Origin: Pelosinus propionicus DSM 13327
Lineage (GTDB): Bacteria; Bacillota; Negativicutes; DSM-13327
Length of the DNA: 64,000 nucleotides
Assembly: GCF_900114615.1 (NCBI RefSeq)
Contig: NZ_FOTS01000005.1
Span: 62,001-126,000, forward strand
Direction of reading: 5' to 3'
In this document: piece by piece, positions 1-64,000 of the stretch
Position numbering within the stretch: the stretch's first letter is position 1
Layout: each line of letters opens with the position of its first letter
The notes under the pieces: model-generated
What the model was told of the DNA's origin: nothing
The model's database searches: none
Seen by the model: only the letters and a program-made list of their open reading frames with translations
Program-made: the position numbers and the translations under genes

Positions 1-1
1 T

Positions 2-301
2 AAGAATGCCGTAGTTGATATTCAATCCGATAAAATAAAAGCCAGCAGCAGCTTTGCTTTAGGAGGCTTTGCCAATGTGGCTGTTAGTTTAGAAGGCAAG
101 ATTGTAGGTGACGGACAAAAGATCAAGTTTGTTACGGACCGATTTCTGCTGAATAATCGAATGACTGGTAATTTGGGAGGATCTCTTTTAACAGAGATTC
201 CTTTGGTCGATCTGAATAAGCTGCCTTTTCATGTAAATGTTCGTGACATTGTAATGGAAAACGGGAAAGTGATTTTATATCTAGATAATCGTTCACACTA
301 G
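2..301 (+). CDS. DUF2993 / LmeA-like protein, C-terminal part (5' end outside window)
   Basis: The reading frame is open from the first bases of the window, so this is the last 99 residues of a longer gene. The visible part is a beta-rich pattern ending in a short hydrophobic strand (GKVILYL), with an IPLVDLNKLPF segment typical of the DUF2993 (LmeA-like phospholipid-binding) family. Family members are usually exported lipid-binding proteins; the signal peptide would lie upstream and cannot be checked. A GTG at 77 could be mistaken for a start, but coding clearly continues upstream of it. A terminator-like hairpin follows about 100 bases downstream, so the gene probably ends its transcription unit. 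The family call rests on pattern only. Confidence 0.6.
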   Translation, partial: KNAVVDIQSDKIKASSSFALGGFANVAVSLEGKIVGDGQKIKFVTDRFLLNNRMTGNLGGSLLTEIPLVDLNKLPFHVNVRDIVMENGKVILYLDNRSH

Positions 302-399
302 TGTATTAGCTGCACTAAAACCATTACATCATTTAGTACATTTCTTATTCTTACGACATGCAAGCGAAGGAATGAGGCATTAGGGTGGAGGCTGTACGA

Positions 400-423
400 G
401 CCCTTGATAGGGCAATTTTTTTT
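400..423 (+). terminator. Intrinsic terminator
   Basis: A GCCCT/AGGGC stem with a TGAT loop is followed by eight T residues. It sits in the 429-base gap between the DUF2993 and DUF5693 genes. The gap otherwise holds the palindromic repeat at 485-552 and no convincing gene. Confidence 0.7.
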
Positions 424-484
424 GCAATTACAAATGCTGTACAATGCATCCCGTCCCTTTTATCCGATTAAAATAATATTGATC

Positions 485-552
485 TGTCATTTCGAGCATA
501 GCGAAGCAATCTTCTGTCTGCTAAGAGATTGCTTCACTATGTTTGCAATGAT
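485..552. repeat. Intergenic palindromic repeat, family A, copy 1
   Basis: This is an imperfect inverted repeat with the arms TCATTtCGAGC-N-GAAGCAATCT and AGAGATTGCTTC-N-GCAATGA. The same arrangement recurs at 6662, 18489, 25012 and 29577, always between genes. It can fold as a long hairpin in either strand. Short open frames that cross it are not believable genes. Confidence 0.8.
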
Positions 553-730
553 GAAAAAGCACATTTGTATTTTTTCTTATGGCGCACAGTTTTTTATAAA
601 AATTATCCTTAAAAAGCAGGATATTGGAGTGTTCTGCCAGAATATGATGAAGTTGCATAAAGTATTGCAACTAGGGGTTACAATAGTGTTTATATGACCG
701 TATTTGATAGATAAGGTGGGATAGATTGTT

Positions 731-2782
731 TTGAGAGAGTTTAAGTATAATAAGATATTATTACTGTGCATCGTCATCGGTCTAGCAGCAGCTTTAACCA
801 TTGTCTGGCAGCGCCATAAAATAGAAGAAAGCAGCACGATCATTGAGATGGTTATGGAGTATGAAGATGTTGTGGAATTGGCTCAGCTTGAGGGAGTTCC
901 GACTGACCATGTAATGCAGCGCATGAAAGAAGCTGGAATTACTTCTCTGGCGGTATATGAGACTACACTGGAGAAATTAAATAAAAGCGGCAAGGTAGCT
1001 GTTTTGTCGGGTGCCCAATTGATGCAGCAGTATTATACAGGCATGCAGGGAGATGTAGTTTGGCGTAACTTGATAGAAACAGGCCGCATTCAAGCAGAAG
1101 ATGTTTATGTTGTTGGACGTGATCCGCAAGTTTTTGCGGAAGTAAAGGAAGATCTAATTGAAAGGTTAAGCCCTGAGAGAGTAACAGTCCTTGACAGCCA
1201 GCGTCAGATTTTAGCTGTGAAAGCAAATTATGAAAAAGTAGTAAAATGGAATCTTGGCTTGCCCTCCGATGAAATGCGGTATGTATCTGGCCAAGGATTT
1301 TATATAGTAGCAAGGCCGAGCAATTATACTAAAGTGGAAAAAGAAAATGTAGAAGGCGTATTCGACCGATTGTCAGGGATTGAAAATGTTTCTGCACTGA
1401 TATTTGTTGGTGATGAGGCTTTGGGGTATCCTGATTTGCTGCCTTTGACTTTGGAGAAGGTCAAAGGCAAACAACTGACATTAGGGTTAATTGAACATCC
1501 TTTGCAATTGCAATTTTTTAAACAAGAGGGACTTGTCCCTATGGCTATCGCTAATGATTACAAAGCAGCTCGTGTATATGTGATTCCTAAAGATGAACAA
1601 CCTAAATTAAAATCAGCCGAAGCAGTACAGCGTTGGATTGTAACGGATCAAGAACGCAATATACGCATTAATCTGCTTCGAAAATATGATAAAGCAGAAC
1701 CAGGTAAAACTCTTTTAGAAACGAATTTGGAGTATGTAGCCAATGTGAGAGATGGCCTAATTGCCAGTGGTTTTTCTATTGGTAAAGCTGGAGTCTTTCA
1801 TCCCTATTTTCCTAATATCTTTTTATTAGTGGCAATTACAGTTGGAGCTGTGGCTGCGGGAGTATTATTTTTATCTTTAGTGCGTCCGTTTCCTGTCGGC
1901 TATCAATATGCATTATTTCTTTTACTCTCTCTTGTCTTTGCATTTCCCTTGCTAAAAGGCAGTGGCAATGCAGTGCGTCAGGCAGTAGCTTTATGTAGTG
2001 CCGTTATTTTTCCTGTTTTAGCGATGACGTGGCAGCTTGACCGTTGGAGGAAGATGTCGATAGAAGGCCGGGGAAGTCTAATGGGAATTATAAAAGATGG
2101 AATAGGCGGTTTGATCATTACTGTAATGCTCTCCATGGTTGGTGGTATGTATGTGGCAGCTGTATTAGGTGATGTACGTTTCTTTCTGGAAATGGAAATA
2201 TTTCGAGGCGTAAAAGTGACTTTTGTGGCTCCCTTGCTTCTCATTACCATAATCTACTTAGCGCGGTATAATCTATTTGAAAACGAAGTAGAAGATGAAA
2301 AAGATATTTGGAGTCAGGTTGTAAAATTACTGAATTATCCTCTGTACATTAAAACCTTATTAATAGCTGCTCTGGTAGCCGTTGGTGCTTGGGTCTTTAT
2401 TGGCAGATCCGGTCATACTGCAGGTGTGCCTGTATTGGATATCGAATTAAAAATGCGGGCCTTTTTGGAAAGAGCCATGTATGCCAGACCACGAGGCAAA
2501 GAATTTATGATTGGGCATCCTGCTTTTTTCTTAGCAGTTATGGCTTTGTATCGCAAATGGCCGCGGGTGGTACACTATGCAATGATTGTAGTTGCTACGA
2601 TTGCTCAAGGCTCTTTAGTTGAAACCTTTGCCCATTTGCGGACTCCAGTGCTAATGTCTTTTGTTCGCGGTATAGATGGCATGGTAGCAGGGATTGGTGT
2701 AGGTATAGTAGCAGTACTTGCCGTTCAAGTACTTTGTTACTTGTCTGTTGTCCTAGGAAGGAGACCTGTTAAGAATGAGTGA
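731..2782 (+). CDS. DUF5693 family multi-spanning membrane protein
   Basis: The protein has 683 residues. It has one N-terminal membrane anchor (about residues 8-26, LLLCIVIGLAAALTIVW), then a soluble extracytoplasmic region of about 330 residues, then a membrane domain of roughly eight hydrophobic segments from about residue 355 to the end. This matches the DUF5693 family, which is typically found next to csaB in Firmicutes; its biochemical role is not established. The chosen TTG start has AAGGTGGG about ten bases upstream. The gene overlaps csaB by 8 bases, so the two are almost certainly co-translated. A role in export or assembly of a pyruvylated cell-wall polymer is inference from this neighbour. 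Confidence 0.8.
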   Translation: MREFKYNKILLLCIVIGLAAALTIVWQRHKIEESSTIIEMVMEYEDVVELAQLEGVPTDHVMQRMKEAGITSLAVYETTLEKLNKSGKVAVLSGAQLMQQYYTGMQGDVVWRNLIETGRIQAEDVYVVGRDPQVFAEVKEDLIERLSPERVTVLDSQRQILAVKANYEKVVKWNLGLPSDEMRYVSGQGFYIVARPSNYTKVEKENVEGVFDRLSGIENVSALIFVGDEALGYPDLLPLTLEKVKGKQLTLGLIEHPLQLQFFKQEGLVPMAIANDYKAARVYVIPKDEQPKLKSAEAVQRWIVTDQERNIRINLLRKYDKAEPGKTLLETNLEYVANVRDGLIASGFSIGKAGVFHPYFPNIFLLVAITVGAVAAGVLFLSLVRPFPVGYQYALFLLLSLVFAFPLLKGSGNAVRQAVALCSAVIFPVLAMTWQLDRWRKMSIEGRGSLMGIIKDGIGGLIITVMLSMVGGMYVAAVLGDVRFFLEMEIFRGVKVTFVAPLLLITIIYLARYNLFENEVEDEKDIWSQVVKLLNYPLYIKTLLIAALVAVGAWVFIGRSGHTAGVPVLDIELKMRAFLERAMYARPRGKEFMIGHPAFFLAVMALYRKWPRVVHYAMIVVATIAQGSLVETFAHLRTPVLMSFVRGIDGMVAGIGVGIVAVLAVQVLCYLSVVLGRRPVKNE

Positions 2783-3908
2783 GATTGTTATTTCAGGATA
2801 TTATGGTTTTGGCAATGCTGGCGATGAAGCTATGCTGGCGGCCATGATCGAGGTATTGACTGAACTTGCATCCGATATAAAAATTACAGTGATCTCCGGT
2901 AACCCAGAAGATACTTGCAGGCGTCACGGGGTCGAGGCTGTATATCGTTTAAACTTTCCTGAAATTATCAAAGTTTTATCCCGAAGTGAGCTGCTAATTA
3001 GCGGTGGCGGCAGCCTACTTCAGGATGTCACCAGTGAACGCAGCTTATATTATTATCTGAGCATTATGATGCTAGCGAAAAAATTGGGAACTCCGGTTAT
3101 GCTCTATGCGCAGGGAATTGGTCCAGTACGTGGCACCTTGGCAAGGAGTGCCATGGGTTATATTGGTAATAGGGTGGATTTAATTACTGTCAGAGATGAA
3201 GGCTCTCTTGCAGAATTAAAGCGTCTGAATGTAGTAAAGCCGCCAATTTATGTAACTGCAGACCCAGTACTGGCAATGCATCAGGTGGATAAACAAATAG
3301 GCCGGAGAATTTTACGCAATGCGGGGGTAGAGGGCAATGTGCCTCTGATTGGTATATCGGTGCGTGAATGGAAGGATTGGAAACATTATAAAGACGTATT
3401 AGTAGAAGCCGCCAATCAATTAGGAGAAGAATTTGGGGCAAGAATTGTATTTTTGCCCATGCAATGGCCGGAGGATTGTGCGGTATCGAAAAGAATGGCC
3501 ATTCGTACGAAATCCAAGGCCGTCGTACTCACAGAAGAATATACCACCAGTGAATTATTATCTTTAGTGGGAAACTTTGATATGCTGATTGGTATTCGGC
3601 TTCATGCCTTAATCTTTGCTGCAGTGATGCACGTGCCAATGGTAGGGATTTCTTATGATCCTAAAATTGATCGTTTTTTAGAGTCTTTGGGAGAATGTCA
3701 TGCTGGGGATTTGCAAAATTTAAATGTTCAGAGTTTGGTAGAAAAAGTACGCCAGTTATGGCCGACAAGCAAAGAAGCAAAGCAATCCAAAGTAGAGCAG
3801 AGTACATATCTTAGGGATAAGGCATTTCAAAATGCGGAACTAGCGTTGGAACTCATTTCTAAAAGAAAGTGGGGGAAGGCAAATCATGAAAAAAATAATA
3901 TGGCGTGA
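2775..3908 (+). CDS. csaB: Polysaccharide pyruvyl transferase CsaB
   Basis: The protein has 377 residues, the usual size for CsaB. It opens with ISGYYGFGNAGDEAMLAAM, the characteristic N-terminal glycine-rich motif, and carries the later SGGGSLLQD and GIRLHALIFAA motifs of the pyruvyl transferase family. CsaB transfers pyruvate from phosphoenolpyruvate to a secondary cell-wall polysaccharide, and the ketal can anchor SLH-domain surface proteins. The gene overlaps DUF5693 upstream by 8 bases and the YitT gene downstream by 23 bases, so translation of all three is probably coupled. No SLH protein is encoded in the window. Confidence 0.93.
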   Translation: MSEIVISGYYGFGNAGDEAMLAAMIEVLTELASDIKITVISGNPEDTCRRHGVEAVYRLNFPEIIKVLSRSELLISGGGSLLQDVTSERSLYYYLSIMMLAKKLGTPVMLYAQGIGPVRGTLARSAMGYIGNRVDLITVRDEGSLAELKRLNVVKPPIYVTADPVLAMHQVDKQIGRRILRNAGVEGNVPLIGISVREWKDWKHYKDVLVEAANQLGEEFGARIVFLPMQWPEDCAVSKRMAIRTKSKAVVLTEEYTTSELLSLVGNFDMLIGIRLHALIFAAVMHVPMVGISYDPKIDRFLESLGECHAGDLQNLNVQSLVEKVRQLWPTSKEAKQSKVEQSTYLRDKAFQNAELALELISKRKWGKANHEKNNMA

Positions 3909-4731
3909 TTACCTGGGAATTGCAGTAGGAGCGGCTATTACAGCAGTTAGCCTCAATATGTTTTTAATCCCGAATAAAGTGGCAGCAGGTGGTGTCAGTG
4001 GTCTAGCAACAGTGCTGCATTATTTATTGAATTGGCCGGTAGGGATTATTATGCTGGCATTTAATATTCCTTTATTCATTATGGGGCTTAAAGTTATGGG
4101 TGCGCGTTATGGTATTAATACCTTGTTTGGAGCTGCAATGCTTTCGATTGCGATTGATGTGATGGCTCCTTACACACCTGTGCTGACAGGTGATTTACTG
4201 CTCAATTCCTTATATGGCGGTGTTGTAGGCGGCATTGGCATGGGAATTGTTTTTCGCTTTAAAGGCAATACTGCAGGGACAGCTTTAGCGGCTGTTATTT
4301 TGAATAAATTATTAGGGATTCGCGTTGGCCAAGCCATGATGGCGGCTGATTTTTTTGTAATTGTTTTTGCCGGTTTGGCCTTTAAAAGTGCTGAACTTTC
4401 ATTATATGCGTTGATTTCGATTTTTGTGACAGGACAGATTGTTGATTTGGTACAAGAGGGTCCTAGCACGTCTAAGGCTTTTTTTGTTATGAGCAGTCAG
4501 CCAAAACAGGTAGCAGATGCTATTATTACGGAAATGGATCGAGGCGTAACCGTTCTCCAAGCAAAAGGCGGTTATACTGGAGATCCCCGTGAAATGCTAT
4601 TGTGTGTAGTAAGTACCAGTGAAGTGACCCAGTTAAAAGAAGTCATTTATCATATTGATTCTAAGGCTTTTGTGATTGTGACCACTGCGCATGAGGTATT
4701 AGGTGAAGGTTTTACAGAAGTAAAAATATAA
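3886..4731 (+). CDS. YitT family membrane protein (DUF161 + DUF2179)
   Basis: The protein has 281 residues. Five or six hydrophobic segments fill residues 8 to about 185 (including the ISLNMFLIPNKVAAGGVSG-type loop region and GGVVGGIGMGIVF), followed by a soluble C-terminal domain of about 85 residues (MDRGVTVLQAKGGYTG) that is the DUF2179 signature. This is the standard YitT architecture. The transported substrate is unknown for the family. The start overlaps the end of csaB by 23 bases and its ribosome binding site, GGGGGAAGG, lies inside csaB. A YitT-family gene (yvjA) also lies near ftsEX/ctpB in Bacillus subtilis, so the location fits. Confidence 0.88.
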   Translation: MKKIIWRDYLGIAVGAAITAVSLNMFLIPNKVAAGGVSGLATVLHYLLNWPVGIIMLAFNIPLFIMGLKVMGARYGINTLFGAAMLSIAIDVMAPYTPVLTGDLLLNSLYGGVVGGIGMGIVFRFKGNTAGTALAAVILNKLLGIRVGQAMMAADFFVIVFAGLAFKSAELSLYALISIFVTGQIVDLVQEGPSTSKAFFVMSSQPKQVADAIITEMDRGVTVLQAKGGYTGDPREMLLCVVSTSEVTQLKEVIYHIDSKAFVIVTTAHEVLGEGFTEVKI

Positions 4732-4757
4732 AAGTTTTATTTAAGGAGGTCATAGAT

Positions 4758-5603
4758 ATGGCTGAAAAACTAACGCAAGAAAAAGTATCCGAATTAGAAA
4801 AATATGCACAGTCTATTCGCTATAGTATTGTAGAAATGGTTACGGAGGCTCAATCTGGTCATCCAGGTGGTTCCTTATCAGCGGCCGATATTCTCACAAC
4901 ACTATACTTTGCTGAGATGAATGTAAATCCTAGCGATCCTCAGGCAGTAGGAAGAGATCGTTTTGTTTTGTCGAAAGGTCATGCTGCTCCTGTGTTGTAT
5001 GCTACATTAGCTGAGAGAGGCTTCTTTCCAAAGGAAGAATTGCTGACGCTGCGTAAAATTGACAGCCGTTTGCAGGGACATCCCAGCATGAAAAATCTGC
5101 CAGGTATTGATATGTCTACCGGATCATTAGGACAGGGCCTGAGCGCTGCTGCAGGATTAGCATTAGCTGCTCGTCTTGATAATAGCGAAAGCCGCGTATA
5201 CACTGTGCTGGGGGATGGTGAGCTGGAGGAAGGTATGGTATGGGAAGCTGCTATGTTTGCTGCCCATTATAAATTGGATAATTTGACTGCTTTTGTAGAT
5301 TTTAATGGATTGCAAATTGATGGTCCTATTTCCGAAGTATTATCACCATTGCCAATCCCAGAGAAGTGGACCGCTTTTAATTGGCATGTGATTCTAGTTG
5401 ATGGACATGATATACAGGCGATCTATGATGCAGTTCAAACTGCTAAAACAATAAAAGGCAAACCTACAATGATCGTTGCCCAAACGATAAAAGGTAAAGG
5501 CGTCTGCCAAATGGAAAATATTGCTGATTGGCATGGTAAGGCTCCAAGTCGTGAACAATGTGATTTGTTTCTGTCCCAACTAAATGAATTAGAAGCAGAA
5601 TAA
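4758..5603 (+). CDS. Transketolase, N-terminal subunit
   Basis: The protein has 281 residues and covers the thiamine-diphosphate-binding half of transketolase. SGHPGGSLSAADI, LSKGHAAPVLYA and the GDGELEEGMVWEA metal/ThDP motif are all present. Full-length transketolase is about 660 residues; here the C-terminal half is the separate next gene, a split arrangement common in Firmicutes and archaea. AAGGAGG stands 10 bases before the ATG. Together the two subunits move two-carbon units between pentose and other sugar phosphates. They could use the D-xylulose-5-phosphate made by the pentulose PTS operon at 54.7-61.2 kb. Confidence 0.95.
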   Translation: MAEKLTQEKVSELEKYAQSIRYSIVEMVTEAQSGHPGGSLSAADILTTLYFAEMNVNPSDPQAVGRDRFVLSKGHAAPVLYATLAERGFFPKEELLTLRKIDSRLQGHPSMKNLPGIDMSTGSLGQGLSAAAGLALAARLDNSESRVYTVLGDGELEEGMVWEAAMFAAHYKLDNLTAFVDFNGLQIDGPISEVLSPLPIPEKWTAFNWHVILVDGHDIQAIYDAVQTAKTIKGKPTMIVAQTIKGKGVCQMENIADWHGKAPSREQCDLFLSQLNELEAE

Positions 5604-5657
5604 AAAATAGGCTGGTTTTAGATGTGTTTATAGGCCAGCCAGTGAGAGGTGTAGAGA

Positions 5658-6593
5658 ATGGGTTTAGCAACTCGTGAAGCATATGGAGAAATACTAAAAG
5701 AACTTGGGGGCAAATATGAAAATATTGTTGTATTAGATGCGGATTTATCCAAATCTACTAAGACAGCTGTATTTGCAAAAGCATTTCCTCAGCGGTTTTT
5801 TAATGTCGGAATTGCAGAACAAAATCTAATGGGTGTAGGAGCAGGATTGGCTGCTGGTGGAAAGATACCATTTGTATCAACTTTTGCCATGTTTGCTGCT
5901 GGCCGGGCTTTTGAACAAATCCGGAATTCCATTTGTTATCCAAAATTGAATGTTAAGATTGCCGCTACGCATGCTGGTTTAACAGTTGGTGAAGATGGGG
6001 CTTCTCATCAAGCCATTGAAGATGTTTCTCTCATGCGCAGCATTCCTAATATGACAGTCATTGTGCCGGCAGATGCTGAAGAAACTCGTAAAGCAGTTGC
6101 TTTTGCAGCTGAATATGACGGCCCTGTTTATATTCGTCTGGGACGTATGGCAGTTCCTGATTTATTTGCTGCTGATTATACTTTCGAGCATGGTAAGGCT
6201 GTACAGCTGGAAGATGGTAAAGATGTTACTATTATTGCAACTGGCATTATGGTTGGTGCTGCAAAAGAAGCTGCTAAGCAATTACAAGATGCAGGTATCA
6301 GCGCCAGAGTGCTGAATATCCATACCATTAAACCGATCGATAAGGATGCGATCGTAAAGGCTGCTGCTGATACAGGTGCCATTGTCACTTGTGAGGAACA
6401 CAGCATCATTGGCGGATTAGGCAGTGCTGTTGCGGAAGTACTAGTAGAAAACAGTCCTGTTCCCATGGAACGTATAGGTGTATGCGATACCTTTGGTGAG
6501 TCTGGCATACCTAGTGCTCTTTTGAAAAAATATCATTTAACTGCGGAAGATATTGCTGCAGCTGCTAAAAAAGTAATTAGCCGCAAGAAATAA
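5658..6593 (+). CDS. Transketolase, C-terminal subunit
   Basis: The protein has 311 residues and carries the central pyrimidine-binding domain (VLDADLSKSTKT, FNVGIAEQNLMGVGAGLA with the catalytic glutamate in GIAEQN) and the C-terminal transketolase domain (CEEHSIIGGLGSAVAE). It is the partner of the preceding N-terminal subunit, 54 bases away, and both end before a terminator at 6607. The same split architecture occurs in DXP-synthase-like proteins, but the paired N-terminal gene and the sequence pattern favour transketolase. Confidence 0.94.
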   Translation: MGLATREAYGEILKELGGKYENIVVLDADLSKSTKTAVFAKAFPQRFFNVGIAEQNLMGVGAGLAAGGKIPFVSTFAMFAAGRAFEQIRNSICYPKLNVKIAATHAGLTVGEDGASHQAIEDVSLMRSIPNMTVIVPADAEETRKAVAFAAEYDGPVYIRLGRMAVPDLFAADYTFEHGKAVQLEDGKDVTIIATGIMVGAAKEAAKQLQDAGISARVLNIHTIKPIDKDAIVKAAADTGAIVTCEEHSIIGGLGSAVAEVLVENSPVPMERIGVCDTFGESGIPSALLKKYHLTAEDIAAAAKKVISRKK

Positions 6594-6606
6594 ATACCAA
6601 TACCAA

Positions 6607-6648
6607 TAAAATGCCCCTCGCATGCATACACATGTAGAGGGGAATTTT
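6607..6648 (+). terminator. Terminator-like hairpin after transketolase
   Basis: CCCCTC (6614-6619) pairs with GAGGGG (6637-6642), and CATG pairs with CATG inside the loop. Flanking AAAAT and ATTTT lengthen the stem. The T tract is short (ATTTTATTG). Confidence 0.65.
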
Positions 6649-6661
6649 ATTGTCTAGGTTG

Positions 6662-6730
6662 TGTCATTGCGAGCATAGCGAAGCAATCCCCTCTTTGTTA
6701 AGAGATTGCTTCGCTGTGCTCGCAAAGACA
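6662..6730. repeat. Intergenic palindromic repeat, family A, copy 2
   Basis: This is the best-preserved copy. GTCATTGCGAGCATAGCGAA and CAATCCC form one side; AGAGATTGCTTCGCTGTGCT followed by CGCAAAGAC forms the other. It lies directly upstream of the M50 protease gene. An in-frame start codon inside this repeat (6706) would extend that gene, but it is rejected because the sequence is repeat and a better ribosome binding site lies downstream. Confidence 0.85.
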
Positions 6731-6801
6731 ACATGAAAATGAAACTGGGCTGCGGCAAAAGAATGTATGAACCTTTTTTTATGGTGTATGGAGGGGAAAG
6801 G

Positions 6802-7551
6802 ATGAAGGCATGGCGGGTTGTCAGTTTAGGCAGGCGGATGCTAAGTAAGTTAGCACTTTGTATGATGGGCTTTATTGCTATGCTGAAGATGGGGTCTACA
6901 GTAGCGATGGCGGTGTCAATGATCATTTCGATTCTGGTATATGCGCTGGCGTTTGGTTTAAAATTTGCTGTTGGATTTGTAATTTTACTGCTTTTGCATG
7001 AATGTGGGCATTTGGTGGCATCTAAAGTGGTTGGCTTGCCTGTTTCACGACCTATTTTTATACCTTTTCTTGGCGCTGTTATACGCATCAAGAAGTTGCC
7101 AGTCAACGCTAAAATGGAGGCTAATGTGGCAATCGGCGGACCTGCCATGGGGACATTGAGTGCGTTACTTTGTCTGGCATTTTACTTATGGACGGACAGT
7201 TTATTAATGCTGGTTCTTTCCTATACAGCCTGTCTTTTAAATTTATTTAATCTCATTCCTTGTGATCCTCTAGATGGAGGACGCATTGCTGTTGCCGTAA
7301 CTCACCGTCTTTGGTGGCTGGGAAGCCTAATTATTGGCATACTATTCCTGCAAACATACAGTTTTTTTTTATTTATATTCTTTTTGTTTTCATTATACAG
7401 AACTTGGAAGAATGTCGATGTCGAGGAGAATTATTCTTATTATCAGCTTACCATGAAACAGCGTTTAGCAGTAGGCTGGTGGTATTTTGGTCTAGTGATT
7501 GTATTAGGAATCACCACGTTATATATTGGAGCAATTTTTCACGGGACATAG
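6802..7551 (+). CDS. M50 (site-2-protease-like) membrane metalloprotease
   Basis: The protein has 249 residues and several hydrophobic segments. The zinc site is visible as HECGH at about residues 66-70 inside a membrane segment, and the third ligand motif NLIPCDPLDGG lies around residues 150-160. These two motifs define intramembrane S2P/M50 proteases, which cut membrane-bound regulators or remnant signal peptides. The start at 6802 is chosen because GGAGGGG stands just upstream; in-frame starts further upstream fall in repeat A. The substrate cannot be deduced from the neighbours, which are transketolase upstream and ftsE downstream after a 210-base gap with no recognisable feature. Confidence 0.85.
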   Translation: MKAWRVVSLGRRMLSKLALCMMGFIAMLKMGSTVAMAVSMIISILVYALAFGLKFAVGFVILLLLHECGHLVASKVVGLPVSRPIFIPFLGAVIRIKKLPVNAKMEANVAIGGPAMGTLSALLCLAFYLWTDSLLMLVLSYTACLLNLFNLIPCDPLDGGRIAVAVTHRLWWLGSLIIGILFLQTYSFFLFIFFLFSLYRTWKNVDVEENYSYYQLTMKQRLAVGWWYFGLVIVLGITTLYIGAIFHGT

Positions 7552-7761
7552 TAACGCAATCCCCTGCTTAAAGTTTACCGCTGCTTGTAATAGCAATTAG
7601 TAGAACGTGTTCTGATGTAAGCAGCTTAATTTCTACAAATTACTACTTTGTAAAAGTTGGATAATGAAAATTAATAGCAAAAAAAAGGGATTTGGCTATT
7701 AACGTCAAAGATTTAATATTAGAATTGAAATTTTTCTGGTTGTTGGGAGAGTGACGGAAGT

Positions 7762-8448
7762 TTGATTCATTTAGATGGTGTTTCTAAAATTTATGACAAT
7801 GGTTGTGTCGCCCTCTCCGATATTACGCTTGACATTCCAAAAGGTGATTTTGTATTTGTGGTAGGTCCTAGTGGTGCAGGTAAGTCCACTTTTATAAAAT
7901 TGATTTTTAGGGAGGAACTTCCGACAAAGGGTAAATTAATTGTCAATGGTCGTAATGTTGGTGAGTTAGAGCCTTCAGAGATACCATATCTGAGGCGTAA
8001 TTTAGGTATCGTGTTTCAGGATTATAGATTGCTGCCCAATAAAACCGTATATGAGAATGTAGCTTTTGCCATGCAGGTAATTGAGTCATCGCGCCGTGAT
8101 ATTCAAAAACGGGTCTCTCATGTATTGGACTTGGTTGGTTTACGTCATAAAGCTAAAAATTTTCCAGGCGAGTTATCTGGCGGTGAGCAGCAGCGTATTG
8201 CGATTGCGCGGGCGATTGTTAATAATCCCGTGGTAGTCATTGCAGATGAGCCCACTGGTAATCTTGATCCAGAAACGTCTTGGGAAATTATGAAGATTTT
8301 TGAACGAATTAATCGAGATGGGACTACTATAGTGATGGCTACACATGATAAAACTGTGGTGGATGCTATGAAAAAGCGTGTTATTGCCATTGAAAAAAGC
8401 CGTGTTGCTCGGGATCAGGTGAAAGGAGTATACGGCTATGAAGATTAG
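7762..8448 (+). CDS. ftsE: Cell division ATP-binding protein FtsE
   Basis: The protein has 228 residues, the usual length. Walker A (GPSGAGKST, about residue 35), the Q-loop (VFQDYRLLP), the ABC signature LSGGEQQR (about residue 138) and Walker B (VVIADEPTGNLD) are all present. It starts at TTG. FtsE with FtsX forms an ABC-type complex that turns ATP hydrolysis into activation of a peptidoglycan hydrolase at the division site or lateral wall. It overlaps ftsX by 11 bases and is followed by an M23 hydrolase gene, the likely client. Confidence 0.96.
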   Translation: MIHLDGVSKIYDNGCVALSDITLDIPKGDFVFVVGPSGAGKSTFIKLIFREELPTKGKLIVNGRNVGELEPSEIPYLRRNLGIVFQDYRLLPNKTVYENVAFAMQVIESSRRDIQKRVSHVLDLVGLRHKAKNFPGELSGGEQQRIAIARAIVNNPVVVIADEPTGNLDPETSWEIMKIFERINRDGTTIVMATHDKTVVDAMKKRVIAIEKSRVARDQVKGVYGYED

Positions 8449-9325
8449 AACCATGGAATATTTTATTAAAGAAGCTCTTTCTTCTCTAAGACGCAACGGG
8501 TTAATGAGCTTCGCATCCGTGACTACGGTAGCTTTATCCCTGCTCATTTTGGGGATGTTTCTAGTTATGGTACTTAACTTAAATAATATGGCTTCTACAT
8601 TGGAATCCCAGGTGCAAATTTCGGTATATTTGCAGGATGGTTTAACGGATCTTGAAATGCGTGAGGTGGGAACTCGTATCACCAAAATTCCCGGTGTTGT
8701 GCAAGTGAATTTTGTGGGAAAAGAAGAAGCTATGAGTCGTTTTAAAGAACGTCTAGGTGAGCAGCAAGGCCTGCTGAATGCATTAGGTGAGGCAAACCCT
8801 TTACCAAATGCTTTTGAAGTCAAGGTGGACAAGACTGAACGTGTAAAAGCTGCTGCTCAGGCTATGATGCAGTTTAAAGGGGTAGAAAATGCTAAATTTG
8901 GTCAGGAAGTAGTCGAACAGTTATTTGCTTTAACAAAAATGGTGCGTATTTTTGGTTTGATTATTATCGTATTTCTGGCCCTGGCTGCTCTTTTTATTAT
9001 TTCAAACACCATTCGAATTACGGTATTTGCCCGGCGTAAGGAGATTGGCATCATGAAATATGTAGGGGCTACCAATTGGTTTATTCGCTGGCCTTTCTTA
9101 TTGGAAGGTATGATGTTAGGGTTTGGTGGGGCATTAGTTGCAGTCTTGTTTTTAAACGAAACCTATGGGGTTCTAATCCATCAAGTATATGAATCCTTGG
9201 CCTTTCTACCGCTAATTCCCCAATACCCGTTTATTACGAATATTAGTGTAGTGCTATTAGTGACAGGAACAGTAATTGGTGCTTTAGGCAGTACAATATC
9301 ACTACGTCGCTATATGCAAGTATAG
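8438..9325 (+). CDS. ftsX: Cell division protein FtsX (permease-like)
   Basis: The protein has 295 residues. It has a first membrane segment at about residues 22-45, an extracellular loop domain (SQVQISVYLQDGLTD onward) of about 110 residues, and three C-terminal membrane segments with the FtsX motif RRKEIGIMKYVGATNWFIRWPF split around the cytoplasmic loop. A strong GAAAGGAG precedes the ATG inside the end of ftsE. It transmits ATPase activity of FtsE across the membrane. The next gene starts 21 bases later and encodes a coiled-coil M23 protein, which the extracellular loop probably binds. Confidence 0.95.
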   Translation: MKIRTMEYFIKEALSSLRRNGLMSFASVTTVALSLLILGMFLVMVLNLNNMASTLESQVQISVYLQDGLTDLEMREVGTRITKIPGVVQVNFVGKEEAMSRFKERLGEQQGLLNALGEANPLPNAFEVKVDKTERVKAAAQAMMQFKGVENAKFGQEVVEQLFALTKMVRIFGLIIIVFLALAALFIISNTIRITVFARRKEIGIMKYVGATNWFIRWPFLLEGMMLGFGGALVAVLFLNETYGVLIHQVYESLAFLPLIPQYPFITNISVVLLVTGTVIGALGSTISLRRYMQV

Positions 9326-9345
9326 AGGGTAGCAGGAGGGATTGG

Positions 9346-10473
9346 ATGTTTAAAATTAGGCAGTACTTAGCCATGAGCTTAGCAATTGTGGCAATGTGCG
9401 TGGCGATTGGCCCTGCATTAGCCAGTGAGCTGGCTGAGCAGCAGCAGCAGGTTCAGCAGCAGATGCAGATTCAGCAGGAAAAAGCTGCTGAAGCAAAACA
9501 AAAGGTTAATAGTGTTGCTGATCAATTACATAAAGTGCAGATGGAGTTAGATAATGCCCAGGGAGATTATAATGCGATTCAGGCTAAACGAAGTGCAACG
9601 GAAGAATTGATTGCTGTAAATACGACTGTTTTAGCAAAAGCTGAAAAGAATTTATCTGAACGCAGTTTAGTATTGAATAAACGGATTCGTGATATTTATC
9701 AAAATGGTCAGCTAAGTTATTTGGATGTTTTGTTTGGTGCCAATGACTTTAGTGATTTTACCACTCGTATGGATCTTTTGAAACGGATTATGAATAAAGA
9801 CATTGAGTTAATTATAAAAGTGAAAGCAGAACGAGAACTGGTACTGCAAAAAAGAGCTGAGCTGGAAAGCGATAAAGCTGCTATTTTACAGTTAGAACAA
9901 GCAGCCATTGAAAAGAAAAAAATCATTGAGTCCAGTAAAAAAGAAAGAGAAGCTGTTTTGGCATCTGCTGTAAATGAGCGAGATGCAGCGGAGCAGTCCT
10001 ATCAGGAACTATTAGAAACTTCCCGAAAAATTGAACAGATGATTCGCCAGAGCCAAAGTGGAAAGCAAGGTTCCAGCGGTGGTACAGGGACTATGATGTG
10101 GCCTACGGACGTTACAGAAATTACTTCACCTTATGGCTGGCGTACGCATCCAATATTTGGTACGTCTCGTTATCATAGTGGTATTGATATCGGAGCGGAT
10201 TATGGTGACTCCGTTCGTGCTGCTGATAGTGGAGTGGTTATTTATGCAGATTGGATGGGTGGCTATGGTAAAGCCGTGATTATTGAACATGGAAATGGTA
10301 TCTCTACGCTATATGGACATAATTCGGAATTGCTTGTAGTAGAGGGACAAAGAGTACGAAAAGGAGAAGTAATTTCTCGCGTTGGTTCAACCGGATATTC
10401 CACTGGGCCTCATTTGCATTTTGAAGTTCGTGAAAATGGTTCACCAACCAGTCCGATGGATTACTTGCCGTAA
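9346..10473 (+). CDS. Coiled-coil M23 (LytM) peptidoglycan endopeptidase, EnvC-like
   Basis: The protein has 375 residues. A signal peptide covers about residues 1-27 (ending ...GPALASE). A long Gln/Lys/Glu-rich coiled coil follows to about residue 235, then a GSSGG linker and an M23 domain from about residue 250. The zinc ligands look intact: HSGIDIG carries the H-x3-D pair and HLHFE the H-x-H pair, with YGHN between them. E. coli EnvC has a degenerate LytM domain and only activates amidases, so this protein is more likely a hydrolase in its own right. The position directly after ftsEX makes it the probable FtsEX-controlled wall hydrolase. Confidence 0.9.
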   Translation: MFKIRQYLAMSLAIVAMCVAIGPALASELAEQQQQVQQQMQIQQEKAAEAKQKVNSVADQLHKVQMELDNAQGDYNAIQAKRSATEELIAVNTTVLAKAEKNLSERSLVLNKRIRDIYQNGQLSYLDVLFGANDFSDFTTRMDLLKRIMNKDIELIIKVKAERELVLQKRAELESDKAAILQLEQAAIEKKKIIESSKKEREAVLASAVNERDAAEQSYQELLETSRKIEQMIRQSQSGKQGSSGGTGTMMWPTDVTEITSPYGWRTHPIFGTSRYHSGIDIGADYGDSVRAADSGVVIYADWMGGYGKAVIIEHGNGISTLYGHNSELLVVEGQRVRKGEVISRVGSTGYSTGPHLHFEVRENGSPTSPMDYLP

Positions 10474-10488
10474 ATGTAAATAACGTGA

Positions 10489-10521
10489 CCATAAGGGTAC
10501 CCGCGGTGGGTGCCCTTATGG
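10489..10521 (+). terminator. Hairpin after the ftsEX-M23 genes
   Basis: CCATAAGGG (10489-10497) and CCCTTATGG (10513-10521) form a perfect nine-base stem, with inner TACCC/GGGTG pairing extending it. There is no long T tract, so it may be a weak terminator or an mRNA-end hairpin. Confidence 0.6.
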
Positions 10522-10632
10522 AATATTTCATGGATTTTCTACATATATTTAATTATGTGTGTGTTGCCAGAGAAGAAAGTAGCGAAATTTGAAAGGGTAT
10601 TCAAATTTCTATTTTGGAATTGGGGTGTATAG

Positions 10633-11775
10633 ATGAGTCGTCGTAAGATTATAGTATCAGCTGTTTTATTAGTAATCGTTACCTTTATGGTAACGGCTGG
10701 CGGATTTTTATATCTGTTGAAGGGAAATTCTTCTGATGTTGTAAGTACGTTGAAATTTTTTAGGGCATTACAGGTTGTGAAAGCCCGTTATGTAGAGCAA
10801 GTCGATACAGAAACTTTGGTAGCTGGGGCTGTCAAGGGAATGGTCAGTTCCTTAGGCGATCCTCATTCTGTTTATATGGATGCCAAAATGTATAAGGAAT
10901 TCATGGTAGAAACAGAAGGATCTTTTGGCGGTGTGGGTATGGTTTTGGGAGTAAAGGACAAAACTTTGACGGTTGTTTCGCCGATTGAAGGTACGCCAAG
11001 TGATAAAGCTGGAATCAAAAGCGGCGATCAAATCCTTCAAATTGACGGTAAAGATACGAAAGATATGGCATTAGATGAAGCGGTTAATAAAATTCGGGGT
11101 CCTGAAGGAACTACTGTCAGTTTAGCCGTTCGTCATGAAAATGAACCTACAAAAGAGATTACGTTGACTCGGTCTAACATACAAATTAAAACCGTAGCAG
11201 GGAAAATGCTCCCTGATAAGATTGGATATATCCGAATATCCATGTTTAATGACAATACAGGCAATGATTTTGCTCAAAAGTATAAAGAACTGGAAGCAGA
11301 AGGTATGAAAAGTATTATTCTCGATCTTCGGGATAATCCAGGCGGATTATTAGAAGAAAGTGTTAAAGTTGCCAGTAAATTCGTGCCCAAAGGACCAGTT
11401 GTTTCCGTTGTTACCCGGGATGGGCATCGTGAAACTCATTCTTCTAGCTTAGAAGCGATAAAATATCCTGTAGCTGTATTAGTTAACGGTGGCAGTGCCA
11501 GTGCCTCAGAGATTGTGTCAGGGGCAATCCAGGATACAGCATCTGGTACATTAATTGGTACGAAGACTTATGGTAAAGGATCAGTGCAAACTGTGCTTCG
11601 CTTAGATAGCGGCGCTATTAAATTGACCATTGCGAAATATTTGACACCGAATGACCGCTCCATAAATGGCATTGGTATAGAGCCTGATATAAAAGTAGAA
11701 ATGGATAAAGATGCAAAGTCAGATGTACAATTAGACAAAGCGATCGAATTTGTAAAAGAAAAGATGGGAAAATAA
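10633..11775 (+). CDS. S41 C-terminal processing peptidase (CtpA/CtpB type)
   Basis: The protein has 380 residues: one N-terminal membrane anchor (about 7-29), a PDZ domain (about 95-175, with GVGMVLG and DKAGIKSGDQIL), and the S41 protease core. The catalytic serine lies in GGSASASEI (about residues 286-294) and the catalytic lysine in TYGKGSVQT (about residue 315). It acts outside the membrane on protein C-termini; in Bacillus the homologue CtpB cuts SpoIVFA during sporulation. The order ftsEX - S41 protease - PDZ membrane protein - uvrB is also close to that in Bacillus, supporting orthology with CtpB. It has its own terminator. Confidence 0.93.
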   Translation: MSRRKIIVSAVLLVIVTFMVTAGGFLYLLKGNSSDVVSTLKFFRALQVVKARYVEQVDTETLVAGAVKGMVSSLGDPHSVYMDAKMYKEFMVETEGSFGGVGMVLGVKDKTLTVVSPIEGTPSDKAGIKSGDQILQIDGKDTKDMALDEAVNKIRGPEGTTVSLAVRHENEPTKEITLTRSNIQIKTVAGKMLPDKIGYIRISMFNDNTGNDFAQKYKELEAEGMKSIILDLRDNPGGLLEESVKVASKFVPKGPVVSVVTRDGHRETHSSSLEAIKYPVAVLVNGGSASASEIVSGAIQDTASGTLIGTKTYGKGSVQTVLRLDSGAIKLTIAKYLTPNDRSINGIGIEPDIKVEMDKDAKSDVQLDKAIEFVKEKMGK

Positions 11776-11781
11776 AGGTTT

Positions 11782-11810
11782 GCGGCTGGCTTTTGCTTAG
11801 CCGCTTTTTT
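11782..11810 (+). terminator. Intrinsic terminator after the S41 protease
   Basis: GCGGCT (11782-11787) pairs with AGCCGC and is followed by six T residues. This is a good rho-independent terminator a few bases after the stop codon. Confidence 0.85.
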
Positions 11811-11858
11811 CTAATAGAGAAAGTATAAGTTTTATAGGTGAAATAATATAAGAATTTT

Positions 11859-11950
11859 TGAACCGCAAAGGCACAATGCCGCTGATGCGACACACAAAGG
11901 AAAAAAATAATTTAGATCCCTTTGTGTCCTTTGTGCCTTTGTGGTTCGAT
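11859..11950. repeat. Intergenic palindromic repeat, family B, copy 1
   Basis: GAACCGCAAAGGCACA on the left pairs with TGTGCCTTTGTGGTTC on the right, with an inner CACACAAAGG/CCTTTGTGTC pair, giving a long hairpin. A second copy is at 15510 and a fragment lies at 29632. It is not related in sequence to family A. Confidence 0.85.
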
Positions 11951-12005
11951 TATTTTTAATAACGTGCAAAATTATCGTTATCAGAATTTGATTAGAGGTG
12001 AAGTT

Positions 12006-13262
12006 ATGTTCCCATGGCAGGAATTAATACGGCTTTCGGTCGGCGGTGTAGTAGCTGCTTTCTTTGAACCGATATTTTGGATGATCATTGCCTTAGTTGG
12101 CTTTCAGTATTGGAAATTGCAGAAAAGCCAGCTGCGCATGTTTGGTGTATGCGGTTTTTCTTTGACCCAGCAGATTGCATTAGCCATTTGTCTGGGAAGT
12201 ATCGGCGGCATCGTGGGAACGTTTCTGCTGACGCTGGTAGGCATCAATGTAGATCAATTGGGTCTTGCTTATATTTGGCCTGTAGCGATACTGTTGATGA
12301 TGGTTAATATGCGATTTTTGTGTTTTGCTTATGCTGGAGGCGTAGTTGCATTATCAAAAGTATTGTTTGGTTGGCCATCTGTTGATGTTTCTCAGGTATT
12401 AGTATTAGTTGCAGTTCTTCATATCACAGAAAGTATCTTAATTGCGATAAGTGGAATTTATGGCAGTATGCCAATTGTTTTACAGCGTAAAAATGGACAA
12501 TTAGTCGGCGCCTTCAATCTGCAAAACTTTTGGCCTCTTCCTCTTTTATTAATGTCGGCTGTTGCAGTACCAGAGTTAAATGTGCCTGAGGGTGTCTTAG
12601 GAATGCCAGACTGGTGGCCCTTGCTGCCAGTACAGGGGGTATTGCCAGAGGGAAATATTTGGATGTATGCGATGGTATCAGTCGTGGCTGCCTTAGGATA
12701 TACTGATATTGCAGTAGCCAGTTCACCGCAAATGCGCCGTCGTAAATCTGCTCTGCATTTGGGTCTTTATAGTATCGTACTGCTTGCCCTCGCTCTGCTG
12801 TCAGTCCATTATAAATGGCTTCAGGCAGTGGCAGCAATGGTGTCTTTCTTAGGTCATGAGATGCTGATTCAGATTGACAGCCGTCAGGAGTTAGAAGGAC
12901 TTCCCCGTTATGTACCTCCTGCCAAAGGTCTTATGGTGTTAGATACGGTAGTAGACACTCCAGCACAAAAGGCAGGATTAAAATCAGGTGACATTCTGCT
13001 GAAGCTGCATAATCTGACAATTAATACTAAGGAGCAGTTAGCAGAAGCTATATTTCTTGCTCCTCCTGTATTTTTAGTAGAAATCATGCGTAATGAGCGC
13101 AAGATTGAAAAAAAAGTGAAATTTTCTCAAAATCATAAAATGTTAGGTGTAATGTTAGTGCCGGAAGGCAATGAATTATATTATGTTCAATTAACAGAAG
13201 ATAAATTTTGGTTATGGGAAAAAGTCAAAAATGTGTGGGGGAAAAATCATAAGAGTGACTAA
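12006..13262 (+). CDS. Multi-spanning membrane protein with C-terminal PDZ domain, MinJ-like
   Basis: The protein has 418 residues. About six to eight hydrophobic segments fill residues 1 to about 300, then a PDZ domain covers about 300-390 (KGLMVLDTVVDTPAQKAGLK, SGDILLKLHNLTI). The start at 12006 has AGAGGTG eight bases upstream; the frame is open further up into repeat B, but that part is not coding-like. Membrane segments plus a terminal PDZ, placed between the S41 protease and uvrB, match Bacillus MinJ (YvjD), which links DivIVA to MinD and places the division septum. Orthology is inferred from architecture and gene order; sequence identity could not be measured. Confidence 0.75.
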   Translation: MFPWQELIRLSVGGVVAAFFEPIFWMIIALVGFQYWKLQKSQLRMFGVCGFSLTQQIALAICLGSIGGIVGTFLLTLVGINVDQLGLAYIWPVAILLMMVNMRFLCFAYAGGVVALSKVLFGWPSVDVSQVLVLVAVLHITESILIAISGIYGSMPIVLQRKNGQLVGAFNLQNFWPLPLLLMSAVAVPELNVPEGVLGMPDWWPLLPVQGVLPEGNIWMYAMVSVVAALGYTDIAVASSPQMRRRKSALHLGLYSIVLLALALLSVHYKWLQAVAAMVSFLGHEMLIQIDSRQELEGLPRYVPPAKGLMVLDTVVDTPAQKAGLKSGDILLKLHNLTINTKEQLAEAIFLAPPVFLVEIMRNERKIEKKVKFSQNHKMLGVMLVPEGNELYYVQLTEDKFWLWEKVKNVWGKNHKSD

Positions 13263-13361
13263 AATTCACATGAAGTTAAATCTTGACATCAATGAAGTCT
13301 TCTTATTATTAGAGAATTATTATATAATAGTTTTATGTGCAATAAGTTAATGAAGTTTACT

Positions 13362-13406
13362 TTGACCGAACGTATGTACTGTGATAAAATTACAGTACAT
13401 ACGTTC
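13362..13406 (+). promoter_or_regulatory. uvrB promoter overlapped by two LexA-box-like sites in a perfect dyad
   Basis: TTGACC (13362-13367) and TAAAAT (13385-13390) are separated by 17 bases, a good sigma-A promoter. A 15-base perfect inverted repeat covers it: GAACGTATGTACTGT at 13368-13382 and ACAGTACATACGTTC at 13392-13406. Each arm contains a near match to the Firmicute SOS box (CGAAC-N4-GTTCG): GAAC-GTAT-GTAC in the spacer and GTAC-ATAC-GTTC just after the -10, each with one mismatch in the GAAC/GTTC core. Binding of LexA would block the polymerase. uvrB is an SOS gene in Bacillus. Confidence 0.8.
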
Positions 13407-13438
13407 TAATGAAATATTTGTAAAGACTGGTGATGTTT

Positions 13439-15499
13439 ATGGCAACGGTACCTAAACTGAATACGGTATACCATGAAGGTGGGATTCCTTTTAAAGTAGA
13501 AGCTCCTTTTGTTCCAATGGGTGACCAGCCGACTGCAATCCATAAGTTGAAAGATGGTATTGTAGCGAAGCAAAAGGCGCAGGTTTTACTAGGAGCGACA
13601 GGAACAGGAAAAACCTTTACCATTGCAAAATTAATTGAAGAAGTGCAAAAGCCAACTTTGGTGATTGCCCATAATAAGACCTTGGCTGCTCAGCTTGCCA
13701 GCGAATTTAAAGAATTCTTTCCTCATAATGCAGTAGAATATTTTGTTAGTTATTATGATTATTATCAGCCTGAGGCGTATATTGCTCATACGGATACTTA
13801 CATTGAAAAAGATTCTTCTATCAATGATGAAATTGATAAATTGCGTCACTCTGCTACAAGTTCTTTATTTGAGCGCCGCGATGTGATAATTGTAGCCAGC
13901 GTGTCTTGTATTTATGGTTTAGGATCTCCTGATGAATATCATGGTCTTGTACTATCTCTTCGCCAAGGACAAACTAAAGATCGAGATGAAATCTTGCGTA
14001 AGTTAGTAGCGATTCAATATGAGCGCAATGATATTAATTTTGTTCGCGGGAAATTTAGAGTTCGAGGAGATGTAGTTGAAATATTTCCTGCTGCCTATGG
14101 AGAAAGAGCCGTTCGAGTGGAATTATTTGGTGATGAAATTGAACGTATTTTAGAGATTGATACGCTTACAGGAGAAATCTTGGCAGAGCGTAAACATATT
14201 GCTATATATCCTGCATCTCACTATGTAACGTCGCGAGAAAACATGCTGCGATCTGTAGCAGATATTGAAGCGGAATTGGAAGTACAGCTAGCAGCATTCA
14301 AGTCAAATGGGAAGCTAGTTGAGGCTCAGCGATTGGAGCAACGCACGAAATATGATCTAGAAATGATGCAGGAAATGGGATATTGTTCGGGAATCGAAAA
14401 TTATTCCAGACATTTGACAGGACGAAATCCAGGAGAGTCTCCGTATACCTTAATTGATTATTTTCCTGAAGATTTTTTAATTGTTATTGACGAATCTCAT
14501 GTAATGCTGCCCCAGCTTCGAGCTATGTATGCAGGAGATCGGGCTCGTAAAGCGTCTTTGGTGGAAAATGGCTTTCGATTGCCATCGGCCTTTGATAATC
14601 GACCTTTGACTTTTTTAGAGTTTTCAGAACGTATTAATCAAATTGTCTATGTCTCTGCTACTCCTAGTGCCTATGAACTGGGAGAAGCCAGCCAAGTTGC
14701 ACAGCAGGTGATTCGTCCTACGGGTCTCATTGACCCAGAAGTGGAAGTACGTCCTATTAAGGGACAAATGGATGATTTGCTTGGTGAAATCAAAATACGG
14801 GTCGCAGCAAATGAGAGAGTGCTGATTACGACGCTAACGAAAAAAATGGCAGAGAATCTTACAGAATTTCTAAAGGAAATGGGGATTCGCGTACGGTATC
14901 TGCATTCCGATATCGTGACTATTGAGCGGGGCGAGATTATTCGTGACTTAAGAGCTGGTGTGTTTGATGTGCTCATCGGTATCAATCTTTTGCGAGAAGG
15001 ATTGGATTTGCCGGAGGTTACGTTAGTCGCCATTTTGGATGCGGATAAAGAGGGATTTCTGCGGTCTGATACTTCCTTGATTCAGACTATCGGCAGAGCA
15101 GCTCGTAATGTGAATGGACGAGTTATTATGTATGCTGATGTGATTACCAAATCCATGGCAAGGGCTATGGATGAAACCGATCGCCGCCGTGATATCCAGA
15201 TGGCGTATAACGAGGAAAATGGCATTACTCCTACCACCATTCAGAAACGGGTTAAAGAGCTGATTGAAACGACAAAAGTGGCTGAAACCCCTGAGTTATA
15301 TCGAACTGACCGCTTAGGTAATATGAGCCAAAGTGAAATGCTAGATCTTATCGGCAACTTGGAAAAAGAAATGCGTCTCGCCTCTAAACAACTGGAATTC
15401 GAACGCGCCGCCGAACTCAGAGATATGATTGTCGAACTAAAAGGGCGGGTAGGGAAAGCAGTAAAAGAAAAAAGCCCTAGAAGTAAGAAGAAAAAGTAG
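13439..15499 (+). CDS. uvrB: Excinuclease ABC subunit B
   Basis: The protein has 686 residues. The Walker A motif [10 protein letters not shown] is at about residue 52, the damage-probing beta-hairpin at [11 protein letters not shown], the DEAD-box-like [10 protein letters not shown] and helicase motifs VSATP and [10 protein letters not shown] follow, and a C-terminal UvrC-binding UVR motif lies around [20 protein letters not shown]. The ATG at 13439 has GGTGA five bases upstream; GTG 13430 and ATG 13433 are possible alternatives. UvrB loads onto DNA lesions with UvrA and hands the site to UvrC (20188). uvrA follows after 140 bases of mostly repeat sequence. Confidence 0.97.
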
Positions 15500-15509
15500 T
15501 GAATACCTT

Positions 15510-15600
15510 GAAACGCAAAGGCATAATGCCGCTATGCGACACACAAAGATAAAAAGGTATAGGGTTTACACCCTTTCGAGAATGTCTTTGTGTTCGATTA
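15510..15600. repeat. Intergenic palindromic repeat, family B, copy 2
   Basis: It shares GAAACGCAAAGGCATAATGC, then CACACAAAG, and the end TTTGTGTTCGATTA with copy 1 at 11859. Its right arm has lost part of the CTTTGTGCC block, so the hairpin is shorter. It fills most of the uvrB-uvrA gap. Confidence 0.8.
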
Positions 15601-15639
15601 AATTTTTTTTGTATTTATGTTACAGAAAGGAATATACCA

Positions 15640-18474
15640 ATGAAAGAAAAAATTATTATTAAAGGTGCAAGACAGCACAATTTGAAAAATATTGATATTG
15701 AGATTCCTCGTAATGAGCTGGTCGTCATTACAGGGCTAAGCGGGTCAGGCAAATCTTCTTTAGCCTTTGATACCATTTATGCAGAAGGGCAGAGGCGGTA
15801 TGTTGAATCTTTGTCTGCTTATGCCCGTCAGTTTCTGGGGCAGATGGACAAGCCTGATGTAGATTATATAGAAGGTTTGTCTCCTGCCATTTCCATTGAT
15901 CAGAAAACAACCAGCCGTAATCCTCGTTCCACGGTAGGGACAGTAACGGAAATTTATGATTACTTACGTTTGTTATTTGCCAGAGCAGGTCGTCCTCATT
16001 GTCCCAAATGCGGCAAGGCTATTACGCAGCAGACCATTGAGCAGATGGTTGATCAATTAGTAGCTTTGCCTGAAGGAACTCGTCTGATGCTCATTGCTGG
16101 AGTCGTGCGAGGAAAAAAAGGCGAGCATCAAAAAGTGCTGGAAGATATTCGTAAGAATGGATATGTCCGAGTACGAGTCGATGGTGAAGTTCGTGACGTA
16201 GCAGATGAAATAAAGTTAGAAAAAAATAAAAAGCACACGATTGAAGTGGTGGTAGATCGGATTGTTCTCCGAGAAGGAATCAATCAGCGACTGGCTGATT
16301 CTCTTGAGACAGCTCTCACTTTGGGTGAAGGTGTCGTCAATGTGGACGTAATAGGAGATAAGGAGCGAATCTTTAGCCAAAATTTTGCTTGTGTTGATTG
16401 CGGTATTAGTCTGCCTGAAATTGCACCCCGGATGTTTTCCTTCAACAGCCCTTTTGGTGCGTGCCCGGATTGTACAGGATTAGGCAATAATATGGAAGTA
16501 GACCGTTCCTTAATTGTCCCTGATACGAGTGTGGCTCTTATTGATGGTGCTATCACGCCTTTGAGTAAAAATACTAACTCTTATTTTATGTGCCAGTTAG
16601 AAGCGGTACTGGATAAATATAATTTCTCTTTGCACGACACCTGGGAAAATTTATCTCCACAAGTGCAAGAGATTATTATGACAGGTTCAGGTGCAGAACA
16701 ATTTGATTTTGTATATGATAATATGTATGGAGAAACAAAAACCTATCACGCTGTTTTTGAAGGTGTAATTCCATTATTAAATCGTCGTTATCGGGAAACA
16801 GTATCTGATTGGTCCCGAGAAGATATTGAAGAATATATGAGTTCTAAGCCTTGCCCTACATGTAAGGGCGCACGATTAAAACCAGAAACCTTGTCGGTTA
16901 AGATCGGCGGTAAAAATATCTATGAGGTGACAGCAGGAACCATTGCAGAAACGCAGCATTTCTTTTCTAATCTAGACTTAACTGAAAGAGAGAAGACCAT
17001 TGCTCACCAAATTCTAAAAGAGATTCATGCTCGTTTGGGATTTCTTCTCAATGTGGGATTAGATTATCTAACCCTAAGTCGGGCCGCAGGCACCTTATCA
17101 GGGGGAGAAGCTCAGCGTATACGGCTAGCTACTCAGATTGGCTCCGGGCTGGTCGGTGTACTATATATACTGGATGAACCAAGCATCGGTTTGCATCAGC
17201 GGGATAACAACCGTCTGTTAACTACCTTGAAACATTTAAGGGATGTTGGCAATAGTCTGCTGGTAGTTGAGCATGATGAAGATACGATGTACGAAGCGGA
17301 TCACATTATTGATATTGGTCCGGCTGCTGGTGCTCATGGCGGTCAAGTAGTGGTTCAAGGGACGGTAGAAGAGATTAAGGCTTGCTCAGATTCCATTACA
17401 GGACAATATCTGAAAGGAAGCAGGTATATCCCAATACCCGCCGTGCGGCGTAAACCCAATGGAAAGTGGCTGGAAGTTGTAGGAGCGAAAGAAAATAACT
17501 TAAAAAAATTAACGGTCAAATTTCCGTTAGGTGTGTTTACTGCTGTAACAGGTGTATCTGGTTCAGGGAAGAGTACACTGGTAAATGAGATTTTATACAA
17601 GGGGCTGGCAGGACGGGTATATCGAGGTACAAAGACTCGGCCTGGTGCTCATGATGACATTCGTGGTGTAGAATATATTGATAAAATTATTGAGATTGAT
17701 CAGTCGCCCATCGGTCGCACTCCTCGATCTAACCCAGCTACGTACACGGGCTTGTTTGATGTGATTCGAGAAGTATTCAGTCAAACCCAGGAAGCAAAAA
17801 TGCGAGGTTATAAGCCAGGACGTTTCAGCTTTAATGTAAAAGGCGGGCGATGTGAGGCCTGCCGCGGTGATGGGATTATTAAGATCGAAATGCATTTCTT
17901 ACCGGACGTATATGTTCCTTGTGAAGTATGTAAAGGAGCTCGGTATAATCGGGAAACCCTAGAAGTTCGTTATAAAGGGAAGAGTATTTCTCAGGTTCTG
18001 GATATGGTGGTAGATGAAGGAGTAGAATTCTTTCAGAACCTCCCCAAACTTCAGCGCAAGCTGCAAATACTACAGGATGTTGGTTTAGGATATATTAAAT
18101 TAGGACAACCTGCAACGACTCTTTCAGGGGGGGAAGCACAGCGTATTAAGTTGGCAACGGAACTAGCAAGACGCAGTACGGGCAAGACCTTATATATTCT
18201 CGATGAGCCTACTACAGGTTTGCATACTGCTGATATTCACCGCCTGCTTACTGTGCTGCAGCGTTTAGTCGATGGGGGTGACACCGTTGTTGTTATTGAA
18301 CATAATCTGGATGTCATTAAAACTGCGGATTATGTAATTGACTTAGGACCCGAAGGCGGAAGCCGTGGCGGTACCATTGTTGCCAAAGGAACTCCGGAAG
18401 ACATCGTAAAGGTCAAGGCTTCCTATACAGGACAATTTCTAGCGCCAATTCTGGAAAGAGGAATACGGGAGTAA
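15640..18474 (+). CDS. uvrA: Excinuclease ABC subunit A
   Basis: The protein has 944 residues, normal for UvrA. It has two ABC ATPase modules: Walker [15 protein letters not shown] near residue 31 and [13 protein letters not shown] near residue 635, and the signature LSGGEAQRI twice. Zinc-binding cysteine pairs CPKCGK, CVDCG/CPDC and [14 protein letters not shown] are present. It recognises bulky DNA damage and delivers UvrB. AGAAAGGA precedes the ATG. No separate SOS-like promoter was seen in the repeat-filled gap, so it may be read through from the uvrB promoter. It is convergent with the accC-type gene. Confidence 0.98.
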
Positions 18475-18488
18475 CGATTTTAAAATAC

Positions 18489-18559
18489 TGTGATTGCGAA
18501 TGGTAATGAAGCAATCTTCTGCTTGAAACGAGATTGTTTCACTGTCGTTCGCAATGACA
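18489..18559. repeat. Intergenic palindromic repeat, family A, copy 3
   Basis: A degenerate copy: TGATTGCGAATGG and GAAGCAATCTTC on one side, GAGATTGTTTCACTG and TTCGCAATGACA on the other. It lies between the convergent uvrA and biotin carboxylase genes. Confidence 0.75.
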
Positions 18560-18562
18560 CCT

Positions 18563-18590
18563 ACAAAAAAAGAGTAGGCATAATGCCTAC
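18563..18590 (-). terminator. Intrinsic terminator for the biotin carboxylase gene
   Basis: Read on the minus strand, GTAGGCA and TGCCTAC form a compact stem with a three-base loop, followed by CTC and a run of T residues. The stem begins inside the last codons of the gene. Confidence 0.8.
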
Positions 18591-19969
18591 CCTTGGGAAT
18601 AATACTTTTTATTTTCGCTGTCAATTTCACATTCTATTTCCTGAATGGGAGTCATACGTTTATAAACGAATTGAGTATCAATATTGCCGCTGCAAAAATG
18701 AGGGTTATTTAAAATTTCCTGTTGAAAACTAATATTTGTTTTAATACCAGAAATACGATATTCCGCTAAGGCTCTGCGCATAATTTTAATGGCATCACCT
18801 CTGGTTCGTCCGTGGGCAATGACTTTTGCAACCATGGAATCATAATGGGGCTGTACCGTCATGCCAGCGCATACGCCGCTGTCGACACGAACTCTTGGAC
18901 CGCCAGCTTCGTGGTAAAAATCAATATGACCAGGAGAAGGAATAAAACATTGCTCTGGATCTTCTGCGTTAATTCGGCATTCAATGGCATGGCCGATAAA
19001 TAATATATCTTCTTGTTTTTTGTTTAAAGGTTCACCCGCAGCAATTCGGATTTGCCGACGAACTAGATCAATACCTGTAACCATTTCTGTTACGGCATGT
19101 TCGACTTGAATACGAGGATTAATTTCCATGAAATAGAACTTGCCTGTTTTCACATCCAATAAGAATTCTACGGTCCCTACATTGGTATAATAAATGCTTT
19201 TGGCAGCGCGAATTGCTAGTGCTCCAACAGTGGCCCGCATTTCTGGGGTTAAGGCACTGGAGGGGGATTCTTCGAGTACTTTTTGATTACGGCGCTGTAT
19301 AGAACATTCTCGTTCACCCACGTGAAGGATATTGCCATAGGTGTCTGCCATAATCTGTACTTCAATGTGTCGCGCTTCAGAAATATAAGTTTCCAAGTAA
19401 AAAGGGCTGCGTGTTACATCGACTTTGTTTAAAGCACTGATTAGCTCTAGTTGGCTGTTGGCAACATACATAGACTTGCCGCCGCCGCCAGATACTGGTT
19501 TTAAAATGACTGGATAACCAATTTCACCAGCTAAATTACAGGCATGTTCATTATCGATAATGGGGTCACTGCCCACAGTCATAGGTAAGCCGGCGGCCTT
19601 CATAGCCTCTCGGGCTGTATCTTTATTACCTACTTGACGGATGATTTCGGCACTAGGTCCAATAAAGACCAAGCCTGCTTTGGTAACTTTTTCGGCAAAA
19701 TCAGCATTCTCTGACAAAAAGCCGTATCCCGGATGAATAGCTTCGGATTTTGAAGCCTTAGCCGCCATAATAATGGCATCCATATTTAGGTAACTTTTCA
19801 TTGCATCTGCAGGCCCGATGTTATACGCATAGTCGGCTAGTTGGACATGTAGGGCTTCAGCGTCAACATCTGAATATACTGCGACTGTTTCAATATCTAG
19901 TTCCTGACAGGCTCGAATGATTCTAACGGCAATTTCACCACGATTGGCGATGAGTATTCTTTTGAACAT
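18587..19969 (-). CDS. accC: Biotin carboxylase (ATP-grasp), AccC family
   Basis: The protein has 460 residues from an ATG preceded by GGGAGG. It starts FKRILIANRGEIAVRIIRA and contains the carboxylase motif EINPRIQVEH, both diagnostic. The family carboxylates biotin on a carrier protein using ATP and bicarbonate. Two features are unusual: the glycine-rich ATP loop reads SGGGGKSM where AccC normally has GGGGRGM, and the stretch before it reads MTVGSD where PVVPGS-like sequence is usual. No biotin carrier (accB) or carboxyltransferase gene is adjacent. It may therefore be a second, divergent subunit or a pyruvate carboxylase A-type subunit rather than the housekeeping AccC. Confidence 0.85.
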   Translation of the reverse strand: MFKRILIANRGEIAVRIIRACQELDIETVAVYSDVDAEALHVQLADYAYNIGPADAMKSYLNMDAIIMAAKASKSEAIHPGYGFLSENADFAEKVTKAGLVFIGPSAEIIRQVGNKDTAREAMKAAGLPMTVGSDPIIDNEHACNLAGEIGYPVILKPVSGGGGKSMYVANSQLELISALNKVDVTRSPFYLETYISEARHIEVQIMADTYGNILHVGERECSIQRRNQKVLEESPSSALTPEMRATVGALAIRAAKSIYYTNVGTVEFLLDVKTGKFYFMEINPRIQVEHAVTEMVTGIDLVRRQIRIAAGEPLNKKQEDILFIGHAIECRINAEDPEQCFIPSPGHIDFYHEAGGPRVRVDSGVCAGMTVQPHYDSMVAKVIAHGRTRGDAIKIMRRALAEYRISGIKTNISFQQEILNNPHFCSGNIDTQFVYKRMTPIQEIECEIDSENKKYYSQG

Positions 19970-20107
19970 CAATAGCGACCTCCCATTTGCAAATATCAAG
20001 TTAAATATTTTAACGTTAATGGACTTAATTATAGTATATAACATTTAAGTCGACAATGAGTTTAGCGCATGTATACATTGAACCTTTAAAAAAATTATTA
20101 GCTGGTG

Positions 20108-20141
20108 CTAAAAGTATGTTACAATTATCTCATACTTTTAG
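20108..20141. repeat. Perfect 11-base inverted repeat between the divergent accC-like and uvrC genes
   Basis: CTAAAAGTATG (20108-20118) and CATACTTTTAG (20131-20141) are exact complements separated by 12 bases, about 45 bases before the uvrC start. It could be an operator or a leader hairpin. No T tract follows. Confidence 0.6.
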
Positions 20142-20187
20142 TGTTTTGGCAATGAGATATTATTTTCCAAAGGAGTATTTTAGCAAT

Positions 20188-21990
20188 ATGACTGATGAGT
20201 TAATTGAGAAATTAAGCCATTTGCCGGATCAGCCTGGTGTTTATTTAATGAAAGATGCTCAGGAGCGTATTATTTATGTAGGTAAAGCCGTAGTGCTGAA
20301 AAACCGTGTTCGCTCTTATTTTCAATCCAGCCGTAATCATTCCCCTAAAGTGCAGTCCATGGTATCGCGGATTGTCAATCTGGAATATATCGTTACAGCA
20401 TCGGAAATTGAGGCTTTAATTTTAGAATGTAATTTAATAAAGAAACATCGCCCCAAATATAATATTAGTTTGCGAGATGACAAAACCTATCCTTATATAA
20501 AGGTAACAATAAATGAAGAATTTCCTCGTTTATATGCTACTCGAAGAGTGCAAAAAGATGGTGCCCGTTATTTTGGTCCTTATACCAGTGCTGGAGCAGT
20601 TCATGAAACCATCAAATTAATGCGTAAATTATTTCCTTTGCGCAGCTGTAGAATCTTAGATGCCAGACGCCCTTGTTTAGAATATCATATTAAGCGATGT
20701 TTAGCGCCTTGTGCTGGCTTTGTAGATGCTGCGACATATCAAAGTATGATAAAAGAAGTTTGCCTGCTGCTGGAAGGCCGCAGTGATACGGTAGTGCAAA
20801 GCTTAAAGAAGAAAATGGAAATTGCAGCTGAGGAACTGGCCTTTGAACAAGCAGCAAAGCTCAGAGACCAATTGGCTGCGGTAGAAAAAGTTAGAGAAAA
20901 ACAAAATATTGTTACAGGGGCAGGAGATCAGGATGCCATTGGGTTAGCTCGCTCTGCCCTGGGAACTTGCGCTCAGGTATTTTTTATTCGAAGTGGAAAA
21001 ATGGTAGGTCGGGATCATTTTTTGTTAGCAGGCAGTGAGCAGGAAGAGGATGAGGCAGTTCTAACCGCTTTTCTCAAACAGTATTATAGCCAAAGTACAT
21101 TCATTCCAAAAGAAATTTTATTGCCGATGAACATTGAAGAGCAGTCCTTGTTAGGGGATTGGTTAAGCCAGTTAAAAGGCAGTCGAGTGGCTGTGGAAAC
21201 ACCCAAACGAGGCACGAAAAAAGATATTGTCACCATGGCAGATGGCAATGCAGCTCTCGTACTTCAAGAACAGGAAGGAAAGATAAAGGCGCATTCTGAG
21301 CAGACAGAAGGAGCATTAGCTGATCTTGGGAGATATTTAGGGTTAGGTGGTCCGCCGGAACGTATGGAATGCTTTGATATTTCACATATTCAAGGAGCAG
21401 AGACTGTGGCATCGATGGTGGTCTTTGAAAGTGGTATGCCGAAAAAAGAAGAGTATCGTCGTTATAAATTGTTGACAGTAGAGGGGAAACCAGATGATTT
21501 TAAATCTATGCAGGAGGTAGTAAGCAGGCGATATGCCCAAGGAGGGCAGCCGCCGCCGGATTTAATCATTATCGATGGCGGTAAAGGACAGTTAAGTTCT
21601 GCCTTAGAAATCATTCGAGGCGCTGGCTGGCTGCAGGTTCCTGTTATAGGTCTGGCAAAAGAATTTGAACATATTTTTCGTGAAGGTGATAGTGAACCTT
21701 TGATTCTACCCAGGCATTCACAAGCTTTATATCTGATTCAGCGCATTCGAGATGAAGCTCATCGTTTTGCTGTAACCTATCATCGGAAGCTGCGTTCCAA
21801 ACGCAATATGGTATCGGTTCTTGATCATGTAACAGGTATTGGCGGGAAGCGGCGTAAAGCATTATGGGATCATTTTGGCAGCTTGGCTAAGATGAAAGCA
21901 GCTACGGTTGAGGAGCTGGCAGCCGTAAACACGATGACCTTTCCAGCGGCACAAGCCGTATATAATTTTTTCCGCCAGCAAGGACATTAG
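20188..21990 (+). CDS. uvrC: Excinuclease ABC subunit C
   Basis: The protein has 600 residues. It has an N-terminal GIY-YIG nuclease domain (PGVYLMKDAQERIIYVGKA, about residues 14-32), a central UVR motif (LAFEQAAKLRDQLAAVEKV), an RNase-H-like 5' nuclease domain (ECFDISHIQG, VIIDGGKGQLSSAL-type motif) and a C-terminal helix-hairpin-helix (LDHVTGIGGKRRKALWDHFG). It cuts both sides of a lesion after UvrAB loading. The start at 20188 is chosen because the protein then begins at the nuclease domain and AGGAG lies 12 bases upstream; the open frame extends to 20056 without homology-like sequence. It is separated from uvrBA by the divergent accC-type gene. Confidence 0.96.
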   Translation: MTDELIEKLSHLPDQPGVYLMKDAQERIIYVGKAVVLKNRVRSYFQSSRNHSPKVQSMVSRIVNLEYIVTASEIEALILECNLIKKHRPKYNISLRDDKTYPYIKVTINEEFPRLYATRRVQKDGARYFGPYTSAGAVHETIKLMRKLFPLRSCRILDARRPCLEYHIKRCLAPCAGFVDAATYQSMIKEVCLLLEGRSDTVVQSLKKKMEIAAEELAFEQAAKLRDQLAAVEKVREKQNIVTGAGDQDAIGLARSALGTCAQVFFIRSGKMVGRDHFLLAGSEQEEDEAVLTAFLKQYYSQSTFIPKEILLPMNIEEQSLLGDWLSQLKGSRVAVETPKRGTKKDIVTMADGNAALVLQEQEGKIKAHSEQTEGALADLGRYLGLGGPPERMECFDISHIQGAETVASMVVFESGMPKKEEYRRYKLLTVEGKPDDFKSMQEVVSRRYAQGGQPPPDLIIIDGGKGQLSSALEIIRGAGWLQVPVIGLAKEFEHIFREGDSEPLILPRHSQALYLIQRIRDEAHRFAVTYHRKLRSKRNMVSVLDHVTGIGGKRRKALWDHFGSLAKMKAATVEELAAVNTMTFPAAQAVYNFFRQQGH

Positions 21991-22071
21991 AATTGGTAAA
22001 AATTGTACTTTTCATTTCCTGTAAAGTTGGATAGAATGTAAGTAACATAATGTTGAGGAGGATTGGATGAT

Positions 22072-22626
22072 ATGAACAAAACAGTATGGATTGTGCTTGC
22101 TCTAGTTGCTGTGCTAGTGGTAGGTGCATTTTCTGGCTATAATGGTTTAGTTAATATGGATGAAGCGGTAAATGGCAAGTGGAGTCAAGTGGAAAATCAG
22201 CTGCAGCGTCGGGCTGACTTAATTCCTAATTTAAATGCGACTGTATCGGGATATGCGCAGCATGAACAAGCAGCCATTAAAGCAGTGGCAGATGCAAGGG
22301 CAAAACTTGCCGGAAGTCAAGGTGTTGCTGCTAAAGCAGAAGCAAATAATGAACTAGGCGGCGCACTTTCTAGATTATTAGTCATTGCAGAAAATTATCC
22401 GAATCTTAAAGCGGATCAGAACTTTAGGCAGCTGGCTGATGAATTAGCTGGTACTGAAAATCGCATTGCTGTAGCACGTAAAGATTATAATGATGCAGTA
22501 CAGGTTTACAATTCGAAAATTCGTACATTCCCATCAAATATTTATGCAGGTATGTTGGGTTTTGGACCAAAAGAATACTTCAAAGCAGCTGAAGGTGCAC
22601 AGCAAGTGCCGCAAGTGAAGTTCTAA
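22072..22626 (+). CDS. LemA family protein
   Basis: The protein has 184 residues. An N-terminal membrane helix covers about residues 4-25, followed by the LemA signature YNGLVNMDEAVNGKWSQVE and QLQRRADLIPNLNATV, then a helical domain to the end. LemA proteins are inner-membrane-anchored coiled-coil proteins of unclear function, usually encoded beside TPM-domain proteins, as here. GAGGAGG lies 10 bases before the ATG at 22072. The stop codon sits inside a hairpin that separates it from the TPM gene. Confidence 0.92.
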   Translation: MNKTVWIVLALVAVLVVGAFSGYNGLVNMDEAVNGKWSQVENQLQRRADLIPNLNATVSGYAQHEQAAIKAVADARAKLAGSQGVAAKAEANNELGGALSRLLVIAENYPNLKADQNFRQLADELAGTENRIAVARKDYNDAVQVYNSKIRTFPSNIYAGMLGFGPKEYFKAAEGAQQVPQVKF

Positions 22627-22653
22627 TAAGGAAAAGTTTATTTTCCTTATTAG
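22623..22653 (+). other. Intercistronic hairpin between lemA-like and TPM genes
   Basis: CTAATAAGGAAAA (22623-22635) and TTTTCCTTATTAG (22641-22653) form a perfect 13-base stem with a five-base loop. It contains the LemA stop codon. There is no T tract afterwards, so it more likely sets mRNA stability or unequal expression than full termination. Confidence 0.65.
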
Positions 22654-22680
22654 TATGATTCGTATAAGCGAGGGAAGAAT

Positions 22681-23445
22681 ATGAAAAAGAGGCTAGCCTG
22701 GATTGTGTTTGTGGCATATCTGTTGATCGCTGCAGTAGCCTGGGCACAGCCACAAGTACCGCCAGCTCCTACGAATAGCATTTACATTCAGGATTATGCA
22801 GGCGTAGTAAGTCCCGAAACGAAGTCCCGCATTAATAATTTAGGAAGCCAGCTTGCTGCTAAAACAAAGGCGCAAATTGTGGTCATGACCACTAAAACAC
22901 TTGAGGGAGCTCCTTTGGAAGAGTATTCGTTAGAAGTTCTCAGACAATGGGGCATCGGCGACAAGACCTTAAATAATGGAGTTCTTATTTTAGTGGCCGT
23001 AAATGATAAGCAGTCCCGAATTGAAGTCGGTTATGGGCTGGAGGGCGCATTGCCGGATGCTAAGACCGGGCGTATTCAAGATAATTATATGATTCCTTAT
23101 TTTCAACAGGGAGATTATGATAAAGGCATTTTGAATGGCTATCTGACGGTAGCCACGGAAGTAGCAAAAGAATATAAGCTTGAACTTAAGACCGATGCCA
23201 AACCGGTACAGCAGAGGGCACATGCTGCCAGTCAAGAAGGAGGATGGGATACACTTCCTTGGTGGGCGAAAATTGCTATTGCTGTTGGGGTTGTTTTGCT
23301 GCTTATGATGGATTGGCTGTTTTTTGGCGGGGCCATAACCTATATGCTGCTGTCTGCTTTATCCCGACGAGGCGGCGGTGGAGGCGGCGGTGGTGGTTTT
23401 GGCGGAGGATCTGGTGGAGGCGGCGGTTCCAGCCGAAAGTGGTAA
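22681..23445 (+). CDS. TPM-domain (YgcG-type) membrane protein with Gly-rich tail
   Basis: The protein has 254 residues: a signal peptide (1-22, ending AVAWAQ), a TPM/YgcG domain at about 35-160 (YIQDYAGVVSPETKSRINNLG, GVLILVAVNDKQSRIEVGYGLEGALPD divided between strands), one membrane segment at about 198-225, and a tail of glycines and serines ending SSRKW. The architecture matches YgcG proteins, paired with LemA in many bacteria. Structural work on the TPM fold has suggested phosphatase-like or chaperone-like activity, but no function is settled. The glycine tail is encoded by GGC/GGT/GGA triplets and is low complexity. Confidence 0.9.
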   Translation: MKKRLAWIVFVAYLLIAAVAWAQPQVPPAPTNSIYIQDYAGVVSPETKSRINNLGSQLAAKTKAQIVVMTTKTLEGAPLEEYSLEVLRQWGIGDKTLNNGVLILVAVNDKQSRIEVGYGLEGALPDAKTGRIQDNYMIPYFQQGDYDKGILNGYLTVATEVAKEYKLELKTDAKPVQQRAHAASQEGGWDTLPWWAKIAIAVGVVLLLMMDWLFFGGAITYMLLSALSRRGGGGGGGGGFGGGSGGGGGSSRKW

Positions 23446-23469
23446 ATACGATTGGATAATGGATAGTAG

Positions 23470-23497
23470 TTGCTAATTTTTATAAATATGGTAAAAT
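23470..23497 (+). promoter_or_regulatory. Probable rubredoxin promoter
   Basis: TTGCTA (23470-23475) and TAAAAT (23492-23497) are separated by 16 bases and stand 44 bases before the rubredoxin start codon. Confidence 0.55.
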
Positions 23498-23540
23498 GAT
23501 AACAGATTAACTAATTTTACAAGAAAAAGGAGCGATTAAT

Positions 23541-23702
23541 ATGGAAAAATGGGTTTGCGTAGTTTGTGGCTATGAGTATGATGAAGAAGCTGGTGATCCA
23601 GATAGCGGTATCGCCCCTGGCACTAAATTTGAAGATATCCCTGAAGATTGGGTCTGTCCATTATGCGGAGTTGGCAAAGACCAATTCGAAAAACAAGCAT
23701 AA
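23541..23702 (+). CDS. Rubredoxin
   Basis: The protein has only 53 residues. It has the two iron-binding knuckles of rubredoxin, CVVCGY at residues 6-11 and CPLCGV at 39-44, together with the conserved [21 protein letters not shown] stretch (split in reading by one proline turn). It binds one iron through four cysteines and carries single electrons, for example to oxygen- or peroxide-reducing flavodiiron proteins and rubrerythrins in anaerobes. AAAGGAG stands before the ATG. It is monocistronic, with its own promoter-like sequence and a bidirectional terminator. Confidence 0.97.
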
Positions 23703-23720
23703 TAAAAACGAATATAAAAA

Positions 23721-23748
23721 AACCTTCCAGTATGCTGGAAGGTTTTTT
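23721..23748. terminator. Bidirectional terminator between rubredoxin and DUF3231-like gene
   Basis: AACCTTCCAG and CTGGAAGGTT form a perfect ten-base stem with a TATG loop. A T tract follows on the plus strand, and A residues before the stem give a T tract on the minus strand. Confidence 0.9.
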
Positions 23749-23791
23749 ATTCGATAACTTATAAGTTTAAATGTACACCAGCGGGTTCTTT

Positions 23792-24331
23792 TTAATGCTG
23801 AATTTTAGCCAATCTGGGGAGCCAGCCGCGCTGTAACATAAGTTGCAATAGACGGTAGTCCCACTCAAGACCAGCATCTAGCATTCTGCGGTACATTAAG
23901 GCCACCTCTACTTGATAGGATTGGTGCAAAGCAGCTAATAAGGCCATTTGTGCTGCCTTGCCCATGGTGCCGACAGCAATGGCAACTTCGCCATCTGTTA
24001 GATGAGCATCTGTGGGAATGTTTAACGAATCTTTGTGTAAAGTACGTTGACTGAAAGATAATGTTGGGATTCGACCACCGCTTTCTTGCAGCAAATCTTC
24101 GGAATGCTCGATAATTACTTTGCTTTGTCTATCGATTGCTTCCTTAATTAATGCTTTTAAATCACGATCTTGTGCATGATTATAAAGAACCTCAAGGGCA
24201 GCGACATTATAGCGGCCTTGGGCAATGATTCCGTATAATCCGGCAGCTTCTAAATAGTTAAGAGGTTCTTTGTCAAAAAACATGTTGAAGATGCCACGAG
24301 TCTCTGAGCTTACTTTGTCTAGAATCGTCAT
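23792..24331 (-). CDS. DUF3231-like ferritin-type helical protein (half-size)
   Basis: The protein has 179 residues and is predicted almost entirely helical, without a signal peptide. The patterns EAAGLYGIIAQGRYN, DLKALIKEAI, LLQESGGRIP and LTDGEVAIAVGTMGKAAQ resemble one repeat of the DUF3231 family, whose members in spore formers are usually about 330 residues with two such repeats. This protein would be a single-repeat version. Function of the family is unknown; some related ferritin-like proteins are spore-coat-associated. GGGAGG precedes the ATG. It is a single gene, convergent with rubredoxin, sharing the terminator at 23721. Confidence 0.6.
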   Translation of the reverse strand: MTILDKVSSETRGIFNMFFDKEPLNYLEAAGLYGIIAQGRYNVAALEVLYNHAQDRDLKALIKEAIDRQSKVIIEHSEDLLQESGGRIPTLSFSQRTLHKDSLNIPTDAHLTDGEVAIAVGTMGKAAQMALLAALHQSYQVEVALMYRRMLDAGLEWDYRLLQLMLQRGWLPRLAKIQH

Positions 24332-24515
24332 GTAAATAGCCTCCCTATAGAATTTTTAGGTTATTGTAATCAAAAATAGTATGTACAGCTTTTTTCTGCT
24401 TCATGCATCGTATTAAAATATAACTCCCAATATTTTTCAAAAAAAGGAAATAATATAAAAATATAAAGAATAATTTAGAGAAAAAACTTTACTTTTAAAA
24501 AAATAATAGTATACT

Positions 24516-24643
24516 TATAATAGAGCCCAAGTACATAGGTCTAGTGAGATTCCATTATATATCCTTCTCAAGTAGGTTTTTGGTAAGGACAGTAGTGAAC
24601 CCTATACCATTTTGGGCCAGAAAATTTGAGGGGGACTATTACA
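24516..24643 (+). promoter_or_regulatory. -10 element and possible structured leader of the zinc-ribbon gene
   Basis: TATAAT lies at 24516-24521; the -35 is weak. The following leader of about 115 bases can close on itself: GCCCAA (24525-24530) pairs with TTGGGC (24612-24617), and inside it ATAGG (24535-24539) pairs with CCTAT (24601-24605), leaving GAGGGGG of the ribosome binding site free just outside. The rest of the 312-base gap (24332-24515) is AT-rich with nothing recognised. The leader pairing is by eye only. Confidence 0.4.
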
Positions 24644-24952
24644 ATGGTTCAAGACAAAACTTTAGCATGCCGCGAATGTGGCGCAGAATTCGTGTTCTCA
24701 GCTTCAGAACAAGAATTTTATAACGAAAAAGGCTTCACTAACGAGCCTGGTCGTTGCCCGCAATGCCGTGCAGCTCGTAAACAAAGAAATAATGGCGGTA
24801 GCAGCTTTAACCGTGGTGGTGCTCGTCCACAACGCGAAATGCATGATGTAACCTGTGCAGCTTGCGGTGTAGAAACACAAGTGCCTTTCCGTCCAAGCAG
24901 CGATCGTCCTGTATATTGCCGCGATTGCTTCAGCAAAAACAGCGGTCGTTAA
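24644..24952 (+). CDS. Small two-domain zinc-ribbon protein
   Basis: The protein has 102 residues. An N-terminal zinc ribbon (CRECGAEFVF ... CPQCRAARKQR, about residues 9-45) is joined by a Gly/Ser/Asn/Arg-rich linker to a second one (CAACGVETQVPF ... CRDCFSKN, about 72-97). This matches the probable zinc-ribbon domain plus CxxC-CxxC-SSSS proteins common in anaerobes. The basic linker suggests nucleic-acid contact; the cellular role is not known. GAGGGGG lies before the ATG, and the gene has a strong terminator, so it is a free-standing and probably highly expressed unit. Confidence 0.85.
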   Translation: MVQDKTLACRECGAEFVFSASEQEFYNEKGFTNEPGRCPQCRAARKQRNNGGSSFNRGGARPQREMHDVTCAACGVETQVPFRPSSDRPVYCRDCFSKNSGR

Positions 24953-24965
24953 TATCTAATAAATC

Positions 24966-24996
24966 AGCCCTTTTACTATTGTAGAAGGGCTTTTTT
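24966..24996 (+). terminator. Intrinsic terminator after the zinc-ribbon gene
   Basis: AGCCCTT pairs with AAGGGCT around a short loop and is followed by six T residues. Confidence 0.88.
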
Positions 24997-25011
24997 ATGT
25001 GCTAGAAGGTC

Positions 25012-25081
25012 TGCCATTACAAACACGAATGAAACAATCTCTTGGCAAGAAGGGATTGCTTCGTTATCGCTTGCAATGACA
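25012..25081. repeat. Intergenic palindromic repeat, family A, copy 4
   Basis: A degenerate copy with GAAACAATCTC on the left and GGGATTGCTTCGTTATCGC and TTGCAATGACA on the right. It lies in the 308-base gap before mdh. The rest of that gap is AT-rich, with several TATAAT-like stretches near 25130-25200 but no clear promoter pair. Confidence 0.7.
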
Positions 25082-25260
25082 AAGTGCTTTTCTTACTATT
25101 TTATTTCTTTTTCTAGTTTCATAATATTGTATAATTTTATAATAGTATGTAATTTAATTCACTTGAGCTCTATACAAACCTATGTTAAGAGAGTTATAAT
25201 TATGTTTAGGATTAACATATACTAAAAAGAATGTACAAACTTTAGGAGGATGATGTCAGG

Positions 25261-26199
25261 ATGAAAATTACAGTTGTTGGTGCTGGTAATGTAGGCGCAA
25301 CCTGCGCAAACGTAATCGCACAAAGAGAATTAGCAAGCGAATTGGTTTTATTGGATATCAAGGAAGGGGTTTCTGAAGGTAAAGCATTGGATATGATGCA
25401 AACTGCAACCTTACTTGGTTTTGATACTAGGGTTACTGGTAGTACCAGTGACTATAGCAAAACTGCAGATTCCGATGTGGTTGTAATCACTTCTGGTATT
25501 CCTCGTAAGCCTGGTATGACGCGTGAAGACTTGATCGGCACCAATGCAGGTATTGTTAAAGGTGTAGTTGATAATATTTTGAAATATTCCCCTAAGGCTA
25601 TCTTTGTAATCATTAGTAATCCAATGGATACAATGACATATCTTGCATTAAAAGCAAGTGGTCTGCCTAAGAATCGCATCATTGGTATGGGCGGCATCTT
25701 AGACAGCTCTCGCTTCAAATGCTATTTGAGTCAAGCTATGGATGTACCTGCTACTGACATTCACGGTGTAGTAATTGGTGGTCATGGCGATACTACTATG
25801 ATTCCTTTAACTCGCTTTGCTACATATATGGGTATTCCTGCTGCTGAATTATTAGATGCAGCAACATTGGAAAAAGTAGCTGCTGATACGATGGTTGGCG
25901 GTGCTACATTAACTGGTTTACTAGGTACTTCCGCTTGGTATGCTCCTGGCGCTGCAGGTGCTTTACTAGTAGAAGCAATTGTTCGTGATGAGAAGAAAGT
26001 ATATCCATGCTGCGTTGCTTTAGACGGTGAGTATGGACAAAAAGATATTTGCTTAGGCGTTCCAGTTGTAATCGGCAAAAATGGTTGGGAAAAAATTGTT
26101 GATTATAAATTAAATGCAGAAGAACAAGAAAAATTCAATAAGAGCGCTGACGCTGTTCGCAAAATGAATGCAGTATTAGTGGATCTGAAAGTAGTTTAA
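25261..26199 (+). CDS. mdh: Malate dehydrogenase (NAD-dependent, LDH-like type)
   Basis: The protein has 312 residues. It has the NAD-binding GAGNVGATCANVIA at the N-terminus, the acidic residue ending beta-2 in LLDIKEG (NAD preference), the mobile-loop arginines in IPRKPGMTREDL, a central R-I-I-GMGG segment and the catalytic histidine in VIGGHGDTTMIPL. The PRKPGMTR loop with arginine at the substrate-selecting position favours malate over lactate dehydrogenase. It interconverts malate and oxaloacetate in the reductive or oxidative C4 pathway. AGGAGG precedes the ATG, and a strong terminator follows the gene. Confidence 0.95.
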   Translation: MKITVVGAGNVGATCANVIAQRELASELVLLDIKEGVSEGKALDMMQTATLLGFDTRVTGSTSDYSKTADSDVVVITSGIPRKPGMTREDLIGTNAGIVKGVVDNILKYSPKAIFVIISNPMDTMTYLALKASGLPKNRIIGMGGILDSSRFKCYLSQAMDVPATDIHGVVIGGHGDTTMIPLTRFATYMGIPAAELLDAATLEKVAADTMVGGATLTGLLGTSAWYAPGAAGALLVEAIVRDEKKVYPCCVALDGEYGQKDICLGVPVVIGKNGWEKIVDYKLNAEEQEKFNKSADAVRKMNAVLVDLKVV

Positions 26200-26223
26200 T
26201 TCAATAAAAGACAAGCATATAAG

Positions 26224-26274
26224 AATTACCCCTCTGCTCATTTCGTTGCTGAAATTTGCAGAGGGGTAATTTTG
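26224..26274 (+). terminator. Intrinsic terminator after mdh
   Basis: AATTACCCCTCTGC (26224-26237) and GCAGAGGGGTAATT (26258-26271) are perfect complements, and the right arm runs into TTTTG. Confidence 0.9.
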
Positions 26275-26309
26275 TTTTAAAATAGAAGGATTCTATGTGC
26301 TGATAGCCG

Positions 26310-26346
26310 AACAGATAGAAAGCTGCTCTAGCTTTATCTATCTGTT
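26310..26346. repeat. Ten-base inverted repeat upstream of the methyltransferase gene
   Basis: AACAGATAGA (26310-26319) and TCTATCTGTT (26337-26346) are perfect complements, with AAGC/GCTT pairing inside. It lies about 45 bases upstream of the start codon and has no T tract after it, so it may be a leader hairpin or operator. Confidence 0.5.
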
Positions 26347-26389
26347 AGTTGCAATAGAATTAAACGTATTTTCACAATAAGGAAGTGTA

Positions 26390-26884
26390 ATGATGCAACA
26401 AATGCATACAATACTAGAAACAGATTGGGGTTATATGAAAGCTGCGTGGACAGATATGGGATTGTGGGAACTGGATTTCCCCATGAAAATTAAGCCGCAA
26501 GAACCAAAGAGGACGACCACATCAGATGTAGATCTGTGGTCAGAACAATTGAGAAAAGAGTTAAACATGTATTGGCGGGGATTTGTGATTCACTTTGGAG
26601 TACCTATTGATTGGCGTGGCTATACATCTTTTCAGAAGGCTGTTCTTGCTTTTACGGCAAATATTCCTTATGGACAGACCATTTCCTATGGAACATTAGC
26701 CAGGGAAATCGGCAATCCAAAAGCTGTACGAGCGGTAGGGGGAGCATTACATATCAATCGTGTACCTATTGTAGTTCCCTGCCATCGAGTAATCGGAGCT
26801 AACGGCAGCCTGACAGGATTTGGCGGGGGAGTTGAATTAAAACAAGCATTGCTGCTGCTGGAAAGCGGTATTGCTGAATCTTAG
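26390..26884 (+). CDS. ogt: Methylated-DNA-protein cysteine methyltransferase
   Basis: The protein has 164 residues. The active-site motif is IVVPCHRVIGANGSLTGF near residues 123-140, with the acceptor cysteine in PCHR. A helix-turn-helix with YGTLAREIGNPKAVRAVGGAL, including the arginine finger, precedes it. It removes alkyl groups from O6-guanine by irreversible transfer to its own cysteine. The N-terminal domain is short and poorly conserved, as usual for Ogt-type proteins. Two adjacent ATG codons (26390, 26393) are both possible starts, behind GGAAGTG. It is a single gene. Confidence 0.93.
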   Translation: MMQQMHTILETDWGYMKAAWTDMGLWELDFPMKIKPQEPKRTTTSDVDLWSEQLRKELNMYWRGFVIHFGVPIDWRGYTSFQKAVLAFTANIPYGQTISYGTLAREIGNPKAVRAVGGALHINRVPIVVPCHRVIGANGSLTGFGGGVELKQALLLLESGIAES

Positions 26885-26910
26885 GGTTCAATGATTATGC
26901 CAAAAAAATA

Positions 26911-26940
26911 TTGTCAAAAATTTGTCCTACGGTATATAAT
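26911..26940 (+). promoter_or_regulatory. Promoter of the phage-holin-like membrane protein / HAD gene pair
   Basis: TTGTCA (26911-26916) and TATAAT (26935-26940) are separated by 18 bases, 50 bases before the GTG start. Confidence 0.65.
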
Positions 26941-26989
26941 AAAAGACAGTGTTATTTAATGATTCATAGATGACGAGGAGGGTCAAGGC

Positions 26990-27334
26990 GTGTGCGGTTT
27001 TCTGCTGCGTATGATTTTAAATGCTGTATTATTGTTTTTACTTATCATAAAATTACCTGGGATCTTTGTTGATACCTTAGGCGGTGCTTTACTGGGTGCT
27101 GTAATTATTGGATTAGCCAATAGTGTTGTAAGGCCCTTGCTCTCATTAAAAACGAAACCTTTAAATTGGTTCACTTTAGGTGGATTGACTTTTTTTATGA
27201 ATATATTGACTCCTATGCTAGTAATAAAAACCTTACCAGGTTATCAAATTTACAGCATGGCTGCACCTGTGACAGGCGTTTGTTTAATGACCCTTTGCAG
27301 CTGCACTTTATCGAAAGTAATCAAAGACCGATAA
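26990..27334 (+). CDS. Small membrane protein of the phage holin 4-2 superfamily
   Basis: The protein has 114 residues and four hydrophobic segments (about 4-22, 26-47, 58-80, 86-105). The pattern GALLGAVIIGLANSVVRPLL resembles the small membrane proteins annotated as phage holin family (superfamily IV), which are widespread in chromosomes without phages. There are no phage genes nearby, so a lysis role is unlikely. It starts at GTG behind GAGGAGGGTC and is followed 21 bases later by a HAD phosphatase gene. Function unknown. Confidence 0.7.
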   Translation: MCGFLLRMILNAVLLFLLIIKLPGIFVDTLGGALLGAVIIGLANSVVRPLLSLKTKPLNWFTLGGLTFFMNILTPMLVIKTLPGYQIYSMAAPVTGVCLMTLCSCTLSKVIKDR

Positions 27335-27355
27335 CGAGATAGCGGAGGTTATTGT

Positions 27356-28153
27356 ATGACGATTAAATTAGTGGCAGTAGATATGGATGATACATTGCTG
27401 GATGGAACTTTAAAAGTTTCACCTCGGACTTGTGAAGCGATCAGAAAGGCTCATGAACAAGGAGTTTTAGTAACAATCGCTACAGGCAGAATGTTTAGCT
27501 CGGCTATGCCTTTTGCCCAAGAACTTAATATGCAGACGCCAATTATTACTTATAATGGTGGCATGATACGGTCTGCTTTTACCAAAGAAATGTTATTTCA
27601 TAAAACCATTGTCCCAGAATTAGCTGGAAAAATAGTAGAATTCTTTCGCGAAAAAGGCTGGTATTTGCAATCCCATATGAATGATGAATTATATGTAGTA
27701 GAGCGCAATGAAAAGGCGAAGCTTTATGAAACGATAGCAGGTGTTTCAGCAGTTCCTATTGGTGATGCGTTTTATTCTATGAAGCATGAGCCTACTAAGA
27801 TGCTGGCGATAGCTGAACCTCATGAGATACTTGAGATACAAAGAAAAATCAATAAAGAGTTCGCTGGAGAGATCTATGCAGCTTCTTCTAAATCCAATTA
27901 TTTAGAAATGATGCATCCCAGTGTCAATAAAGGACATGGATTAGAATTACTAGCACAAAGCTTAAATATTACCCGCGAGGAAGTCATGGCGATTGGTGAT
28001 TCGAATAATGACATTCCAATGCTTGAATATGCTGGTTTTGGTGTAGCCATGGGGAATGCAACCGACAAGATAAAAGCGGTTGCCAAAGCAGTTACAGGTC
28101 ATCACAATGCCCATGGTGTAGCAGAAGCAATTGAAAAATATATATTAAAATAA
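27356..28153 (+). CDS. Cof-type HAD-IIB family phosphatase
   Basis: The protein has 265 residues. HAD motif I is VAVDMDDTLLD with the nucleophile Asp, motif II lies in TIATGRMFSS, motif III is K within the MMHPSVNKGHGLELL stretch, and motif IV is GDSNNDIPMLEYAG. The large cap domain between residues 85 and 190 is of the C2B type. Such enzymes hydrolyse sugar phosphates, flavin mononucleotide or pyridoxal phosphate; the substrate cannot be told from sequence. GGAGG lies before the ATG. It ends with a terminator and is probably co-transcribed with the small membrane protein. Confidence 0.9.
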   Translation: MTIKLVAVDMDDTLLDGTLKVSPRTCEAIRKAHEQGVLVTIATGRMFSSAMPFAQELNMQTPIITYNGGMIRSAFTKEMLFHKTIVPELAGKIVEFFREKGWYLQSHMNDELYVVERNEKAKLYETIAGVSAVPIGDAFYSMKHEPTKMLAIAEPHEILEIQRKINKEFAGEIYAASSKSNYLEMMHPSVNKGHGLELLAQSLNITREEVMAIGDSNNDIPMLEYAGFGVAMGNATDKIKAVAKAVTGHHNAHGVAEAIEKYILK

Positions 28154-28158
28154 AGGAA

Positions 28159-28196
28159 AACTTCGTTCTTAGATGAGATAGGGACGAAGTTTTTTA
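28159..28196 (+). terminator. Intrinsic terminator after the HAD phosphatase
   Basis: AACTTCGT (28159-28166) pairs with ACGAAGTT (28184-28191) and is followed by TTTTT. The remaining gap to 28400 is AT-rich without a convincing feature. Confidence 0.85.
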
Positions 28197-28400
28197 TTAA
28201 GTGATATTTTCTCTTTTATAACAGGATACACTGGATATAGACTTTTATAAAAGTATGCTTTTGGTTACTATAATACCAGGAAGTATGTACTTGTATTGAA
28301 GTAACTAATCATATAGAATAAAGCTATGAATTGGTAGAATCTTCAATATGACTAAGAGTGATCGATATATGATCTTACAAATTATGAAAGGGTGATATAT

Positions 28401-29411
28401 ATGCTATTTACTCCTATTTCTTTTAAAAGTCTGACGTTAAAGAATCGAATTGTCATGCCGCCTATGTGTATGTACAGCGCGGCAGATGATGGCAAGGTGA
28501 CAGATTGGCATGTTACCCATTATGTGACACGGGCCGTAGGTCAAGTAGGACTGATTATTGTAGAAGCAACTGGTATTGAGCCTCGCGGACGTATTTCCAA
28601 TCAGGATTTGGGCATTTGGGATGATGACCATATTCCAGGCCTAAAAAGAGTAGTTGACCAGGTGCATGCTCAAGGGGGAAAAATCGGAATTCAGCTGGCT
28701 CATGCCGGCAGAAAGAGCGGCGTTGTGAACAGCACACCCGTAGCACCTTCTGCGATTGCTTTTAGCGAAGAATATGCCTTACCTAAAGCTTTGACTGTGC
28801 AGGAAATTAAAGAAGTCGTTCAAAAGTTTGCGCAAGGAGCAAAGCGGGCAGTTGCGGCTGGTTTTGATATTCTTGAAATTCATGCGGCACATGGATATTT
28901 GATTAATGAGTTTTTATCACCTTTAACCAATACTCGCACTGATGAGTATGGAGGAAGCTTGGAAAAGAGAATACGTTTCTTAGAAGAGGTTCTGCTTGCA
29001 GTCAAGGAAGTCATTCCACAAGAGATGCCAATCATTGTTCGGGTGTCAGCAGATGATTATCATCCCGAAGGAAACACTCCGGAACTTGTGGCTGCTATGC
29101 TAAACCTGGTGAAGCATCATGGCATTGATGTGGTGAATGTAAGCTCTGGGGCTGTTATAGCGGCAATGCCGCGTGCTTATGCCGGCTATCAGATTGCTAT
29201 GGCACTTACGATTAAAGAGCAGACCCAGCTGCCTGTATTGGCAGGAGGGCTTATTACAGAGCCTGTTCAAGTTCAGCAAATGCTTAAGGCTGGCATTGAA
29301 TTAGTGTATACAGGCAGAGAATTGCTGCGAAATCCCTATTGGCCTTTGCAGGCTGCCCATGTACTGCAGCAGGAAATACAATGGCCTGAAGCCTATGCAC
29401 GAGCGAAATGA
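28401..29411 (+). CDS. namA: Old-yellow-enzyme family NADPH dehydrogenase (NamA-like)
   Basis: The protein has 336 residues, the size of NamA/YqjM. It begins LFTPISFKSLTLKNRIVMPPMCMYSA, with the Cys that tunes FMN redox potential in this subclass. FEILEIHAAHGYLINEF-like sequence carries the substrate-binding His pair, and NTRTDEYGGSLEKRIRF is the family signature. It reduces activated C=C bonds such as enones or nitro compounds with NADPH through FMN. The ATG at 28401 has AAAGGGTGA at good spacing; the GTG at 28392 is too close to it. It is a single gene with its own terminator. Confidence 0.92.
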   Translation: MLFTPISFKSLTLKNRIVMPPMCMYSAADDGKVTDWHVTHYVTRAVGQVGLIIVEATGIEPRGRISNQDLGIWDDDHIPGLKRVVDQVHAQGGKIGIQLAHAGRKSGVVNSTPVAPSAIAFSEEYALPKALTVQEIKEVVQKFAQGAKRAVAAGFDILEIHAAHGYLINEFLSPLTNTRTDEYGGSLEKRIRFLEEVLLAVKEVIPQEMPIIVRVSADDYHPEGNTPELVAAMLNLVKHHGIDVVNVSSGAVIAAMPRAYAGYQIAMALTIKEQTQLPVLAGGLITEPVQVQQMLKAGIELVYTGRELLRNPYWPLQAAHVLQQEIQWPEAYARAK

Positions 29412-29428
29412 TACAAGACAATAAAAAA

Positions 29429-29461
29429 ATAGAGATTATCATAAAGATAGTCTCTATTTTT
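29429..29461 (+). terminator. Intrinsic terminator after the NamA-like gene
   Basis: ATAGAGATTATC (29429-29440) pairs with GATAGTCTCTAT (29446-29457) with one mismatch and is followed by TTTTT. A residues before the stem make it usable in both directions. Confidence 0.85.
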
Positions 29462-29576
29462 TATTTGTAAATTTTTACTGCAAAAGAATTTACATTTTGT
29501 AATGATGAGTGTATGATAATATTGTTAACTGATATTAATCGATTGGTTTACCAAAAGAAATAAAGTAACATCGAGT

Positions 29577-29655
29577 TGTCATTGCGAGCAGCGCGTAGCA
29601 ATCTCCTTTCTGTTAAGAGATTGCTTCACTGGCTTTGTGCCTCCGCGGTTCAAAA
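29577..29655. repeat. Composite repeat: family A copy 5 joined to a family B fragment
   Basis: TTGTCATTGCGAGCAGCGCG and TAGCAATCTCC then AGAGATTGCTTCACTG are a family A element cut before its last arm. It runs directly into GGCTTTGTGCCTCCGCGGTTC, the right arm of family B. The junction is at about 29631. This fills much of the 312-base gap before the biotin operon. Confidence 0.75.
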
Positions 29656-29674
29656 TGCCTTTTTATTTAAACAA

Positions 29675-29707
29675 TTTGTTAACCTTGACAAAATATTGGT
29701 TAACAAA
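29675..29707. promoter_or_regulatory. BirA-type biotin operator
   Basis: TTTGTTAACC (29675-29684) and GGTTAACAAA (29698-29707) are a perfect ten-base dyad with a 13-base spacer. It matches the TTGTTAACC/GGTTAACAA signal known for the biotin repressor BirA in Firmicutes, and it stands just upstream of a biotin operon. TTGACA (29685-29690) lies in the spacer and may be part of the promoter, although no good -10 is visible at the expected distance. High biotinyl-AMP would make BirA bind and shut off the operon. Confidence 0.88.
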
Positions 29708-29723
29708 AGAGGGGGATTTCAGA

Positions 29724-30218
29724 ATGTACTTTAACACTCGAAGATTAACGGAGACTGCGCTGCTGACTACTTTGATTACCGTTTCTGGTGCGATTAAATT
29801 GCCTGGCTTCATTCCCGGTACAGAGTTTCAATTATCTGCTCCATTGGCAGTGGCGATCTGTGGAGTTTTTGGCTTTACCAAGTACATAACGGCAGGTATC
29901 TTATCGAGTTTTATTGGACTTATATTGGGCACTCAGAACTTGCTGAATGTAGGTATTGCCATGATTTTTCGATTAGTGGTAGGCATTTGTGTGACTGTTT
30001 TAGGAACATCATGGCCTGTGTTAGTCATGGCAGGGCCCTTAGGATCCAGTGCGGCTCGCCTAGTTCTTGGAGAAATATTGGGTAAGGGAGCAATCCCTCT
30101 TTTAGTGGCAGCAATACCAGGTATGATTTATACAGCACTGACTGCTTGGCCTCTTACTTTATTATTAAAAAAGGTAAAGCTGCAGACGGAAAGGGTGGTA
30201 CAAAGTGTTCAGCGTTAG
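29724..30218 (+). CDS. Membrane protein of the biotin operon, ECF S-component-like
   Basis: The protein has 164 residues with five or six hydrophobic segments and few charges. It begins MYFNTRRLTETALLTTLI, which resembles the N-terminus of ECF transporter substrate-binding (S) components. It is the first gene after the BirA-type operator, and its end overlaps bioW by 14 bases. That suggests uptake of biotin or, because BioW uses free pimelate, of pimelate. It does not look like a typical BioY. GAGGGGG precedes the ATG at 29724; the frame is open further up into repeats, but that part is rejected. No ECF ATPase genes are adjacent. Confidence 0.6.
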   Translation: MYFNTRRLTETALLTTLITVSGAIKLPGFIPGTEFQLSAPLAVAICGVFGFTKYITAGILSSFIGLILGTQNLLNVGIAMIFRLVVGICVTVLGTSWPVLVMAGPLGSSAARLVLGEILGKGAIPLLVAAIPGMIYTALTAWPLTLLLKKVKLQTERVVQSVQR

Positions 30219-30951
30219 AATGCGGGCCGCCCAGGGAAGGCGGCATGAAGAGGGCGGGCGTCATATTTCTGGTGCAGAGCGCATCATTCCTTATGATAAA
30301 GTGAAGCAGACAACGGCTGGGATGCTGGAAAGAGCCTTCACTCATAGCCGGGGACAGGCTGATTTTATTTCTATTACGATCGAAGCGGTACAGCCCAGTA
30401 CGATACAGCAGGTTCCTTTGCTTTCTGTCTATCCTTCTTCTTTCCTAACGGCAGAGGAAGGACATAAGGCGGCAGAACATGCATTAGTTGCAGCAGGGGT
30501 AACTTCTGTCAGCGCAAAGCAAGGGATTTTAAGTTTATTGTCTTTAGCTGACAGTATGCGCGGAGCTATGCTGTTATGTGCTGTTACAGGCCAGCGTTTT
30601 GATCATACAGAAAGCAGAGGCATTCGTGTATCTCGTATGGATATTGAAAACGAAAATGCATTGATTGATCGATTGATAAAGCTGGGGATTCACAATCTGC
30701 ATGTGCAAGAAGCGCTAGTGCTGGCAAGTAAAGTAGCTGCTGCTCCTGGCGTAGTAGCTGAACTTTGCTGGTCTGATGATCCTGAATATACAACAGGGTA
30801 TGTTGCTTCTGCTTCGGGATACATTCGCATTCCCCATTGCAAGCCATTAGGAAACCCTGTGGGTGGGAGAATCTTTTTTGTAGATCCTGCTGCTGATATA
30901 ACCCTTTTAGAACACTATTTACAGTTTCAGCCAGTGCTTGTAAAATTGTAA
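30205..30951 (+). CDS. bioW: 6-carboxyhexanoate-CoA ligase (pimeloyl-CoA synthetase)
   Basis: The protein has 248 residues. It begins MFSVRMRAAQGRRHEEGGRH and continues ISGAERII, the hallmark N-terminus of BioW, followed by a typical AGVTSVSAKQGILSLLSLAD segment (shortened here). It activates pimelate with ATP and CoA to give pimeloyl-CoA, the substrate of BioF. Its presence means this organism can start biotin synthesis from free pimelate, not through the BioC-BioH route. The GTG start overlaps the upstream membrane protein gene. It is usual length for the family. Confidence 0.94.
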   Translation: MFSVRMRAAQGRRHEEGGRHISGAERIIPYDKVKQTTAGMLERAFTHSRGQADFISITIEAVQPSTIQQVPLLSVYPSSFLTAEEGHKAAEHALVAAGVTSVSAKQGILSLLSLADSMRGAMLLCAVTGQRFDHTESRGIRVSRMDIENENALIDRLIKLGIHNLHVQEALVLASKVAAAPGVVAELCWSDDPEYTTGYVASASGYIRIPHCKPLGNPVGGRIFFVDPAADITLLEHYLQFQPVLVKL

Positions 30952-30966
30952 AGGAAAAGGTATAAT

Positions 30967-32154
30967 ATGGAATTTTGTAAAACACATCTTTTGAAAGTTC
31001 AAGAAGAGAATTTATACCGAAAGCCAGTGAGATATCGATTTTTAGATGCGGTTCATGTAGAGTTGGAAGGTAAAACCTACTTATCATTATCGACGAATAA
31101 CTATTTAGGGCTAACCCATTCTTCTGCTGTGCAGCAGGCAGCGATAGATGCTATTTTTCACTACGGTACAGGATCAGGAGGAGCCAGACTGACAACGGGG
31201 AGCCATCCTCTGTATCAAGAATTAGAAGAAGAATTGGCAGCGTTTAAAAAGACAGAAGCTGCTGTAGTTTTTAATGCAGGCTATATGGCGAATGTAGGAG
31301 TGATTAGCGCTTTAGTGGGGAGAGGCGATATAATTTTCAGTGATGAACTCAATCACGCCAGCATTATTGATGGCTGTTGCTTGTCTAGGGCTCATAGAGT
31401 GGTATATCGCCATGGAAATATAGATGATTTAGCAGAGAAGTTAAAGAACACGCCTTGCTCAGGTCGGCGTCTCATTGTTACTGACGGGGTGTTCAGTATG
31501 GATGGTGATATTGCACCTCTGAATGAGATTGCCGCCTTAGGAGAAACCTATGAGGCTATGATCATGGTAGATGATGCCCATGCAGTAGGGATTTTGGGAC
31601 GTGGGGGCTGCGGTACAACGGATCATTTTGGTCTGCAGGGAAGGATTCATATTCAAATGGGAACACTGAGCAAGTCCCTGGCATCAGAAGGTGGTTATGT
31701 AGCTGGCAGTCAAGTGCTGATTGATTATTTAATAAATAAGGCCCGCAGTTTTATTTTTTCTACTGCTTTATCCCCGGCAACAGTAGGCGCGGCTCATGGG
31801 GCATTGCTGGAACTGCAGAATCATCCGGAGCTGGTTGAGACTGTATTACAGAATGCTCAGTATGTACGAGAGGCATTAGCTTCTGCTGGCGTACCTGTAG
31901 AAGGAAGTATCACTCCGATACTGCCGATTATGGTAGGAGAAGCAGCCCGTGCAGTAGAGATGGTTGCGTTATTAAAAGATGAAGGCTTACTCGTATCAGC
32001 CATTCGCCCGCCGACAGTACCTTCTGGCAGCAGCCGATTGCGCCTGACAATATCCGCTGCTCATGACAGGAAAGAATTGGCTAAAGCGGTGGAAAGCATC
32101 ATTGCAGTGAGTAGAAGAGTCAAGTTAAGTTGCAAAAAAGATGTAAAGAGGTGA
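30967..32154 (+). CDS. bioF: 8-amino-7-oxononanoate synthase
   Basis: The protein has 395 residues. It is a fold-type I PLP enzyme with the alpha-oxoamine synthase signature: LSTNNYLGLTHS, GTGSGGARLTTGSH, DELNHASIIDG, VDDAHAVGILG and the PLP lysine in IQMGTLSKSLASEGG. It condenses pimeloyl-CoA with alanine. Glycine C-acetyltransferase (Kbl) is a close relative, but the bioW/bioD/bioA neighbours settle the role. AAAGGAAAAGG precedes the ATG, 15 bases after bioW. Three bases separate it from bioD. Confidence 0.95.
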   Translation: MEFCKTHLLKVQEENLYRKPVRYRFLDAVHVELEGKTYLSLSTNNYLGLTHSSAVQQAAIDAIFHYGTGSGGARLTTGSHPLYQELEEELAAFKKTEAAVVFNAGYMANVGVISALVGRGDIIFSDELNHASIIDGCCLSRAHRVVYRHGNIDDLAEKLKNTPCSGRRLIVTDGVFSMDGDIAPLNEIAALGETYEAMIMVDDAHAVGILGRGGCGTTDHFGLQGRIHIQMGTLSKSLASEGGYVAGSQVLIDYLINKARSFIFSTALSPATVGAAHGALLELQNHPELVETVLQNAQYVREALASAGVPVEGSITPILPIMVGEAARAVEMVALLKDEGLLVSAIRPPTVPSGSSRLRLTISAAHDRKELAKAVESIIAVSRRVKLSCKKDVKR

Positions 32155-34280
<2,126 letters not shown>

Positions 34281-34286
34281 ATTTCG

Positions 34287-34324
34287 AAAGAGCGCATAAA
34301 TATGATGCGCTCTTTTGCTTTTTT
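34287..34324 (+). terminator. Intrinsic terminator of the biotin operon
   Basis: AAAGAGCGCAT (34287-34297) pairs exactly with ATGCGCTCTTT (34305-34315), followed by TGCTTTTTT. Confidence 0.9.
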
Positions 34325-34378
34325 AGAGGATTTGCCATATAATTGAAAGATAATATAGGTAATAAGGAGGGCGAGAGT

Positions 34379-35110
34379 ATGAAAATTGTCGCTGATTTAC
34401 ATATTCATACGGTAGCAAGTGGTCATGCCTATAGCACGATATTGGAAAATGTGACTGCAGCAGCAGAAAAAGGTCTTGAAATGATTGCAATTACGGATCA
34501 CGGTCCAGATATGCCAGGAGGCCCCCATGCCTATCATTTTGGCAATTTAAAAGCAGTGCCGGCCGAACTATTCGGTGTTCGTATTTTAAAAGGGGTAGAA
34601 GCGAATGTGATTGATCTTGAAGGGAATTTAGATTTGCCTGTAGATCGACTCAGTAGCTTGGAGATCGTATTAGCTGGTTTACACACGGTTTGTTCCCCGA
34701 ATGGATCGGTTGCTGAAAACACGCAAATGATGGTCAATGCTATGAAAAATCCTTGGGTAGATGCAATTGTCCATCCGGGTAATCCTGAATTTTTGGTAGA
34801 TGCTGAGACGATTGTAAAAGCAGCTGTAGAATATGATGTTGCTTTGGAGATTAATAATAGTTCTCTTAAAGTATCTCGCGTGGGCAGCAGACCCTATTGT
34901 GAAAACATTGCTGCTTTAGCGAAACAGTATGGAGCGAAAATTATTTTGGGTACAGACAGCCATTTTGCTCTAGCGATAGGAGACTTCAGTCAGGCTATTG
35001 AAGTGTTAGAGAAATATAAAATTTCTCCTGATTTAGTGATCAATACGTCGGTTGAAAATGTGCTGCATCATTTAAACCGTCGTTCCAATCGGAAAAGCAG
35101 CGTGAATTAG
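34379..35110 (+). CDS. PHP-domain phosphoesterase (YcdX-like)
   Basis: The protein has 243 residues. PHP metal-binding motifs are DLHIHTVASGHAYS near the N-terminus, ITDHGPD, a glutamate in KGVEAN, GLHTV, HPGNP and the final GTDSHF. This is the trinuclear metal site of YcdX-type phosphatases. The substrate is unknown. The start at 34379 has AAGGAGGGCG well placed; the open frame begins upstream at a TTG without such a site. It ends 19 bases before rapZ and is probably part of the same transcript. Confidence 0.88.
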   Translation: MKIVADLHIHTVASGHAYSTILENVTAAAEKGLEMIAITDHGPDMPGGPHAYHFGNLKAVPAELFGVRILKGVEANVIDLEGNLDLPVDRLSSLEIVLAGLHTVCSPNGSVAENTQMMVNAMKNPWVDAIVHPGNPEFLVDAETIVKAAVEYDVALEINNSSLKVSRVGSRPYCENIAALAKQYGAKIILGTDSHFALAIGDFSQAIEVLEKYKISPDLVINTSVENVLHHLNRRSNRKSSVN

Positions 35111-35129
35111 TGAATTGGAGGTGTAGAAT

Positions 35130-36020
35130 ATGGACGACGTTCGTTTGGTGATTATCACGGGCATGTCAGGTGCAGGCAAGACTCAGGTGGTGAGAACCAT
35201 GGAAGATCTGGGATATTTTTGTGTGGATAATCTGCCTCCTATGCTGATTCCTAAATTTGCCGAACTTTGTACCCAATCAGCGGGGCGGGTAAATAAAGTT
35301 GGTTTAGTCGTGGATATTCGTGGGCGAGAGTTTTTTGACACCCTGATACAAGCCCTGGAAGATTTAGAAAAGCAGGGGTATCGTTATGAAATGCTTTTCT
35401 TAGAAGCTTCAGATGAAACCCTAATCCGGCGTTATAAGGAAACCAGACGGCGGCATCCCATGGCACCCCATGGCCGCATTATAGAGGGAATTAGCCGTGA
35501 ACGAGAAAAGATTGACCACGTTAGAGGAAGAGCTACGCAAATAATAGATACATCAGAATTGAGCACTGCTAAACTCAGGGAAAAAATCACTGGGCTTTTT
35601 ACCAGTGAACATGAGCAGCAGCGTATGAATATTACCGTTGTCTCTTTTGGATTTAAATATGGTATTCCTTTAGATGCGGATATGGTTTTTGATGTACGCT
35701 TTTTACCGAATCCGTTTTACGTAGAGTCTTTGCGCCGTAAAAGTGGAGCGGTAGCGGAAGTGGGAGATTATATTTGGAAATGGCCAATTACCCAGCAATT
35801 TATGGAACAGGTTTCTGGGTTTGTAGACTTTTTAGTGCCGAATTACATCAAAGAAGGAAAAAGTCAGCTGATCATTGCTATTGGTTGCACTGGCGGAATG
35901 CATCGCTCTGTATTTGTCGCTGGTAAAATCTATGAAGGTTTAAAGAACAAAGGCTATAAGGTAAATGTAGATCATCGGGATATTAAACATAATGTGTTAG
36001 AAGCACCTGTTGAGGGGTAA
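35130..36020 (+). CDS. rapZ: RapZ/YvcJ family nucleotide-binding protein
   Basis: The protein has 296 residues. Walker A is GMSGAGKTQVVRTMEDLGYF near residue 9, and VDNLPP follows. The C-terminal domain has SFGFKYGIPLDADMVFDVRFLPNPF and CTGGMHRSVFVAG, the family signature. In Gram-negatives RapZ directs sRNA decay for glucosamine-6-phosphate synthase; in Bacillus YvcJ is a GTPase tied to competence. The order rapZ-yvcK-whiA seen here is conserved in most Firmicutes. GGAGGTG lies before the ATG. Confidence 0.96.
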   Translation: MDDVRLVIITGMSGAGKTQVVRTMEDLGYFCVDNLPPMLIPKFAELCTQSAGRVNKVGLVVDIRGREFFDTLIQALEDLEKQGYRYEMLFLEASDETLIRRYKETRRRHPMAPHGRIIEGISREREKIDHVRGRATQIIDTSELSTAKLREKITGLFTSEHEQQRMNITVVSFGFKYGIPLDADMVFDVRFLPNPFYVESLRRKSGAVAEVGDYIWKWPITQQFMEQVSGFVDFLVPNYIKEGKSQLIIAIGCTGGMHRSVFVAGKIYEGLKNKGYKVNVDHRDIKHNVLEAPVEG

Positions 36021-36096
36021 CATAGTATCGATGAAGCTATATTGCTGAAAAAGCAGCGAGTAGTAGTGGTGAGATAGAAATTGAGGTGTAATATCT

Positions 36097-37461
36097 ATGC
36101 ACTTTTTAAAGTGGATGTACCCAGGCATTAAGGTGAAACGGTGGCTGCTATTATTTTCTATGGGCGTTATTATTGCAAGCATGGGGCTTGCCATTGTATT
36201 CAATTATAAATATGTAGGAAACTTTGAAGAGACCATTTTTAGAATGGTATACCTGACGACAGGCAGGTATTATTATACGGTTACGACGATTGTAGGTATC
36301 TTTATTATTGCAGGTGGTATGGTCCTGATGACGCTGGCTACGAAGCAGATTATTGCTTCGGTGATCAGTGTGCTCATTCCCGATGGGTCTGAACGCTTGA
36401 TTGAGCTTATTTTTCAAAAGCGCAAACTGAATCGGGGGCCGGCAGTGACAGTGATTGGCGGAGGCACAGGTTTATCTGTGCTGCTGCGGGGTATAAAGAG
36501 TGTAACCAGTAATATTACAGCGATTGTTACCGTTGCTGATGATGGCGGCTCTTCAGGACGATTACGAGAAGATTTGGGTATGATTCCTCCGGGTGATTTA
36601 CGCAACTGTTTAGTGGCATTAGCAGATACGGAACCATTGATGGAAAAGCTTTTTCAGCATCGATTTGGTGGTACAGGGGGATTGGCGGGGCACAATTTTG
36701 GCAACTTATTCATTGCTGCGATGACAGAAGTGCTAGGAGATGTAGAACAGGCTTTAAAAGAATCAAGTAAGGTTTTGGCGGTACGGGGCCGAGTCTTGCC
36801 GGCATCGACGCAAACAGTACGATTATGGGCTAAAATGACGGATGGCAGTATTGTGGAAGGGGAGTCCCAGATTCCTCTTGTTAATAAACGTATTGAAAGA
36901 GTGTATTTACAGCCGGAAGAAACCATGCCCGTAGAGAGTTCTCTGGAGGCTATACGAGATGCCGACGCTATTATTTTAGGACCTGGAAGCTTATATACCA
37001 GTATTCTTCCCAATTTGCTGGTGCGGGGAGTGGCGGATACCTTGCGGAAAAGCCAAGCTGTCAAAATTTATATCTGCAATGTAATGACTCAGCCGGGAGA
37101 AACAGATGGCTATAGCGCATCGGAGCATGTGCAGGCGATTTTAGATCATGTAGGCCCTGGTGTAATTGATTATGTTGTGATCAATAGTCAAAATGTTGCA
37201 GAAGAATTGCAGCAGAAATATGCGGGTCAGGGAGCTTATCCTGTAAAAAACGATGCGGAAAAAGTGGAAGCTATGGGGATCAAAGTGACTCAGGCGGATG
37301 TTATTAATGAGACGAATTTAGTTCGTCATGATCCTCTGAAATTGTCTCGAACTATTGTCTCGATGATATATAAACTTAAGACCAATTCGGAGCGTATGCG
37401 CTTATTGGATTATTATTTAATTGCGGAAAGTATTAAGGACCTTAAGAAAACGGATCGCTGA
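36097..37461 (+). CDS. YvcK family protein (gluconeogenesis factor) with N-terminal membrane domain
   Basis: The protein has 454 residues. The YvcK core starts near residue 113 with VTVIGGGTGLSVLLRGIK and continues with VADDGGSSGRLREDLG, PPGDLRNCLVALA and LGPGSLYTSILPNLLV, all typical. YvcK binds UDP-sugars and links peptidoglycan supply to carbon source. The first 110 residues are extra compared with Bacillus YvcK (about 317 residues) and contain two membrane segments (about 14-34 and 62-86), so this version is membrane-bound. The gap to rapZ is 76 bases, and whiA follows after 45. Confidence 0.92.
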   Translation: MHFLKWMYPGIKVKRWLLLFSMGVIIASMGLAIVFNYKYVGNFEETIFRMVYLTTGRYYYTVTTIVGIFIIAGGMVLMTLATKQIIASVISVLIPDGSERLIELIFQKRKLNRGPAVTVIGGGTGLSVLLRGIKSVTSNITAIVTVADDGGSSGRLREDLGMIPPGDLRNCLVALADTEPLMEKLFQHRFGGTGGLAGHNFGNLFIAAMTEVLGDVEQALKESSKVLAVRGRVLPASTQTVRLWAKMTDGSIVEGESQIPLVNKRIERVYLQPEETMPVESSLEAIRDADAIILGPGSLYTSILPNLLVRGVADTLRKSQAVKIYICNVMTQPGETDGYSASEHVQAILDHVGPGVIDYVVINSQNVAEELQQKYAGQGAYPVKNDAEKVEAMGIKVTQADVINETNLVRHDPLKLSRTIVSMIYKLKTNSERMRLLDYYLIAESIKDLKKTDR

Positions 37462-37506
37462 GTTTTGCGGCGTTAAGGCAAAGCAGCTTGACGGGGGTGA
37501 AATAGA

Positions 37507-38445
37507 TTGGCTTCTTATTCTGCTGAAGTAAGAAATGAATTGGCTCGGATCGTAGAGGAACAAGAGTGCTGCAATATGGCAGAATTGGCCTCTCTGATTC
37601 GTATGGGCGGTACCATGTTAATTGGCGGCAATAGTAATCTTGGGATTAATTTTACTACGGAGAATGCTGCTGTAGCACGTAAAGCTCTCACCTTGATTAA
37701 AAGTGGCTTTCATTTAAAAACAGAAGTGGTTGTTACTCGTGGTCGTCGTTTAAAGAAGAATAACTCCTATTTGATCAAAGTAGTGCCGTCACCAGTGGTG
37801 ACGGAATTGTTAGCAGCGTTAGGAATTATGCAGGGTGAAAATTTGAATGTAAGCAGTGATAGTGGTATTTTACGGAAATCCTGCTGTCGTCGTTCTTATT
37901 TACGAGGTGCCTTTTTAGGTGGTGGGTCAGTAAATAAGCCGGAAGGGGATTATCATCTGGAATTGGTTACAGGCAATTTAGATTTTGCAAAAGCCCTCGT
38001 ACGCTTGATGAAGTTTTTTTCATTGCCTGTTGGAATGACTGAACGCAAAAATGATCATATTGTGTACTTAAAAGATGGAGATGCCATTATTGATTTCTTG
38101 CGGCTGATTGGTGCGCATAATGCTCTTTTGACTTTCGAAAATGTTCGTGTAGTAAAAGGCATGCGGAATCAAGTCAATCGACTGGTAAATTGTGAAACAG
38201 CTAACCTGCAGAAAACGGTGAATGCAGCGGTGCGGCAAGTAAAATGCATTGAACTCATTGCCCAGCAAAAAGGGCTTGATAAGCTGCCTCCCTCTCTGCT
38301 TGTCGTTGCTAAGTTGCGACTTGCTCATCCGGAAGCTACCTTACAGGAACTGGTAGATGCTATGGATGGCAGAGTTGGAAAATCGGGAATGAATCACCGA
38401 CTGCGAAAAATAGAACAGATTGCTATGGAGTTGGAACATGAATAA
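37507..38445 (+). CDS. whiA: DNA-binding protein WhiA
   Basis: The protein has 312 residues. The N-terminal part (SYSAEVRNELARI, CCNMAELASLIRMGGT) and the LAGLIDADG-like core (SYLRGAFLGGGSVNKPEG) lead to a C-terminal helix-turn-helix with RLAHPEATLQELVDAM and KSGMNHRLRKI. WhiA acts in sporulation gene control in Streptomyces and in cell division and chromosome segregation in Bacillus. The TTG start has GGGGGTGA eight bases upstream. It overlaps the polysaccharide deacetylase gene by eight bases. Confidence 0.95.
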   Translation: MASYSAEVRNELARIVEEQECCNMAELASLIRMGGTMLIGGNSNLGINFTTENAAVARKALTLIKSGFHLKTEVVVTRGRRLKKNNSYLIKVVPSPVVTELLAALGIMQGENLNVSSDSGILRKSCCRRSYLRGAFLGGGSVNKPEGDYHLELVTGNLDFAKALVRLMKFFSLPVGMTERKNDHIVYLKDGDAIIDFLRLIGAHNALLTFENVRVVKGMRNQVNRLVNCETANLQKTVNAAVRQVKCIELIAQQKGLDKLPPSLLVVAKLRLAHPEATLQELVDAMDGRVGKSGMNHRLRKIEQIAMELEHE

Positions 38446-39190
38446 ATTTTTGGCATGTGGTATCCTTTTTATGGTAGCGATTTTAGGCTGGCTATTTTGG
38501 CCCACGAATGCTGTACCGATCTTAGCTTACCATCAGGTAGGTGAAGTAGATGAGGAGATTTACAGTGTGACAGCCAGTCAGTTTGAAGAACAAATGAAGT
38601 ATCTAAAGGAAAATGGATACCATGCTATTTCTCTAGAAGACTTATTTAATTCTTATACTGGAAAGACAGCCTTACCTGAAAAACCTATTGTAATTACCTT
38701 TGATGATGGGTATGAAGATAATTATCTAACCGCACTGCCGATTATGGAGCAGTACGGCATGTCGGCAACGGTCTTTGTTGTACCAAGCTTAATCGGCACA
38801 ACAGATTACTTATCCTGGCAGCAGGTAGCCGATATGCAGAAAAGGCACACGGAAATAGGCTCCCACACGATGTCTCATGTGGGAATGAATGAAATTAATG
38901 CTACAGAGCAGCGGCGGGAAGCAGCGGAATCAAAAGCGGCTTTAGAAAGGCAAATTCGTACGTCCATTCAGTTTTTTGCCTATCCTTATGGGCAATTTTC
39001 AGCAGGTGCTCAGCAAATCTTAAAAGAAACCGGATATCGAGGTGCTTGCACTGGTCTAGCTGGATTAAACAATGAAAATACCGATCCCTATGCATTAAAG
39101 CGCATTAATGTGCCTCAGCCCAAATATGGTTTGTGGGAATTTCGCTTACGTCTCTTTCGAGCCCATATATACAGTAAATTAGGATTATAA
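38438..39190 (+). CDS. Membrane-anchored polysaccharide deacetylase (NodB/CE4)
   Basis: The protein has 250 residues with an N-terminal membrane anchor or signal (about 4-24). NodB-domain motifs are ITFDDGYEDNY (catalytic and metal-binding Asp pair), GSHTMSHVGMN (metal-binding H-x3-H) and FAYPYGQF. It probably removes acetyl groups from N-acetylglucosamine in peptidoglycan or a surface polysaccharide. TATGGAG within whiA serves as ribosome binding site. A strong terminator follows immediately, so this ends the rapZ-yvcK-whiA unit. Confidence 0.9.
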   Translation: MNKFLACGILFMVAILGWLFWPTNAVPILAYHQVGEVDEEIYSVTASQFEEQMKYLKENGYHAISLEDLFNSYTGKTALPEKPIVITFDDGYEDNYLTALPIMEQYGMSATVFVVPSLIGTTDYLSWQQVADMQKRHTEIGSHTMSHVGMNEINATEQRREAAESKAALERQIRTSIQFFAYPYGQFSAGAQQILKETGYRGACTGLAGLNNENTDPYALKRINVPQPKYGLWEFRLRLFRAHIYSKLGL

Positions 39191-39234
39191 AATAAGTCAG
39201 ATCCATAATTATTATGGGCCTGACTTATTTTTTT
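39191..39234 (+). terminator. Intrinsic terminator after the deacetylase gene
   Basis: AATAAGTCAG (39191-39200) and CTGACTTATT (39220-39229) are perfect complements, with inner CCATAATTATTATGG pairing. TTTTT follows. Confidence 0.9.
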
Positions 39235-39287
39235 AACCAATTTTGCCAATACTATATTGATAAATTGAAGATAAGTGGGAGGGCATA

Positions 39288-40253
39288 ATGAACGAACAGG
39301 ATGTTATCGTCCAGCGAGCAGCATATAAAAAAAGAGTTTTTCAGATACTTCATATTGTTACGTCTATGAAGATTACTATGGCATTGCTCATGCTATTGGC
39401 TGGGGCAGCAATGATAGGGACTGTCATTTCACCTCAGAGATATGATATCTATCATAGTATGGGCTTTCGCTTATTGCTAACTTTGATTTGTGGCAGTACT
39501 TTTATTTGCAGCATGAAGCAGCTTGCTGCTTTGCGCCATTCAAACAAATGGCGTCATTTGGCTCCTTGGGGGACATTTTCAGTGCACATGGCAGTTGTAT
39601 TGATTCTTTTAGGAGCTTTATATGGGAATATCTACGGAGTTAGCGAAGAGATCAATCTTGCTGTTGGGAAGAATTATGAAATTAATCAGAAAAAATACAA
39701 GGGAATTGGTGAGCCTTTTGCATTACACTTGGAGAATTTTGAAACCCAATATTACTCTGATGGAACCGTTTCCGACTGGATCAGTCACATTCGTATTGAA
39801 CAGTATGGGCAAAATCGATTGATACAAGAGGTGAAAGTAAATCATCCTTTGATCTATCACGGGATTAGTATTTATCAATCTTCTTTTGGCATGGCAATAC
39901 AAACCCAGTACTTAGATGCTGCAGGCAAGGTCCTGCAGGAAGCTAGCCTAGGAGAGGGACAAGGGATGGTGCTTGAGGGAGATATGATGATTCTGCCAGT
40001 GCGGTATGTCGGGGGATTGAATCCTCAAATTATGTATATTGTCTATAAAGGCGAGCGAGAATATGATTGGGGAGCTGCATCGTTAGGCAGCAGCAGATTC
40101 ATCGGCCCGCAAATGGGAATAGTGAAATTTATAGAGGCACAGCCTTTTTCGGGGTTGCTCATTAAACAGGACCCTGGAATACCCCTGGTGTGGTTTGGGT
40201 TTCTTTTACTTGCTTTTGGCTTTTTTGTCAGTCTTTATAAAAAACAATTTTAG
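39288..40253 (+). CDS. Cytochrome c biogenesis protein ResB/CcsB-like
   Basis: The protein has 321 residues. Membrane segments are at about 28-48, 62-82 and 98-120, then a large extracytoplasmic domain (about 121-290), then a last membrane segment before LYKKQF. The ResB-type phrases HILTSMKITMALLMLLAGAA-like start, YHGISIYQSSFG and NHPLIYHG are present. It is shorter than typical ResB (over 450 residues), as in many anaerobes. With CcsA it ligates haem to CXXCH motifs of exported cytochromes. It is the first gene of a cluster with ccsA, nrfH and nrfA. GTGGGAGGGC precedes the ATG. Confidence 0.9.
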   Translation: MNEQDVIVQRAAYKKRVFQILHIVTSMKITMALLMLLAGAAMIGTVISPQRYDIYHSMGFRLLLTLICGSTFICSMKQLAALRHSNKWRHLAPWGTFSVHMAVVLILLGALYGNIYGVSEEINLAVGKNYEINQKKYKGIGEPFALHLENFETQYYSDGTVSDWISHIRIEQYGQNRLIQEVKVNHPLIYHGISIYQSSFGMAIQTQYLDAAGKVLQEASLGEGQGMVLEGDMMILPVRYVGGLNPQIMYIVYKGEREYDWGAASLGSSRFIGPQMGIVKFIEAQPFSGLLIKQDPGIPLVWFGFLLLAFGFFVSLYKKQF

Positions 40254-40283
40254 TCAGTAATCAAAAAGGATAGGTGGAATTTT

Positions 40284-41111
40284 GTGGGTGCTTTGGAAAA
40301 GGAGTTTTTTAATTCTGCATTTGTTAGTTATTTTTTAGCAAGCTGTTTTAATATTGGACATCTCATTTGGCTGAAGGAAAGGCTTGGACGCTGGGCGATT
40401 GCTTTGACGGTGATCGGTTTTGTAGTAAATACGTTAGCGCTAACTTCCCGTACCCTTCAGGCTGGGCGTATTCCTTTTGCTAACATGTATGAATTTGGTA
40501 TGGCCTTTGTCTGGGGATTGATTTTTTTCTATTTGTATATTGCGTGTCGTTACAAGAATTACTCTTTAGGTGCCTTTGTATTGCCAGTAGCCTTTGTTTT
40601 GACAGGTATATTCTCTAGCTTTTATCAAGAGGTTCGTCCCCTCATGCCTGCTTTAAAAAGTAATTGGTTGCTGATTCATGTTATCACAGCGGTTATCGCT
40701 TATGGAGCACTGGCGATTTCTTTCGCGTTGGCAATCATGTATTTGTGGCGGCAGCGTATGGAAGAAGCGGGTGGACAAGAAACAATAATAAGCCTGCTGC
40801 CATCTTTAGCTATATTGGACACCTTAGTGAATCGGTGTATTCACTTTGCTGTTCCGTTTCTAACCCTGCTTATAGTAACAGGAGCCGTTTGGGCAGAGTA
40901 TGCTTGGGGATCCTACTGGCGATGGGATCCCAAAGAAACATGGTCACTGATTACGTGGTTAATTTATGCGATGTATCTTCATGGTCGTGTGGCTTTAGGC
41001 TGGCGGGGGAAAAGGGCAATGAATTGGGCAGTAATTGGTTTCATTACGGTACTCTTCACTTTTATCGGAGTGAATGTATTATTGCCTGGTTTACATAGCT
41101 ATGCATTGTAA
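40284..41111 (+). CDS. ccsA: Cytochrome c biogenesis protein CcsA/ResC
   Basis: The protein has 275 residues and about eight membrane segments. The haem-handling tryptophan-rich motif is WAEYAWGSYWRWDPKETWSL at about residues 208-227, and conserved histidines lie in LLIHVITAV and YLHGRVALGW. It delivers haem across the membrane for covalent attachment by the ResB-CcsA system. It starts at GTG behind AAAGGATAGGTGG. Placement immediately before the two multihaem cytochrome genes suggests a dedicated maturation pair. Confidence 0.94.
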   Translation: MGALEKEFFNSAFVSYFLASCFNIGHLIWLKERLGRWAIALTVIGFVVNTLALTSRTLQAGRIPFANMYEFGMAFVWGLIFFYLYIACRYKNYSLGAFVLPVAFVLTGIFSSFYQEVRPLMPALKSNWLLIHVITAVIAYGALAISFALAIMYLWRQRMEEAGGQETIISLLPSLAILDTLVNRCIHFAVPFLTLLIVTGAVWAEYAWGSYWRWDPKETWSLITWLIYAMYLHGRVALGWRGKRAMNWAVIGFITVLFTFIGVNVLLPGLHSYAL

Positions 41112-41135
41112 CTTGACTAGGAAGGAGTGGGGTGG

Positions 41136-41609
41136 TTGGATTTCGGAAAATTCTTTGAGCGCAGTTCACTTAAATTAATTTTGCTAGGGATTGTAGTTGC
41201 AGTGGTGGGAATGGCACTGTCCGGTGCTGGATTTGTATATTCTAGCGGTCCAGGTTTCTGTGGCAGCTGCCACTCTATGAATTATGTATATTATACGTGG
41301 CAGGCATCAAATCATAAAACTGTAACTTGCAGTGACTGCCATGTTCCTCATGATAATATTTTTTCTATGATGTACGTAAAGGGAGAAAACGGAATGCGGG
41401 ATGTATATCATGAATTTCTGCGTGATTATCCTGATACCTTATATTTTACGCCGAAAGGTAAAAGGATTACGGAGGGAAATTGTCTTCGCTGTCATTATTC
41501 TACTGTGGAAAATACAGCCATGGCAGCAGGTGGGCAAAGCTGCATAAAATGTCATCGTGGTATCGTTCATGGTCAAAATAGGAGTCCAGGAGGGGTTAGC
41601 GTTGAATAG
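41136..41609 (+). CDS. nrfH: Cytochrome c nitrite reductase small subunit NrfH
   Basis: The protein has 157 residues. One N-terminal membrane segment (about 14-37) is followed by four haem-binding CXXCH motifs: CGSCH, CSDCH, CLRCH and CIKCH. That is the NrfH quinol dehydrogenase pattern of the NapC/NirT family. It passes electrons from menaquinol to NrfA. The TTG at 41136 is chosen because AAGGAG ends eight bases before it; a GTG at 41127 is in frame but falls inside that site. Its end overlaps nrfA by eight bases. Confidence 0.95.
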   Translation: MDFGKFFERSSLKLILLGIVVAVVGMALSGAGFVYSSGPGFCGSCHSMNYVYYTWQASNHKTVTCSDCHVPHDNIFSMMYVKGENGMRDVYHEFLRDYPDTLYFTPKGKRITEGNCLRCHYSTVENTAMAAGGQSCIKCHRGIVHGQNRSPGGVSVE

Positions 41610-42882
41610 GGCGCAGAAATTTTTAGCCGTATTTTTAGGGATGATGGTCGTCTTCTTTGGTGGTATTGTAGTCCGTGTATGGGCAGTAAAGCCCCCTTCA
41701 GCTATGAAACTATCACCGTTAGCTGTTGGCGAATATGATCCGGCTGTTTGGGGGAAAGCATATCCTTTGGAGTATGCCAGCTACCAAAAAAATTTAGAGA
41801 TGGCCGCCTCGCCAACGGGGTATGGAGGAAGCGCAAAAGTACAGAAAGCAGAAATGCAGCCTGAAATTTACACTAATTTTAAGGGTAATCCCTTTAGTAA
41901 GGATTATACAGAAGATAGAGGACATTTGTATGCCATTGAAGATCTTAAGGAATCCAAACGTATTGGTCCTACGAGTAAAGGTGCCTGTATTACCTGTAAA
42001 ACTCCTTATGTGGAGCAGTTTTATAAGGAATCTGGATGGGGGTTTGCCAATCAGCCATTAACTGAGCTGCTTGATCAATCCAAGCACCCTGTCAGCTGTG
42101 CCAACTGTCATGATCCAGAGACTATGAAGCTGAGAGTTATTAATCCTGCCTTTATTGAAGCAATGGGACGGCAAGGCATTGATGTAAATAAGGCAAGCCG
42201 GGAAGAAATGCGCAGTTATGTATGCGGACAATGTCATTCGGAATATTATTTTGAACCAGGAACATCGCGAGTCGTGTTTCCTTGGGATCAAGGAACTACA
42301 CCTCAGCAAATGTATCAATATTATGCTACGAAGCCTAATGGATTTCAGCAGGATTTTATACACCCAGATTCGAAAACACCTATATTAAAAGCTCAGCATG
42401 CTGATTTCGAAGAATGGCAAAACGGTGTCCATGCTAAATTCGGCGTATCTTGTGCCGACTGTCATATGCCTTACATTCGTGAGAATGGACAAAAATATAG
42501 CTCTCATTGGATGACAAGCCCTTTGAAAAATTTGGATGTATCTTGTATGCCTTGTCATCGAGATGGTACAGATCAATTGTATAATCAAGTAAAGGCGACA
42601 CAGGATAATGTTTGGCAGCTGCAGCATACTGCTGGATTGAATGTGGCTAAAGCCCATGAGATTATTGCTAAAGCTGGAAATATTCCGAATGCGAATCAAG
42701 AACAACTAACAAATGCACGGGAGCTATTGCGGCAAGCACAGTGGTACTGGGATTATGTAGCGGCGTCCAACAGCATGGGTTTTCACAACTCTGTACAAGA
42801 ACTACATACTCTTGGGCAGTCTATTGACTTATCTCATCGGGCAATCGACGCTGCAAATCAAGCGGTAGGTAATCAACTGTAA
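41602..42882 (+). CDS. nrfA: Ammonia-forming cytochrome c nitrite reductase NrfA
   Basis: The protein has 426 residues. A signal anchor covers about 5-27. The active-site haem has the special lysine ligand motif CITCK (about 129-133), and four ordinary motifs follow: CANCH, CGQCH, CADCH and CMPCH, giving the five haems of NrfA. It reduces nitrite to ammonium with six electrons outside the membrane. The TTG start lies eight bases after AGGAGGGG, inside the end of nrfH. The organism can therefore probably respire nitrite to ammonium; no nitrate reductase is in the window. Confidence 0.97.
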   Translation: MNRAQKFLAVFLGMMVVFFGGIVVRVWAVKPPSAMKLSPLAVGEYDPAVWGKAYPLEYASYQKNLEMAASPTGYGGSAKVQKAEMQPEIYTNFKGNPFSKDYTEDRGHLYAIEDLKESKRIGPTSKGACITCKTPYVEQFYKESGWGFANQPLTELLDQSKHPVSCANCHDPETMKLRVINPAFIEAMGRQGIDVNKASREEMRSYVCGQCHSEYYFEPGTSRVVFPWDQGTTPQQMYQYYATKPNGFQQDFIHPDSKTPILKAQHADFEEWQNGVHAKFGVSCADCHMPYIRENGQKYSSHWMTSPLKNLDVSCMPCHRDGTDQLYNQVKATQDNVWQLQHTAGLNVAKAHEIIAKAGNIPNANQEQLTNARELLRQAQWYWDYVAASNSMGFHNSVQELHTLGQSIDLSHRAIDAANQAVGNQL

Positions 42883-42950
42883 AATGTACAATTTGGCATG
42901 TCAGATGATAAAATGTTACAGCAACTGACATAATGGTATTATTTTGTCAT

Positions 42951-42979
42951 TTTACATAAGATTAAGGTATTGGTATAAT
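42951..42979 (+). promoter_or_regulatory. Promoter of the secreted unknown protein gene
   Basis: TTTACA (42951-42956) and TATAAT (42974-42979) have a 17-base spacer. Upstream, ATGTCAG (42898-42904) and CTGACAT (42925-42931) form an inverted repeat that could be the nrf terminator stem or an operator. Confidence 0.7.
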
Positions 42980-43009
42980 GATGCTATGTCTTAACAAGGG
43001 GGTAGCATA

Positions 43010-44089
43010 TTGTATTGGATTAAGTTTGGCATAGTGCCGCTGATTATGTTTGTGATGTTACATAGTACAGCATTGGCAGTCGATACCTATTCGACTGTTA
43101 AATTAAATGGTTTGGCCTTATCAGAATGGCCCGTTACCGTATCATCTTCCAGTGGGAAATTATTACTATCTGATAGCCCTGAAATGGTGACTGATGATGG
43201 AATTATGTATCAAGATACAGTAAGTGGTGACATTCGTCTGTTCTTTCATCATGTAAATGCAACGAAGGAAGACAAAAAAATTGTAGTGCTGCTAGAAAAT
43301 GCTGGGGAAAAGACAGCTCATATCACGGTAACTAAAAATGGATTAGGTGGTCCAAGCCTTGATTATTTGCAAGTCGGCAAAGAGGTACAGCAAAAATATT
43401 TAGAAGGCGGTAATTTGTATCTTGTAGAGGTTCCCTGCAAAGAATCAAGAAGTTTGATTTCTTCTTTGGATCACAGCATTGTAAAAACGAATATGCTGGT
43501 GAACGGCATGTATGACTTAACAATTGATCATCCGGTTACCATTAAGGTTATGATGATGCCTTTAGATGCTGATGTTAAAGAATTTGCAGCAAAAGCAAAA
43601 GTATTGGCTGCTGACCCTGGTGAACATCGTTTGCGAGGAACATTTGAAGGCAAAGATCGATTGATCGTTGGAAAACAAACTTACGATAGCAAGAAAGATG
43701 GAACTGTTGCACTCACTCTGGCAGATAATTATCTCGACCAATATGTCAGAGGCGTTGATGCTACAGACGGTACACCAACATTGAATTATGGAAATTATGG
43801 TGTTGTATATAAAATATACCTGCCTTCCACTTCTGGTGATAAAATTTCCTACTACCTGAATCCTCGTGGAGGAGAATATGCAGGTTGGCTAGGCTTAGAA
43901 TATCGTCATCAGGATGTACATACGATTCCAACCCCTGCCGATGTGATGTCTTTTGGCTCTCACAAAATCAGTGAAAGTGCTTATCTTGGCACCTATGAAA
44001 GCGGCAAATCCATTTGGATGACATTCAGCCCTCCAGGAGCTTCCAACTTGCCTATTAAATTAATACTTACTCCTGAAAAAGTTAAATAA
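43010..44089 (+). CDS. Secreted protein of unknown function
   Basis: The protein has 359 residues with a signal peptide of about 23 residues (ending STALAVD). The rest is hydrophilic and beta-strand-like, with only one cysteine in the mature part, no repeats and no membrane segment. Phrases such as VDTYSTVKLNGLALSEWPV and FFHHVNATKEDKKIVVLLEN look like an immunoglobulin-like or copper-amine-oxidase-N-like beta domain, but I do not recognise the family. TTG start with AAGGGGG upstream. It is a single gene with a strong promoter and a strong terminator. Confidence 0.75.
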   Translation: MYWIKFGIVPLIMFVMLHSTALAVDTYSTVKLNGLALSEWPVTVSSSSGKLLLSDSPEMVTDDGIMYQDTVSGDIRLFFHHVNATKEDKKIVVLLENAGEKTAHITVTKNGLGGPSLDYLQVGKEVQQKYLEGGNLYLVEVPCKESRSLISSLDHSIVKTNMLVNGMYDLTIDHPVTIKVMMMPLDADVKEFAAKAKVLAADPGEHRLRGTFEGKDRLIVGKQTYDSKKDGTVALTLADNYLDQYVRGVDATDGTPTLNYGNYGVVYKIYLPSTSGDKISYYLNPRGGEYAGWLGLEYRHQDVHTIPTPADVMSFGSHKISESAYLGTYESGKSIWMTFSPPGASNLPIKLILTPEKVK

Positions 44090-44096
44090 TGATGAA

Positions 44097-44147
44097 CCCC
44101 TCGAAGAATTGCTGAATACTAAGCGGATTCTTCGAGGGGATTTTTTT
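44097..44147 (+). terminator. Intrinsic terminator after the secreted protein gene
   Basis: CCCCTCGAAGAAT (44097-44109) pairs exactly with ATTCTTCGAGGGG (44127-44139), followed by a seven-base T tract. Confidence 0.92.
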
Positions 44148-44181
44148 AAAAGGGACATAGTGAATTTAATTAGGATAAAAG

Positions 44182-44208
44182 CCATCCAGCTTGGATGGTC
44201 TTTTTTTT
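44182..44208. terminator. Terminator hairpin next to the SASP gene, usable in both directions
   Basis: CCATCC and GGATGG form a six-base stem. Eight T residues follow on the plus strand; on the minus strand the stem is followed by a short T run, so it can end the SASP transcript too. Confidence 0.7.
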
Positions 44209-44218
44209 GATTAACTTA

Positions 44219-44464
44219 TTATTTATGGTTGTTTGCTTCAGCAGCCTCTGTGGCTGCATTTTCTGCCATTTGTTCTTCAGCCATTTCAATCATCATTTTA
44301 ACTTTTTGTCCACCGATTCGACCACCAATTTTGCCAACTTGGCTAGTTGTTAATTCTTCATTGTGACCTTGATCTAGTGGTATGCCCAGTTCCTTTGCTA
44401 CTTCATGTTTATCAGGAAGTGCTTCATTCAATTCCTGCATGGTATCAATTTTACCTTTGACCAT
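44219..44464 (-). CDS. Alpha/beta-type small acid-soluble spore protein
   Basis: The protein has 81 residues. KHEVAKELGIPLDQGHNEEL is followed by LTTSQVGKIGGRIGGQKVKM and MIEMAEEQM, which follows the two conserved segments of alpha/beta SASPs, including the region cut by the germination protease (around HEVAKEL). These proteins coat and protect spore DNA. The sequence is more divergent than Bacillus SASPs (no RQNGxVGG match) but fits the anaerobe type. ATG at 44464 has GGAG ten bases upstream; a GTG at 44473 is the alternative. It is strong evidence that the organism sporulates. Confidence 0.85.
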   Translation of the reverse strand: MVKGKIDTMQELNEALPDKHEVAKELGIPLDQGHNEELTTSQVGKIGGRIGGQKVKMMIEMAEEQMAENAATEAAEANNHK

Positions 44465-44608
44465 AGTATTCACGCTCCAGTTTGTAGATAGTTATTGGGA
44501 ATAAAGGCTATTTAGTTCTGAATGATCTATTAATGATAGTATATCTATTCATTGCTTCAGCAATACGTTAGTTTGATTCATCGGTCATTATTTTTCATTG
44601 TGATGCTG

Positions 44609-45286
44609 CTAATAATAGTTATAAATACCTTTTGCAATTGCTTCTGCCAATTTGCGTTGATGTTCCGGTGATTGTAAGAGAGAACGTTCTTCTATATTCG
44701 TGATATAACCAAGTTCAATCAAGGCCGCAGGTATTTTGTTCCGGCGCAGCACGAAGTAGTTGCCCGGATTCGCAGTTGAAGCGGATTTTATTACTTTACT
44801 AAGTTCATTTTGTATCGTATTTGCTAATGATTTACTGGGCTCTGATTTAGCGTAATAAAACACCTCTGGACCTTGTCTTTTGGTATTAGAAGCAGCATTT
44901 GCGTGAAGACTAATAAATAAATCTGCGTCCGATTCTTCGACCATTTCTACGCGAGCAGCTAAGTCGCGATGGTAGCGTCCTTTAACTTTCTCGTTGTCGC
45001 ATTCTGGGCTAAGCTCAATGTCTGCTTGACGAGAGAGAATTACTTTTGCTCCATACTGATGAAGAACATTTTTTAGTTCTAGGGCGATTGCTAAATTAAT
45101 GTCTTTTTCAAGAACTCCTGATCGATTTGCACCAGTATCAATACCGCCGTGGCCGGCATCCACAACAATGATTTTACCCGCCAGTTTATGAGTCATATCA
45201 TCGTGAGCATAGAGTGTGCCGATTATCAGCAGCATAAATAAGAAACATAAGATACATTGTCTTTTGGCAATATATATACTTTTCAC
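44609..45286 (-). CDS. cwlD: N-acetylmuramoyl-L-alanine amidase CwlD
   Basis: The protein has 225 residues: a signal peptide (about 1-26), then an Amidase_3 domain with VDAGHGGIDTGANR (zinc His), the EKDINLAIALELKNVL helix, FISLHANA (second His) and a terminal IELGYITNIEE (catalytic Glu). CwlD works with PdaA to make muramic-delta-lactam in spore cortex, needed for germination. GTG start behind GAGGTGG. It shares orientation with the neighbouring SASP gene. A general wall amidase is the alternative, but size and architecture fit CwlD. Confidence 0.85.
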   Translation of the reverse strand: MKSIYIAKRQCILCFLFMLLIIGTLYAHDDMTHKLAGKIIVVDAGHGGIDTGANRSGVLEKDINLAIALELKNVLHQYGAKVILSRQADIELSPECDNEKVKGRYHRDLAARVEMVEESDADLFISLHANAASNTKRQGPEVFYYAKSEPSKSLANTIQNELSKVIKSASTANPGNYFVLRRNKIPAALIELGYITNIEERSLLQSPEHQRKLAEAIAKGIYNYY

Positions 45287-45398
45287 ATCGCAACCACCTC
45301 TTATAGCTACATATATGCAGAAAAAGGTTATATCAGTCGAAGTTGTTATCCTGGATAACTATAGAATTTTATCAAAATAAAATGTTGAAAGGATTATT

Positions 45399-46832
45399 AT
45401 GCGCTTACGGATTATTTTCAAAATTTTACTTGTCACGGCAGGGCTAGCTTTAGCCTTGTATTGTCTTAGTTCTCTTTACTTTTATTATCAGGAAAAGCCT
45501 GAGGAAGATCTACAGCTTCCATCCTTCCCTCTTGTACCAAAAGAGACTCGCTTATTAGTGATTGCTCCTCATTGTGATGATGAAGTACTTGGCTGCGGAG
45601 GGATGATTCATGATGTACTACAAGCAGGCGGACAAGTCTTGGTTGTTGTTATGACCAATGGTGATGGTTTTACAATTGCTACAGAAGAAGAGTTTCATCG
45701 ATTGTTTCTCACTCGCGAAGATTATGTGAATTCAGGGTATACGCGCCAAAAAGAAACAATACAAGCTCTACAGCTGCTAGGGGTATCAGAAAAACAGATA
45801 TTTTTGCTTGGTTATCCCGATCGGGGCCTTGAACATCTATGGATGGATAATTGGAATAAAGATCAGCCATATCAATCTCGCTATACCGGGAGTGATCATT
45901 CACCATATAGTAATAGCTATCAAAAAAATGCTCCTTATGCTGGGCAAGCTGTATTAGAGAATCTAGAACAAATCATGCTGAATTTTAAGCCAAATGTTAT
46001 AGTAGTACCACATCCAGCAGATGAGCATCCGGATCATGCTGCTGCCTGGGCTTTTGCTGCGACTTGTTTTGCGAAGATAAGCAACAGCGGGAGGGCATCA
46101 GGTATGCATTTGTACACGTATTTAATCCATCGTGGTGACTTTCCCATACCACATGGATATCAAAACGATGCGCTGCTATTACCGCCCAGACCTTTATATC
46201 AGGTGCAACATAGCAACTGGATGACGTATCCAATTGATTTGGAGACTGAAGTCTTAAAAGAGGAAGCAATTAAGGAATATGCAAGCCAGACGAAAGTTCC
46301 CATAATGTCAAGTTTATTGCATAGTTTCATACGTAAGAATGAATTGTTTGCTGACCCTTATATTCCTTATGTTATACAAAAACCATCAGAGTCAGATCTA
46401 TCAAGTCTTAGCGCTTGGTCAAGCCAAGAATCTATTTTAGTGAATACGCGAAGTACAAGCCTAATCGGTGCCTTAGAACATAAAGGTAAGATATCCACGA
46501 TTGATAGTTATTTGCAAGATAAGACCATCTGGCTGCATCTTCATATTCCTGGATTTGTGGGCAAACAAAATCAATATCAGGTGTCTATTGTGGCCTTTGG
46601 TCTGCGAGGCAACAAAACAATTCGTGAGAAGGACGTGCTCCATTTTAGCGAGAGTGATACCAACTTACCATCGGATGCGATTATTCGGTACCAAGATGAT
46701 GTAATTATTAAGATCCCTTTAACCCAGGTAAAGGTACCTTATTTTTTCTTTATTCAGGTTGTGACAAAAGACAAGCATAAATTTATGATTGATCATACGG
46801 TTTGGCAGCCTGTCTTTCTTAATAGGTTTTAA
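45399..46832 (+). CDS. PIG-L family deacetylase, membrane-anchored
   Basis: The protein has 477 residues. An N-terminal membrane segment covers about 6-29. The PIG-L/LmbE domain (about 45-290) has the metal-binding APHCDDEVLGCGG motif, and HPADEHPDHAAAW carries the third ligand. A C-terminal region of about 170 residues is beta-like and of unknown family. PIG-L enzymes deacetylate N-acetylglucosamine-containing small molecules or polymers; with the membrane anchor a surface substrate is likely. AAAGGATT precedes the ATG. It is divergent from cwlD. The gene stands alone. Confidence 0.85.
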   Translation: MRLRIIFKILLVTAGLALALYCLSSLYFYYQEKPEEDLQLPSFPLVPKETRLLVIAPHCDDEVLGCGGMIHDVLQAGGQVLVVVMTNGDGFTIATEEEFHRLFLTREDYVNSGYTRQKETIQALQLLGVSEKQIFLLGYPDRGLEHLWMDNWNKDQPYQSRYTGSDHSPYSNSYQKNAPYAGQAVLENLEQIMLNFKPNVIVVPHPADEHPDHAAAWAFAATCFAKISNSGRASGMHLYTYLIHRGDFPIPHGYQNDALLLPPRPLYQVQHSNWMTYPIDLETEVLKEEAIKEYASQTKVPIMSSLLHSFIRKNELFADPYIPYVIQKPSESDLSSLSAWSSQESILVNTRSTSLIGALEHKGKISTIDSYLQDKTIWLHLHIPGFVGKQNQYQVSIVAFGLRGNKTIREKDVLHFSESDTNLPSDAIIRYQDDVIIKIPLTQVKVPYFFFIQVVTKDKHKFMIDHTVWQPVFLNRF

Positions 46833-46862
46833 TTCTAGTGTTATGAGTATAGATCAACTAAT

Positions 46863-46920
46863 TATCTGGGTATAAGGACAGGTTCATTGTCCCCAAAATC
46901 AAAAGGTGATATACTATCGA
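46863..46920. repeat. Solitary REP-type hairpin element
   Basis: CTGGGTATAAGGACAGGTTC then ATTGTCCCCA folds on GGACA/TGTCC, followed by AAAATCAAAAGGTGATATAC. The same order of elements (TTGGGATATAGGCACAGGTT, TTGTCCCA, AAAACAAAGGTGCTATAC) recurs at 48365 beside a transposase remnant. It lies in the 169-base gap before dsdA. Confidence 0.75.
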
Positions 46921-47001
46921 TATGGTAAAAATAGAAAATATTAACAGCGTTTTATAAATCTTTTTAAGGAAGTACAAGGAAATGTCTTGGGAGGATAGAA
47001 A

Positions 47002-48357
47002 GTGAAAAAACATATTATGGGAAAAAATCTTGATGAATGGAAGAACAGACATCCATTATTGGAAGAGATTATCAAGACTCAGGAAGTGTTTTGGACAAAT
47101 CCTCAGTATGTAAGTTCTAGTGACAGAATTATAACCCCGAATTTAAGGAAAATGGATATCCAAGATGCAGAAAAAAGACTTCTTAGATTTGCTCCATATA
47201 TTGCAAAAGTATTTCCACAAACATGGGAAACAAAAGGGATCATTGAATCTCCTCTTGTGAAGATTGATAAAATGAAAAAAGAGCTTGCGGTGTTATATGA
47301 TCAAGAGATTATTGGCTCTTTATATCTTAAGTGCGACAGTCATCTGCCTATTTCGGGGTCGGTCAAGGCACGAGGTGGTATTTATGAAGTATTGAAAATT
47401 GCTGAGGATATAGCAATTGAAAAAAAGATAATAGTTGAAAGCGATGACTATACGATTCTTGCTAGTGAAAAATGCAAAAAGCTGTTTTCTAGATATTCAA
47501 TTGTTGTAGGATCTACAGGAAATTTAGGTCTTAGCATTGGTATTATGGGTGCCGTATTAGGTTTTAAAGTGATAGTTCACATGTCATCGGATGCGAAACA
47601 GTGGAAAAAAGATTTGCTTAGAAAAAAAGGTGTTACTGTAGTGGAATATGATTCGGATTATGGTAAAGCCGTTGAAGCTGGCAGAATTCAAGCACAAAGG
47701 GAAGAAAATAGTTACTTTATTGATGATGAAAATTCTCAGAATCTATTTTTAGGTTATGCTGTTGCAGGTAAAAGGCTTAAACAGCAGCTGGAGCAGCTGC
47801 AGATTCTTGTTGACCAAGATCATCCATTGTTCGTCTATCTTCCTTGTGGCGTTGGTGGTGCACCTGGCGGTATTACCTTTGGTTTAAAGACCGCTTTTCA
47901 TGAGCATGTTCATTGCTTCTTTGCAGAACCTACTCACTCTCCCGCCATGCTGCTGGGGCTTATGACAGGGCTGCATGATAAAGTATCGGCTCAAGAATTT
48001 GGAATTGACAATAGGACGGATGCAGATGGTCTTGCAGTTGGCAGACCTTCAGGATTTGTAGGCAAGACACTTGAGAAAGATATTAGCGGTATTTTTACTA
48101 TACAAGATCAAGAATTGTATCGGCTGCTCAGCAGGCTGGCGGATTCCGAAGGAATTTATCTTGAACCATCTGCACTAGCAGGTTTTGCTGGCCCCCTTAG
48201 ATTATTTTCAGAATCAAGGGGCAAACAATATTTAGAATATGGTGATCTTATGTCTAAAATGAAAAATGCCACTCATATTGTTTGGGCTACTGGTGGGAGT
48301 ATGGTTCCTGAAGAAATGATGAGTCATTTTTATAATAAAGGAAAAGCTAAGGAATAA
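47002..48357 (+). CDS. dsdA: D-serine ammonia-lyase
   Basis: The protein has 451 residues. It is a fold-type II PLP enzyme with the DsdA order of motifs: [20 protein letters not shown] with the PLP lysine in [22 protein letters not shown] for cofactor phosphate, and [15 protein letters not shown] near the C-terminal half. It deaminates D-serine to pyruvate and ammonia. GTG start behind GGGAGG. Flanked by REP-type elements on both sides and followed by a PucR regulator gene, which could control it. No dedicated D-serine transporter (dsdX) is adjacent. Confidence 0.94.
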
Positions 48358-48364
48358 TCTTATT

Positions 48365-48744
48365 TGGGATATAGGCACAGGTTGTTTGTCCCAGAAAAAC
48401 AAAGGTGCTATACTGTAGTTGAGGTGATACCATGCCAAGACAGGCTCGTGAGAGAATCAGAAGTGGAATCTATTGAAACGTTAGAGTATTACAAAATGAT
48501 TAGTAATTACATGCTGTATGGGTATTGTTTGATGGATAATCATATTCATTTACTGATAAGAGAGAACGAGGAATCGATATCTCAAGTAGTAAAGAGAATC
48601 AGCAGCAGCTATCATGAGTATACTGGTACTCCTACTATCGTTAATATCGACTCTGCATTAGATATGCTTTCAGAGAATAGGAGGAAAGCTGCAGAATATC
48701 AAAAAGTGTGATAGGACGTAATGGGACAAGGAACCTGTCCCATT
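48365..48744. mobile_element. REP-bounded remnant of a RAYT transposon
   Basis: The left end is a hairpin TGGGATATAGGCACAGGTTG-TTTGTCCCA (48365-48393). The right end is AATGGGACA-N7-TGTCCCATT (48720-48744). The two ends carry the same core (ACAGGTT..TTGTCCC) in opposite orientation, and a gutted transposase gene lies between them. This is the organisation of a REP doublet with its REP-associated tyrosine transposase, now reduced to about 380 bases. Confidence 0.75.
48432..48711 (+). pseudogene. REP-associated Y1 transposase (RAYT), internally deleted and frameshifted
   Basis: The ATG at 48432 gives MPRQARERIRSGIY, the standard start of these transposases, and hits a stop at once. In another frame the text continues with ETLEYYKMISNYMLYGYCLM and DNHIHLL, the HUH catalytic motif, then VVKRISSSY fused to HEYTGTPTIVNIDSALDML, the family C-terminus. 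The missing stretches are the segment after SGIY and, between KRISSSY and the C-terminal part, the region with the catalytic tyrosine. The gene is therefore dead. GAGGTGATACC still provides a ribosome binding site. Confidence 0.85.
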
Positions 48745-48781
48745 GTCCTTGGGAAAATTAGAATGAACGGAGATGATGTAG

Positions 48782-50476
48782 GTGGCTGTCCGGATAGCGG
48801 ATTTGTTAAAATTACCAACCTTCAAGCTATCCCATACCTTAGCCGGTGTGCGGGGACTTATCCGGGAAGTAGAATATATTGATGTACTGGAACATCCTGA
48901 TATTGATGTACTTATTAAACCACGAGTTTTATATCTTACCAGTGGATTTGCATTTCATGAGAATGAGAAGCTGCAGGAGACTTTGATTGCTCATATGGAA
49001 GATATCGGAGCTGCAGGGCTTGTTGTTGAGCCTGGCCGCTATCTGACTCTGCTATCATCCCGAATGATTGAAGAGGCCAATCGTCTGCAATTTCCCATTG
49101 TAGAATTGCCTCAAGGGGCTGTATTTGCCAATATTATTAGGGAAGGTTTAGAGCAGATTTTCTTACAGCAAAGTGCAATCTTAAAGCGTTCTCAGGAAAT
49201 TCAGAAACAGCTTACTAAAGTGGCATTTTCTGGTGCCAATCTGCATCAGATTTCACAAACCATTGCAAATTTGATGGGTAATACAATCATTGTAGCAGAT
49301 CAGAATTTCTCGCTGCTTTCTTTTGCTTTTTGGGAAAAGGAGCATAAGAATCATAAACGTAAAGTGTATGCGGGAAGAACGTTGGATCAGTATTTGTATA
49401 ATCTGGAACGAACAGGGTTTATTGATAAAATACGCAAGACGAAAAAAGCGGACAGGGTGGAAGTCTTATTTAGTAAACAAGGCGAGCAAGCTTGGGTGGT
49501 GGTACCGGTTTTAGTCAACGATGAAATCCTTGGATATATTGCTGTATTGGAGGATTACCAGCGAATGCGGGAAGAAGACTGGGGCGCATTGGTACAGGCT
49601 GCTACTGTAACAGGAATGGCGATTTATAAACAAGTAGTGGAGGAAGAGGTTGCCCGTCGTCAGCGCAATGATTTTTTATTTCATGTACTGGAAGGACATC
49701 TGCCCTTAGGTCAGGAAACAATCGAACAGGCCAAGTTATTACAGATTTCTTTATACGCGACGTGGAGCATAATCCAAATTCAATTAGTAAATTTTGAGGA
49801 ATACAGGCGGAGGCATTTTACCGACAATATGCCAGAAGAGGCAGCTAGTAAACAGCGGGATCTGGCAATACTCATTGATCAATTAACAGCTAAGCAGAAA
49901 GATTTATTAGTAGCTTGCAAGCAGGAGTGGATCACCATTTTTTGTCCAACGACAGTCAATAGTCAAACTCGGGAGCAAGTGATGCAGCGGGTAGAGATAA
50001 TCCGACAGGAACTGCAGCGATTTGCCCCAGAGCTTGAAGTTGCAGTGGGAGTAAGCCGACCTTGCGAAGACTACAAACAATTGCCCGTAGCTTATCGTGA
50101 TGCCAAGGAGACTCTGGAGGTCGGACGAATTTTAGATCCGCTTGCAAAGGTATATTATTTTGGGGATTTAGGGGTATATCAAATTCTTACTAAACTAAAG
50201 GATATGACGGAGTTGAAGGATTACTATGAGGCGATCTTAGGTAGGTTTGATCAGTTGGATACTTTGACACATAATGAATTTATAAAAACGTTAGAGGCAT
50301 ATTTCACTGTCAATGGAAATATTTTTAAAGCTGCTCAAATTTTGTATCTTCATCGCAATAGTATGACATATCGATTAAAGAGGATTCAAGATATACTGGG
50401 AGTAGATTTAGACGATTCGGAAGTACGTTTTAATTTACAATTGGCACTCAAGATAAGGAAAATTTCTCAACGTTAA
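48782..50476 (+). CDS. PucR family transcriptional regulator
   Basis: The protein has 564 residues. The N-terminal PucR domain covers about 1-125 (RIADLLKLPTFK, LTSGFAFHENEKL, VVEPGRY), a GAF-like/GGDEF-like central region lies at about 150-430, and a C-terminal helix-turn-helix (FTVNGNIFKAAQILYLHRNS, MTYRLKRIQDILG) ends the protein. PucR-family activators control purine, amino-acid or peptide use. GTG start behind ACGGAGATG. It lies between dsdA and an OPT peptide transporter gene, so either is a candidate target. Confidence 0.92.
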   Translation: MAVRIADLLKLPTFKLSHTLAGVRGLIREVEYIDVLEHPDIDVLIKPRVLYLTSGFAFHENEKLQETLIAHMEDIGAAGLVVEPGRYLTLLSSRMIEEANRLQFPIVELPQGAVFANIIREGLEQIFLQQSAILKRSQEIQKQLTKVAFSGANLHQISQTIANLMGNTIIVADQNFSLLSFAFWEKEHKNHKRKVYAGRTLDQYLYNLERTGFIDKIRKTKKADRVEVLFSKQGEQAWVVVPVLVNDEILGYIAVLEDYQRMREEDWGALVQAATVTGMAIYKQVVEEEVARRQRNDFLFHVLEGHLPLGQETIEQAKLLQISLYATWSIIQIQLVNFEEYRRRHFTDNMPEEAASKQRDLAILIDQLTAKQKDLLVACKQEWITIFCPTTVNSQTREQVMQRVEIIRQELQRFAPELEVAVGVSRPCEDYKQLPVAYRDAKETLEVGRILDPLAKVYYFGDLGVYQILTKLKDMTELKDYYEAILGRFDQLDTLTHNEFIKTLEAYFTVNGNIFKAAQILYLHRNSMTYRLKRIQDILGVDLDDSEVRFNLQLALKIRKISQR

Positions 50477-50660
50477 AATATTGCATTAATATAAAACCAA
50501 AGTATGTTTAATGAGCACGCTAAAGATATGGTACGTTGTAACTTTGTAACAAGTGTATTCTATTTTTCTTTGTGCCATAGTGACAATGACATATATTCCC
50601 TGTAAGAAGTATGATTATTCTGCCAGTATTGTAATACTAATTTAAGGGGGGGAATAGTCG

Positions 50661-52580
50661 ATGAGTAGTGAAGAACGAAGGTTAGATTACCTGAATGTGT
50701 CAGGGAAGGAGTATGTTCCTTACGTATCAGCAGACAAAGTCATTCCGGAGTTTACAGCAACAGCAATCATTATCGGTTTTATTTTGGCAATTGTGTTCGG
50801 TATGGCGAATGCGTATCTGGGGTTAAAGGCTGGGATGACCGTAAGTGCTACGATACCCGCGGCGGTTATTTCTATGGGTATTTTAAAGGGAATTTTAAAA
50901 AGGGGAACCATTTTAGAAAATACTGTGGCGCAGTCCATTGCTTCTTCAGGTGAAGCGGTTGCTGCAGGTATGATCTTTACAGTGCCGGCTCTGTTCCTGT
51001 GGGGATACGCACCTGATATGATGACCATGACATTGATGGCATTACTTGGTGGTTCACTGGGCGTGTTACTTATGATTCCATTACGTCGTTATTTGATTGT
51101 AGATGAACATCACAATCTTCCATATCCAGAAGGTACGGCCTGCGCAGAAGTGCTAGTCGTAGGAGATCAGGGCGGTACTGGTGCGAAAACAGTATTTGCC
51201 GGGATCGGTATAGGTGCAGGGTATAAGTTCTTAATGGGAGCTCTAGGAATCTGGAACGAAAATCCAGAGTGGCCGATTCCTGGTCTGAAAGGAGCGGCTA
51301 TCGGATTTGATGTTTTGCCAGCTTTGCTGGGCGTAGGATTTATTATCGGACCGCGGGCGGCTTTTACTATGTTTGCCGGCAGTTTTCTTAGCTGGATGGT
51401 CCTTATGCCGTTAATTGCTTATTTCGGCAGCGGCTTAACAGCGCCAGTATTCCCAGCGACCACACCTATTTCTCAAATGGATCACTGGGATCTTTGGAGT
51501 AAGTACATTCGCTATATTGGTGCAGGCGGTGTAGCTGTTGGCGGTATGTTTAGCTTAATTAAGTCTTTACCTACCATTGTTAGTTCTTTTAAGGCTTCTC
51601 TTGGAGGGCTGACAAAAGGCGGCGCTTCTGCTGATGATAATCTTAGAACCCAAAAAGATATGCCGATGTCCATTATTTTAATTGGTGCAGTCGTTATCTT
51701 TCTTGCATGTGCCTTCTTGCCGCAGCTTCATATGGGCGTGATTGGCGGTATTATGGTGGTGTTATTCGGCTTCTTCTTCACCACGGTGTCTTCTCGTATC
51801 GTAGGTCTGATTGGTTCTTCCAGCAATCCGGTTTCTGGAATGACCATTGGTACTTTGATTATAGTAAGTGTACTGTTAAAAGCAATGGGTTTCACAGGTA
51901 TTGAAGGTATGCTGGCAGCTCTTAGTATTGGCGCTCTGGTTTGTATTTCCATAGCAATGGCAGGAGATACTTCTCAGGATTTAAAAACAGCCTTTTTAGT
52001 TGGTGCTACTCCTTACCGCCAGCAGTATGCTCTCTTAATTGGCGTTGTTGCTTCGGCTGCAGTTATTGGCTGGACGCTGACTATGTTAAATAGTGCTTAT
52101 GGTTTTGGTACGAAAGAATTGGCAGCACCCCAAGCTACATTGATGTCACTGGTTGTCAAGGGTGTTATTGATGGTTCTTTGCCTTGGGCGTTAGTCGGTA
52201 TCGGTGCTTCTGTTGCAGTTGTTGCAGAATTGCTGGGTATTTCGGTATTGGCTTTTGCAGTCGGTATGTATTTACCAATTCATTTGAATGCAGCGATTGC
52301 TACGGGTGGTCTGCTTAGCTTAATTATGTCTAAGGTAATAAAAAATGCAGATCAATTGAAAAGACGTACAGAAGAAGGCATATTACTCGCTTCTGGCTTA
52401 ATTGCTGGTGACTCGTTAATGGGCGTTGTTCTGGCACTTTTAGTTTACCAAGGGATTGATCTTTCTATGGATATGAAGTGGGGCGGCATGCTTAATGAAG
52501 TATCTATGGGGATTTTCGTAATATTGGCAATTGCCTTCCTGCGTCATTGCCTGACTTATAAGTTGGATAAGGAAAATTAG
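50661..52580 (+). CDS. OPT family oligopeptide transporter
   Basis: The protein has 639 residues and about 14-16 hydrophobic segments. FGMANAYLGLKAGMTVSATI, the GTACAEVL stretch (LPYPEGTACAEVLVVGD) and the NPVSGMTIGTLI motif are characteristic of bacterial OPT transporters, which import oligopeptides or metal chelates with protons. AAGGGGGGG lies before the ATG. Upstream, AGTATT (50625-50630) and AATACT (50633-50638) form a small palindrome that could bind a regulator. It opens a group of four genes that ends with an aminopeptidase, consistent with peptide import followed by hydrolysis. Confidence 0.93.
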   Translation: MSSEERRLDYLNVSGKEYVPYVSADKVIPEFTATAIIIGFILAIVFGMANAYLGLKAGMTVSATIPAAVISMGILKGILKRGTILENTVAQSIASSGEAVAAGMIFTVPALFLWGYAPDMMTMTLMALLGGSLGVLLMIPLRRYLIVDEHHNLPYPEGTACAEVLVVGDQGGTGAKTVFAGIGIGAGYKFLMGALGIWNENPEWPIPGLKGAAIGFDVLPALLGVGFIIGPRAAFTMFAGSFLSWMVLMPLIAYFGSGLTAPVFPATTPISQMDHWDLWSKYIRYIGAGGVAVGGMFSLIKSLPTIVSSFKASLGGLTKGGASADDNLRTQKDMPMSIILIGAVVIFLACAFLPQLHMGVIGGIMVVLFGFFFTTVSSRIVGLIGSSSNPVSGMTIGTLIIVSVLLKAMGFTGIEGMLAALSIGALVCISIAMAGDTSQDLKTAFLVGATPYRQQYALLIGVVASAAVIGWTLTMLNSAYGFGTKELAAPQATLMSLVVKGVIDGSLPWALVGIGASVAVVAELLGISVLAFAVGMYLPIHLNAAIATGGLLSLIMSKVIKNADQLKRRTEEGILLASGLIAGDSLMGVVLALLVYQGIDLSMDMKWGGMLNEVSMGIFVILAIAFLRHCLTYKLDKEN

Positions 52581-52619
52581 AACATTGTATTCTGGGGAAC
52601 GAAAAAATCTTGAAGGAAA

Positions 52620-52957
52620 TTGTTTATGAAACAGCGAAATAATTTATTGTTGAAACGCCCTATCGGCCGCCCCCATGTTGCGGTTGATGAGGCTAACGAA
52701 TCACGTTTAGTTGTTCACCACAATCATTGGATTAGTAAACTTTGCACTCGCTTTTTTCGTACACCGGCACAAACCTTTTTAATCTTGATTCTTATGGCTC
52801 CTTTGTCTGGTTTCATTGCAATGGCGAGTATACTGTTGGTGATATTGCCAGATTAATGAGTGAAGAGTTTGGTGCGGAAGCAGAACCTGTCATGGAGCGG
52901 CTAATTGTTTTTTTGAGAATTCTGATCGGCAGAAAGCTAATTAGCCTTCAGGATTAG
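52620..52957 (+). pseudogene. PqqD-like protein gene with a single frameshift
   Basis: The first frame runs from ATG 52620 (MFMKQRNNLLLKRPIGRPHV) and reads into nonsense after TPAQTF, stopping at 52856. The next frame continues with NLDSYGSFVWFHCNGEYTVG and DIARLMSEEFG to 52957, a clear PqqD domain. Adding one T to the five-T run at 52776-52780 would join them into one protein of 112 residues. PqqD domains bind peptides or partner proteins. Either a base has been lost (mutation or sequencing error) or a -1 ribosomal slip at C-TTT-TTA restores the frame. It lies between the OPT gene and a small membrane protein gene. Confidence 0.8.
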
Positions 52958-52975
52958 ACAAGGAGGGGGATTGTA

Positions 52976-53341
52976 TTGCCTATTGAAGGTTTTATAATGG
53001 GGACGTTAGGGTTTGCTGTTATGGGAGCTATCCTGTATATTTGGGGGTATCGAAAGTCCCGCAGCACTCCGCGCCGTTTGCATGCGCAGATGGGGCAGGC
53101 AATCGAAGCCAGAATTCAGACCCTCCTTGCTAGCCAAAGTCATGGTGCAACGCTGAAAGAAATTGCTAAATCAATTAGTGATCTTAGTGTGGGGGGGCAA
53201 TTGCAAGGCTATAAGCTGCAAGTGGAAGATGCCCGAGCCGCTACTGATGCGGTACTTCGACATATGATTAGTCGTGGACTGGTTGTTAAGCATGACCAGG
53301 GAAAAACACCCAAGTATCTTTTGACAACAATGGAACGATAA
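52976..53341 (+). CDS. Small membrane-anchored protein with winged-helix-like domain
   Basis: The protein has 121 residues. One N-terminal membrane segment (about 4-24, FIMGTLGFAVMGAILYIWGY) is followed by a soluble helical part whose ATLKEIAKSISDLSVGGQLQ and ATDAVLRHMISRGLVVKHDQ look like a winged-helix fold with a short hairpin. I do not recognise a named family. AGGAGGGGG stands seven bases before the TTG. It is placed between the PqqD-like gene and the aminopeptidase, all in one direction with short gaps, so it likely belongs to that module. Confidence 0.75.
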   Translation: MPIEGFIMGTLGFAVMGAILYIWGYRKSRSTPRRLHAQMGQAIEARIQTLLASQSHGATLKEIAKSISDLSVGGQLQGYKLQVEDARAATDAVLRHMISRGLVVKHDQGKTPKYLLTTMER

Positions 53342-53364
53342 CTTGACATGAGGATGATGAGATT

Positions 53365-54327
53365 ATGACAAAGCATTTGGAGAAAAGCGCAGAAATTGCA
53401 ATCCGCCAGTGTATGGCGGTTAAAAAGGGAGAAACCGTTCTTGTGGTCACTGACGAGCCAACTCGCAATGTAGGGAGAGTATTATGGGAAAAGGCTGTGG
53501 AAGCTGGAGCGGAGGCTCTATATGTTGAAATGCTGCCACGTAAAAATGACGGTGTAGAGCCACCGCCCGCTATTGCTGCGGCAATGTTACATGCTGATGT
53601 CATTTTAGGTGCTACCTCCTGTTCCTTCTCCCATACGAAGGCTCGGAAAGACGCTAGTCAAAAGGGAGCGAGAATAGCTACTCTGCCTGGTATTACAGAA
53701 GATATTATGCAGCGTACCTTAAGTGCTGATTATGAGCATATTGCAGAGCTAAGTCAACGATTTGCCAAACTGCTTAGCGACGGCGAAGCAGTACATATTT
53801 CTACATTGGCTGGTACTGACTTGACTTTATCTATCTCGGGCAGGGAAGGTCACGCGGATACAGGCATTAATCATGCAGCAGGGGATTTTAGCAATCTGCC
53901 AGCAGGTGAAGCTTATGTCGCTCCTGTAGAGGAAACGGCAGAAGGCATTATCATTATTGATGGCGCCATGGCAGGCATTGGTGTTCTAGAATCACCCATT
54001 AAACTGACTGTAGAAAAAGGTTATGTTACGAAAGTAGAAGGCGGAAAAGAGACTGAAAAGTTGGAAGCTATGTTGAACGAGTATGGCAAATTGGCTTGTA
54101 ATATTGCGGAATTGGGCATTGGTACCAACGATCAGGCGATTCTGTCTGGGCGAGTTTTAGAAGATGAAAAGGTGATGGGAACGGTTCATATTGCTTTGGG
54201 GAATAATTTCGGATTTGGCGGTACATGTCAGGTACCGATGCATTTGGATGGCATCCTGCTGAGTCCTACCCTGACGATTGATGGTCAGGTAGTCATTAAG
54301 GATGGCAAGCATTTGATTACGGTATAA
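53365..54327 (+). CDS. M29-like aminopeptidase (leucyl aminopeptidase / AmpS-related)
   Basis: The protein has 320 residues. VKKGETVLVVTDEPTRNVGR and the C-terminal AELGIGTNDQAILSGRVLED, EKVMGTVHIALGNNFGFGG and PMHLDGIL contain the Glu/His/Asp metal ligands of the aminopeptidase T (M29) fold; the same fold also occurs in NicX-type dioxygenases. The protein is shorter than typical M29 (about 400) and matches the short group often annotated as leucyl aminopeptidase. It probably trims peptides brought in by the OPT carrier. TGAGGATGATGAG precedes the ATG. A strong terminator follows. Confidence 0.85.
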   Translation: MTKHLEKSAEIAIRQCMAVKKGETVLVVTDEPTRNVGRVLWEKAVEAGAEALYVEMLPRKNDGVEPPPAIAAAMLHADVILGATSCSFSHTKARKDASQKGARIATLPGITEDIMQRTLSADYEHIAELSQRFAKLLSDGEAVHISTLAGTDLTLSISGREGHADTGINHAAGDFSNLPAGEAYVAPVEETAEGIIIIDGAMAGIGVLESPIKLTVEKGYVTKVEGGKETEKLEAMLNEYGKLACNIAELGIGTNDQAILSGRVLEDEKVMGTVHIALGNNFGFGGTCQVPMHLDGILLSPTLTIDGQVVIKDGKHLITV

Positions 54328-54384
54328 TTGCCGTTCGTTATGGTGAAAGTCAAAAAAAGAAAATGATCTGGCGGTTGAACGGAA

Positions 54385-54426
54385 CCCCTTGTATTGGACA
54401 TTGCAGAAGAAGTCCAATACAAGGGG
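54385..54426 (+). terminator. Intrinsic terminator after the aminopeptidase
   Basis: CCCCTTGTATTGGAC (54385-54399) and GTCCAATACAAGGGG (54412-54426) are perfect complements, followed by TATTTTG. The gap from here to 54682 holds the sigma-54 promoter and possible activator sites, and no gene. Confidence 0.85.
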
Positions 54427-54587
54427 TATTTTGTGTTTAGCATCAATTGCAATAATTTGTTGAGACGCTTCTCTTAGACTTTTTTTTGTTATAAAGTGTA
54501 TTTAATATTTCATGTAAAGAGTGAATTTTTTGTTAATTTTAATGATCTATTTGTACTTTTAAAAGCCATGCTGCTTTTTTTGTATGT

Positions 54588-54613
54588 TAGATCGTTTGAT
54601 AGTAAAGGATCTA
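54588..54613. promoter_or_regulatory. Possible upstream activator site for the sigma-54 promoter
   Basis: TAGATC (54588-54593) and GATCTA (54608-54613) form an inverted repeat with 14 bases between, about 30-55 bases upstream of the -24 element. A third copy, GATCTA, lies at 54544-54549. The position fits an enhancer site for the LevR-type activator encoded just downstream. Confidence 0.45.
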
Positions 54614-54641
54614 CGAGGGGCTAAACAAAAAAGTCATTTCT

Positions 54642-54657
54642 TGGCATATAAATTGCA
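54642..54657 (+). promoter_or_regulatory. Sigma-54 (-24/-12) promoter of the PTS operon
   Basis: TGGCATATAAATTGCA at 54642-54657 has GG and GC exactly ten bases apart, matching the TGGCAC-N5-TTGC consensus except for the C in the -24 block. Transcription should start near 54668, giving a leader of about 15 bases that still holds the GAGGGGAG ribosome binding site. The activator gene directly downstream contains the sigma-54 contact motif GAFTGA, so the operon is probably self-activating. Confidence 0.85.
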
Positions 54658-54682
54658 TTACTTATGGGTGAGGGGAGAAGCA

Positions 54683-57640
54683 ATGAAGGAGAAATTAAAA
54701 AAGCTAATCCAAAAAGAAGATGGTAAAAATCCGCTGACGGACACGGAAATTGCGCAAAAATTAAAGATCAGAAGAGAAGAAGCTACAATGATTAGAAATA
54801 GTCTGGAGATTCCAGATTCTAGAGAAAGGAGAAAAGTTGATTTATTAAAAAAGATAGAACTTTTGATGAGAAAGGCCCCGAATAGAACCATGGTTGATGT
54901 GACAAGATCACTGAATGCATCAGGGTATGAGGTTTCAAGATGTACTGTAGTGCGATATGCAGAAGAAATTCGACAAAATAGCAGGAATGATCAGAAGCAG
55001 GGCCAGGTAGTAAGTACAGCTTTCGAAAAATCCCAAGGAGCCTCAGAGCCAGATGTATTTTCAAAATTAGTTGGACATAGCCGAAGTCTAAAAGGGATTA
55101 TTCAATTAGCAAAGGCCGCTGTTTTGTATCCTCCCCATGGGTTGCATACGATTATTACAGGGCCTACGGGTGTGGGAAAAAGTGAATTAGCTGAATGTAT
55201 GTACGAATTTGCTGTTGAGTCTGGTGTATTTGAGAAAAACTCTCCCTTTGTTGTTTTCAATGCGGCGGATTATGCTGAAAATCAGCAATTGCTGTTATCA
55301 CAGCTCTTTGGACATATAAAAGGTGCTTTTACCGGTGCAGATATGGATAAAATGGGTTTGGTAGAAAAAGCAGATGGCGGAATTCTCTTTATTGATGAAA
55401 TACATCGGTTGCCTCATGAGGGTCAGGAAATATTGTTTCAGCTGATCGACAAAGGAAAAGTAAGAAGACTAGGGGAAACGAAATTATCCACATCGATTAA
55501 AGTCATGCTAATCAGTGCTACATCAGAGCCTCTTGAATCCTACTTATTGACCACATTTAAAAGAAGAATTCCTATGGTCATCGAAATACCGGATTTAACT
55601 TCAAGACCGCTGGTGGAACGACACCATATTATTAACAATTTTTTTGTTAATGAAGCACATCGAATAGGGATTGCCATTCTGGTTAAGGCAGATGTGTATA
55701 AAGCCCTAATGCTATATAAATGTCATGGCAATTTAGGACAACTGAGAAGCGATATACAAGTAGCATGTGCAAGAGGATTGCTAAACAAGCTGGCAAAGCA
55801 GCAGGACAATGTGGTTGTTAATATTTCAGAAGTTTCTGAACATGTAATGAAAGGTTTAATTGATATCCGTAATCACCGTGATAAGGTAGAAAAATATGTG
55901 CTTGGGGATGTCAAGATCTCTCCTGATGCCAATGTGCATGAAATAAGAACCAATGATAGCATTTATCAATTTCCAGAGGAAATATACCGGTATACGGAAG
56001 AGAGATATCTGTCTTTGCTGTCTGAAGGAATTGAAGTGGAAGCAATAAACCGGATTGTTGGAGGAGAAGTTGAAATACAAATTCAACAGTATATCAAGAG
56101 TATGAAGACCTATACTGGAGATATGGATTTGAGAGAATTAGTTTCGGTTGTGGGTAAGCAGATTCTCTTACTAACAGAAGACATTATAAACATTGCTGAA
56201 AAAAGGTTTGGGAAGCTTGATGGCAGCTTAAAATTCAGCTTGGCGATTCATTTGAAAGCGACGATTAGCAGGCTGAAAGAAGGCAAGAAAATACAGAATA
56301 ATAATCTGAAAGAAATTATCAATAATTATCCTCAGGAATTTACTGCTGCCCGTGAAATCTCTGATTATCTTGAACAGACCTATTCCATTTGTCTGCCGGA
56401 GGAAGAGCTTGGATTTATCGCAATCTATTTAAATTCAGGATATAGAAAGAATTTTTATCATGTACCGAAAGTAGGCGTTTTCATCATAGCTCATGGTCGG
56501 GTTGCCAGTGCTGTTGCGGAGGTGGTCAATAAACTTCTGGGGGTTATGAATCATGTGAAGGCTCTCGACATGCACCTGGATAAGAGCCCCCAGGAAACCA
56601 TAAGGGATGTAATTAAAATGGCAGAAGAAATTGATGAAGGCCGGGGTATTATTATTCTTGTCGATATGGGATCTTTGGCTTATTTGGGAGAATTTATCAC
56701 CAAAGAAACAGGGATCGAAACAAGAACCCTAACCAGAGTGGATACGGTATTAGCCATTGAGGTAACCCGCAGGGCGACTTTACCGGACCTTAGTATTGAC
56801 GATATTATGGCATCGATTCGATATGAACTATCTGGTGGCCTTGAGTATAAAGAAGCATCAGTGGATACAGCAAATGGCAAGAAACCGACGATTTTAATAA
56901 TCTGCGTCACAGGAAGTGGAACGGCAAAGATCATAAGAAACAAAATTGTGGATGCCATACCGGGTATTGAGTTGAAGTTTCACATAGAGACAAAAGGTAT
57001 TATTGAGTTTCCCAAAATGGATATTGAAATCAGCAGAATTAAAAAAAGAAAAAACATCATAGCCATTGTCAGTACCATTCATCTGGTTGTTACTGATATT
57101 CACTTTGTTAATGCCCAAGAGGTGTTAAAAAACGAGGGAATGAAGAAGTTTAAAGACTTTATTATGATGAAGTCTAATAGTAGTAAGGATCAACCTCTGC
57201 CTGCTTCAACGCTTGATAATCTGATTCAAGAAAAAAATATATATGTGAACTTGCCCTATGATCACAAAAAAGATGCTCTTACGTATTTATGCAAGGAGTT
57301 GATTAAGGGTAAAGCAGTAAAAGATGAGTATTTAGATGGCGTATTCAGCCGGGAAGAACTATTCACTACAGAATTAGAGGGGGGCGTGGCCATTCCTCAT
57401 TCGGATGAAACCAGTGTCCTTGAATCATCCATTGCCATAGCCACACTGAAGAATCCAATCCTGTGGGAGAATAAATACGTCAATATTATTGTCATGTTAG
57501 CGGTGGATAAGAACTGCTTTACCGCGTTAAGTACCATGTTAGGTTATATCATAACAGAGGATTTTAAGAAAATTGCGCAGCTAACTTCTGCAAAAGACAT
57601 AAAGGAGGCTATCATGGATGCCTGTAAGGAACACATTTGA
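54683..57640 (+). CDS. Sigma-54-dependent PTS activator, LevR/MtlR hybrid architecture
   Basis: The protein has 985 residues: an N-terminal helix-turn-helix region; a sigma-54 AAA+ domain with GPTGVGKSE (about 160), GAFTGA (about 214) and ILFIDEIHRL (about 233); one PTS-regulation domain (about 430-590, with LAIHLKATISRL and EELGFIAIYL); an EIIA-Man-like domain (VGVFIIAHGR, His about 604); an EIIB-Gat-like domain (IICVTGSGTAKI, Cys about 741); and a C-terminal EIIA-2 domain (GGVAIPHSDE, His about 906). LevR ends with a second PTS-regulation domain, not EIIA. ATG at 54683 follows GAGGGGAG. The protein is switched by phosphorylation and should drive this operon. Confidence 0.9.
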   Translation: MKEKLKKLIQKEDGKNPLTDTEIAQKLKIRREEATMIRNSLEIPDSRERRKVDLLKKIELLMRKAPNRTMVDVTRSLNASGYEVSRCTVVRYAEEIRQNSRNDQKQGQVVSTAFEKSQGASEPDVFSKLVGHSRSLKGIIQLAKAAVLYPPHGLHTIITGPTGVGKSELAECMYEFAVESGVFEKNSPFVVFNAADYAENQQLLLSQLFGHIKGAFTGADMDKMGLVEKADGGILFIDEIHRLPHEGQEILFQLIDKGKVRRLGETKLSTSIKVMLISATSEPLESYLLTTFKRRIPMVIEIPDLTSRPLVERHHIINNFFVNEAHRIGIAILVKADVYKALMLYKCHGNLGQLRSDIQVACARGLLNKLAKQQDNVVVNISEVSEHVMKGLIDIRNHRDKVEKYVLGDVKISPDANVHEIRTNDSIYQFPEEIYRYTEERYLSLLSEGIEVEAINRIVGGEVEIQIQQYIKSMKTYTGDMDLRELVSVVGKQILLLTEDIINIAEKRFGKLDGSLKFSLAIHLKATISRLKEGKKIQNNNLKEIINNYPQEFTAAREISDYLEQTYSICLPEEELGFIAIYLNSGYRKNFYHVPKVGVFIIAHGRVASAVAEVVNKLLGVMNHVKALDMHLDKSPQETIRDVIKMAEEIDEGRGIIILVDMGSLAYLGEFITKETGIETRTLTRVDTVLAIEVTRRATLPDLSIDDIMASIRYELSGGLEYKEASVDTANGKKPTILIICVTGSGTAKIIRNKIVDAIPGIELKFHIETKGIIEFPKMDIEISRIKKRKNIIAIVSTIHLVVTDIHFVNAQEVLKNEGMKKFKDFIMMKSNSSKDQPLPASTLDNLIQEKNIYVNLPYDHKKDALTYLCKELIKGKAVKDEYLDGVFSREELFTTELEGGVAIPHSDETSVLESSIAIATLKNPILWENKYVNIIVMLAVDKNCFTALSTMLGYIITEDFKKIAQLTSAKDIKEAIMDACKEHI

Positions 57641-58085
57641 TAAACAGTTAATCTTTAACGACCTGAAGATAAGAGACAAAAATGAAATATTACAATATAT
57701 GGCCACTAAAATGTACGAAAAGGGTTATGTGAAGGGAACCTATGCACAAGCCGTAATTGAACGGGAAAAAGTATATCCCACTGGATTGCAAACAGAAGCC
57801 TTCGGCGTAGCCATACCCCATTCTGATAGTATTCATGTGAATCAGGCTGTTATAGCCGTATGTATAGTAGAAGAACCAATTGTATTTCATGTAATGGGAG
57901 GAGCAGAAGAGGAGGAAGTATTGGTAAAATTCATCTTTATGCTTGCCATTGATGATCCGAAAAAACATATTGAAATGCTGAGCAAGCTATCTATCATATT
58001 TCAGGATGAACAAAAAATGCAAGAGATCGTAAAACTGAAACAGGATGCTATTTATGAAAAATTAAATTGTTATATTAATCATTAG
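57618..58085 (+). CDS. PTS EIIA component (fructose/galactitol type)
   Basis: The protein has 155 residues. The phospho-accepting histidine lies in AFGVAIPHSDSIHV, and the KGYVKGTYAQAVIEREKVYP stretch is the usual N-terminal pattern. It takes phosphate from HPr and passes it to EIIB. The ATG lies inside the end of the regulator gene (overlap 23 bases) behind AAAGGAGG. Its sequence resembles the EIIA-2 domain at the regulator's C-terminus, including GVAIPHSD, so the regulator may have gained its last domain by duplication of this gene. Confidence 0.94.
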   Translation: MPVRNTFDKQLIFNDLKIRDKNEILQYMATKMYEKGYVKGTYAQAVIEREKVYPTGLQTEAFGVAIPHSDSIHVNQAVIAVCIVEEPIVFHVMGGAEEEEVLVKFIFMLAIDDPKKHIEMLSKLSIIFQDEQKMQEIVKLKQDAIYEKLNCYINH

Positions 58086-58097
58086 GAGGCAAAAAAG

Positions 58098-58391
58098 ATG
58101 ATGAAAAAGAAAGCGCTGGTTGCCTGCGGCTGCGGTGTAGCTTCATCGACGATTGTTGCGAAGAAATTGGAGGATTATTGTGGCGAACGGGATATAAAAC
58201 TGGAGTGGAGGATCTGTAAGGCAGCGGAGATTCCATCCTTGGCTGATATGATGAAGCCCGATGTAATTATCTCCATCACAGCAGTAGCTGATTTAGGCAA
58301 TCAAATTCCGGTGTTTGACGGGAAGCCTTTTTTAACGGGAATTGGTGTAGCAAAAAGATTAGAGGAAATCTATCAGGCAATTTTAAAATAA
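58098..58391 (+). CDS. PTS EIIB component (galactitol type)
   Basis: The protein has 97 residues. KALVACGCGVASSTIVAKKL at the N-terminus contains the phosphocysteine and the Gat-type EIIB P-loop. It receives phosphate from EIIA and phosphorylates the sugar in EIIC. AGGAGG precedes tandem ATG codons (58098, 58101). It is 12 bases after EIIA and 18 before EIIC, so stoichiometric expression is likely. Confidence 0.94.
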   Translation: MMKKKALVACGCGVASSTIVAKKLEDYCGERDIKLEWRICKAAEIPSLADMMKPDVIISITAVADLGNQIPVFDGKPFLTGIGVAKRLEEIYQAILK

Positions 58392-58409
58392 GTGAAGGAG
58401 ATCGATGAA

Positions 58410-59672
58410 ATGGACTTTATTGCGGGTATTTTTGAGTTCTTTCTTGGTTTAGGTGCATCTGTTTTTTTGCCGATATTAATTAGTATTTTTGCAATCATCC
58501 TGGGGCAGAAGCCAGGGCGGGCCATTCGCAGCGGGATTACGATTGGGATTGGTTTTATTGCCATTGGAGCTATACTAGGGATATTCGTGAGTAATTTAGG
58601 GCCGGCTGCAGAAGCGATGGTTAAGCGTTTTGGAGTCAATCTCACTGTATTGGATGCGGGCTGGCCAGCTACTGCCAGCATTGCCTTTGCTTCAAAGATA
58701 GGAGCGTTTATTATTCCGTTGGGCATCACGATTAATGCCATCATGCTTGTAACCAAGATGACAGATGTTGTGGATGTGGATATCTTCAATTACTGGCATT
58801 TTACCTTTGTAGGAGCTTTAGTTTATGGAAGTACGGATAATTTATTATTGGGCTATGCAGCAGCAGGTCTTGCTCTCATCGTCGGTTTGAAAACGGGTGA
58901 TTTTACTGCGAAGTATTTTCAAAAATATTATGGTTATGAAGGGGTGTCGATTCCCCATATTTTATCCAATGGTTTTGCGATTATTGGCTGGCCCCTTAAT
59001 AAAATAATTGATATGATCCCTGGAATTCGAGATATAAAAGCCGATCCAGGAACCATTTCGAAAAAGTTCGGAATTATGGGAGAGCCAACTGTAATGGGGA
59101 TCATTTTAGGTGCCGGTATTGGCATCCTGGCGGGTTACGATATTAGTAAGATCTTGAATTTAGCGATTATTATGGCCGCAGTGATGATGCTCTTGCCAAG
59201 GATGGTAGGGATCTTAATGGAAGGACTGCTGCCAGTATCAGATGCAGCAAAGGAATTTTTCTCAAAAAAATATTCAGATAGAGAATTTACCATTGGTCTG
59301 GATTCTGCCATCGCCGTAGGAGACCCTGCCGTTCTAGCCTCTTCTTTGTTATTGGTGCCAATCGCCTTGGGATTAGCGATTGTGCTGCCTGGCAATAAGG
59401 TACTGCCTTTTGGAGATCTCGCGACGATACCCTTTATGATTTGTATTGTCAATATATTTACGAAAGGAAATGTATTCCGCAATGTACTCATTGGCTCCTT
59501 TTTAACAGTATTTGCCTTATATAGTGCAACCATTAACGCAGATACACATACCGCCATGGCGATTGCAGCGGGTTTTACAATGCCGGAGGGAGCGAGTACC
59601 CTGTCTAGTTTTGTAGGGTCTTCCAATCCAATTACCTTGGCCATCTGGAAATTATTCAGCTTATTTGGCTAA
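58410..59672 (+). CDS. PTS EIIC component (galactitol family)
   Basis: The protein has 420 residues and about 10-12 membrane segments. FFLGLGASVFLPILISIFAI, LGQKPGRAIRSGITIGIGFI and ASTLSSFVGSSNPITLAIWK match the EIIC-Gat family, which includes carriers for galactitol, arabitol/xylitol and related compounds. It is not an ascorbate UlaA protein. The ATG at 58410 has GAAGGAG at the right distance; GTG 58392 is in frame but inside the end of the previous gene. Substrate inferred from the enzymes that follow: a pentulose or pentitol. Confidence 0.92.
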   Translation: MDFIAGIFEFFLGLGASVFLPILISIFAIILGQKPGRAIRSGITIGIGFIAIGAILGIFVSNLGPAAEAMVKRFGVNLTVLDAGWPATASIAFASKIGAFIIPLGITINAIMLVTKMTDVVDVDIFNYWHFTFVGALVYGSTDNLLLGYAAAGLALIVGLKTGDFTAKYFQKYYGYEGVSIPHILSNGFAIIGWPLNKIIDMIPGIRDIKADPGTISKKFGIMGEPTVMGIILGAGIGILAGYDISKILNLAIIMAAVMMLLPRMVGILMEGLLPVSDAAKEFFSKKYSDREFTIGLDSAIAVGDPAVLASSLLLVPIALGLAIVLPGNKVLPFGDLATIPFMICIVNIFTKGNVFRNVLIGSFLTVFALYSATINADTHTAMAIAAGFTMPEGASTLSSFVGSSNPITLAIWKLFSLFG

Positions 59673-59698
59673 AACAGAAACGGTGAAAGGATAACAAT

Positions 59699-60553
59699 AT
59701 GAACATAGTAAAGAATACGCCTGTGGGAATTTATGAAAAAGCCTTACCGGAGACAATGAGTTGGATGGAAAAACTCAATTTGGCTGCTGAATGCGGCTAT
59801 GATTTTTTAGAAATATCCATTGATGAAAGTGAGAGTAAATTAGAACGGTTACATTGGAATCGTTATCAAAAAAGTGAACTTTTGCAAGGGATTTTGGCAA
59901 CGGGCATTCCTATTTTGAGTATGTGTCTCAGCGGGCACCGAAAATATCCTATGGGAAGTGAATCGAATAGCACGCGGCAAAGAAGTCTGGATATTATGGA
60001 GAAAGCCATCCAATTTTCCGTGGATTTAGGAATACGGGTTATCCAATTGGCAGGGTATGATGTTTATTATGAAGCAGGAAATGAAAAGACGAAAGAGCTT
60101 TACTGCGAAAGCATGCGCCAATCTGTAGAATTGGCTAGTAAAGCCAATGTCATCCTTGCTATTGAAAATATGGACCATCCATTTATGAATTCCATCTCCA
60201 AGGTCATGGAATATATAGACTTGTATCAATCTCCCATGTTGCAGGCATATCCCGATATTGGAAATCTGACGGCCTGGGATTTAAGCATAAAAGAAGAACT
60301 CTGCAAGGGCGGTGGTCATATTGTAGGAATTCATATAAAAGATACTGTGAATCAAGTCTTTCGCAGAATTGATTTTGGTGAAGGCATAGTAGATTTTTCG
60401 AAGGCTTTTCAAGTTTTGTATGAATTGCATTATCAGGGGCCTTTTGTCATAGAAATGTGGTCTGAGAATAACGTGGACAGCAAAGAAAAAATGATTTACG
60501 CAAGACAATGGGTACAAGAAAAAATGAAACATGCAGGTTATATTTTTACATAA
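59699..60553 (+). CDS. ulaE: L-ribulose-5-phosphate 3-epimerase (UlaE/SgaU family)
   Basis: The protein has 284 residues. VGIYEKALPETMSWMEKLNL and AECGYDFLEISIDESESKL are the standard N-terminus. Metal ligands are in AIENMDHPFMNS, AYPDIGNLTAW, GIHIKDT and FVIEMWSEN. It interconverts L-xylulose-5-phosphate and L-ribulose-5-phosphate. In the ascorbate pathway it follows UlaD decarboxylase, which is absent here. It is encoded 27 bases after EIIC and 16 before the 4-epimerase gene. AAAGGATAAC precedes the ATG. Confidence 0.92.
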   Translation: MNIVKNTPVGIYEKALPETMSWMEKLNLAAECGYDFLEISIDESESKLERLHWNRYQKSELLQGILATGIPILSMCLSGHRKYPMGSESNSTRQRSLDIMEKAIQFSVDLGIRVIQLAGYDVYYEAGNEKTKELYCESMRQSVELASKANVILAIENMDHPFMNSISKVMEYIDLYQSPMLQAYPDIGNLTAWDLSIKEELCKGGGHIVGIHIKDTVNQVFRRIDFGEGIVDFSKAFQVLYELHYQGPFVIEMWSENNVDSKEKMIYARQWVQEKMKHAGYIFT

Positions 60554-60568
60554 TGGAGGTTTATAGTT

Positions 60569-61216
60569 ATGCTGTTAGAAGAAATAAGAAAAGAGGTTTT
60601 GGAAGCTGCTGTGGATTTGTTAAAATACGGCTTGGTTACTTTGACAGGAGGGAATGTGAGTGGGCGGGATGAGGCAACGGGATATATTGCCATTACTCCC
60701 AGCGGGATGCCTTATGAAGCACTTTTTCCTGAGGATATTGTCATTATCGATATCGAGGGCAATGTCATAGAAGGAAAATGGAAAGCTTCTGTCGATACAC
60801 CGGATCATTTATATATTTACAAACAGCGGCAAGATCTGTTTAGCATTATTCATACGCATTCTACTTATGCCTGCTCTTTTGCAATGCTCCATAGGGAGAT
60901 TCCATGTGCTACAACTACCTTGGCCAATGAAGTGGGAGGCTCTGTGCCTGTTGCCAGATATGCACCAGTGAATTCAGGATTGATTGGACCCAGTGTTATA
61001 GAAGTGATTGGTAATAAAAGCGGCTGCTTATTAGCCAATCATGGTGTAATGACTGTAGGGACTTCTGTAAAACATGCCTTAACGGCAGCTGTGATGCTAG
61101 AAGATAATGCTAAGTCGTATCTCTTTGCCAAAAGCATTGGTGAGCCAGTACTCTTAGAAGAGGAAGAGATACAAAAAGCAGTGGAAGTCTTTCAATATGT
61201 TTATGGACAAAAGTAA
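60569..61216 (+). CDS. L-ribulose-5-phosphate 4-epimerase (AraD/UlaF-like class II aldolase family)
   Basis: The protein has 215 residues, slightly shorter than AraD (about 230). TGGNVSGRD binds the substrate phosphate, HTHSTYACSF carries two zinc-ligand histidines and LANHGVMTVG the third. It converts L-ribulose-5-phosphate to D-xylulose-5-phosphate. L-fuculose-1-phosphate aldolase belongs to the same family, but the adjacent 3-epimerase supports the epimerase call. AATGGAGG precedes the ATG. It is the last gene of the PTS operon; the terminator-like hairpin at 61259 follows. Confidence 0.85.
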   Translation: MLLEEIRKEVLEAAVDLLKYGLVTLTGGNVSGRDEATGYIAITPSGMPYEALFPEDIVIIDIEGNVIEGKWKASVDTPDHLYIYKQRQDLFSIIHTHSTYACSFAMLHREIPCATTTLANEVGGSVPVARYAPVNSGLIGPSVIEVIGNKSGCLLANHGVMTVGTSVKHALTAAVMLEDNAKSYLFAKSIGEPVLLEEEEIQKAVEVFQYVYGQK

Positions 61217-61258
61217 GTAAGGTACAAGATCGTAGAATGTGTCCTTAAGTGAACTAAT

Positions 61259-61305
61259 AGAAGAACCAGCTTTAAGCTCATGTTGAGCTTGAAGCTGGTT
61301 CTTCT
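61259..61305. terminator. Hairpin between convergent 4-epimerase and LysR genes
   Basis: AGAAGAACCAGCTT (61259-61272) and AAGCTGGTTCTTCT (61292-61305) are perfect complements, and inner AAGCTCA/TGAGCTT lengthens the stem. T tracts are weak on both sides, but the position between convergent genes supports a shared terminator. Confidence 0.8.
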
Positions 61306-61306
61306 T

Positions 61307-62191
61307 TCATTTCCATTGCTGAATGTACTGCCAAAACATAAGTAATGACATGGAGGCTTTTTCTTGTTTAGTCCGGGCGAGGACGATATGTTTGTAGAAG
61401 GGATCTACTAGGCGGACAGTGGGGAGGCTGGCACTGTTGTTGTAGTACTGCAGACCACTTAGGGAGATGAAGGCAATGCCTAGACCAGCTTGAACGAGGT
61501 CAATTCTTCTACCGGGGCCATTGCATTCACTTACGATTTTTGGCGTGAAGCCAGCTTTGCGGCATTCTGTGAAGAAAATGTCATAAGATACATTATTCTT
61601 TGTTGGGAAAATAAAATTCTCGTTAGCGGTTTCGCTTAATTTGATCGTTTCTTTTTGGGAGAATGGATGATTCGTCGGTGTGATGAGAACGAACTCTTCC
61701 TTTTCTAATGGATGAACTTCAAAATTATAGCTATCAATATCATAAGGTGCAGCAAAGAGCGCGAGATCAAGATTGCCCTCGTAGAGCAGTTTGCAAAGCT
61801 CTTTACTTAGCTCATTGGTGACGGCAAATTTGATGCTGGGATGTTCGCTGTTAAATGCAGTAAAGATATTGGCGATATTGAGATTGCCAAGCCCCGTAAT
61901 GACACCGAGATGGATCGTACGTTTTTCAATTGAAAGATGCTTTTGCAGATGTTGGTGCATTTGGTCAACTTCGTGGGTGATTTTCTTTGCATATAGCATG
62001 AAGTCTTGTCCTGCGGGAGTTAATTCAATAGGGTGCTTGATGCGGTTGATGAGTCTCATGCCTAAATCATTTTCTAACTTAGTAATTTGTTGGGATAAAG
62101 CAGACTGCGAGACGAAAAGCTGATCTGCGGCACGAGTGAAATGCTTACACTCGGCGACTGCCAGAAAATACTGTATTTGTTTTAACAGCAA
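61307..62191 (-). CDS. LysR family transcriptional regulator
   Basis: The protein has 294 residues from TTG 62191, or 297 from GTG 62200. TTG is favoured because GGGGTGA lies just before it. The N-terminal helix-turn-helix reads QIQYFLAVAECKHFTRAADQ and LFVSQSALSQQITKLENDLG, classical LysR. The effector domain follows. It is divergent from the DcuC-type carrier gene, the usual layout when a LysR protein controls its neighbour. The long intergenic region contains two dyads described below. The effector is unknown; a dicarboxylate or peptide-derived amino acid is plausible. Confidence 0.93.
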   Translation of the reverse strand: MLLKQIQYFLAVAECKHFTRAADQLFVSQSALSQQITKLENDLGMRLINRIKHPIELTPAGQDFMLYAKKITHEVDQMHQHLQKHLSIEKRTIHLGVITGLGNLNIANIFTAFNSEHPSIKFAVTNELSKELCKLLYEGNLDLALFAAPYDIDSYNFEVHPLEKEEFVLITPTNHPFSQKETIKLSETANENFIFPTKNNVSYDIFFTECRKAGFTPKIVSECNGPGRRIDLVQAGLGIAFISLSGLQYYNNSASLPTVRLVDPFYKHIVLARTKQEKASMSLLMFWQYIQQWK

Positions 62192-62257
62192 GTTAATCAC
62201 CCCAAGGTTTAGCGTTAGGTTCGGCTCTATTTCAACTCATTATGATTATGTCATTAT

Positions 62258-62302
62258 ATCATTATTATGGGGTGTGATATGATTTTTTTTTCTAATAATG
62301 AT
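62258..62302. promoter_or_regulatory. Dyad in the LysR/DcuC divergent region
   Basis: ATCATTATTA (62258-62267) and TAATAATGAT (62293-62302) are perfect complements 25 bases apart. The position between divergent genes suits a LysR binding region. Confidence 0.5.
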
Positions 62303-62413
62303 AGTAGAAATACGAATTGTACTTTCATTGAAACACGCGATATTATCAATATAAGTTAACTGTAAGGAATAAATGGTTTGATTGAAAGATGCGCGCAAAA
62401 AAAAACAAATATC

Positions 62414-62441
62414 TGAACATTCTAAAATAATTAAATGTTCA
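62414..62441. promoter_or_regulatory. Eight-base inverted repeat before the DcuC-type gene
   Basis: TGAACATT (62414-62421) and AATGTTCA (62434-62441) are complements with a 12-base AT-rich loop, about 22 bases before the start codon. It could be an operator or a leader hairpin. Confidence 0.45.
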
Positions 62442-62463
62442 TGCCAAAGAAAGGAGTCGTTTT

Positions 62464-63810
62464 ATGGTTGGAGTTATCATTGCCACTTTAGTTATTGTAC
62501 TCATTGCTTATTTGGTTTATAAGAAATATAAGCCCCAGACTGTAATTTTATTTGGAGGCATGATCCTTATCGCCAGCGCAATTATAATTGGTAATCCGAT
62601 TATTGCAGCAAAACAGAGTATGGGAAATCCATGGCTTGATATTTTTAAAGTCATTGAAGATTTAGCAAGTAATCGTGTTGCTGGTTTAGGATTAATGATC
62701 ATGTCGGTTACCGGTTTTGTTAAATATATGGATTATATAGGTGCTAGCAGGGTATTTGTTCATATTGGTGTAAAGCCGCTGCAGCTGATTCGTTCGCCCT
62801 ATATAGTATTAGCTTTTGCTTATCTTATCGGGCAGATGATGAAAATGGCAATTACCAGCGCAGCGGGTCTTGGTGTATTACTTATGGCGACAATGTTTCC
62901 AATTTTACTTAGCTTGGGTGTATCACGGGGGGCGGCAGCAGCGGTAATTGTCAGTTCTTCCTGTATTGACTTGGGACCGGCAGCGGCAACATCCAATTTA
63001 ATGGCAAAAACAGCTGGAATTGACGTCGTTGATTATTTTATTACTTATCAATTGGTGGTTGCCATTCCGGTTATCCTTACGATAGCAGTATTGCATTCGA
63101 TCGTACAGCAGTATTTTGACAAAAAAGAAGGCTTAGTGAAGGATGAGAAACTTGAAGTAAAAGAAGGTCAATTACCGCCAAAAATTTACGCTATTCTACC
63201 AATTTTGCCGTTAGTAATGATCTTTATGTTCAGTCCAGTCGTTGGGTCGAAACTTAAAATGAGTTTAGTCAGCGCGATGTTTTTTGGCTTATTTATTTCA
63301 ATGGTCTTTGAGTTTCTCCGTACACGTAATTTGAAAGAAGTTTTTAAAGGCATACAAAAATTCTTTGATGGAATGGGCAGTGCATTTGCCACAGTGGTTA
63401 CCCTGGTTATAGCCGGGGAGTTGTTCGCCAAAGGCTTAGATGCGGTTGGTGCGGTAGAAACGGTAATCAATGCCTCTAAAATTGCTGGGTTTGGCGAAGA
63501 AGCAATGACGATTCTGCTGCAAACGGTTATTGCCGGTGCGACGATCTTGACAGGTTCTGGTGATGCTGCTGTGTTCTCCTTCGCTGGGCTAGCACCTGTT
63601 ATAGCTGCACATCATGGAGTAAATCCAGTGGAAATGCTCATTCCAATGCAATTTTCAGCAACACTTGCCAGATCGGTCTCCCCCATATCAGCGGTTATGA
63701 TAGCAGTTGCGGGTATTGCGATGGTTTCACCGTTTGATATTGCGAAAAGAACGATGATTCCGTTAGGAGCAGGGTTAGTTGTGACAACAATAGCATCTTT
63801 GATGTTGTAG
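62464..63810 (+). CDS. DcuC family anaerobic C4-dicarboxylate carrier
   Basis: The protein has 448 residues and about 11-12 membrane segments. VSSSCIDLGPAAATSNLMAK and ATILTGSGDAAVFSFAGLAP match the DcuC family, which exchanges or exports succinate, fumarate and related C4-dicarboxylates under anaerobic conditions. AGAAAGGAGTC precedes the ATG. It is followed 27 bases later by an M20 peptidase gene, an unusual partner that hints at uptake of an N-acyl or peptide-linked amino acid rather than plain succinate. Confidence 0.88.
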   Translation: MVGVIIATLVIVLIAYLVYKKYKPQTVILFGGMILIASAIIIGNPIIAAKQSMGNPWLDIFKVIEDLASNRVAGLGLMIMSVTGFVKYMDYIGASRVFVHIGVKPLQLIRSPYIVLAFAYLIGQMMKMAITSAAGLGVLLMATMFPILLSLGVSRGAAAAVIVSSSCIDLGPAAATSNLMAKTAGIDVVDYFITYQLVVAIPVILTIAVLHSIVQQYFDKKEGLVKDEKLEVKEGQLPPKIYAILPILPLVMIFMFSPVVGSKLKMSLVSAMFFGLFISMVFEFLRTRNLKEVFKGIQKFFDGMGSAFATVVTLVIAGELFAKGLDAVGAVETVINASKIAGFGEEAMTILLQTVIAGATILTGSGDAAVFSFAGLAPVIAAHHGVNPVEMLIPMQFSATLARSVSPISAVMIAVAGIAMVSPFDIAKRTMIPLGAGLVVTTIASLML

Positions 63811-63837
63811 TAGAAATAAGAAAAGGGTGATCGTGTT

Positions 63838-64000
63838 ATGGAAATAGAAGGATTGGAAGTATCCAACTATTTAAGAGAACTTGAATACTTAGTGAATATT
63901 GATAGTGTATCTTCTGATGCAGCAGGTACAGCAAAAATCGCAGAATTTATGACAGCAAAATATCGTTCTTTAGGCTGGCAAGTTAAAGAACATAATTTTA
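63838..64000 (+). CDS. M20 family metallopeptidase, N-terminal part (3' end outside window)
   Basis: Fifty-four residues are visible. YLRELEYLVNIDSVSSDAAG and TAKIAEFMTAKYRSLGWQVK are the typical opening of M20 carboxypeptidase G2/ArgE/PepT-like enzymes; the metal ligands lie beyond the window. AAAGGGTGATC precedes the ATG at 63838. It probably shares the transcript with the DcuC-type carrier and would hydrolyse an imported peptide or acyl amino acid. Confidence 0.75.
   Translation, partial: MEIEGLEVSNYLRELEYLVNIDSVSSDAAGTAKIAEFMTAKYRSLGWQVKEHNF

Follow-up and report, generated by a model that had tools for sequence, protein, structure and literature searches.

A perfect 15-bp dyad around the -10 element of the Pelosinus propionicus uvrB promoter as a probable twin LexA operator

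In the 64,000-nt stretch of the Pelosinus propionicus DSM 13327 genome that we analysed (hereafter, the window), uvrB and uvrA follow one another on the forward strand and are preceded by a promoter-like sequence, P1, that is interlaced with a perfect inverted repeat (Table 1). P1 scored 10/12 in the promoter scan and has a TG preceding its -10 hexamer. Taken by itself this match carries no significance, as the scan found 3 promoter-like sites compared to 6.3 in shuffled sequences. The uvrB ATG has GGTGAT ahead of it. The 15 top-scoring LexA-like sites of the window all lie outside the gap between uvrB and uvrA, and the two genes probably form one SOS operon. Further upstream lies an AT-rich palindromic block that has one exact copy in the window and 11 of 12 columns invariant across all eight genomes of the genus; it may hold the -10 of a further uvrB promoter, P2, that is independent of LexA.

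Table 1. Features of the uvrB promoter region and the genes downstream of it (positions within the window).
Feature	Position	Strand	Basis
AT-rich palindromic block TATTATATAATA, including TATAAT at 13323-13328	13318..13329	+	conservation; putative function
-35 hexamer TTGACC of P1	13362..13367	+	direct reading, promoter scan; invariant in 8/8 genus genomes
Left LexA box CGAACGTATGTACT	13367..13380	+	PWM 12.2 bits, best in the window; invariant in 8/8 genus genomes
Perfect 15-bp dyad with a 9-nt gap holding the -10	13368..13406	.	inverted-repeat search; identical in G000-G004 and G007
Left dyad arm GAACGTATGTACTGT	13368..13382		
Extended -10, TGTG-A-TAAAAT, joined to the end of the left box	13380..13390	+	sequence read, promoter scan
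-10 hexamer TAAAAT of P1	13385..13390		17-bp spacer from TTGACC
Right dyad arm ACAGTACATACGTTC	13392..13406		15/15 complementary to left arm
Right LexA box AGTACATACGTTCT	13394..13407	+	PWM 10.0 bits, third in the window; found in 6/8 genus genomes
uvrB, excinuclease ABC subunit B	13439..15499	+	NF003673/TIGR00631 above cut-off
uvrA	15640..18474	+	downstream of uvrB

The two arms of the dyad enclose the gap GATAAAATT. Re-reading of the sequence and the inverted-repeat search gave exactly the 15-base dyad around a TTGACC-17-TAAAAT uvrB promoter that an earlier note on this DNA had described, and its statement that each arm misses GAAC-N4-GTTC by a single base holds for both 12-bp cores, GAACGTATGTAC and GTACATACGTTC, which have 7 of the 8 core bases. 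The left box sits within the spacer of P1, where the final C of the -35 hexamer doubles as its outer flank and the half nearer the -10 is the deviant one (GTAC). The right box starts 4 bp past the -10 and would cover the P1 start site, expected at about position 13397. The boxes overlap the promoter of an SOS gene, in its spacer and start region, the promoter being recognised as a sequence match.

The LexA matrix used for scoring was derived from lexA and recA promoter regions of Negativicutes, 20 genomes for each gene, with no uvrB sequence included. Requiring the full GAAC-N4-GTTY core, we obtained 54 sites (24 distinct) from 37 of these 40 regions, with the consensus CGAAC-N4-GTTTG. The training sites scored from 12.2 to 21.0 bits, and the right arm lies under all 24 distinct ones. 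Because 3.0 sites scoring at least 10.0 bits are expected by chance per simulated 64 kb, the arm scores alone are unconvincing. Perfect 15-mer inverted pairs with a gap of 3-40 were counted 3 times in the window and 0 times in 60 simulated 64-kb sequences; the other two are taken to be one 16-bp repeat (54384-54427) that was counted in two registers. The window therefore has a further perfect inverted repeat, and the uvrB dyad is not unique there. A long imperfect inverted repeat of the TCATTGCGAGCATAGCGAAGCAATC type also occurs twice, at 6662-6730 and 487-551, and is by appearance a dispersed intergenic repeat. Genome-wide, single GAAC boxes were fewer than matches to the reversed-pattern control (80 compared to 168; 185 compared to 498 in a second count), so that single matches prove nothing. 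A loose twin-site pattern was mildly over its control (54 compared to 32 matches in 21 genomes) and its matches include, by eye, terminator-like repeats; this excess was too weak and was dropped as stand-alone evidence. The dyad exceeds chance through its position, conservation and recurrence.

To follow the element across the class, 60 genomes were sampled, of which 58 yielded a uvrB upstream region; the two exceptions were G008, because of a contig edge, and G033, which has no orthologous uvrB. Where the protein match began past residue 1, the uvrB start was extrapolated for part of the regions. Within Pelosinus (eight genomes), the whole 39-bp block is invariant in six; G005 and G006 keep the left box and have neither the right arm nor the dyad. 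The palindrome is intact in most of the genus, so that its lack of conservation near uvrB, which the earlier note had named as telling against its reading, is not what we observed. In the uvrB tree, from which G007 was omitted (uvrB fragmented), G005 and G006 form a pair that is sister to the five included dyad-bearing genomes. Among G000-G004, just 68 of the 250 fourfold columns in uvrB show no change, so that 39 unchanged positions in the promoter block point to strong constraint. Across the class, a LexA site of at least 10 bits lies ahead of uvrB in 22 of the 58 genomes, and none was present within 200 bp of uvrB in the other 36. Twin sites occur at uvrB in 9 of the 58 genomes, representing four genera; those outside the genus are in G009 (22 bp apart), G041 (33 bp) and G058 (32 bp). 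In all uvrB twins the first box is inside a 17-bp spacer, as read by eye.

The P. propionicus genome encodes a matching LexA. It has one lexA match, which scores above the TIGR00498 cut-off, contains both PF01726 and PF00717, and has LexA proteins as its best relatives of solved structure. Canonical boxes lie ahead of lexA and recA, the recA promoter having the single box CGAACAAATGTTTG, and also ahead of a Y-family polymerase gene, a radical-SAM repair gene and a ydjM-family gene. Three LexA boxes lie in the region between lexA and a divergent gene that we call yneA-like rather than yneA because the protein scores 54.1 against an NCBIfam cut-off of 60. The promoter of this gene reads TTGACC-GAACATATGTACTGTG-T-TAAAAT on the minus strand, with the same deviant box (7/8 core bases) as uvrB and a second box past the -10.

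Near-perfect LexA boxes were seen ahead of the Y-family polymerase gene (L005 1503-1516), the TIGR03916 radical-SAM repair gene (L175 1077-1090), a serine-recombinase-like gene (L010 1503-1516) and a tyrosine-integrase-like gene (L062 1335-1348), the last two labelled by eye. Twin sites of 18.3 and 16.1 bits, 30 bp apart, were also observed in this genome at C46:53457-53498, flanked by a YdjM-family gene (PF04307) and a PAS-GGDEF gene (L063 1104-1439, minus strand, and 1596-2474, plus strand). In E. coli, ydjM is an SOS gene. Because the YdjM-family neighbour is kept in both this genome and G006, and the PAS-GGDEF gene was not found beside the G006 copy (L182), ydjM is a likelier target of this twin than the PAS-GGDEF gene that we had considered first.

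A scan of 84,980 species in which only the left-box/-10 module was sought, with a second box not required, yielded 21 stretches in 17 genomes. The sequence TGTG-N-TANNAT after the box in all of them was demanded by the search pattern. A second LexA site (10.0-21.0 bits) lies 27-37 bp downstream in 21 of 21 stretches, compared to 10 of 3558 same-size control windows within those loci. The modules precede uvrB (5) or a YneA-like gene (15), and one, in Sporomusa ovata, has a broken lexA copy as its neighbour. Of the uvrB stretches, four are from Pelosinus genomes, apparently the same as G002, G003, G004 and G007, and are not independent. All but two stretches, labelled only Bacillota, are from lineages that we take to be Negativicutes, the assignments outside Pelosinus being presumptive. 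At the other loci the right boxes are mostly plain LexA sites. S. ovata has two lexA-type copies on one contig (L213 and L215) with a module beside each, and one of these copies is split into separate reading frames. The earlier note's claim of an SOS element with two LexA boxes at the uvrB promoter gains support from the conservation within the genus and from these twins at yneA-like genes of relatives. The check that it had proposed, for the same double box before recA and lexA, turned up twin boxes at the gene divergent from lexA in relatives and a single box at recA of P. propionicus itself.

The most probable explanation by a wide measure is that the uvrB dyad is a twin LexA operator that blocks P1 from both sides of the -10. 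One LexA dimer would bind the weakish left box within the -35/-10 spacer, and a second dimer would bind the mirror box and cover approximately -2 to +10, so that RNA polymerase would be excluded from both sides. Either box alone should stop polymerase, and both together should cut leak; RecA-driven LexA self-cleavage would then free uvrB and probably uvrA too. From the sequence we infer LexA binding at P1, double occupancy, independent binding of the two dimers and SOS induction. The GTAC deviation of the left box is perhaps a compromise between repressor and polymerase, as this half runs into the extended -10 TGTG; such a compromise is not obligatory because the twin beside lexA in G006 has GTTC preceding TGTG. 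In favour of the twin operator, we count the sequence itself, its conservation, the match to the lexA and recA boxes of the class, and the recurrence at yneA-like genes and beside ydjM. Against it, we count that neither arm has a full core, that the right arm scores below the training range and is missing from G005 and G006, that most uvrB regions of the class have no 10-bit site, and that the loose twin pattern exceeded its control so little.

The two boxes show no fixed geometry. Their spacing is 27-37 bp in the 21 modules (Rayleigh p 0.37) and 20-38 bp in a wider list of 18 (Rayleigh p 0.08 for all and 0.59 for distinct values), and neither a helical phase nor a fixed spacing was found in either set. 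Rigid LexA cooperativity at twin boxes is therefore unsupported, as is the cooperative binding that the earlier note had raised as a possibility. Spacing free of phase speaks instead for independent binding, as at the dinBox1/dinBox1b pair of phage GIL01, which LexA binds independently and not cooperatively (PMC4551915).

A less favoured reading, which we regard as unlikely while still giving it some weight, is that the left box is the sole working operator and that an inverted-repeat template switch left the right arm behind as a by-product that adds little. The left box is invariant in all eight genus genomes and the right arm is missing in two; the right arm moreover mirrors the deviant GTAC plus the TGT outside the core, and none of the other 17 module twins mirrors more than 10 of 12 core positions. 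GIL01 P1 has one strong LexA site and a weaker one; the two are bound independently, and the weaker site has little effect (PMC4551915). However, the right arm is invariant in six genomes, of which those compared have diverged from G000 at 32-57% of their fourfold sites, and a useless arm would not stay unchanged over such divergence; a second box is also present in every one of the related modules.

It is highly improbable that the dyad acts not as an operator but by forming a hairpin in RNA (or a cruciform in DNA), on P2 or read-through transcripts. A transcript spanning the dyad folds at -28.3 kcal/mol (z -4.4), and the conserved TATAAT-containing block lies upstream. However, G005 and G006 retain this block without the dyad, the arms fit the LexA motif, and the six copies are identical, hence there is no covariation; with no T-run downstream, the dyad is not a terminator. 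P1 RNA would begin within the right arm and has no unusual structure (z 0.94). Because the left arm is upstream of the predicted start, P1 RNA cannot fold into the leader hairpin offered by the earlier note; in two genus genomes the right arm is missing altogether. Rfam gave 0 matches at the gathering threshold within the 64-kb window, and hence no known RNA element.

Slightly less credible again is a different repressor with a long palindromic operator: the arms do run 3 bp past the LexA core and each core is one base off, but the same deviant box is found at the lexA-divergent gene, the left box persists alone in G005 and G006, and at other loci the box past the -10 is in most cases an ordinary LexA site. 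A palindrome arising by chance can practically be dismissed, for although the window has another perfect 16-bp inverted repeat and the single arms are within 64-kb chance, this one is invariant in six genomes and its design recurs.

Among the module twins, the exactness of the mirror is peculiar to Pelosinus uvrB. The 17 module twins outside Pelosinus uvrB mirror at 8-10 of 12 core positions, the right box having its own near-consensus half, and the four Pelosinus uvrB stretches mirror at 12 of 12 core positions plus 3 inner bases, the deviant base included. This looks like inverted copying, perhaps via template switching, a known process at imperfect inverted repeats. It could equally be that the ancestor had the dyad and that G005 and G006 lost the right arm. 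We tentatively propose, as a conjecture that may well prove wrong, that Sporomusaceae-type Negativicutes share an SOS promoter cassette, GAAC-RTAY-GTAC-TGTG-N-TANNAT, with a LexA half-site fused to the extended -10 and always with a second box past the -10, and that in the Pelosinus lineage replication template switching wrote or homogenised the second uvrB box as an exact inverted copy of the first, a mutation process thereby creating a regulatory site.

Among the closest known counterparts is the uvrBA promoter of Clostridioides difficile, which is bound by LexA (PMC4234289) and shares both the GAAC-N4-GTTC motif of the Bacillus/Clostridium-type operator and the target operon. In contrast, Pelosinus has two mirror boxes flanking the -10, each with one deviant base towards it. 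GIL01 P1 likewise has two adjacent LexA sites of the Gram-positive motif, one of them weaker, but these lie downstream of the start and possibly overlap, whereas the Pelosinus sites flank the -10, and the weak GIL01 site needs the phage protein gp7 for stable binding (PMC4551915). Several LexA sites per SOS promoter are also reported for E. coli, with two boxes at lexA and two overlapping boxes in colicin operators (PMC2994835), and four at uvrB, where LexA-box1 lies between the -35 and the -10 (PMC6015884). The earlier note's view that two boxes are unusual was therefore overstated. The E. coli sites differ in their motif (CTG-N10-CAG) and in the overlap of the colicin boxes, and the accessible text of these sources reports no perfect mirror. 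The UmuDAb operator of Acinetobacter is similarly a large SOS palindrome, for which a model places two binding sites (PMC11332147), but it involves another repressor and motif and is a single 21-bp element with a core. A LysM-type, cell-division-suppressor-like gene divergent from lexA is known from the lexA/yneA (sosA) arrangement of Bacillota (PMC6851548) and is present here too; compared to that arrangement, the yneA-like promoter of these Negativicutes shares its box-plus-extended -10 module with uvrB.

The probable twin operator at uvrB is real as a design and varies a familiar SOS circuit to a modest degree. What is new is the promoter-fused twin-box design in Negativicutes, together with its exact mirror copy at Pelosinus uvrB. 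No dedicated LexA-regulon study in Negativicutes was found in the literature searched, and the present analysis extends the LexA regulon to this class. The locus would offer a compact test of the way in which paired LexA boxes flanking a -10 determine basal repression. The sister genomes, six carrying the second box at this gene and two lacking it, provide a natural experiment. If the template-switch origin is true, the dyad would show, at a known place in the phylogeny, an operator created by inverted-repeat mutation.

Follow-up and report, generated by a model that had tools for sequence, protein, structure and literature searches.

The operon described here may be a self-contained module, activated through sigma-54 and a LevR-type regulator, that handles a free L-ketopentose, with L-xylulose the likeliest. 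We give this reading slightly less than an even chance. The locus lies in a window of 64,000 nucleotides (the whole stretch of DNA that was analysed) from Pelosinus propionicus DSM 13327; Pelosinus is a soil bacterium. The six genes of the operon are real, and they encode an activator, the EIIA, EIIB and Gat-family EIIC proteins of a phosphotransferase system (PTS), a true UlaE, and a class II aldolase-family protein. The features are as follows.

54482 to 54534, forward strand: candidate activator sites, two copies of TTTTTTGTT (54482-54490 and 54526-54534)
54641 to 54657, forward strand: sigma-54 promoter TTGGCATATAAATTGCA, an exact consensus match
54683 to 57640, forward strand: LevR-type sigma-54 activator, with an AAA+ domain with GAFTGA, PRD, EIIA-man and a C-terminal EIIA_2 domain (by Pfam)
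57618 to 58085, forward strand: PTS EIIA, Gat-like (PF00359, 128.7 bits)
58098 to 58391, forward strand: PTS EIIB, Gat-like (PF02302, 36.5 bits)
58410 to 59672, forward strand: PTS EIIC, Gat family (PF03611, 277.9 bits)
59699 to 60553, forward strand: UlaE, L-xylulose-5-phosphate 3-epimerase (PRK13209, TIGR00542)
60569 to 61216, forward strand: class II aldolase-family protein of the Thr43/Asn120 clade (PF00596, 164.2 bits; clade and residues)
61260 to 61304, forward strand: intrinsic terminator at the operon end (20-pair stem, 5-base loop, T-rich tail)

The initial annotation had placed the operon at 57618-61216, a span that holds the PTS and epimerase-region genes, but the true start is earlier and takes in the activator gene and the sigma-54 promoter. 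The activator and EIIA genes overlap by 23 nt. An Rfam scan of positions 53000-64000 returned no RNA family.

All three EII proteins exceeded their Pfam cut-offs (24.2 bits for EIIC), confirming a Gat-type PTS. Galactitol specificity was not supported, as EIIA (PRK09665, 80.4 against a cut-off of 139), EIIB (PRK10310, 57.8 against 95) and EIIC (TIGR00827, 463.7 against 542.2) all fell below the galactitol-specific NCBIfam cut-offs and the operon has no GatD. The system resembles the E. coli GatABC galactitol PTS in the families of its components and in encoding A, B and C as separate genes, but differs in missing those cut-offs and in lacking both the GatD dehydrogenase and the GatYZ aldolase.

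The UlaE assignment proved sound. The protein scored above the cut-offs of PRK13209 (386 versus 317) and TIGR00542 (370.1 versus 272.15) and is 50% identical to E. coli UlaE. Alignment with the latter showed that the equivalents of E155, D185, H211 and E251, which we take to be the metal and catalytic residues, are kept, as are the motifs GIYEKAL and HR-x-x-P-x-GS, which presumably, following the UlaE structure paper, form the site for a 5-phosphate.

UlaE is also the 3-epimerase of the ascorbate route, and the order of the last two genes, a true UlaE and then a class II enzyme, recalls the E. coli ula and sgb operons (UlaE/SgbU, then UlaF/SgbE). Unlike these, the operon has a Gat EIIC rather than UlaA, lacks UlaD and UlaG, and encodes a class II enzyme that is outside the UlaF/SgbE/AraD clade and is without Asp120 and Lys42. 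That it is an ascorbate module is scarcely credible, and we rejected this reading on EIIC family and gene content. As the initial annotation had argued, such a route needs a UlaA-type EIIC, a lactonase and UlaD; BLAST found no similarity between the operon EIIC and E. coli UlaA, and UlaD and UlaG are absent from the unit in every genome that carries it. A UlaG (544.5 bits, cut-off 306) is also encoded elsewhere in the genome, in the company of MFS carriers, an AraD-type enzyme and a transketolase of its own.

The label that did not survive is that of a UlaF-type epimerase for the last gene. Its product belongs to the class II aldolase family but shares no more than 32-35% identity with E. coli AraD, UlaF and SgbE, falls in a clade separate from them, fails the AraD equivalog TIGR00760 (135 versus 389.1) and narrowly misses the broader subfamily PRK06557 (244.6 versus 251). 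Thr43 was found in 11 of 11 clade members, compared with Lys (Lys42) in all 26 sampled 4-epimerase-type sequences. Samuel and colleagues (2001) reportedly assigned Lys42 to the phosphate pocket of the 4-epimerase. Likewise, Asn120 was present throughout the clade (11/11), whereas the 26 sampled 4-epimerase-type sequences all carry Asp, the known catalytic residue of these enzymes (PMC5434028). The catalytic Tyr229 of AraD, UlaF and SgbE does have a match, Tyr212, in a C-terminal YGQ motif. An AlphaFold model had a mean pLDDT of 62, and its values fell below 50 precisely over residues 105-138, the region of position 120. Judged by sequence, the protein may be a 4-epimerase that has diverged, an aldolase, or a protein of some other function, and we count its lack of Asp120 and Lys42 against the ketopentose reading.

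An aldolase would fit a route in which the PTS phosphorylates C1, as can happen with PTS sugars (a point that also counts against the ketopentose reading), UlaE takes the 1-phosphate as its substrate, and the class II protein yields DHAP and glycolaldehyde. Consistent with this, Asp120 is missing, Thr43 also occurs in nine of nine Glu76 aldolase-type sequences, FucA among them, and fuculose-phosphate aldolases ranked above AraD in a phmmer search with the protein (133 versus 101 bits). However, the catalytic Glu73 of FucA is replaced by Asp76 and its Tyr by Thr116, the motifs that we assign to the 5-phosphate site are retained in UlaE, and the operon includes no glycolaldehyde-handling gene. 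Close relatives of the class II protein (66-68% identical) also sit with XylB/LyxK-type 5-kinases (L179, L181), and we count these makers of ketose-5-phosphates in favor of the ketopentose reading. We consider the aldolase route quite improbable.

Other members of the clade suggest a further possibility. In a Pelosinus paralogue (L073) and in C. difficile, Asn120-type genes occur with a Gat PTS alone, beside a complex like acetoin dehydrogenase; Aco-like E1/E2/E3 genes adjoin the Asn120-type gene in Pelosinus (L073, L193, L195), in genome G381 (L181) and in C. difficile (L220, L221). This linkage, together with the Thr43 and Asn120 common to the clade, would suit another ketose (for example 1-deoxy or branched) as substrate; the class II enzyme would then have a new activity, with a product able to enter the complex. 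We give this a slim chance, since neither the window operon nor its orthologues have an Aco-like complex nearby, UlaE points to xylulose and ribulose 5-phosphates, and the C. difficile neighbors are otherwise housekeeping genes, so that the linkage may in part reflect inherited gene order. The C. difficile operon, CD0040-CD0043, is of LevR type with a mapped SigL promoter (PMC7438776). It shares with the window operon the order activator-EIIA-EIIB-EIIC, a near-identical promoter and a class II enzyme 71% identical with Thr43/Asn120, but it has no UlaE, and its EIIC is 65% identical to that of the L073 paralogue versus 47% to the window EIIC.

The unit of six genes recurs complete, though differently flanked, in five further genomes, from Pelosinus, Propionispora (G045), Alkalibaculum and two Propionispora-family members (G061, G027 and G009 being the remaining handles), and the EIICs of the five orthologous units are 82-99% identical. 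None of the six genomes has a dehydrogenase, decarboxylase, lactonase, UlaD or UlaG in the unit, which extends the initial observation that the operon lacks the first three. The missing dehydrogenase is not a habit of this genome, because another of its Gat operons (L072) carries two Zn-dehydrogenases of its own, along with Rpe, RpiB and transketolase. In a sampling of 398 genomes of the phylum, seven further UlaE loci came up, all of them within ascorbate (UlaA/D/G) or LyxK clusters that carry AraD-type enzymes, and a Gat PTS accompanies none of these loci.

Regulation appears similarly self-contained. The activator exceeded Pfam cut-offs for Sigma54_activat, PRD, EIIA-man and PTS_EIIA_2 and has the features of a LevR-type PRD activator: a sigma-54 interaction domain, GAFTGA read in the sequence, PRD and EII-like domains. 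From this content, its PTS domains would sense PTS phosphorylation and switch on one operon, its own. Sigma-54 consensus sites numbered 139 genome-wide versus 4 for a reversed control pattern, and the operon promoter is conserved at three loci (L068, L069, L090). Upstream of this promoter, TTTTTTGTT, a candidate element picked out post hoc, occurs in 6/6 orthologous operons and C. difficile, while 16 other sigma-54 upstream regions lack it. It alone stood out in a search that found no palindromic activator site common to the orthologues. Among the genome's sigma-54 sites, only this operon has it 46-167 bp upstream; no second operon with the candidate site was found.

These patterns bear on the main rival, that the PTS imports a pentitol (e.g., L-arabitol) as its phosphate and a dehydrogenase in trans provides L-xylulose-5-phosphate or L-ribulose-5-phosphate for UlaE and the class II enzyme. 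Characterized Gat systems act mainly on polyols, which favors a pentitol and counts against the ketopentose reading. A Gat PTS with a GatD-like dehydrogenase and a true AraD (L194) also adjoins an L073-type operon in G009. In Clostridia, atlEFG answers to AtlR, a PRD-type sigma-54 activator, as does a second operon, atlD-tkt-rpi-araD-manB, whose annotation is pentitol catabolism and which places the dehydrogenase in trans (PMC6615313). The window operon is similar in that an activator of this type drives a PTS for what is probably a five-carbon substrate, but its unit lacks atlD, tkt and rpi. Against a pentitol stand the dehydrogenase-free unit of six genomes and the confinement of the candidate motif, at 46-167 bp from a sigma-54 site, to one operon. 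A remote dehydrogenase under the same sigma-54 control, a prospect raised in the initial annotation, was not found in a survey that covered the PF08240 family: the genome has thirteen PF08240 dehydrogenases, and the two with their own sigma-54 site follow other activators and are accompanied by transporters of their own or by hexuronate genes (L210, L211). We regard the pentitol reading as unlikely.

A parallel for the ketopentose reading comes from Bifidobacterium, where a cluster combines a Gat-type EIIC with UlaE, a D120-type 4-epimerase and a kinase closest to LyxK (280-311 bits, versus about 114-130 for XylB). It differs in having this kinase instead of EIIA and EIIB, in its D120-type enzyme and in a SorC-type regulator. 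Because its EIIC, 40% identical to the window EIIC, is no closer to it than to its paralogues, we rejected the cluster as an orthologue and treat it as independent evidence; the LyxK-like kinase, UlaE and 4-epimerase beside a Gat-type EIIC point to free L-xylulose or L-ribulose.

Under the ketopentose reading, EIIA, EIIB and EIIC would import the sugar and phosphorylate C5 to give L-xylulose-5-phosphate, and UlaE would epimerize C3 to give L-ribulose-5-phosphate, a step for which family and residues are good evidence. The class II enzyme would act on the latter, most simply as a divergent 4-epimerase supplying D-xylulose-5-phosphate to transketolase, although its catalytic residues are unlike those of AraD and UlaF. 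The earlier proposals hold in part. Delivery of L-xylulose-5-phosphate or L-ribulose-5-phosphate by the PTS itself gains from the conserved unit, the single candidate-site operon, the UlaE residues and the Bifidobacterium pairing, with the substrate still inferred; the route to D-xylulose-5-phosphate stands for the UlaE step, while its last step relies on a protein without the 4-epimerase catalytic Asp.

The literature searched contained no demonstrated L-xylulose or L-ribulose PTS. The pneumococcal SP2129-30 PTS was proposed for ketopentoses from gene content, its substrate not being demonstrated there (PMC3302838); it shares the idea of a PTS for xylulose or ribulose but has an ascorbate-type EII with transketolase. 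It is conceivable, if somewhat unlikely, that the Thr43/Asn120 proteins of Pelosinus, Propionispora, Alkalibaculum and C. difficile form a third functional class, neither AraD-type 4-epimerase nor FucA-type aldolase, dedicated to PTS-delivered ketopentose phosphates, and that the window operon is the first L-xylulose PTS. If confirmed, the operon would give rare L-ketopentoses a phosphorylating route of entry and provide a tool for work on rare sugars. Proteins of the Thr43/Asn120 type that are likely annotated as L-ribulose-5-phosphate 4-epimerase may not be one, and this bears also on the sigma-54-controlled C. difficile operon CD0040-CD0043.

The window operon begins upstream of the interval (57618-61216) to which the initial annotation had confined it, with a sigma-54 promoter and then a LevR-type activator gene, followed in order by genes for EIIA, EIIB, a Gat-family EIIC, UlaE, and a class II aldolase-family protein. 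Its features are as follows:

54641-54657, sigma-54 promoter, exact consensus
First gene after the promoter, LevR-type activator with AAA+, PRD, EIIA-man, and EIIA_2 domains
60569-61216, class II aldolase-family protein
61260-61304, strong terminator, end of the operon

This promoter class is real in the window genome (5.4 Mb), since 139 sites match the consensus versus four with a reversed pattern. A transketolase split into N and C halves lies at 4758-6593, ~48 kb upstream of the operon.

The six genes form a unit. Their order is kept in Alkalibaculum sporogenes, in G061 (Pelosinus), and in three genomes of a single family, G045 (Propionispora), G027, and G009; the flanking genes differ between genomes. 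The window EIIC is 82% identical to that of A. sporogenes and 99% identical to that of Pelosinus fermentans UBA6563, the nearest named match of the window genome. No dehydrogenase, decarboxylase, or lactonase gene occurs within the unit in any of these genomes, as initially described for the window operon. In contrast, L072, another Gat operon of the window genome, has a pentitol-type gene set, with two zinc dehydrogenases alongside Rpe, RpiB, and a split transketolase. In G009, a neighbouring operon combines a Gat PTS with a GatD-like dehydrogenase and a true AraD.

As judged by sequence, UlaE is genuine, in agreement with the initial annotation: it exceeds two curated cut-offs and retains the equivalents of E155, D185, H211, and E251 and the motifs GIYEKAL and HR-x-x-P-x-GS, which make up the metal site and the novel phosphate site in the structure of E. 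coli UlaE. No other strong UlaE-type match was found in the window genome. Across 398 genomes of the phylum, strong UlaE matches mark seven further loci, each of them an ascorbate (UlaA/D/G) or LyxK cluster that includes AraD-type enzymes; within this sample, only the six-gene unit pairs UlaE with a Gat PTS. The window genome also has a separate UlaG operon (L227, G000:C47), which encodes MFS carriers, an AraD-type enzyme, and a TIM-barrel protein and has transketolase halves of its own.

The PTS could instead import a pentitol, with a dehydrogenase encoded elsewhere yielding the ketopentose phosphate; we give this a minor but real share of the probability because Clostridial AtlR regulons place the dehydrogenase in trans (PMC6615313). 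However, among the 13 dehydrogenases of the PF08240 family in the window genome, two belong to L072 and two others have sigma-54 sites but lie in operons under other activators. For a remote dehydrogenase with the operon's type of promoter, raised initially as a possibility, the survey of PF08240 yielded no candidate tied to this activator. The element TTTTTTGTT, picked post hoc, precedes the promoter in 6/6 orthologous operons, some near-identical, and in C. difficile, and occurs in 0/16 other sigma-54 upstream regions. Because no other sigma-54 site in the window genome has TTTTTTGTT at 46-167 bp, the spacings searched, the sequence supports a one-operon regulon for the activator, with TTTTTTGTT as candidate element, which also weighs against a pentitol.

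The class II protein, initially called a UlaF-type epimerase, is not of the UlaF type; it may be an epimerase, an aldolase, or an enzyme of some other activity. It falls under the cut-off of the AraD/UlaF/SgbE model, shares 32-35% identity with these enzymes, carries Asn120 and Thr43, and belongs in a 46-sequence tree to a clade of 11 (support 96/83) that is distinct from both the Glu76 aldolases and the AraD/UlaF/AraB-linked group. The clade retains Asp76, Thr116, the C-terminal Tyr, and three metal-site histidines (His95, His97, and His158). Asn120 and Thr43 occur in 11/11 members, versus Asp and Lys in 26/26 epimerase-type sequences; the aldolases share Thr43. In 2001, Samuel et al. reportedly saw kcat fall about 3000-fold in D120N and found that K42M binds weakly. 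Glu121 is no obvious stand-in for Asp120, because it is Ala in two clade members (L180 and L148). The catalytic residues of AraD are Asp120 and Tyr229 (PMC5434028). In L-arabinose-type operons (L182, L185, L186, L196, and L222), a short class II protein (~215 aa), D120-type where aligned, adjoins AraB in AraD's place, with AraA also present at L186 and L222.

Clade members occur in varied neighbourhoods. A second PTS operon of the window genome (L073, G000:C54) and its counterparts in relatives (L193, L194, and L195) consist of EIIA-EIIB-EIIC, an Asn120-type enzyme 70% identical to the window protein, and a LevR-type activator; the Gat PTS is the enzyme's only company, with neither UlaE nor a dehydrogenase, and such an operon is possibly an L-ribulose PTS. 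At L179 and L181 an ABC transporter, a XylB/LyxK-type kinase, and dehydrogenases lie alongside. The C. difficile member (71% identical to the window protein) accompanies a Gat PTS, and the SigL promoter of the homologous operon CD0040-CD0043 has been mapped (ATGGCATATAAGTTGC). Acetoin-dehydrogenase-like E1/E2/E3 genes adjoin the Asn120-type gene in three lineages (L073, L193, L195, L181, L220, and L221; in C. difficile, E2/E3 at L220 and E3 at L221); in Pelosinus and C. difficile a lipoate ligase gene accompanies them.

Four Bifidobacterium genomes (L091, L092, L093, and L098) combine a Gat-type EIIC with an FGGY kinase and UlaE, with no EIIA or EIIB beside the EIIC; at the loci inspected (L107 and L110), EIIA adjoins a UlaA-type EIIC. 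The kinase is closest to LyxK (32-36%, three full-length copies compared), which has been reported as restricted to Gammaproteobacteria (PMC3245297). A 4-epimerase is present in the three loci that extend far enough, D120-type in the two aligned. A Gat EIIC is able to transport sugar without phosphorylating it; evolved E. coli GatC does so with glucose (PMC12089948). The Bifidobacterium EIIC may be a PTS permease acting as a plain carrier, and the kinase's position fits free L-xylulose or L-ribulose. This cluster is parallel evidence, because its EIIC is not an orthologue of the window EIIC.

In the literature found, the sole earlier proposal of a ketopentose PTS concerns a different, ascorbate-type system (PMC3302838). 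The window operon's gene content, conservation, residue differences, and promoter are direct observations, and we infer that its PTS takes up a ketopentose: the PTS would phosphorylate the sugar at C5, the class II protein would carry out the final step, and the activator would sense PTS phosphorylation.
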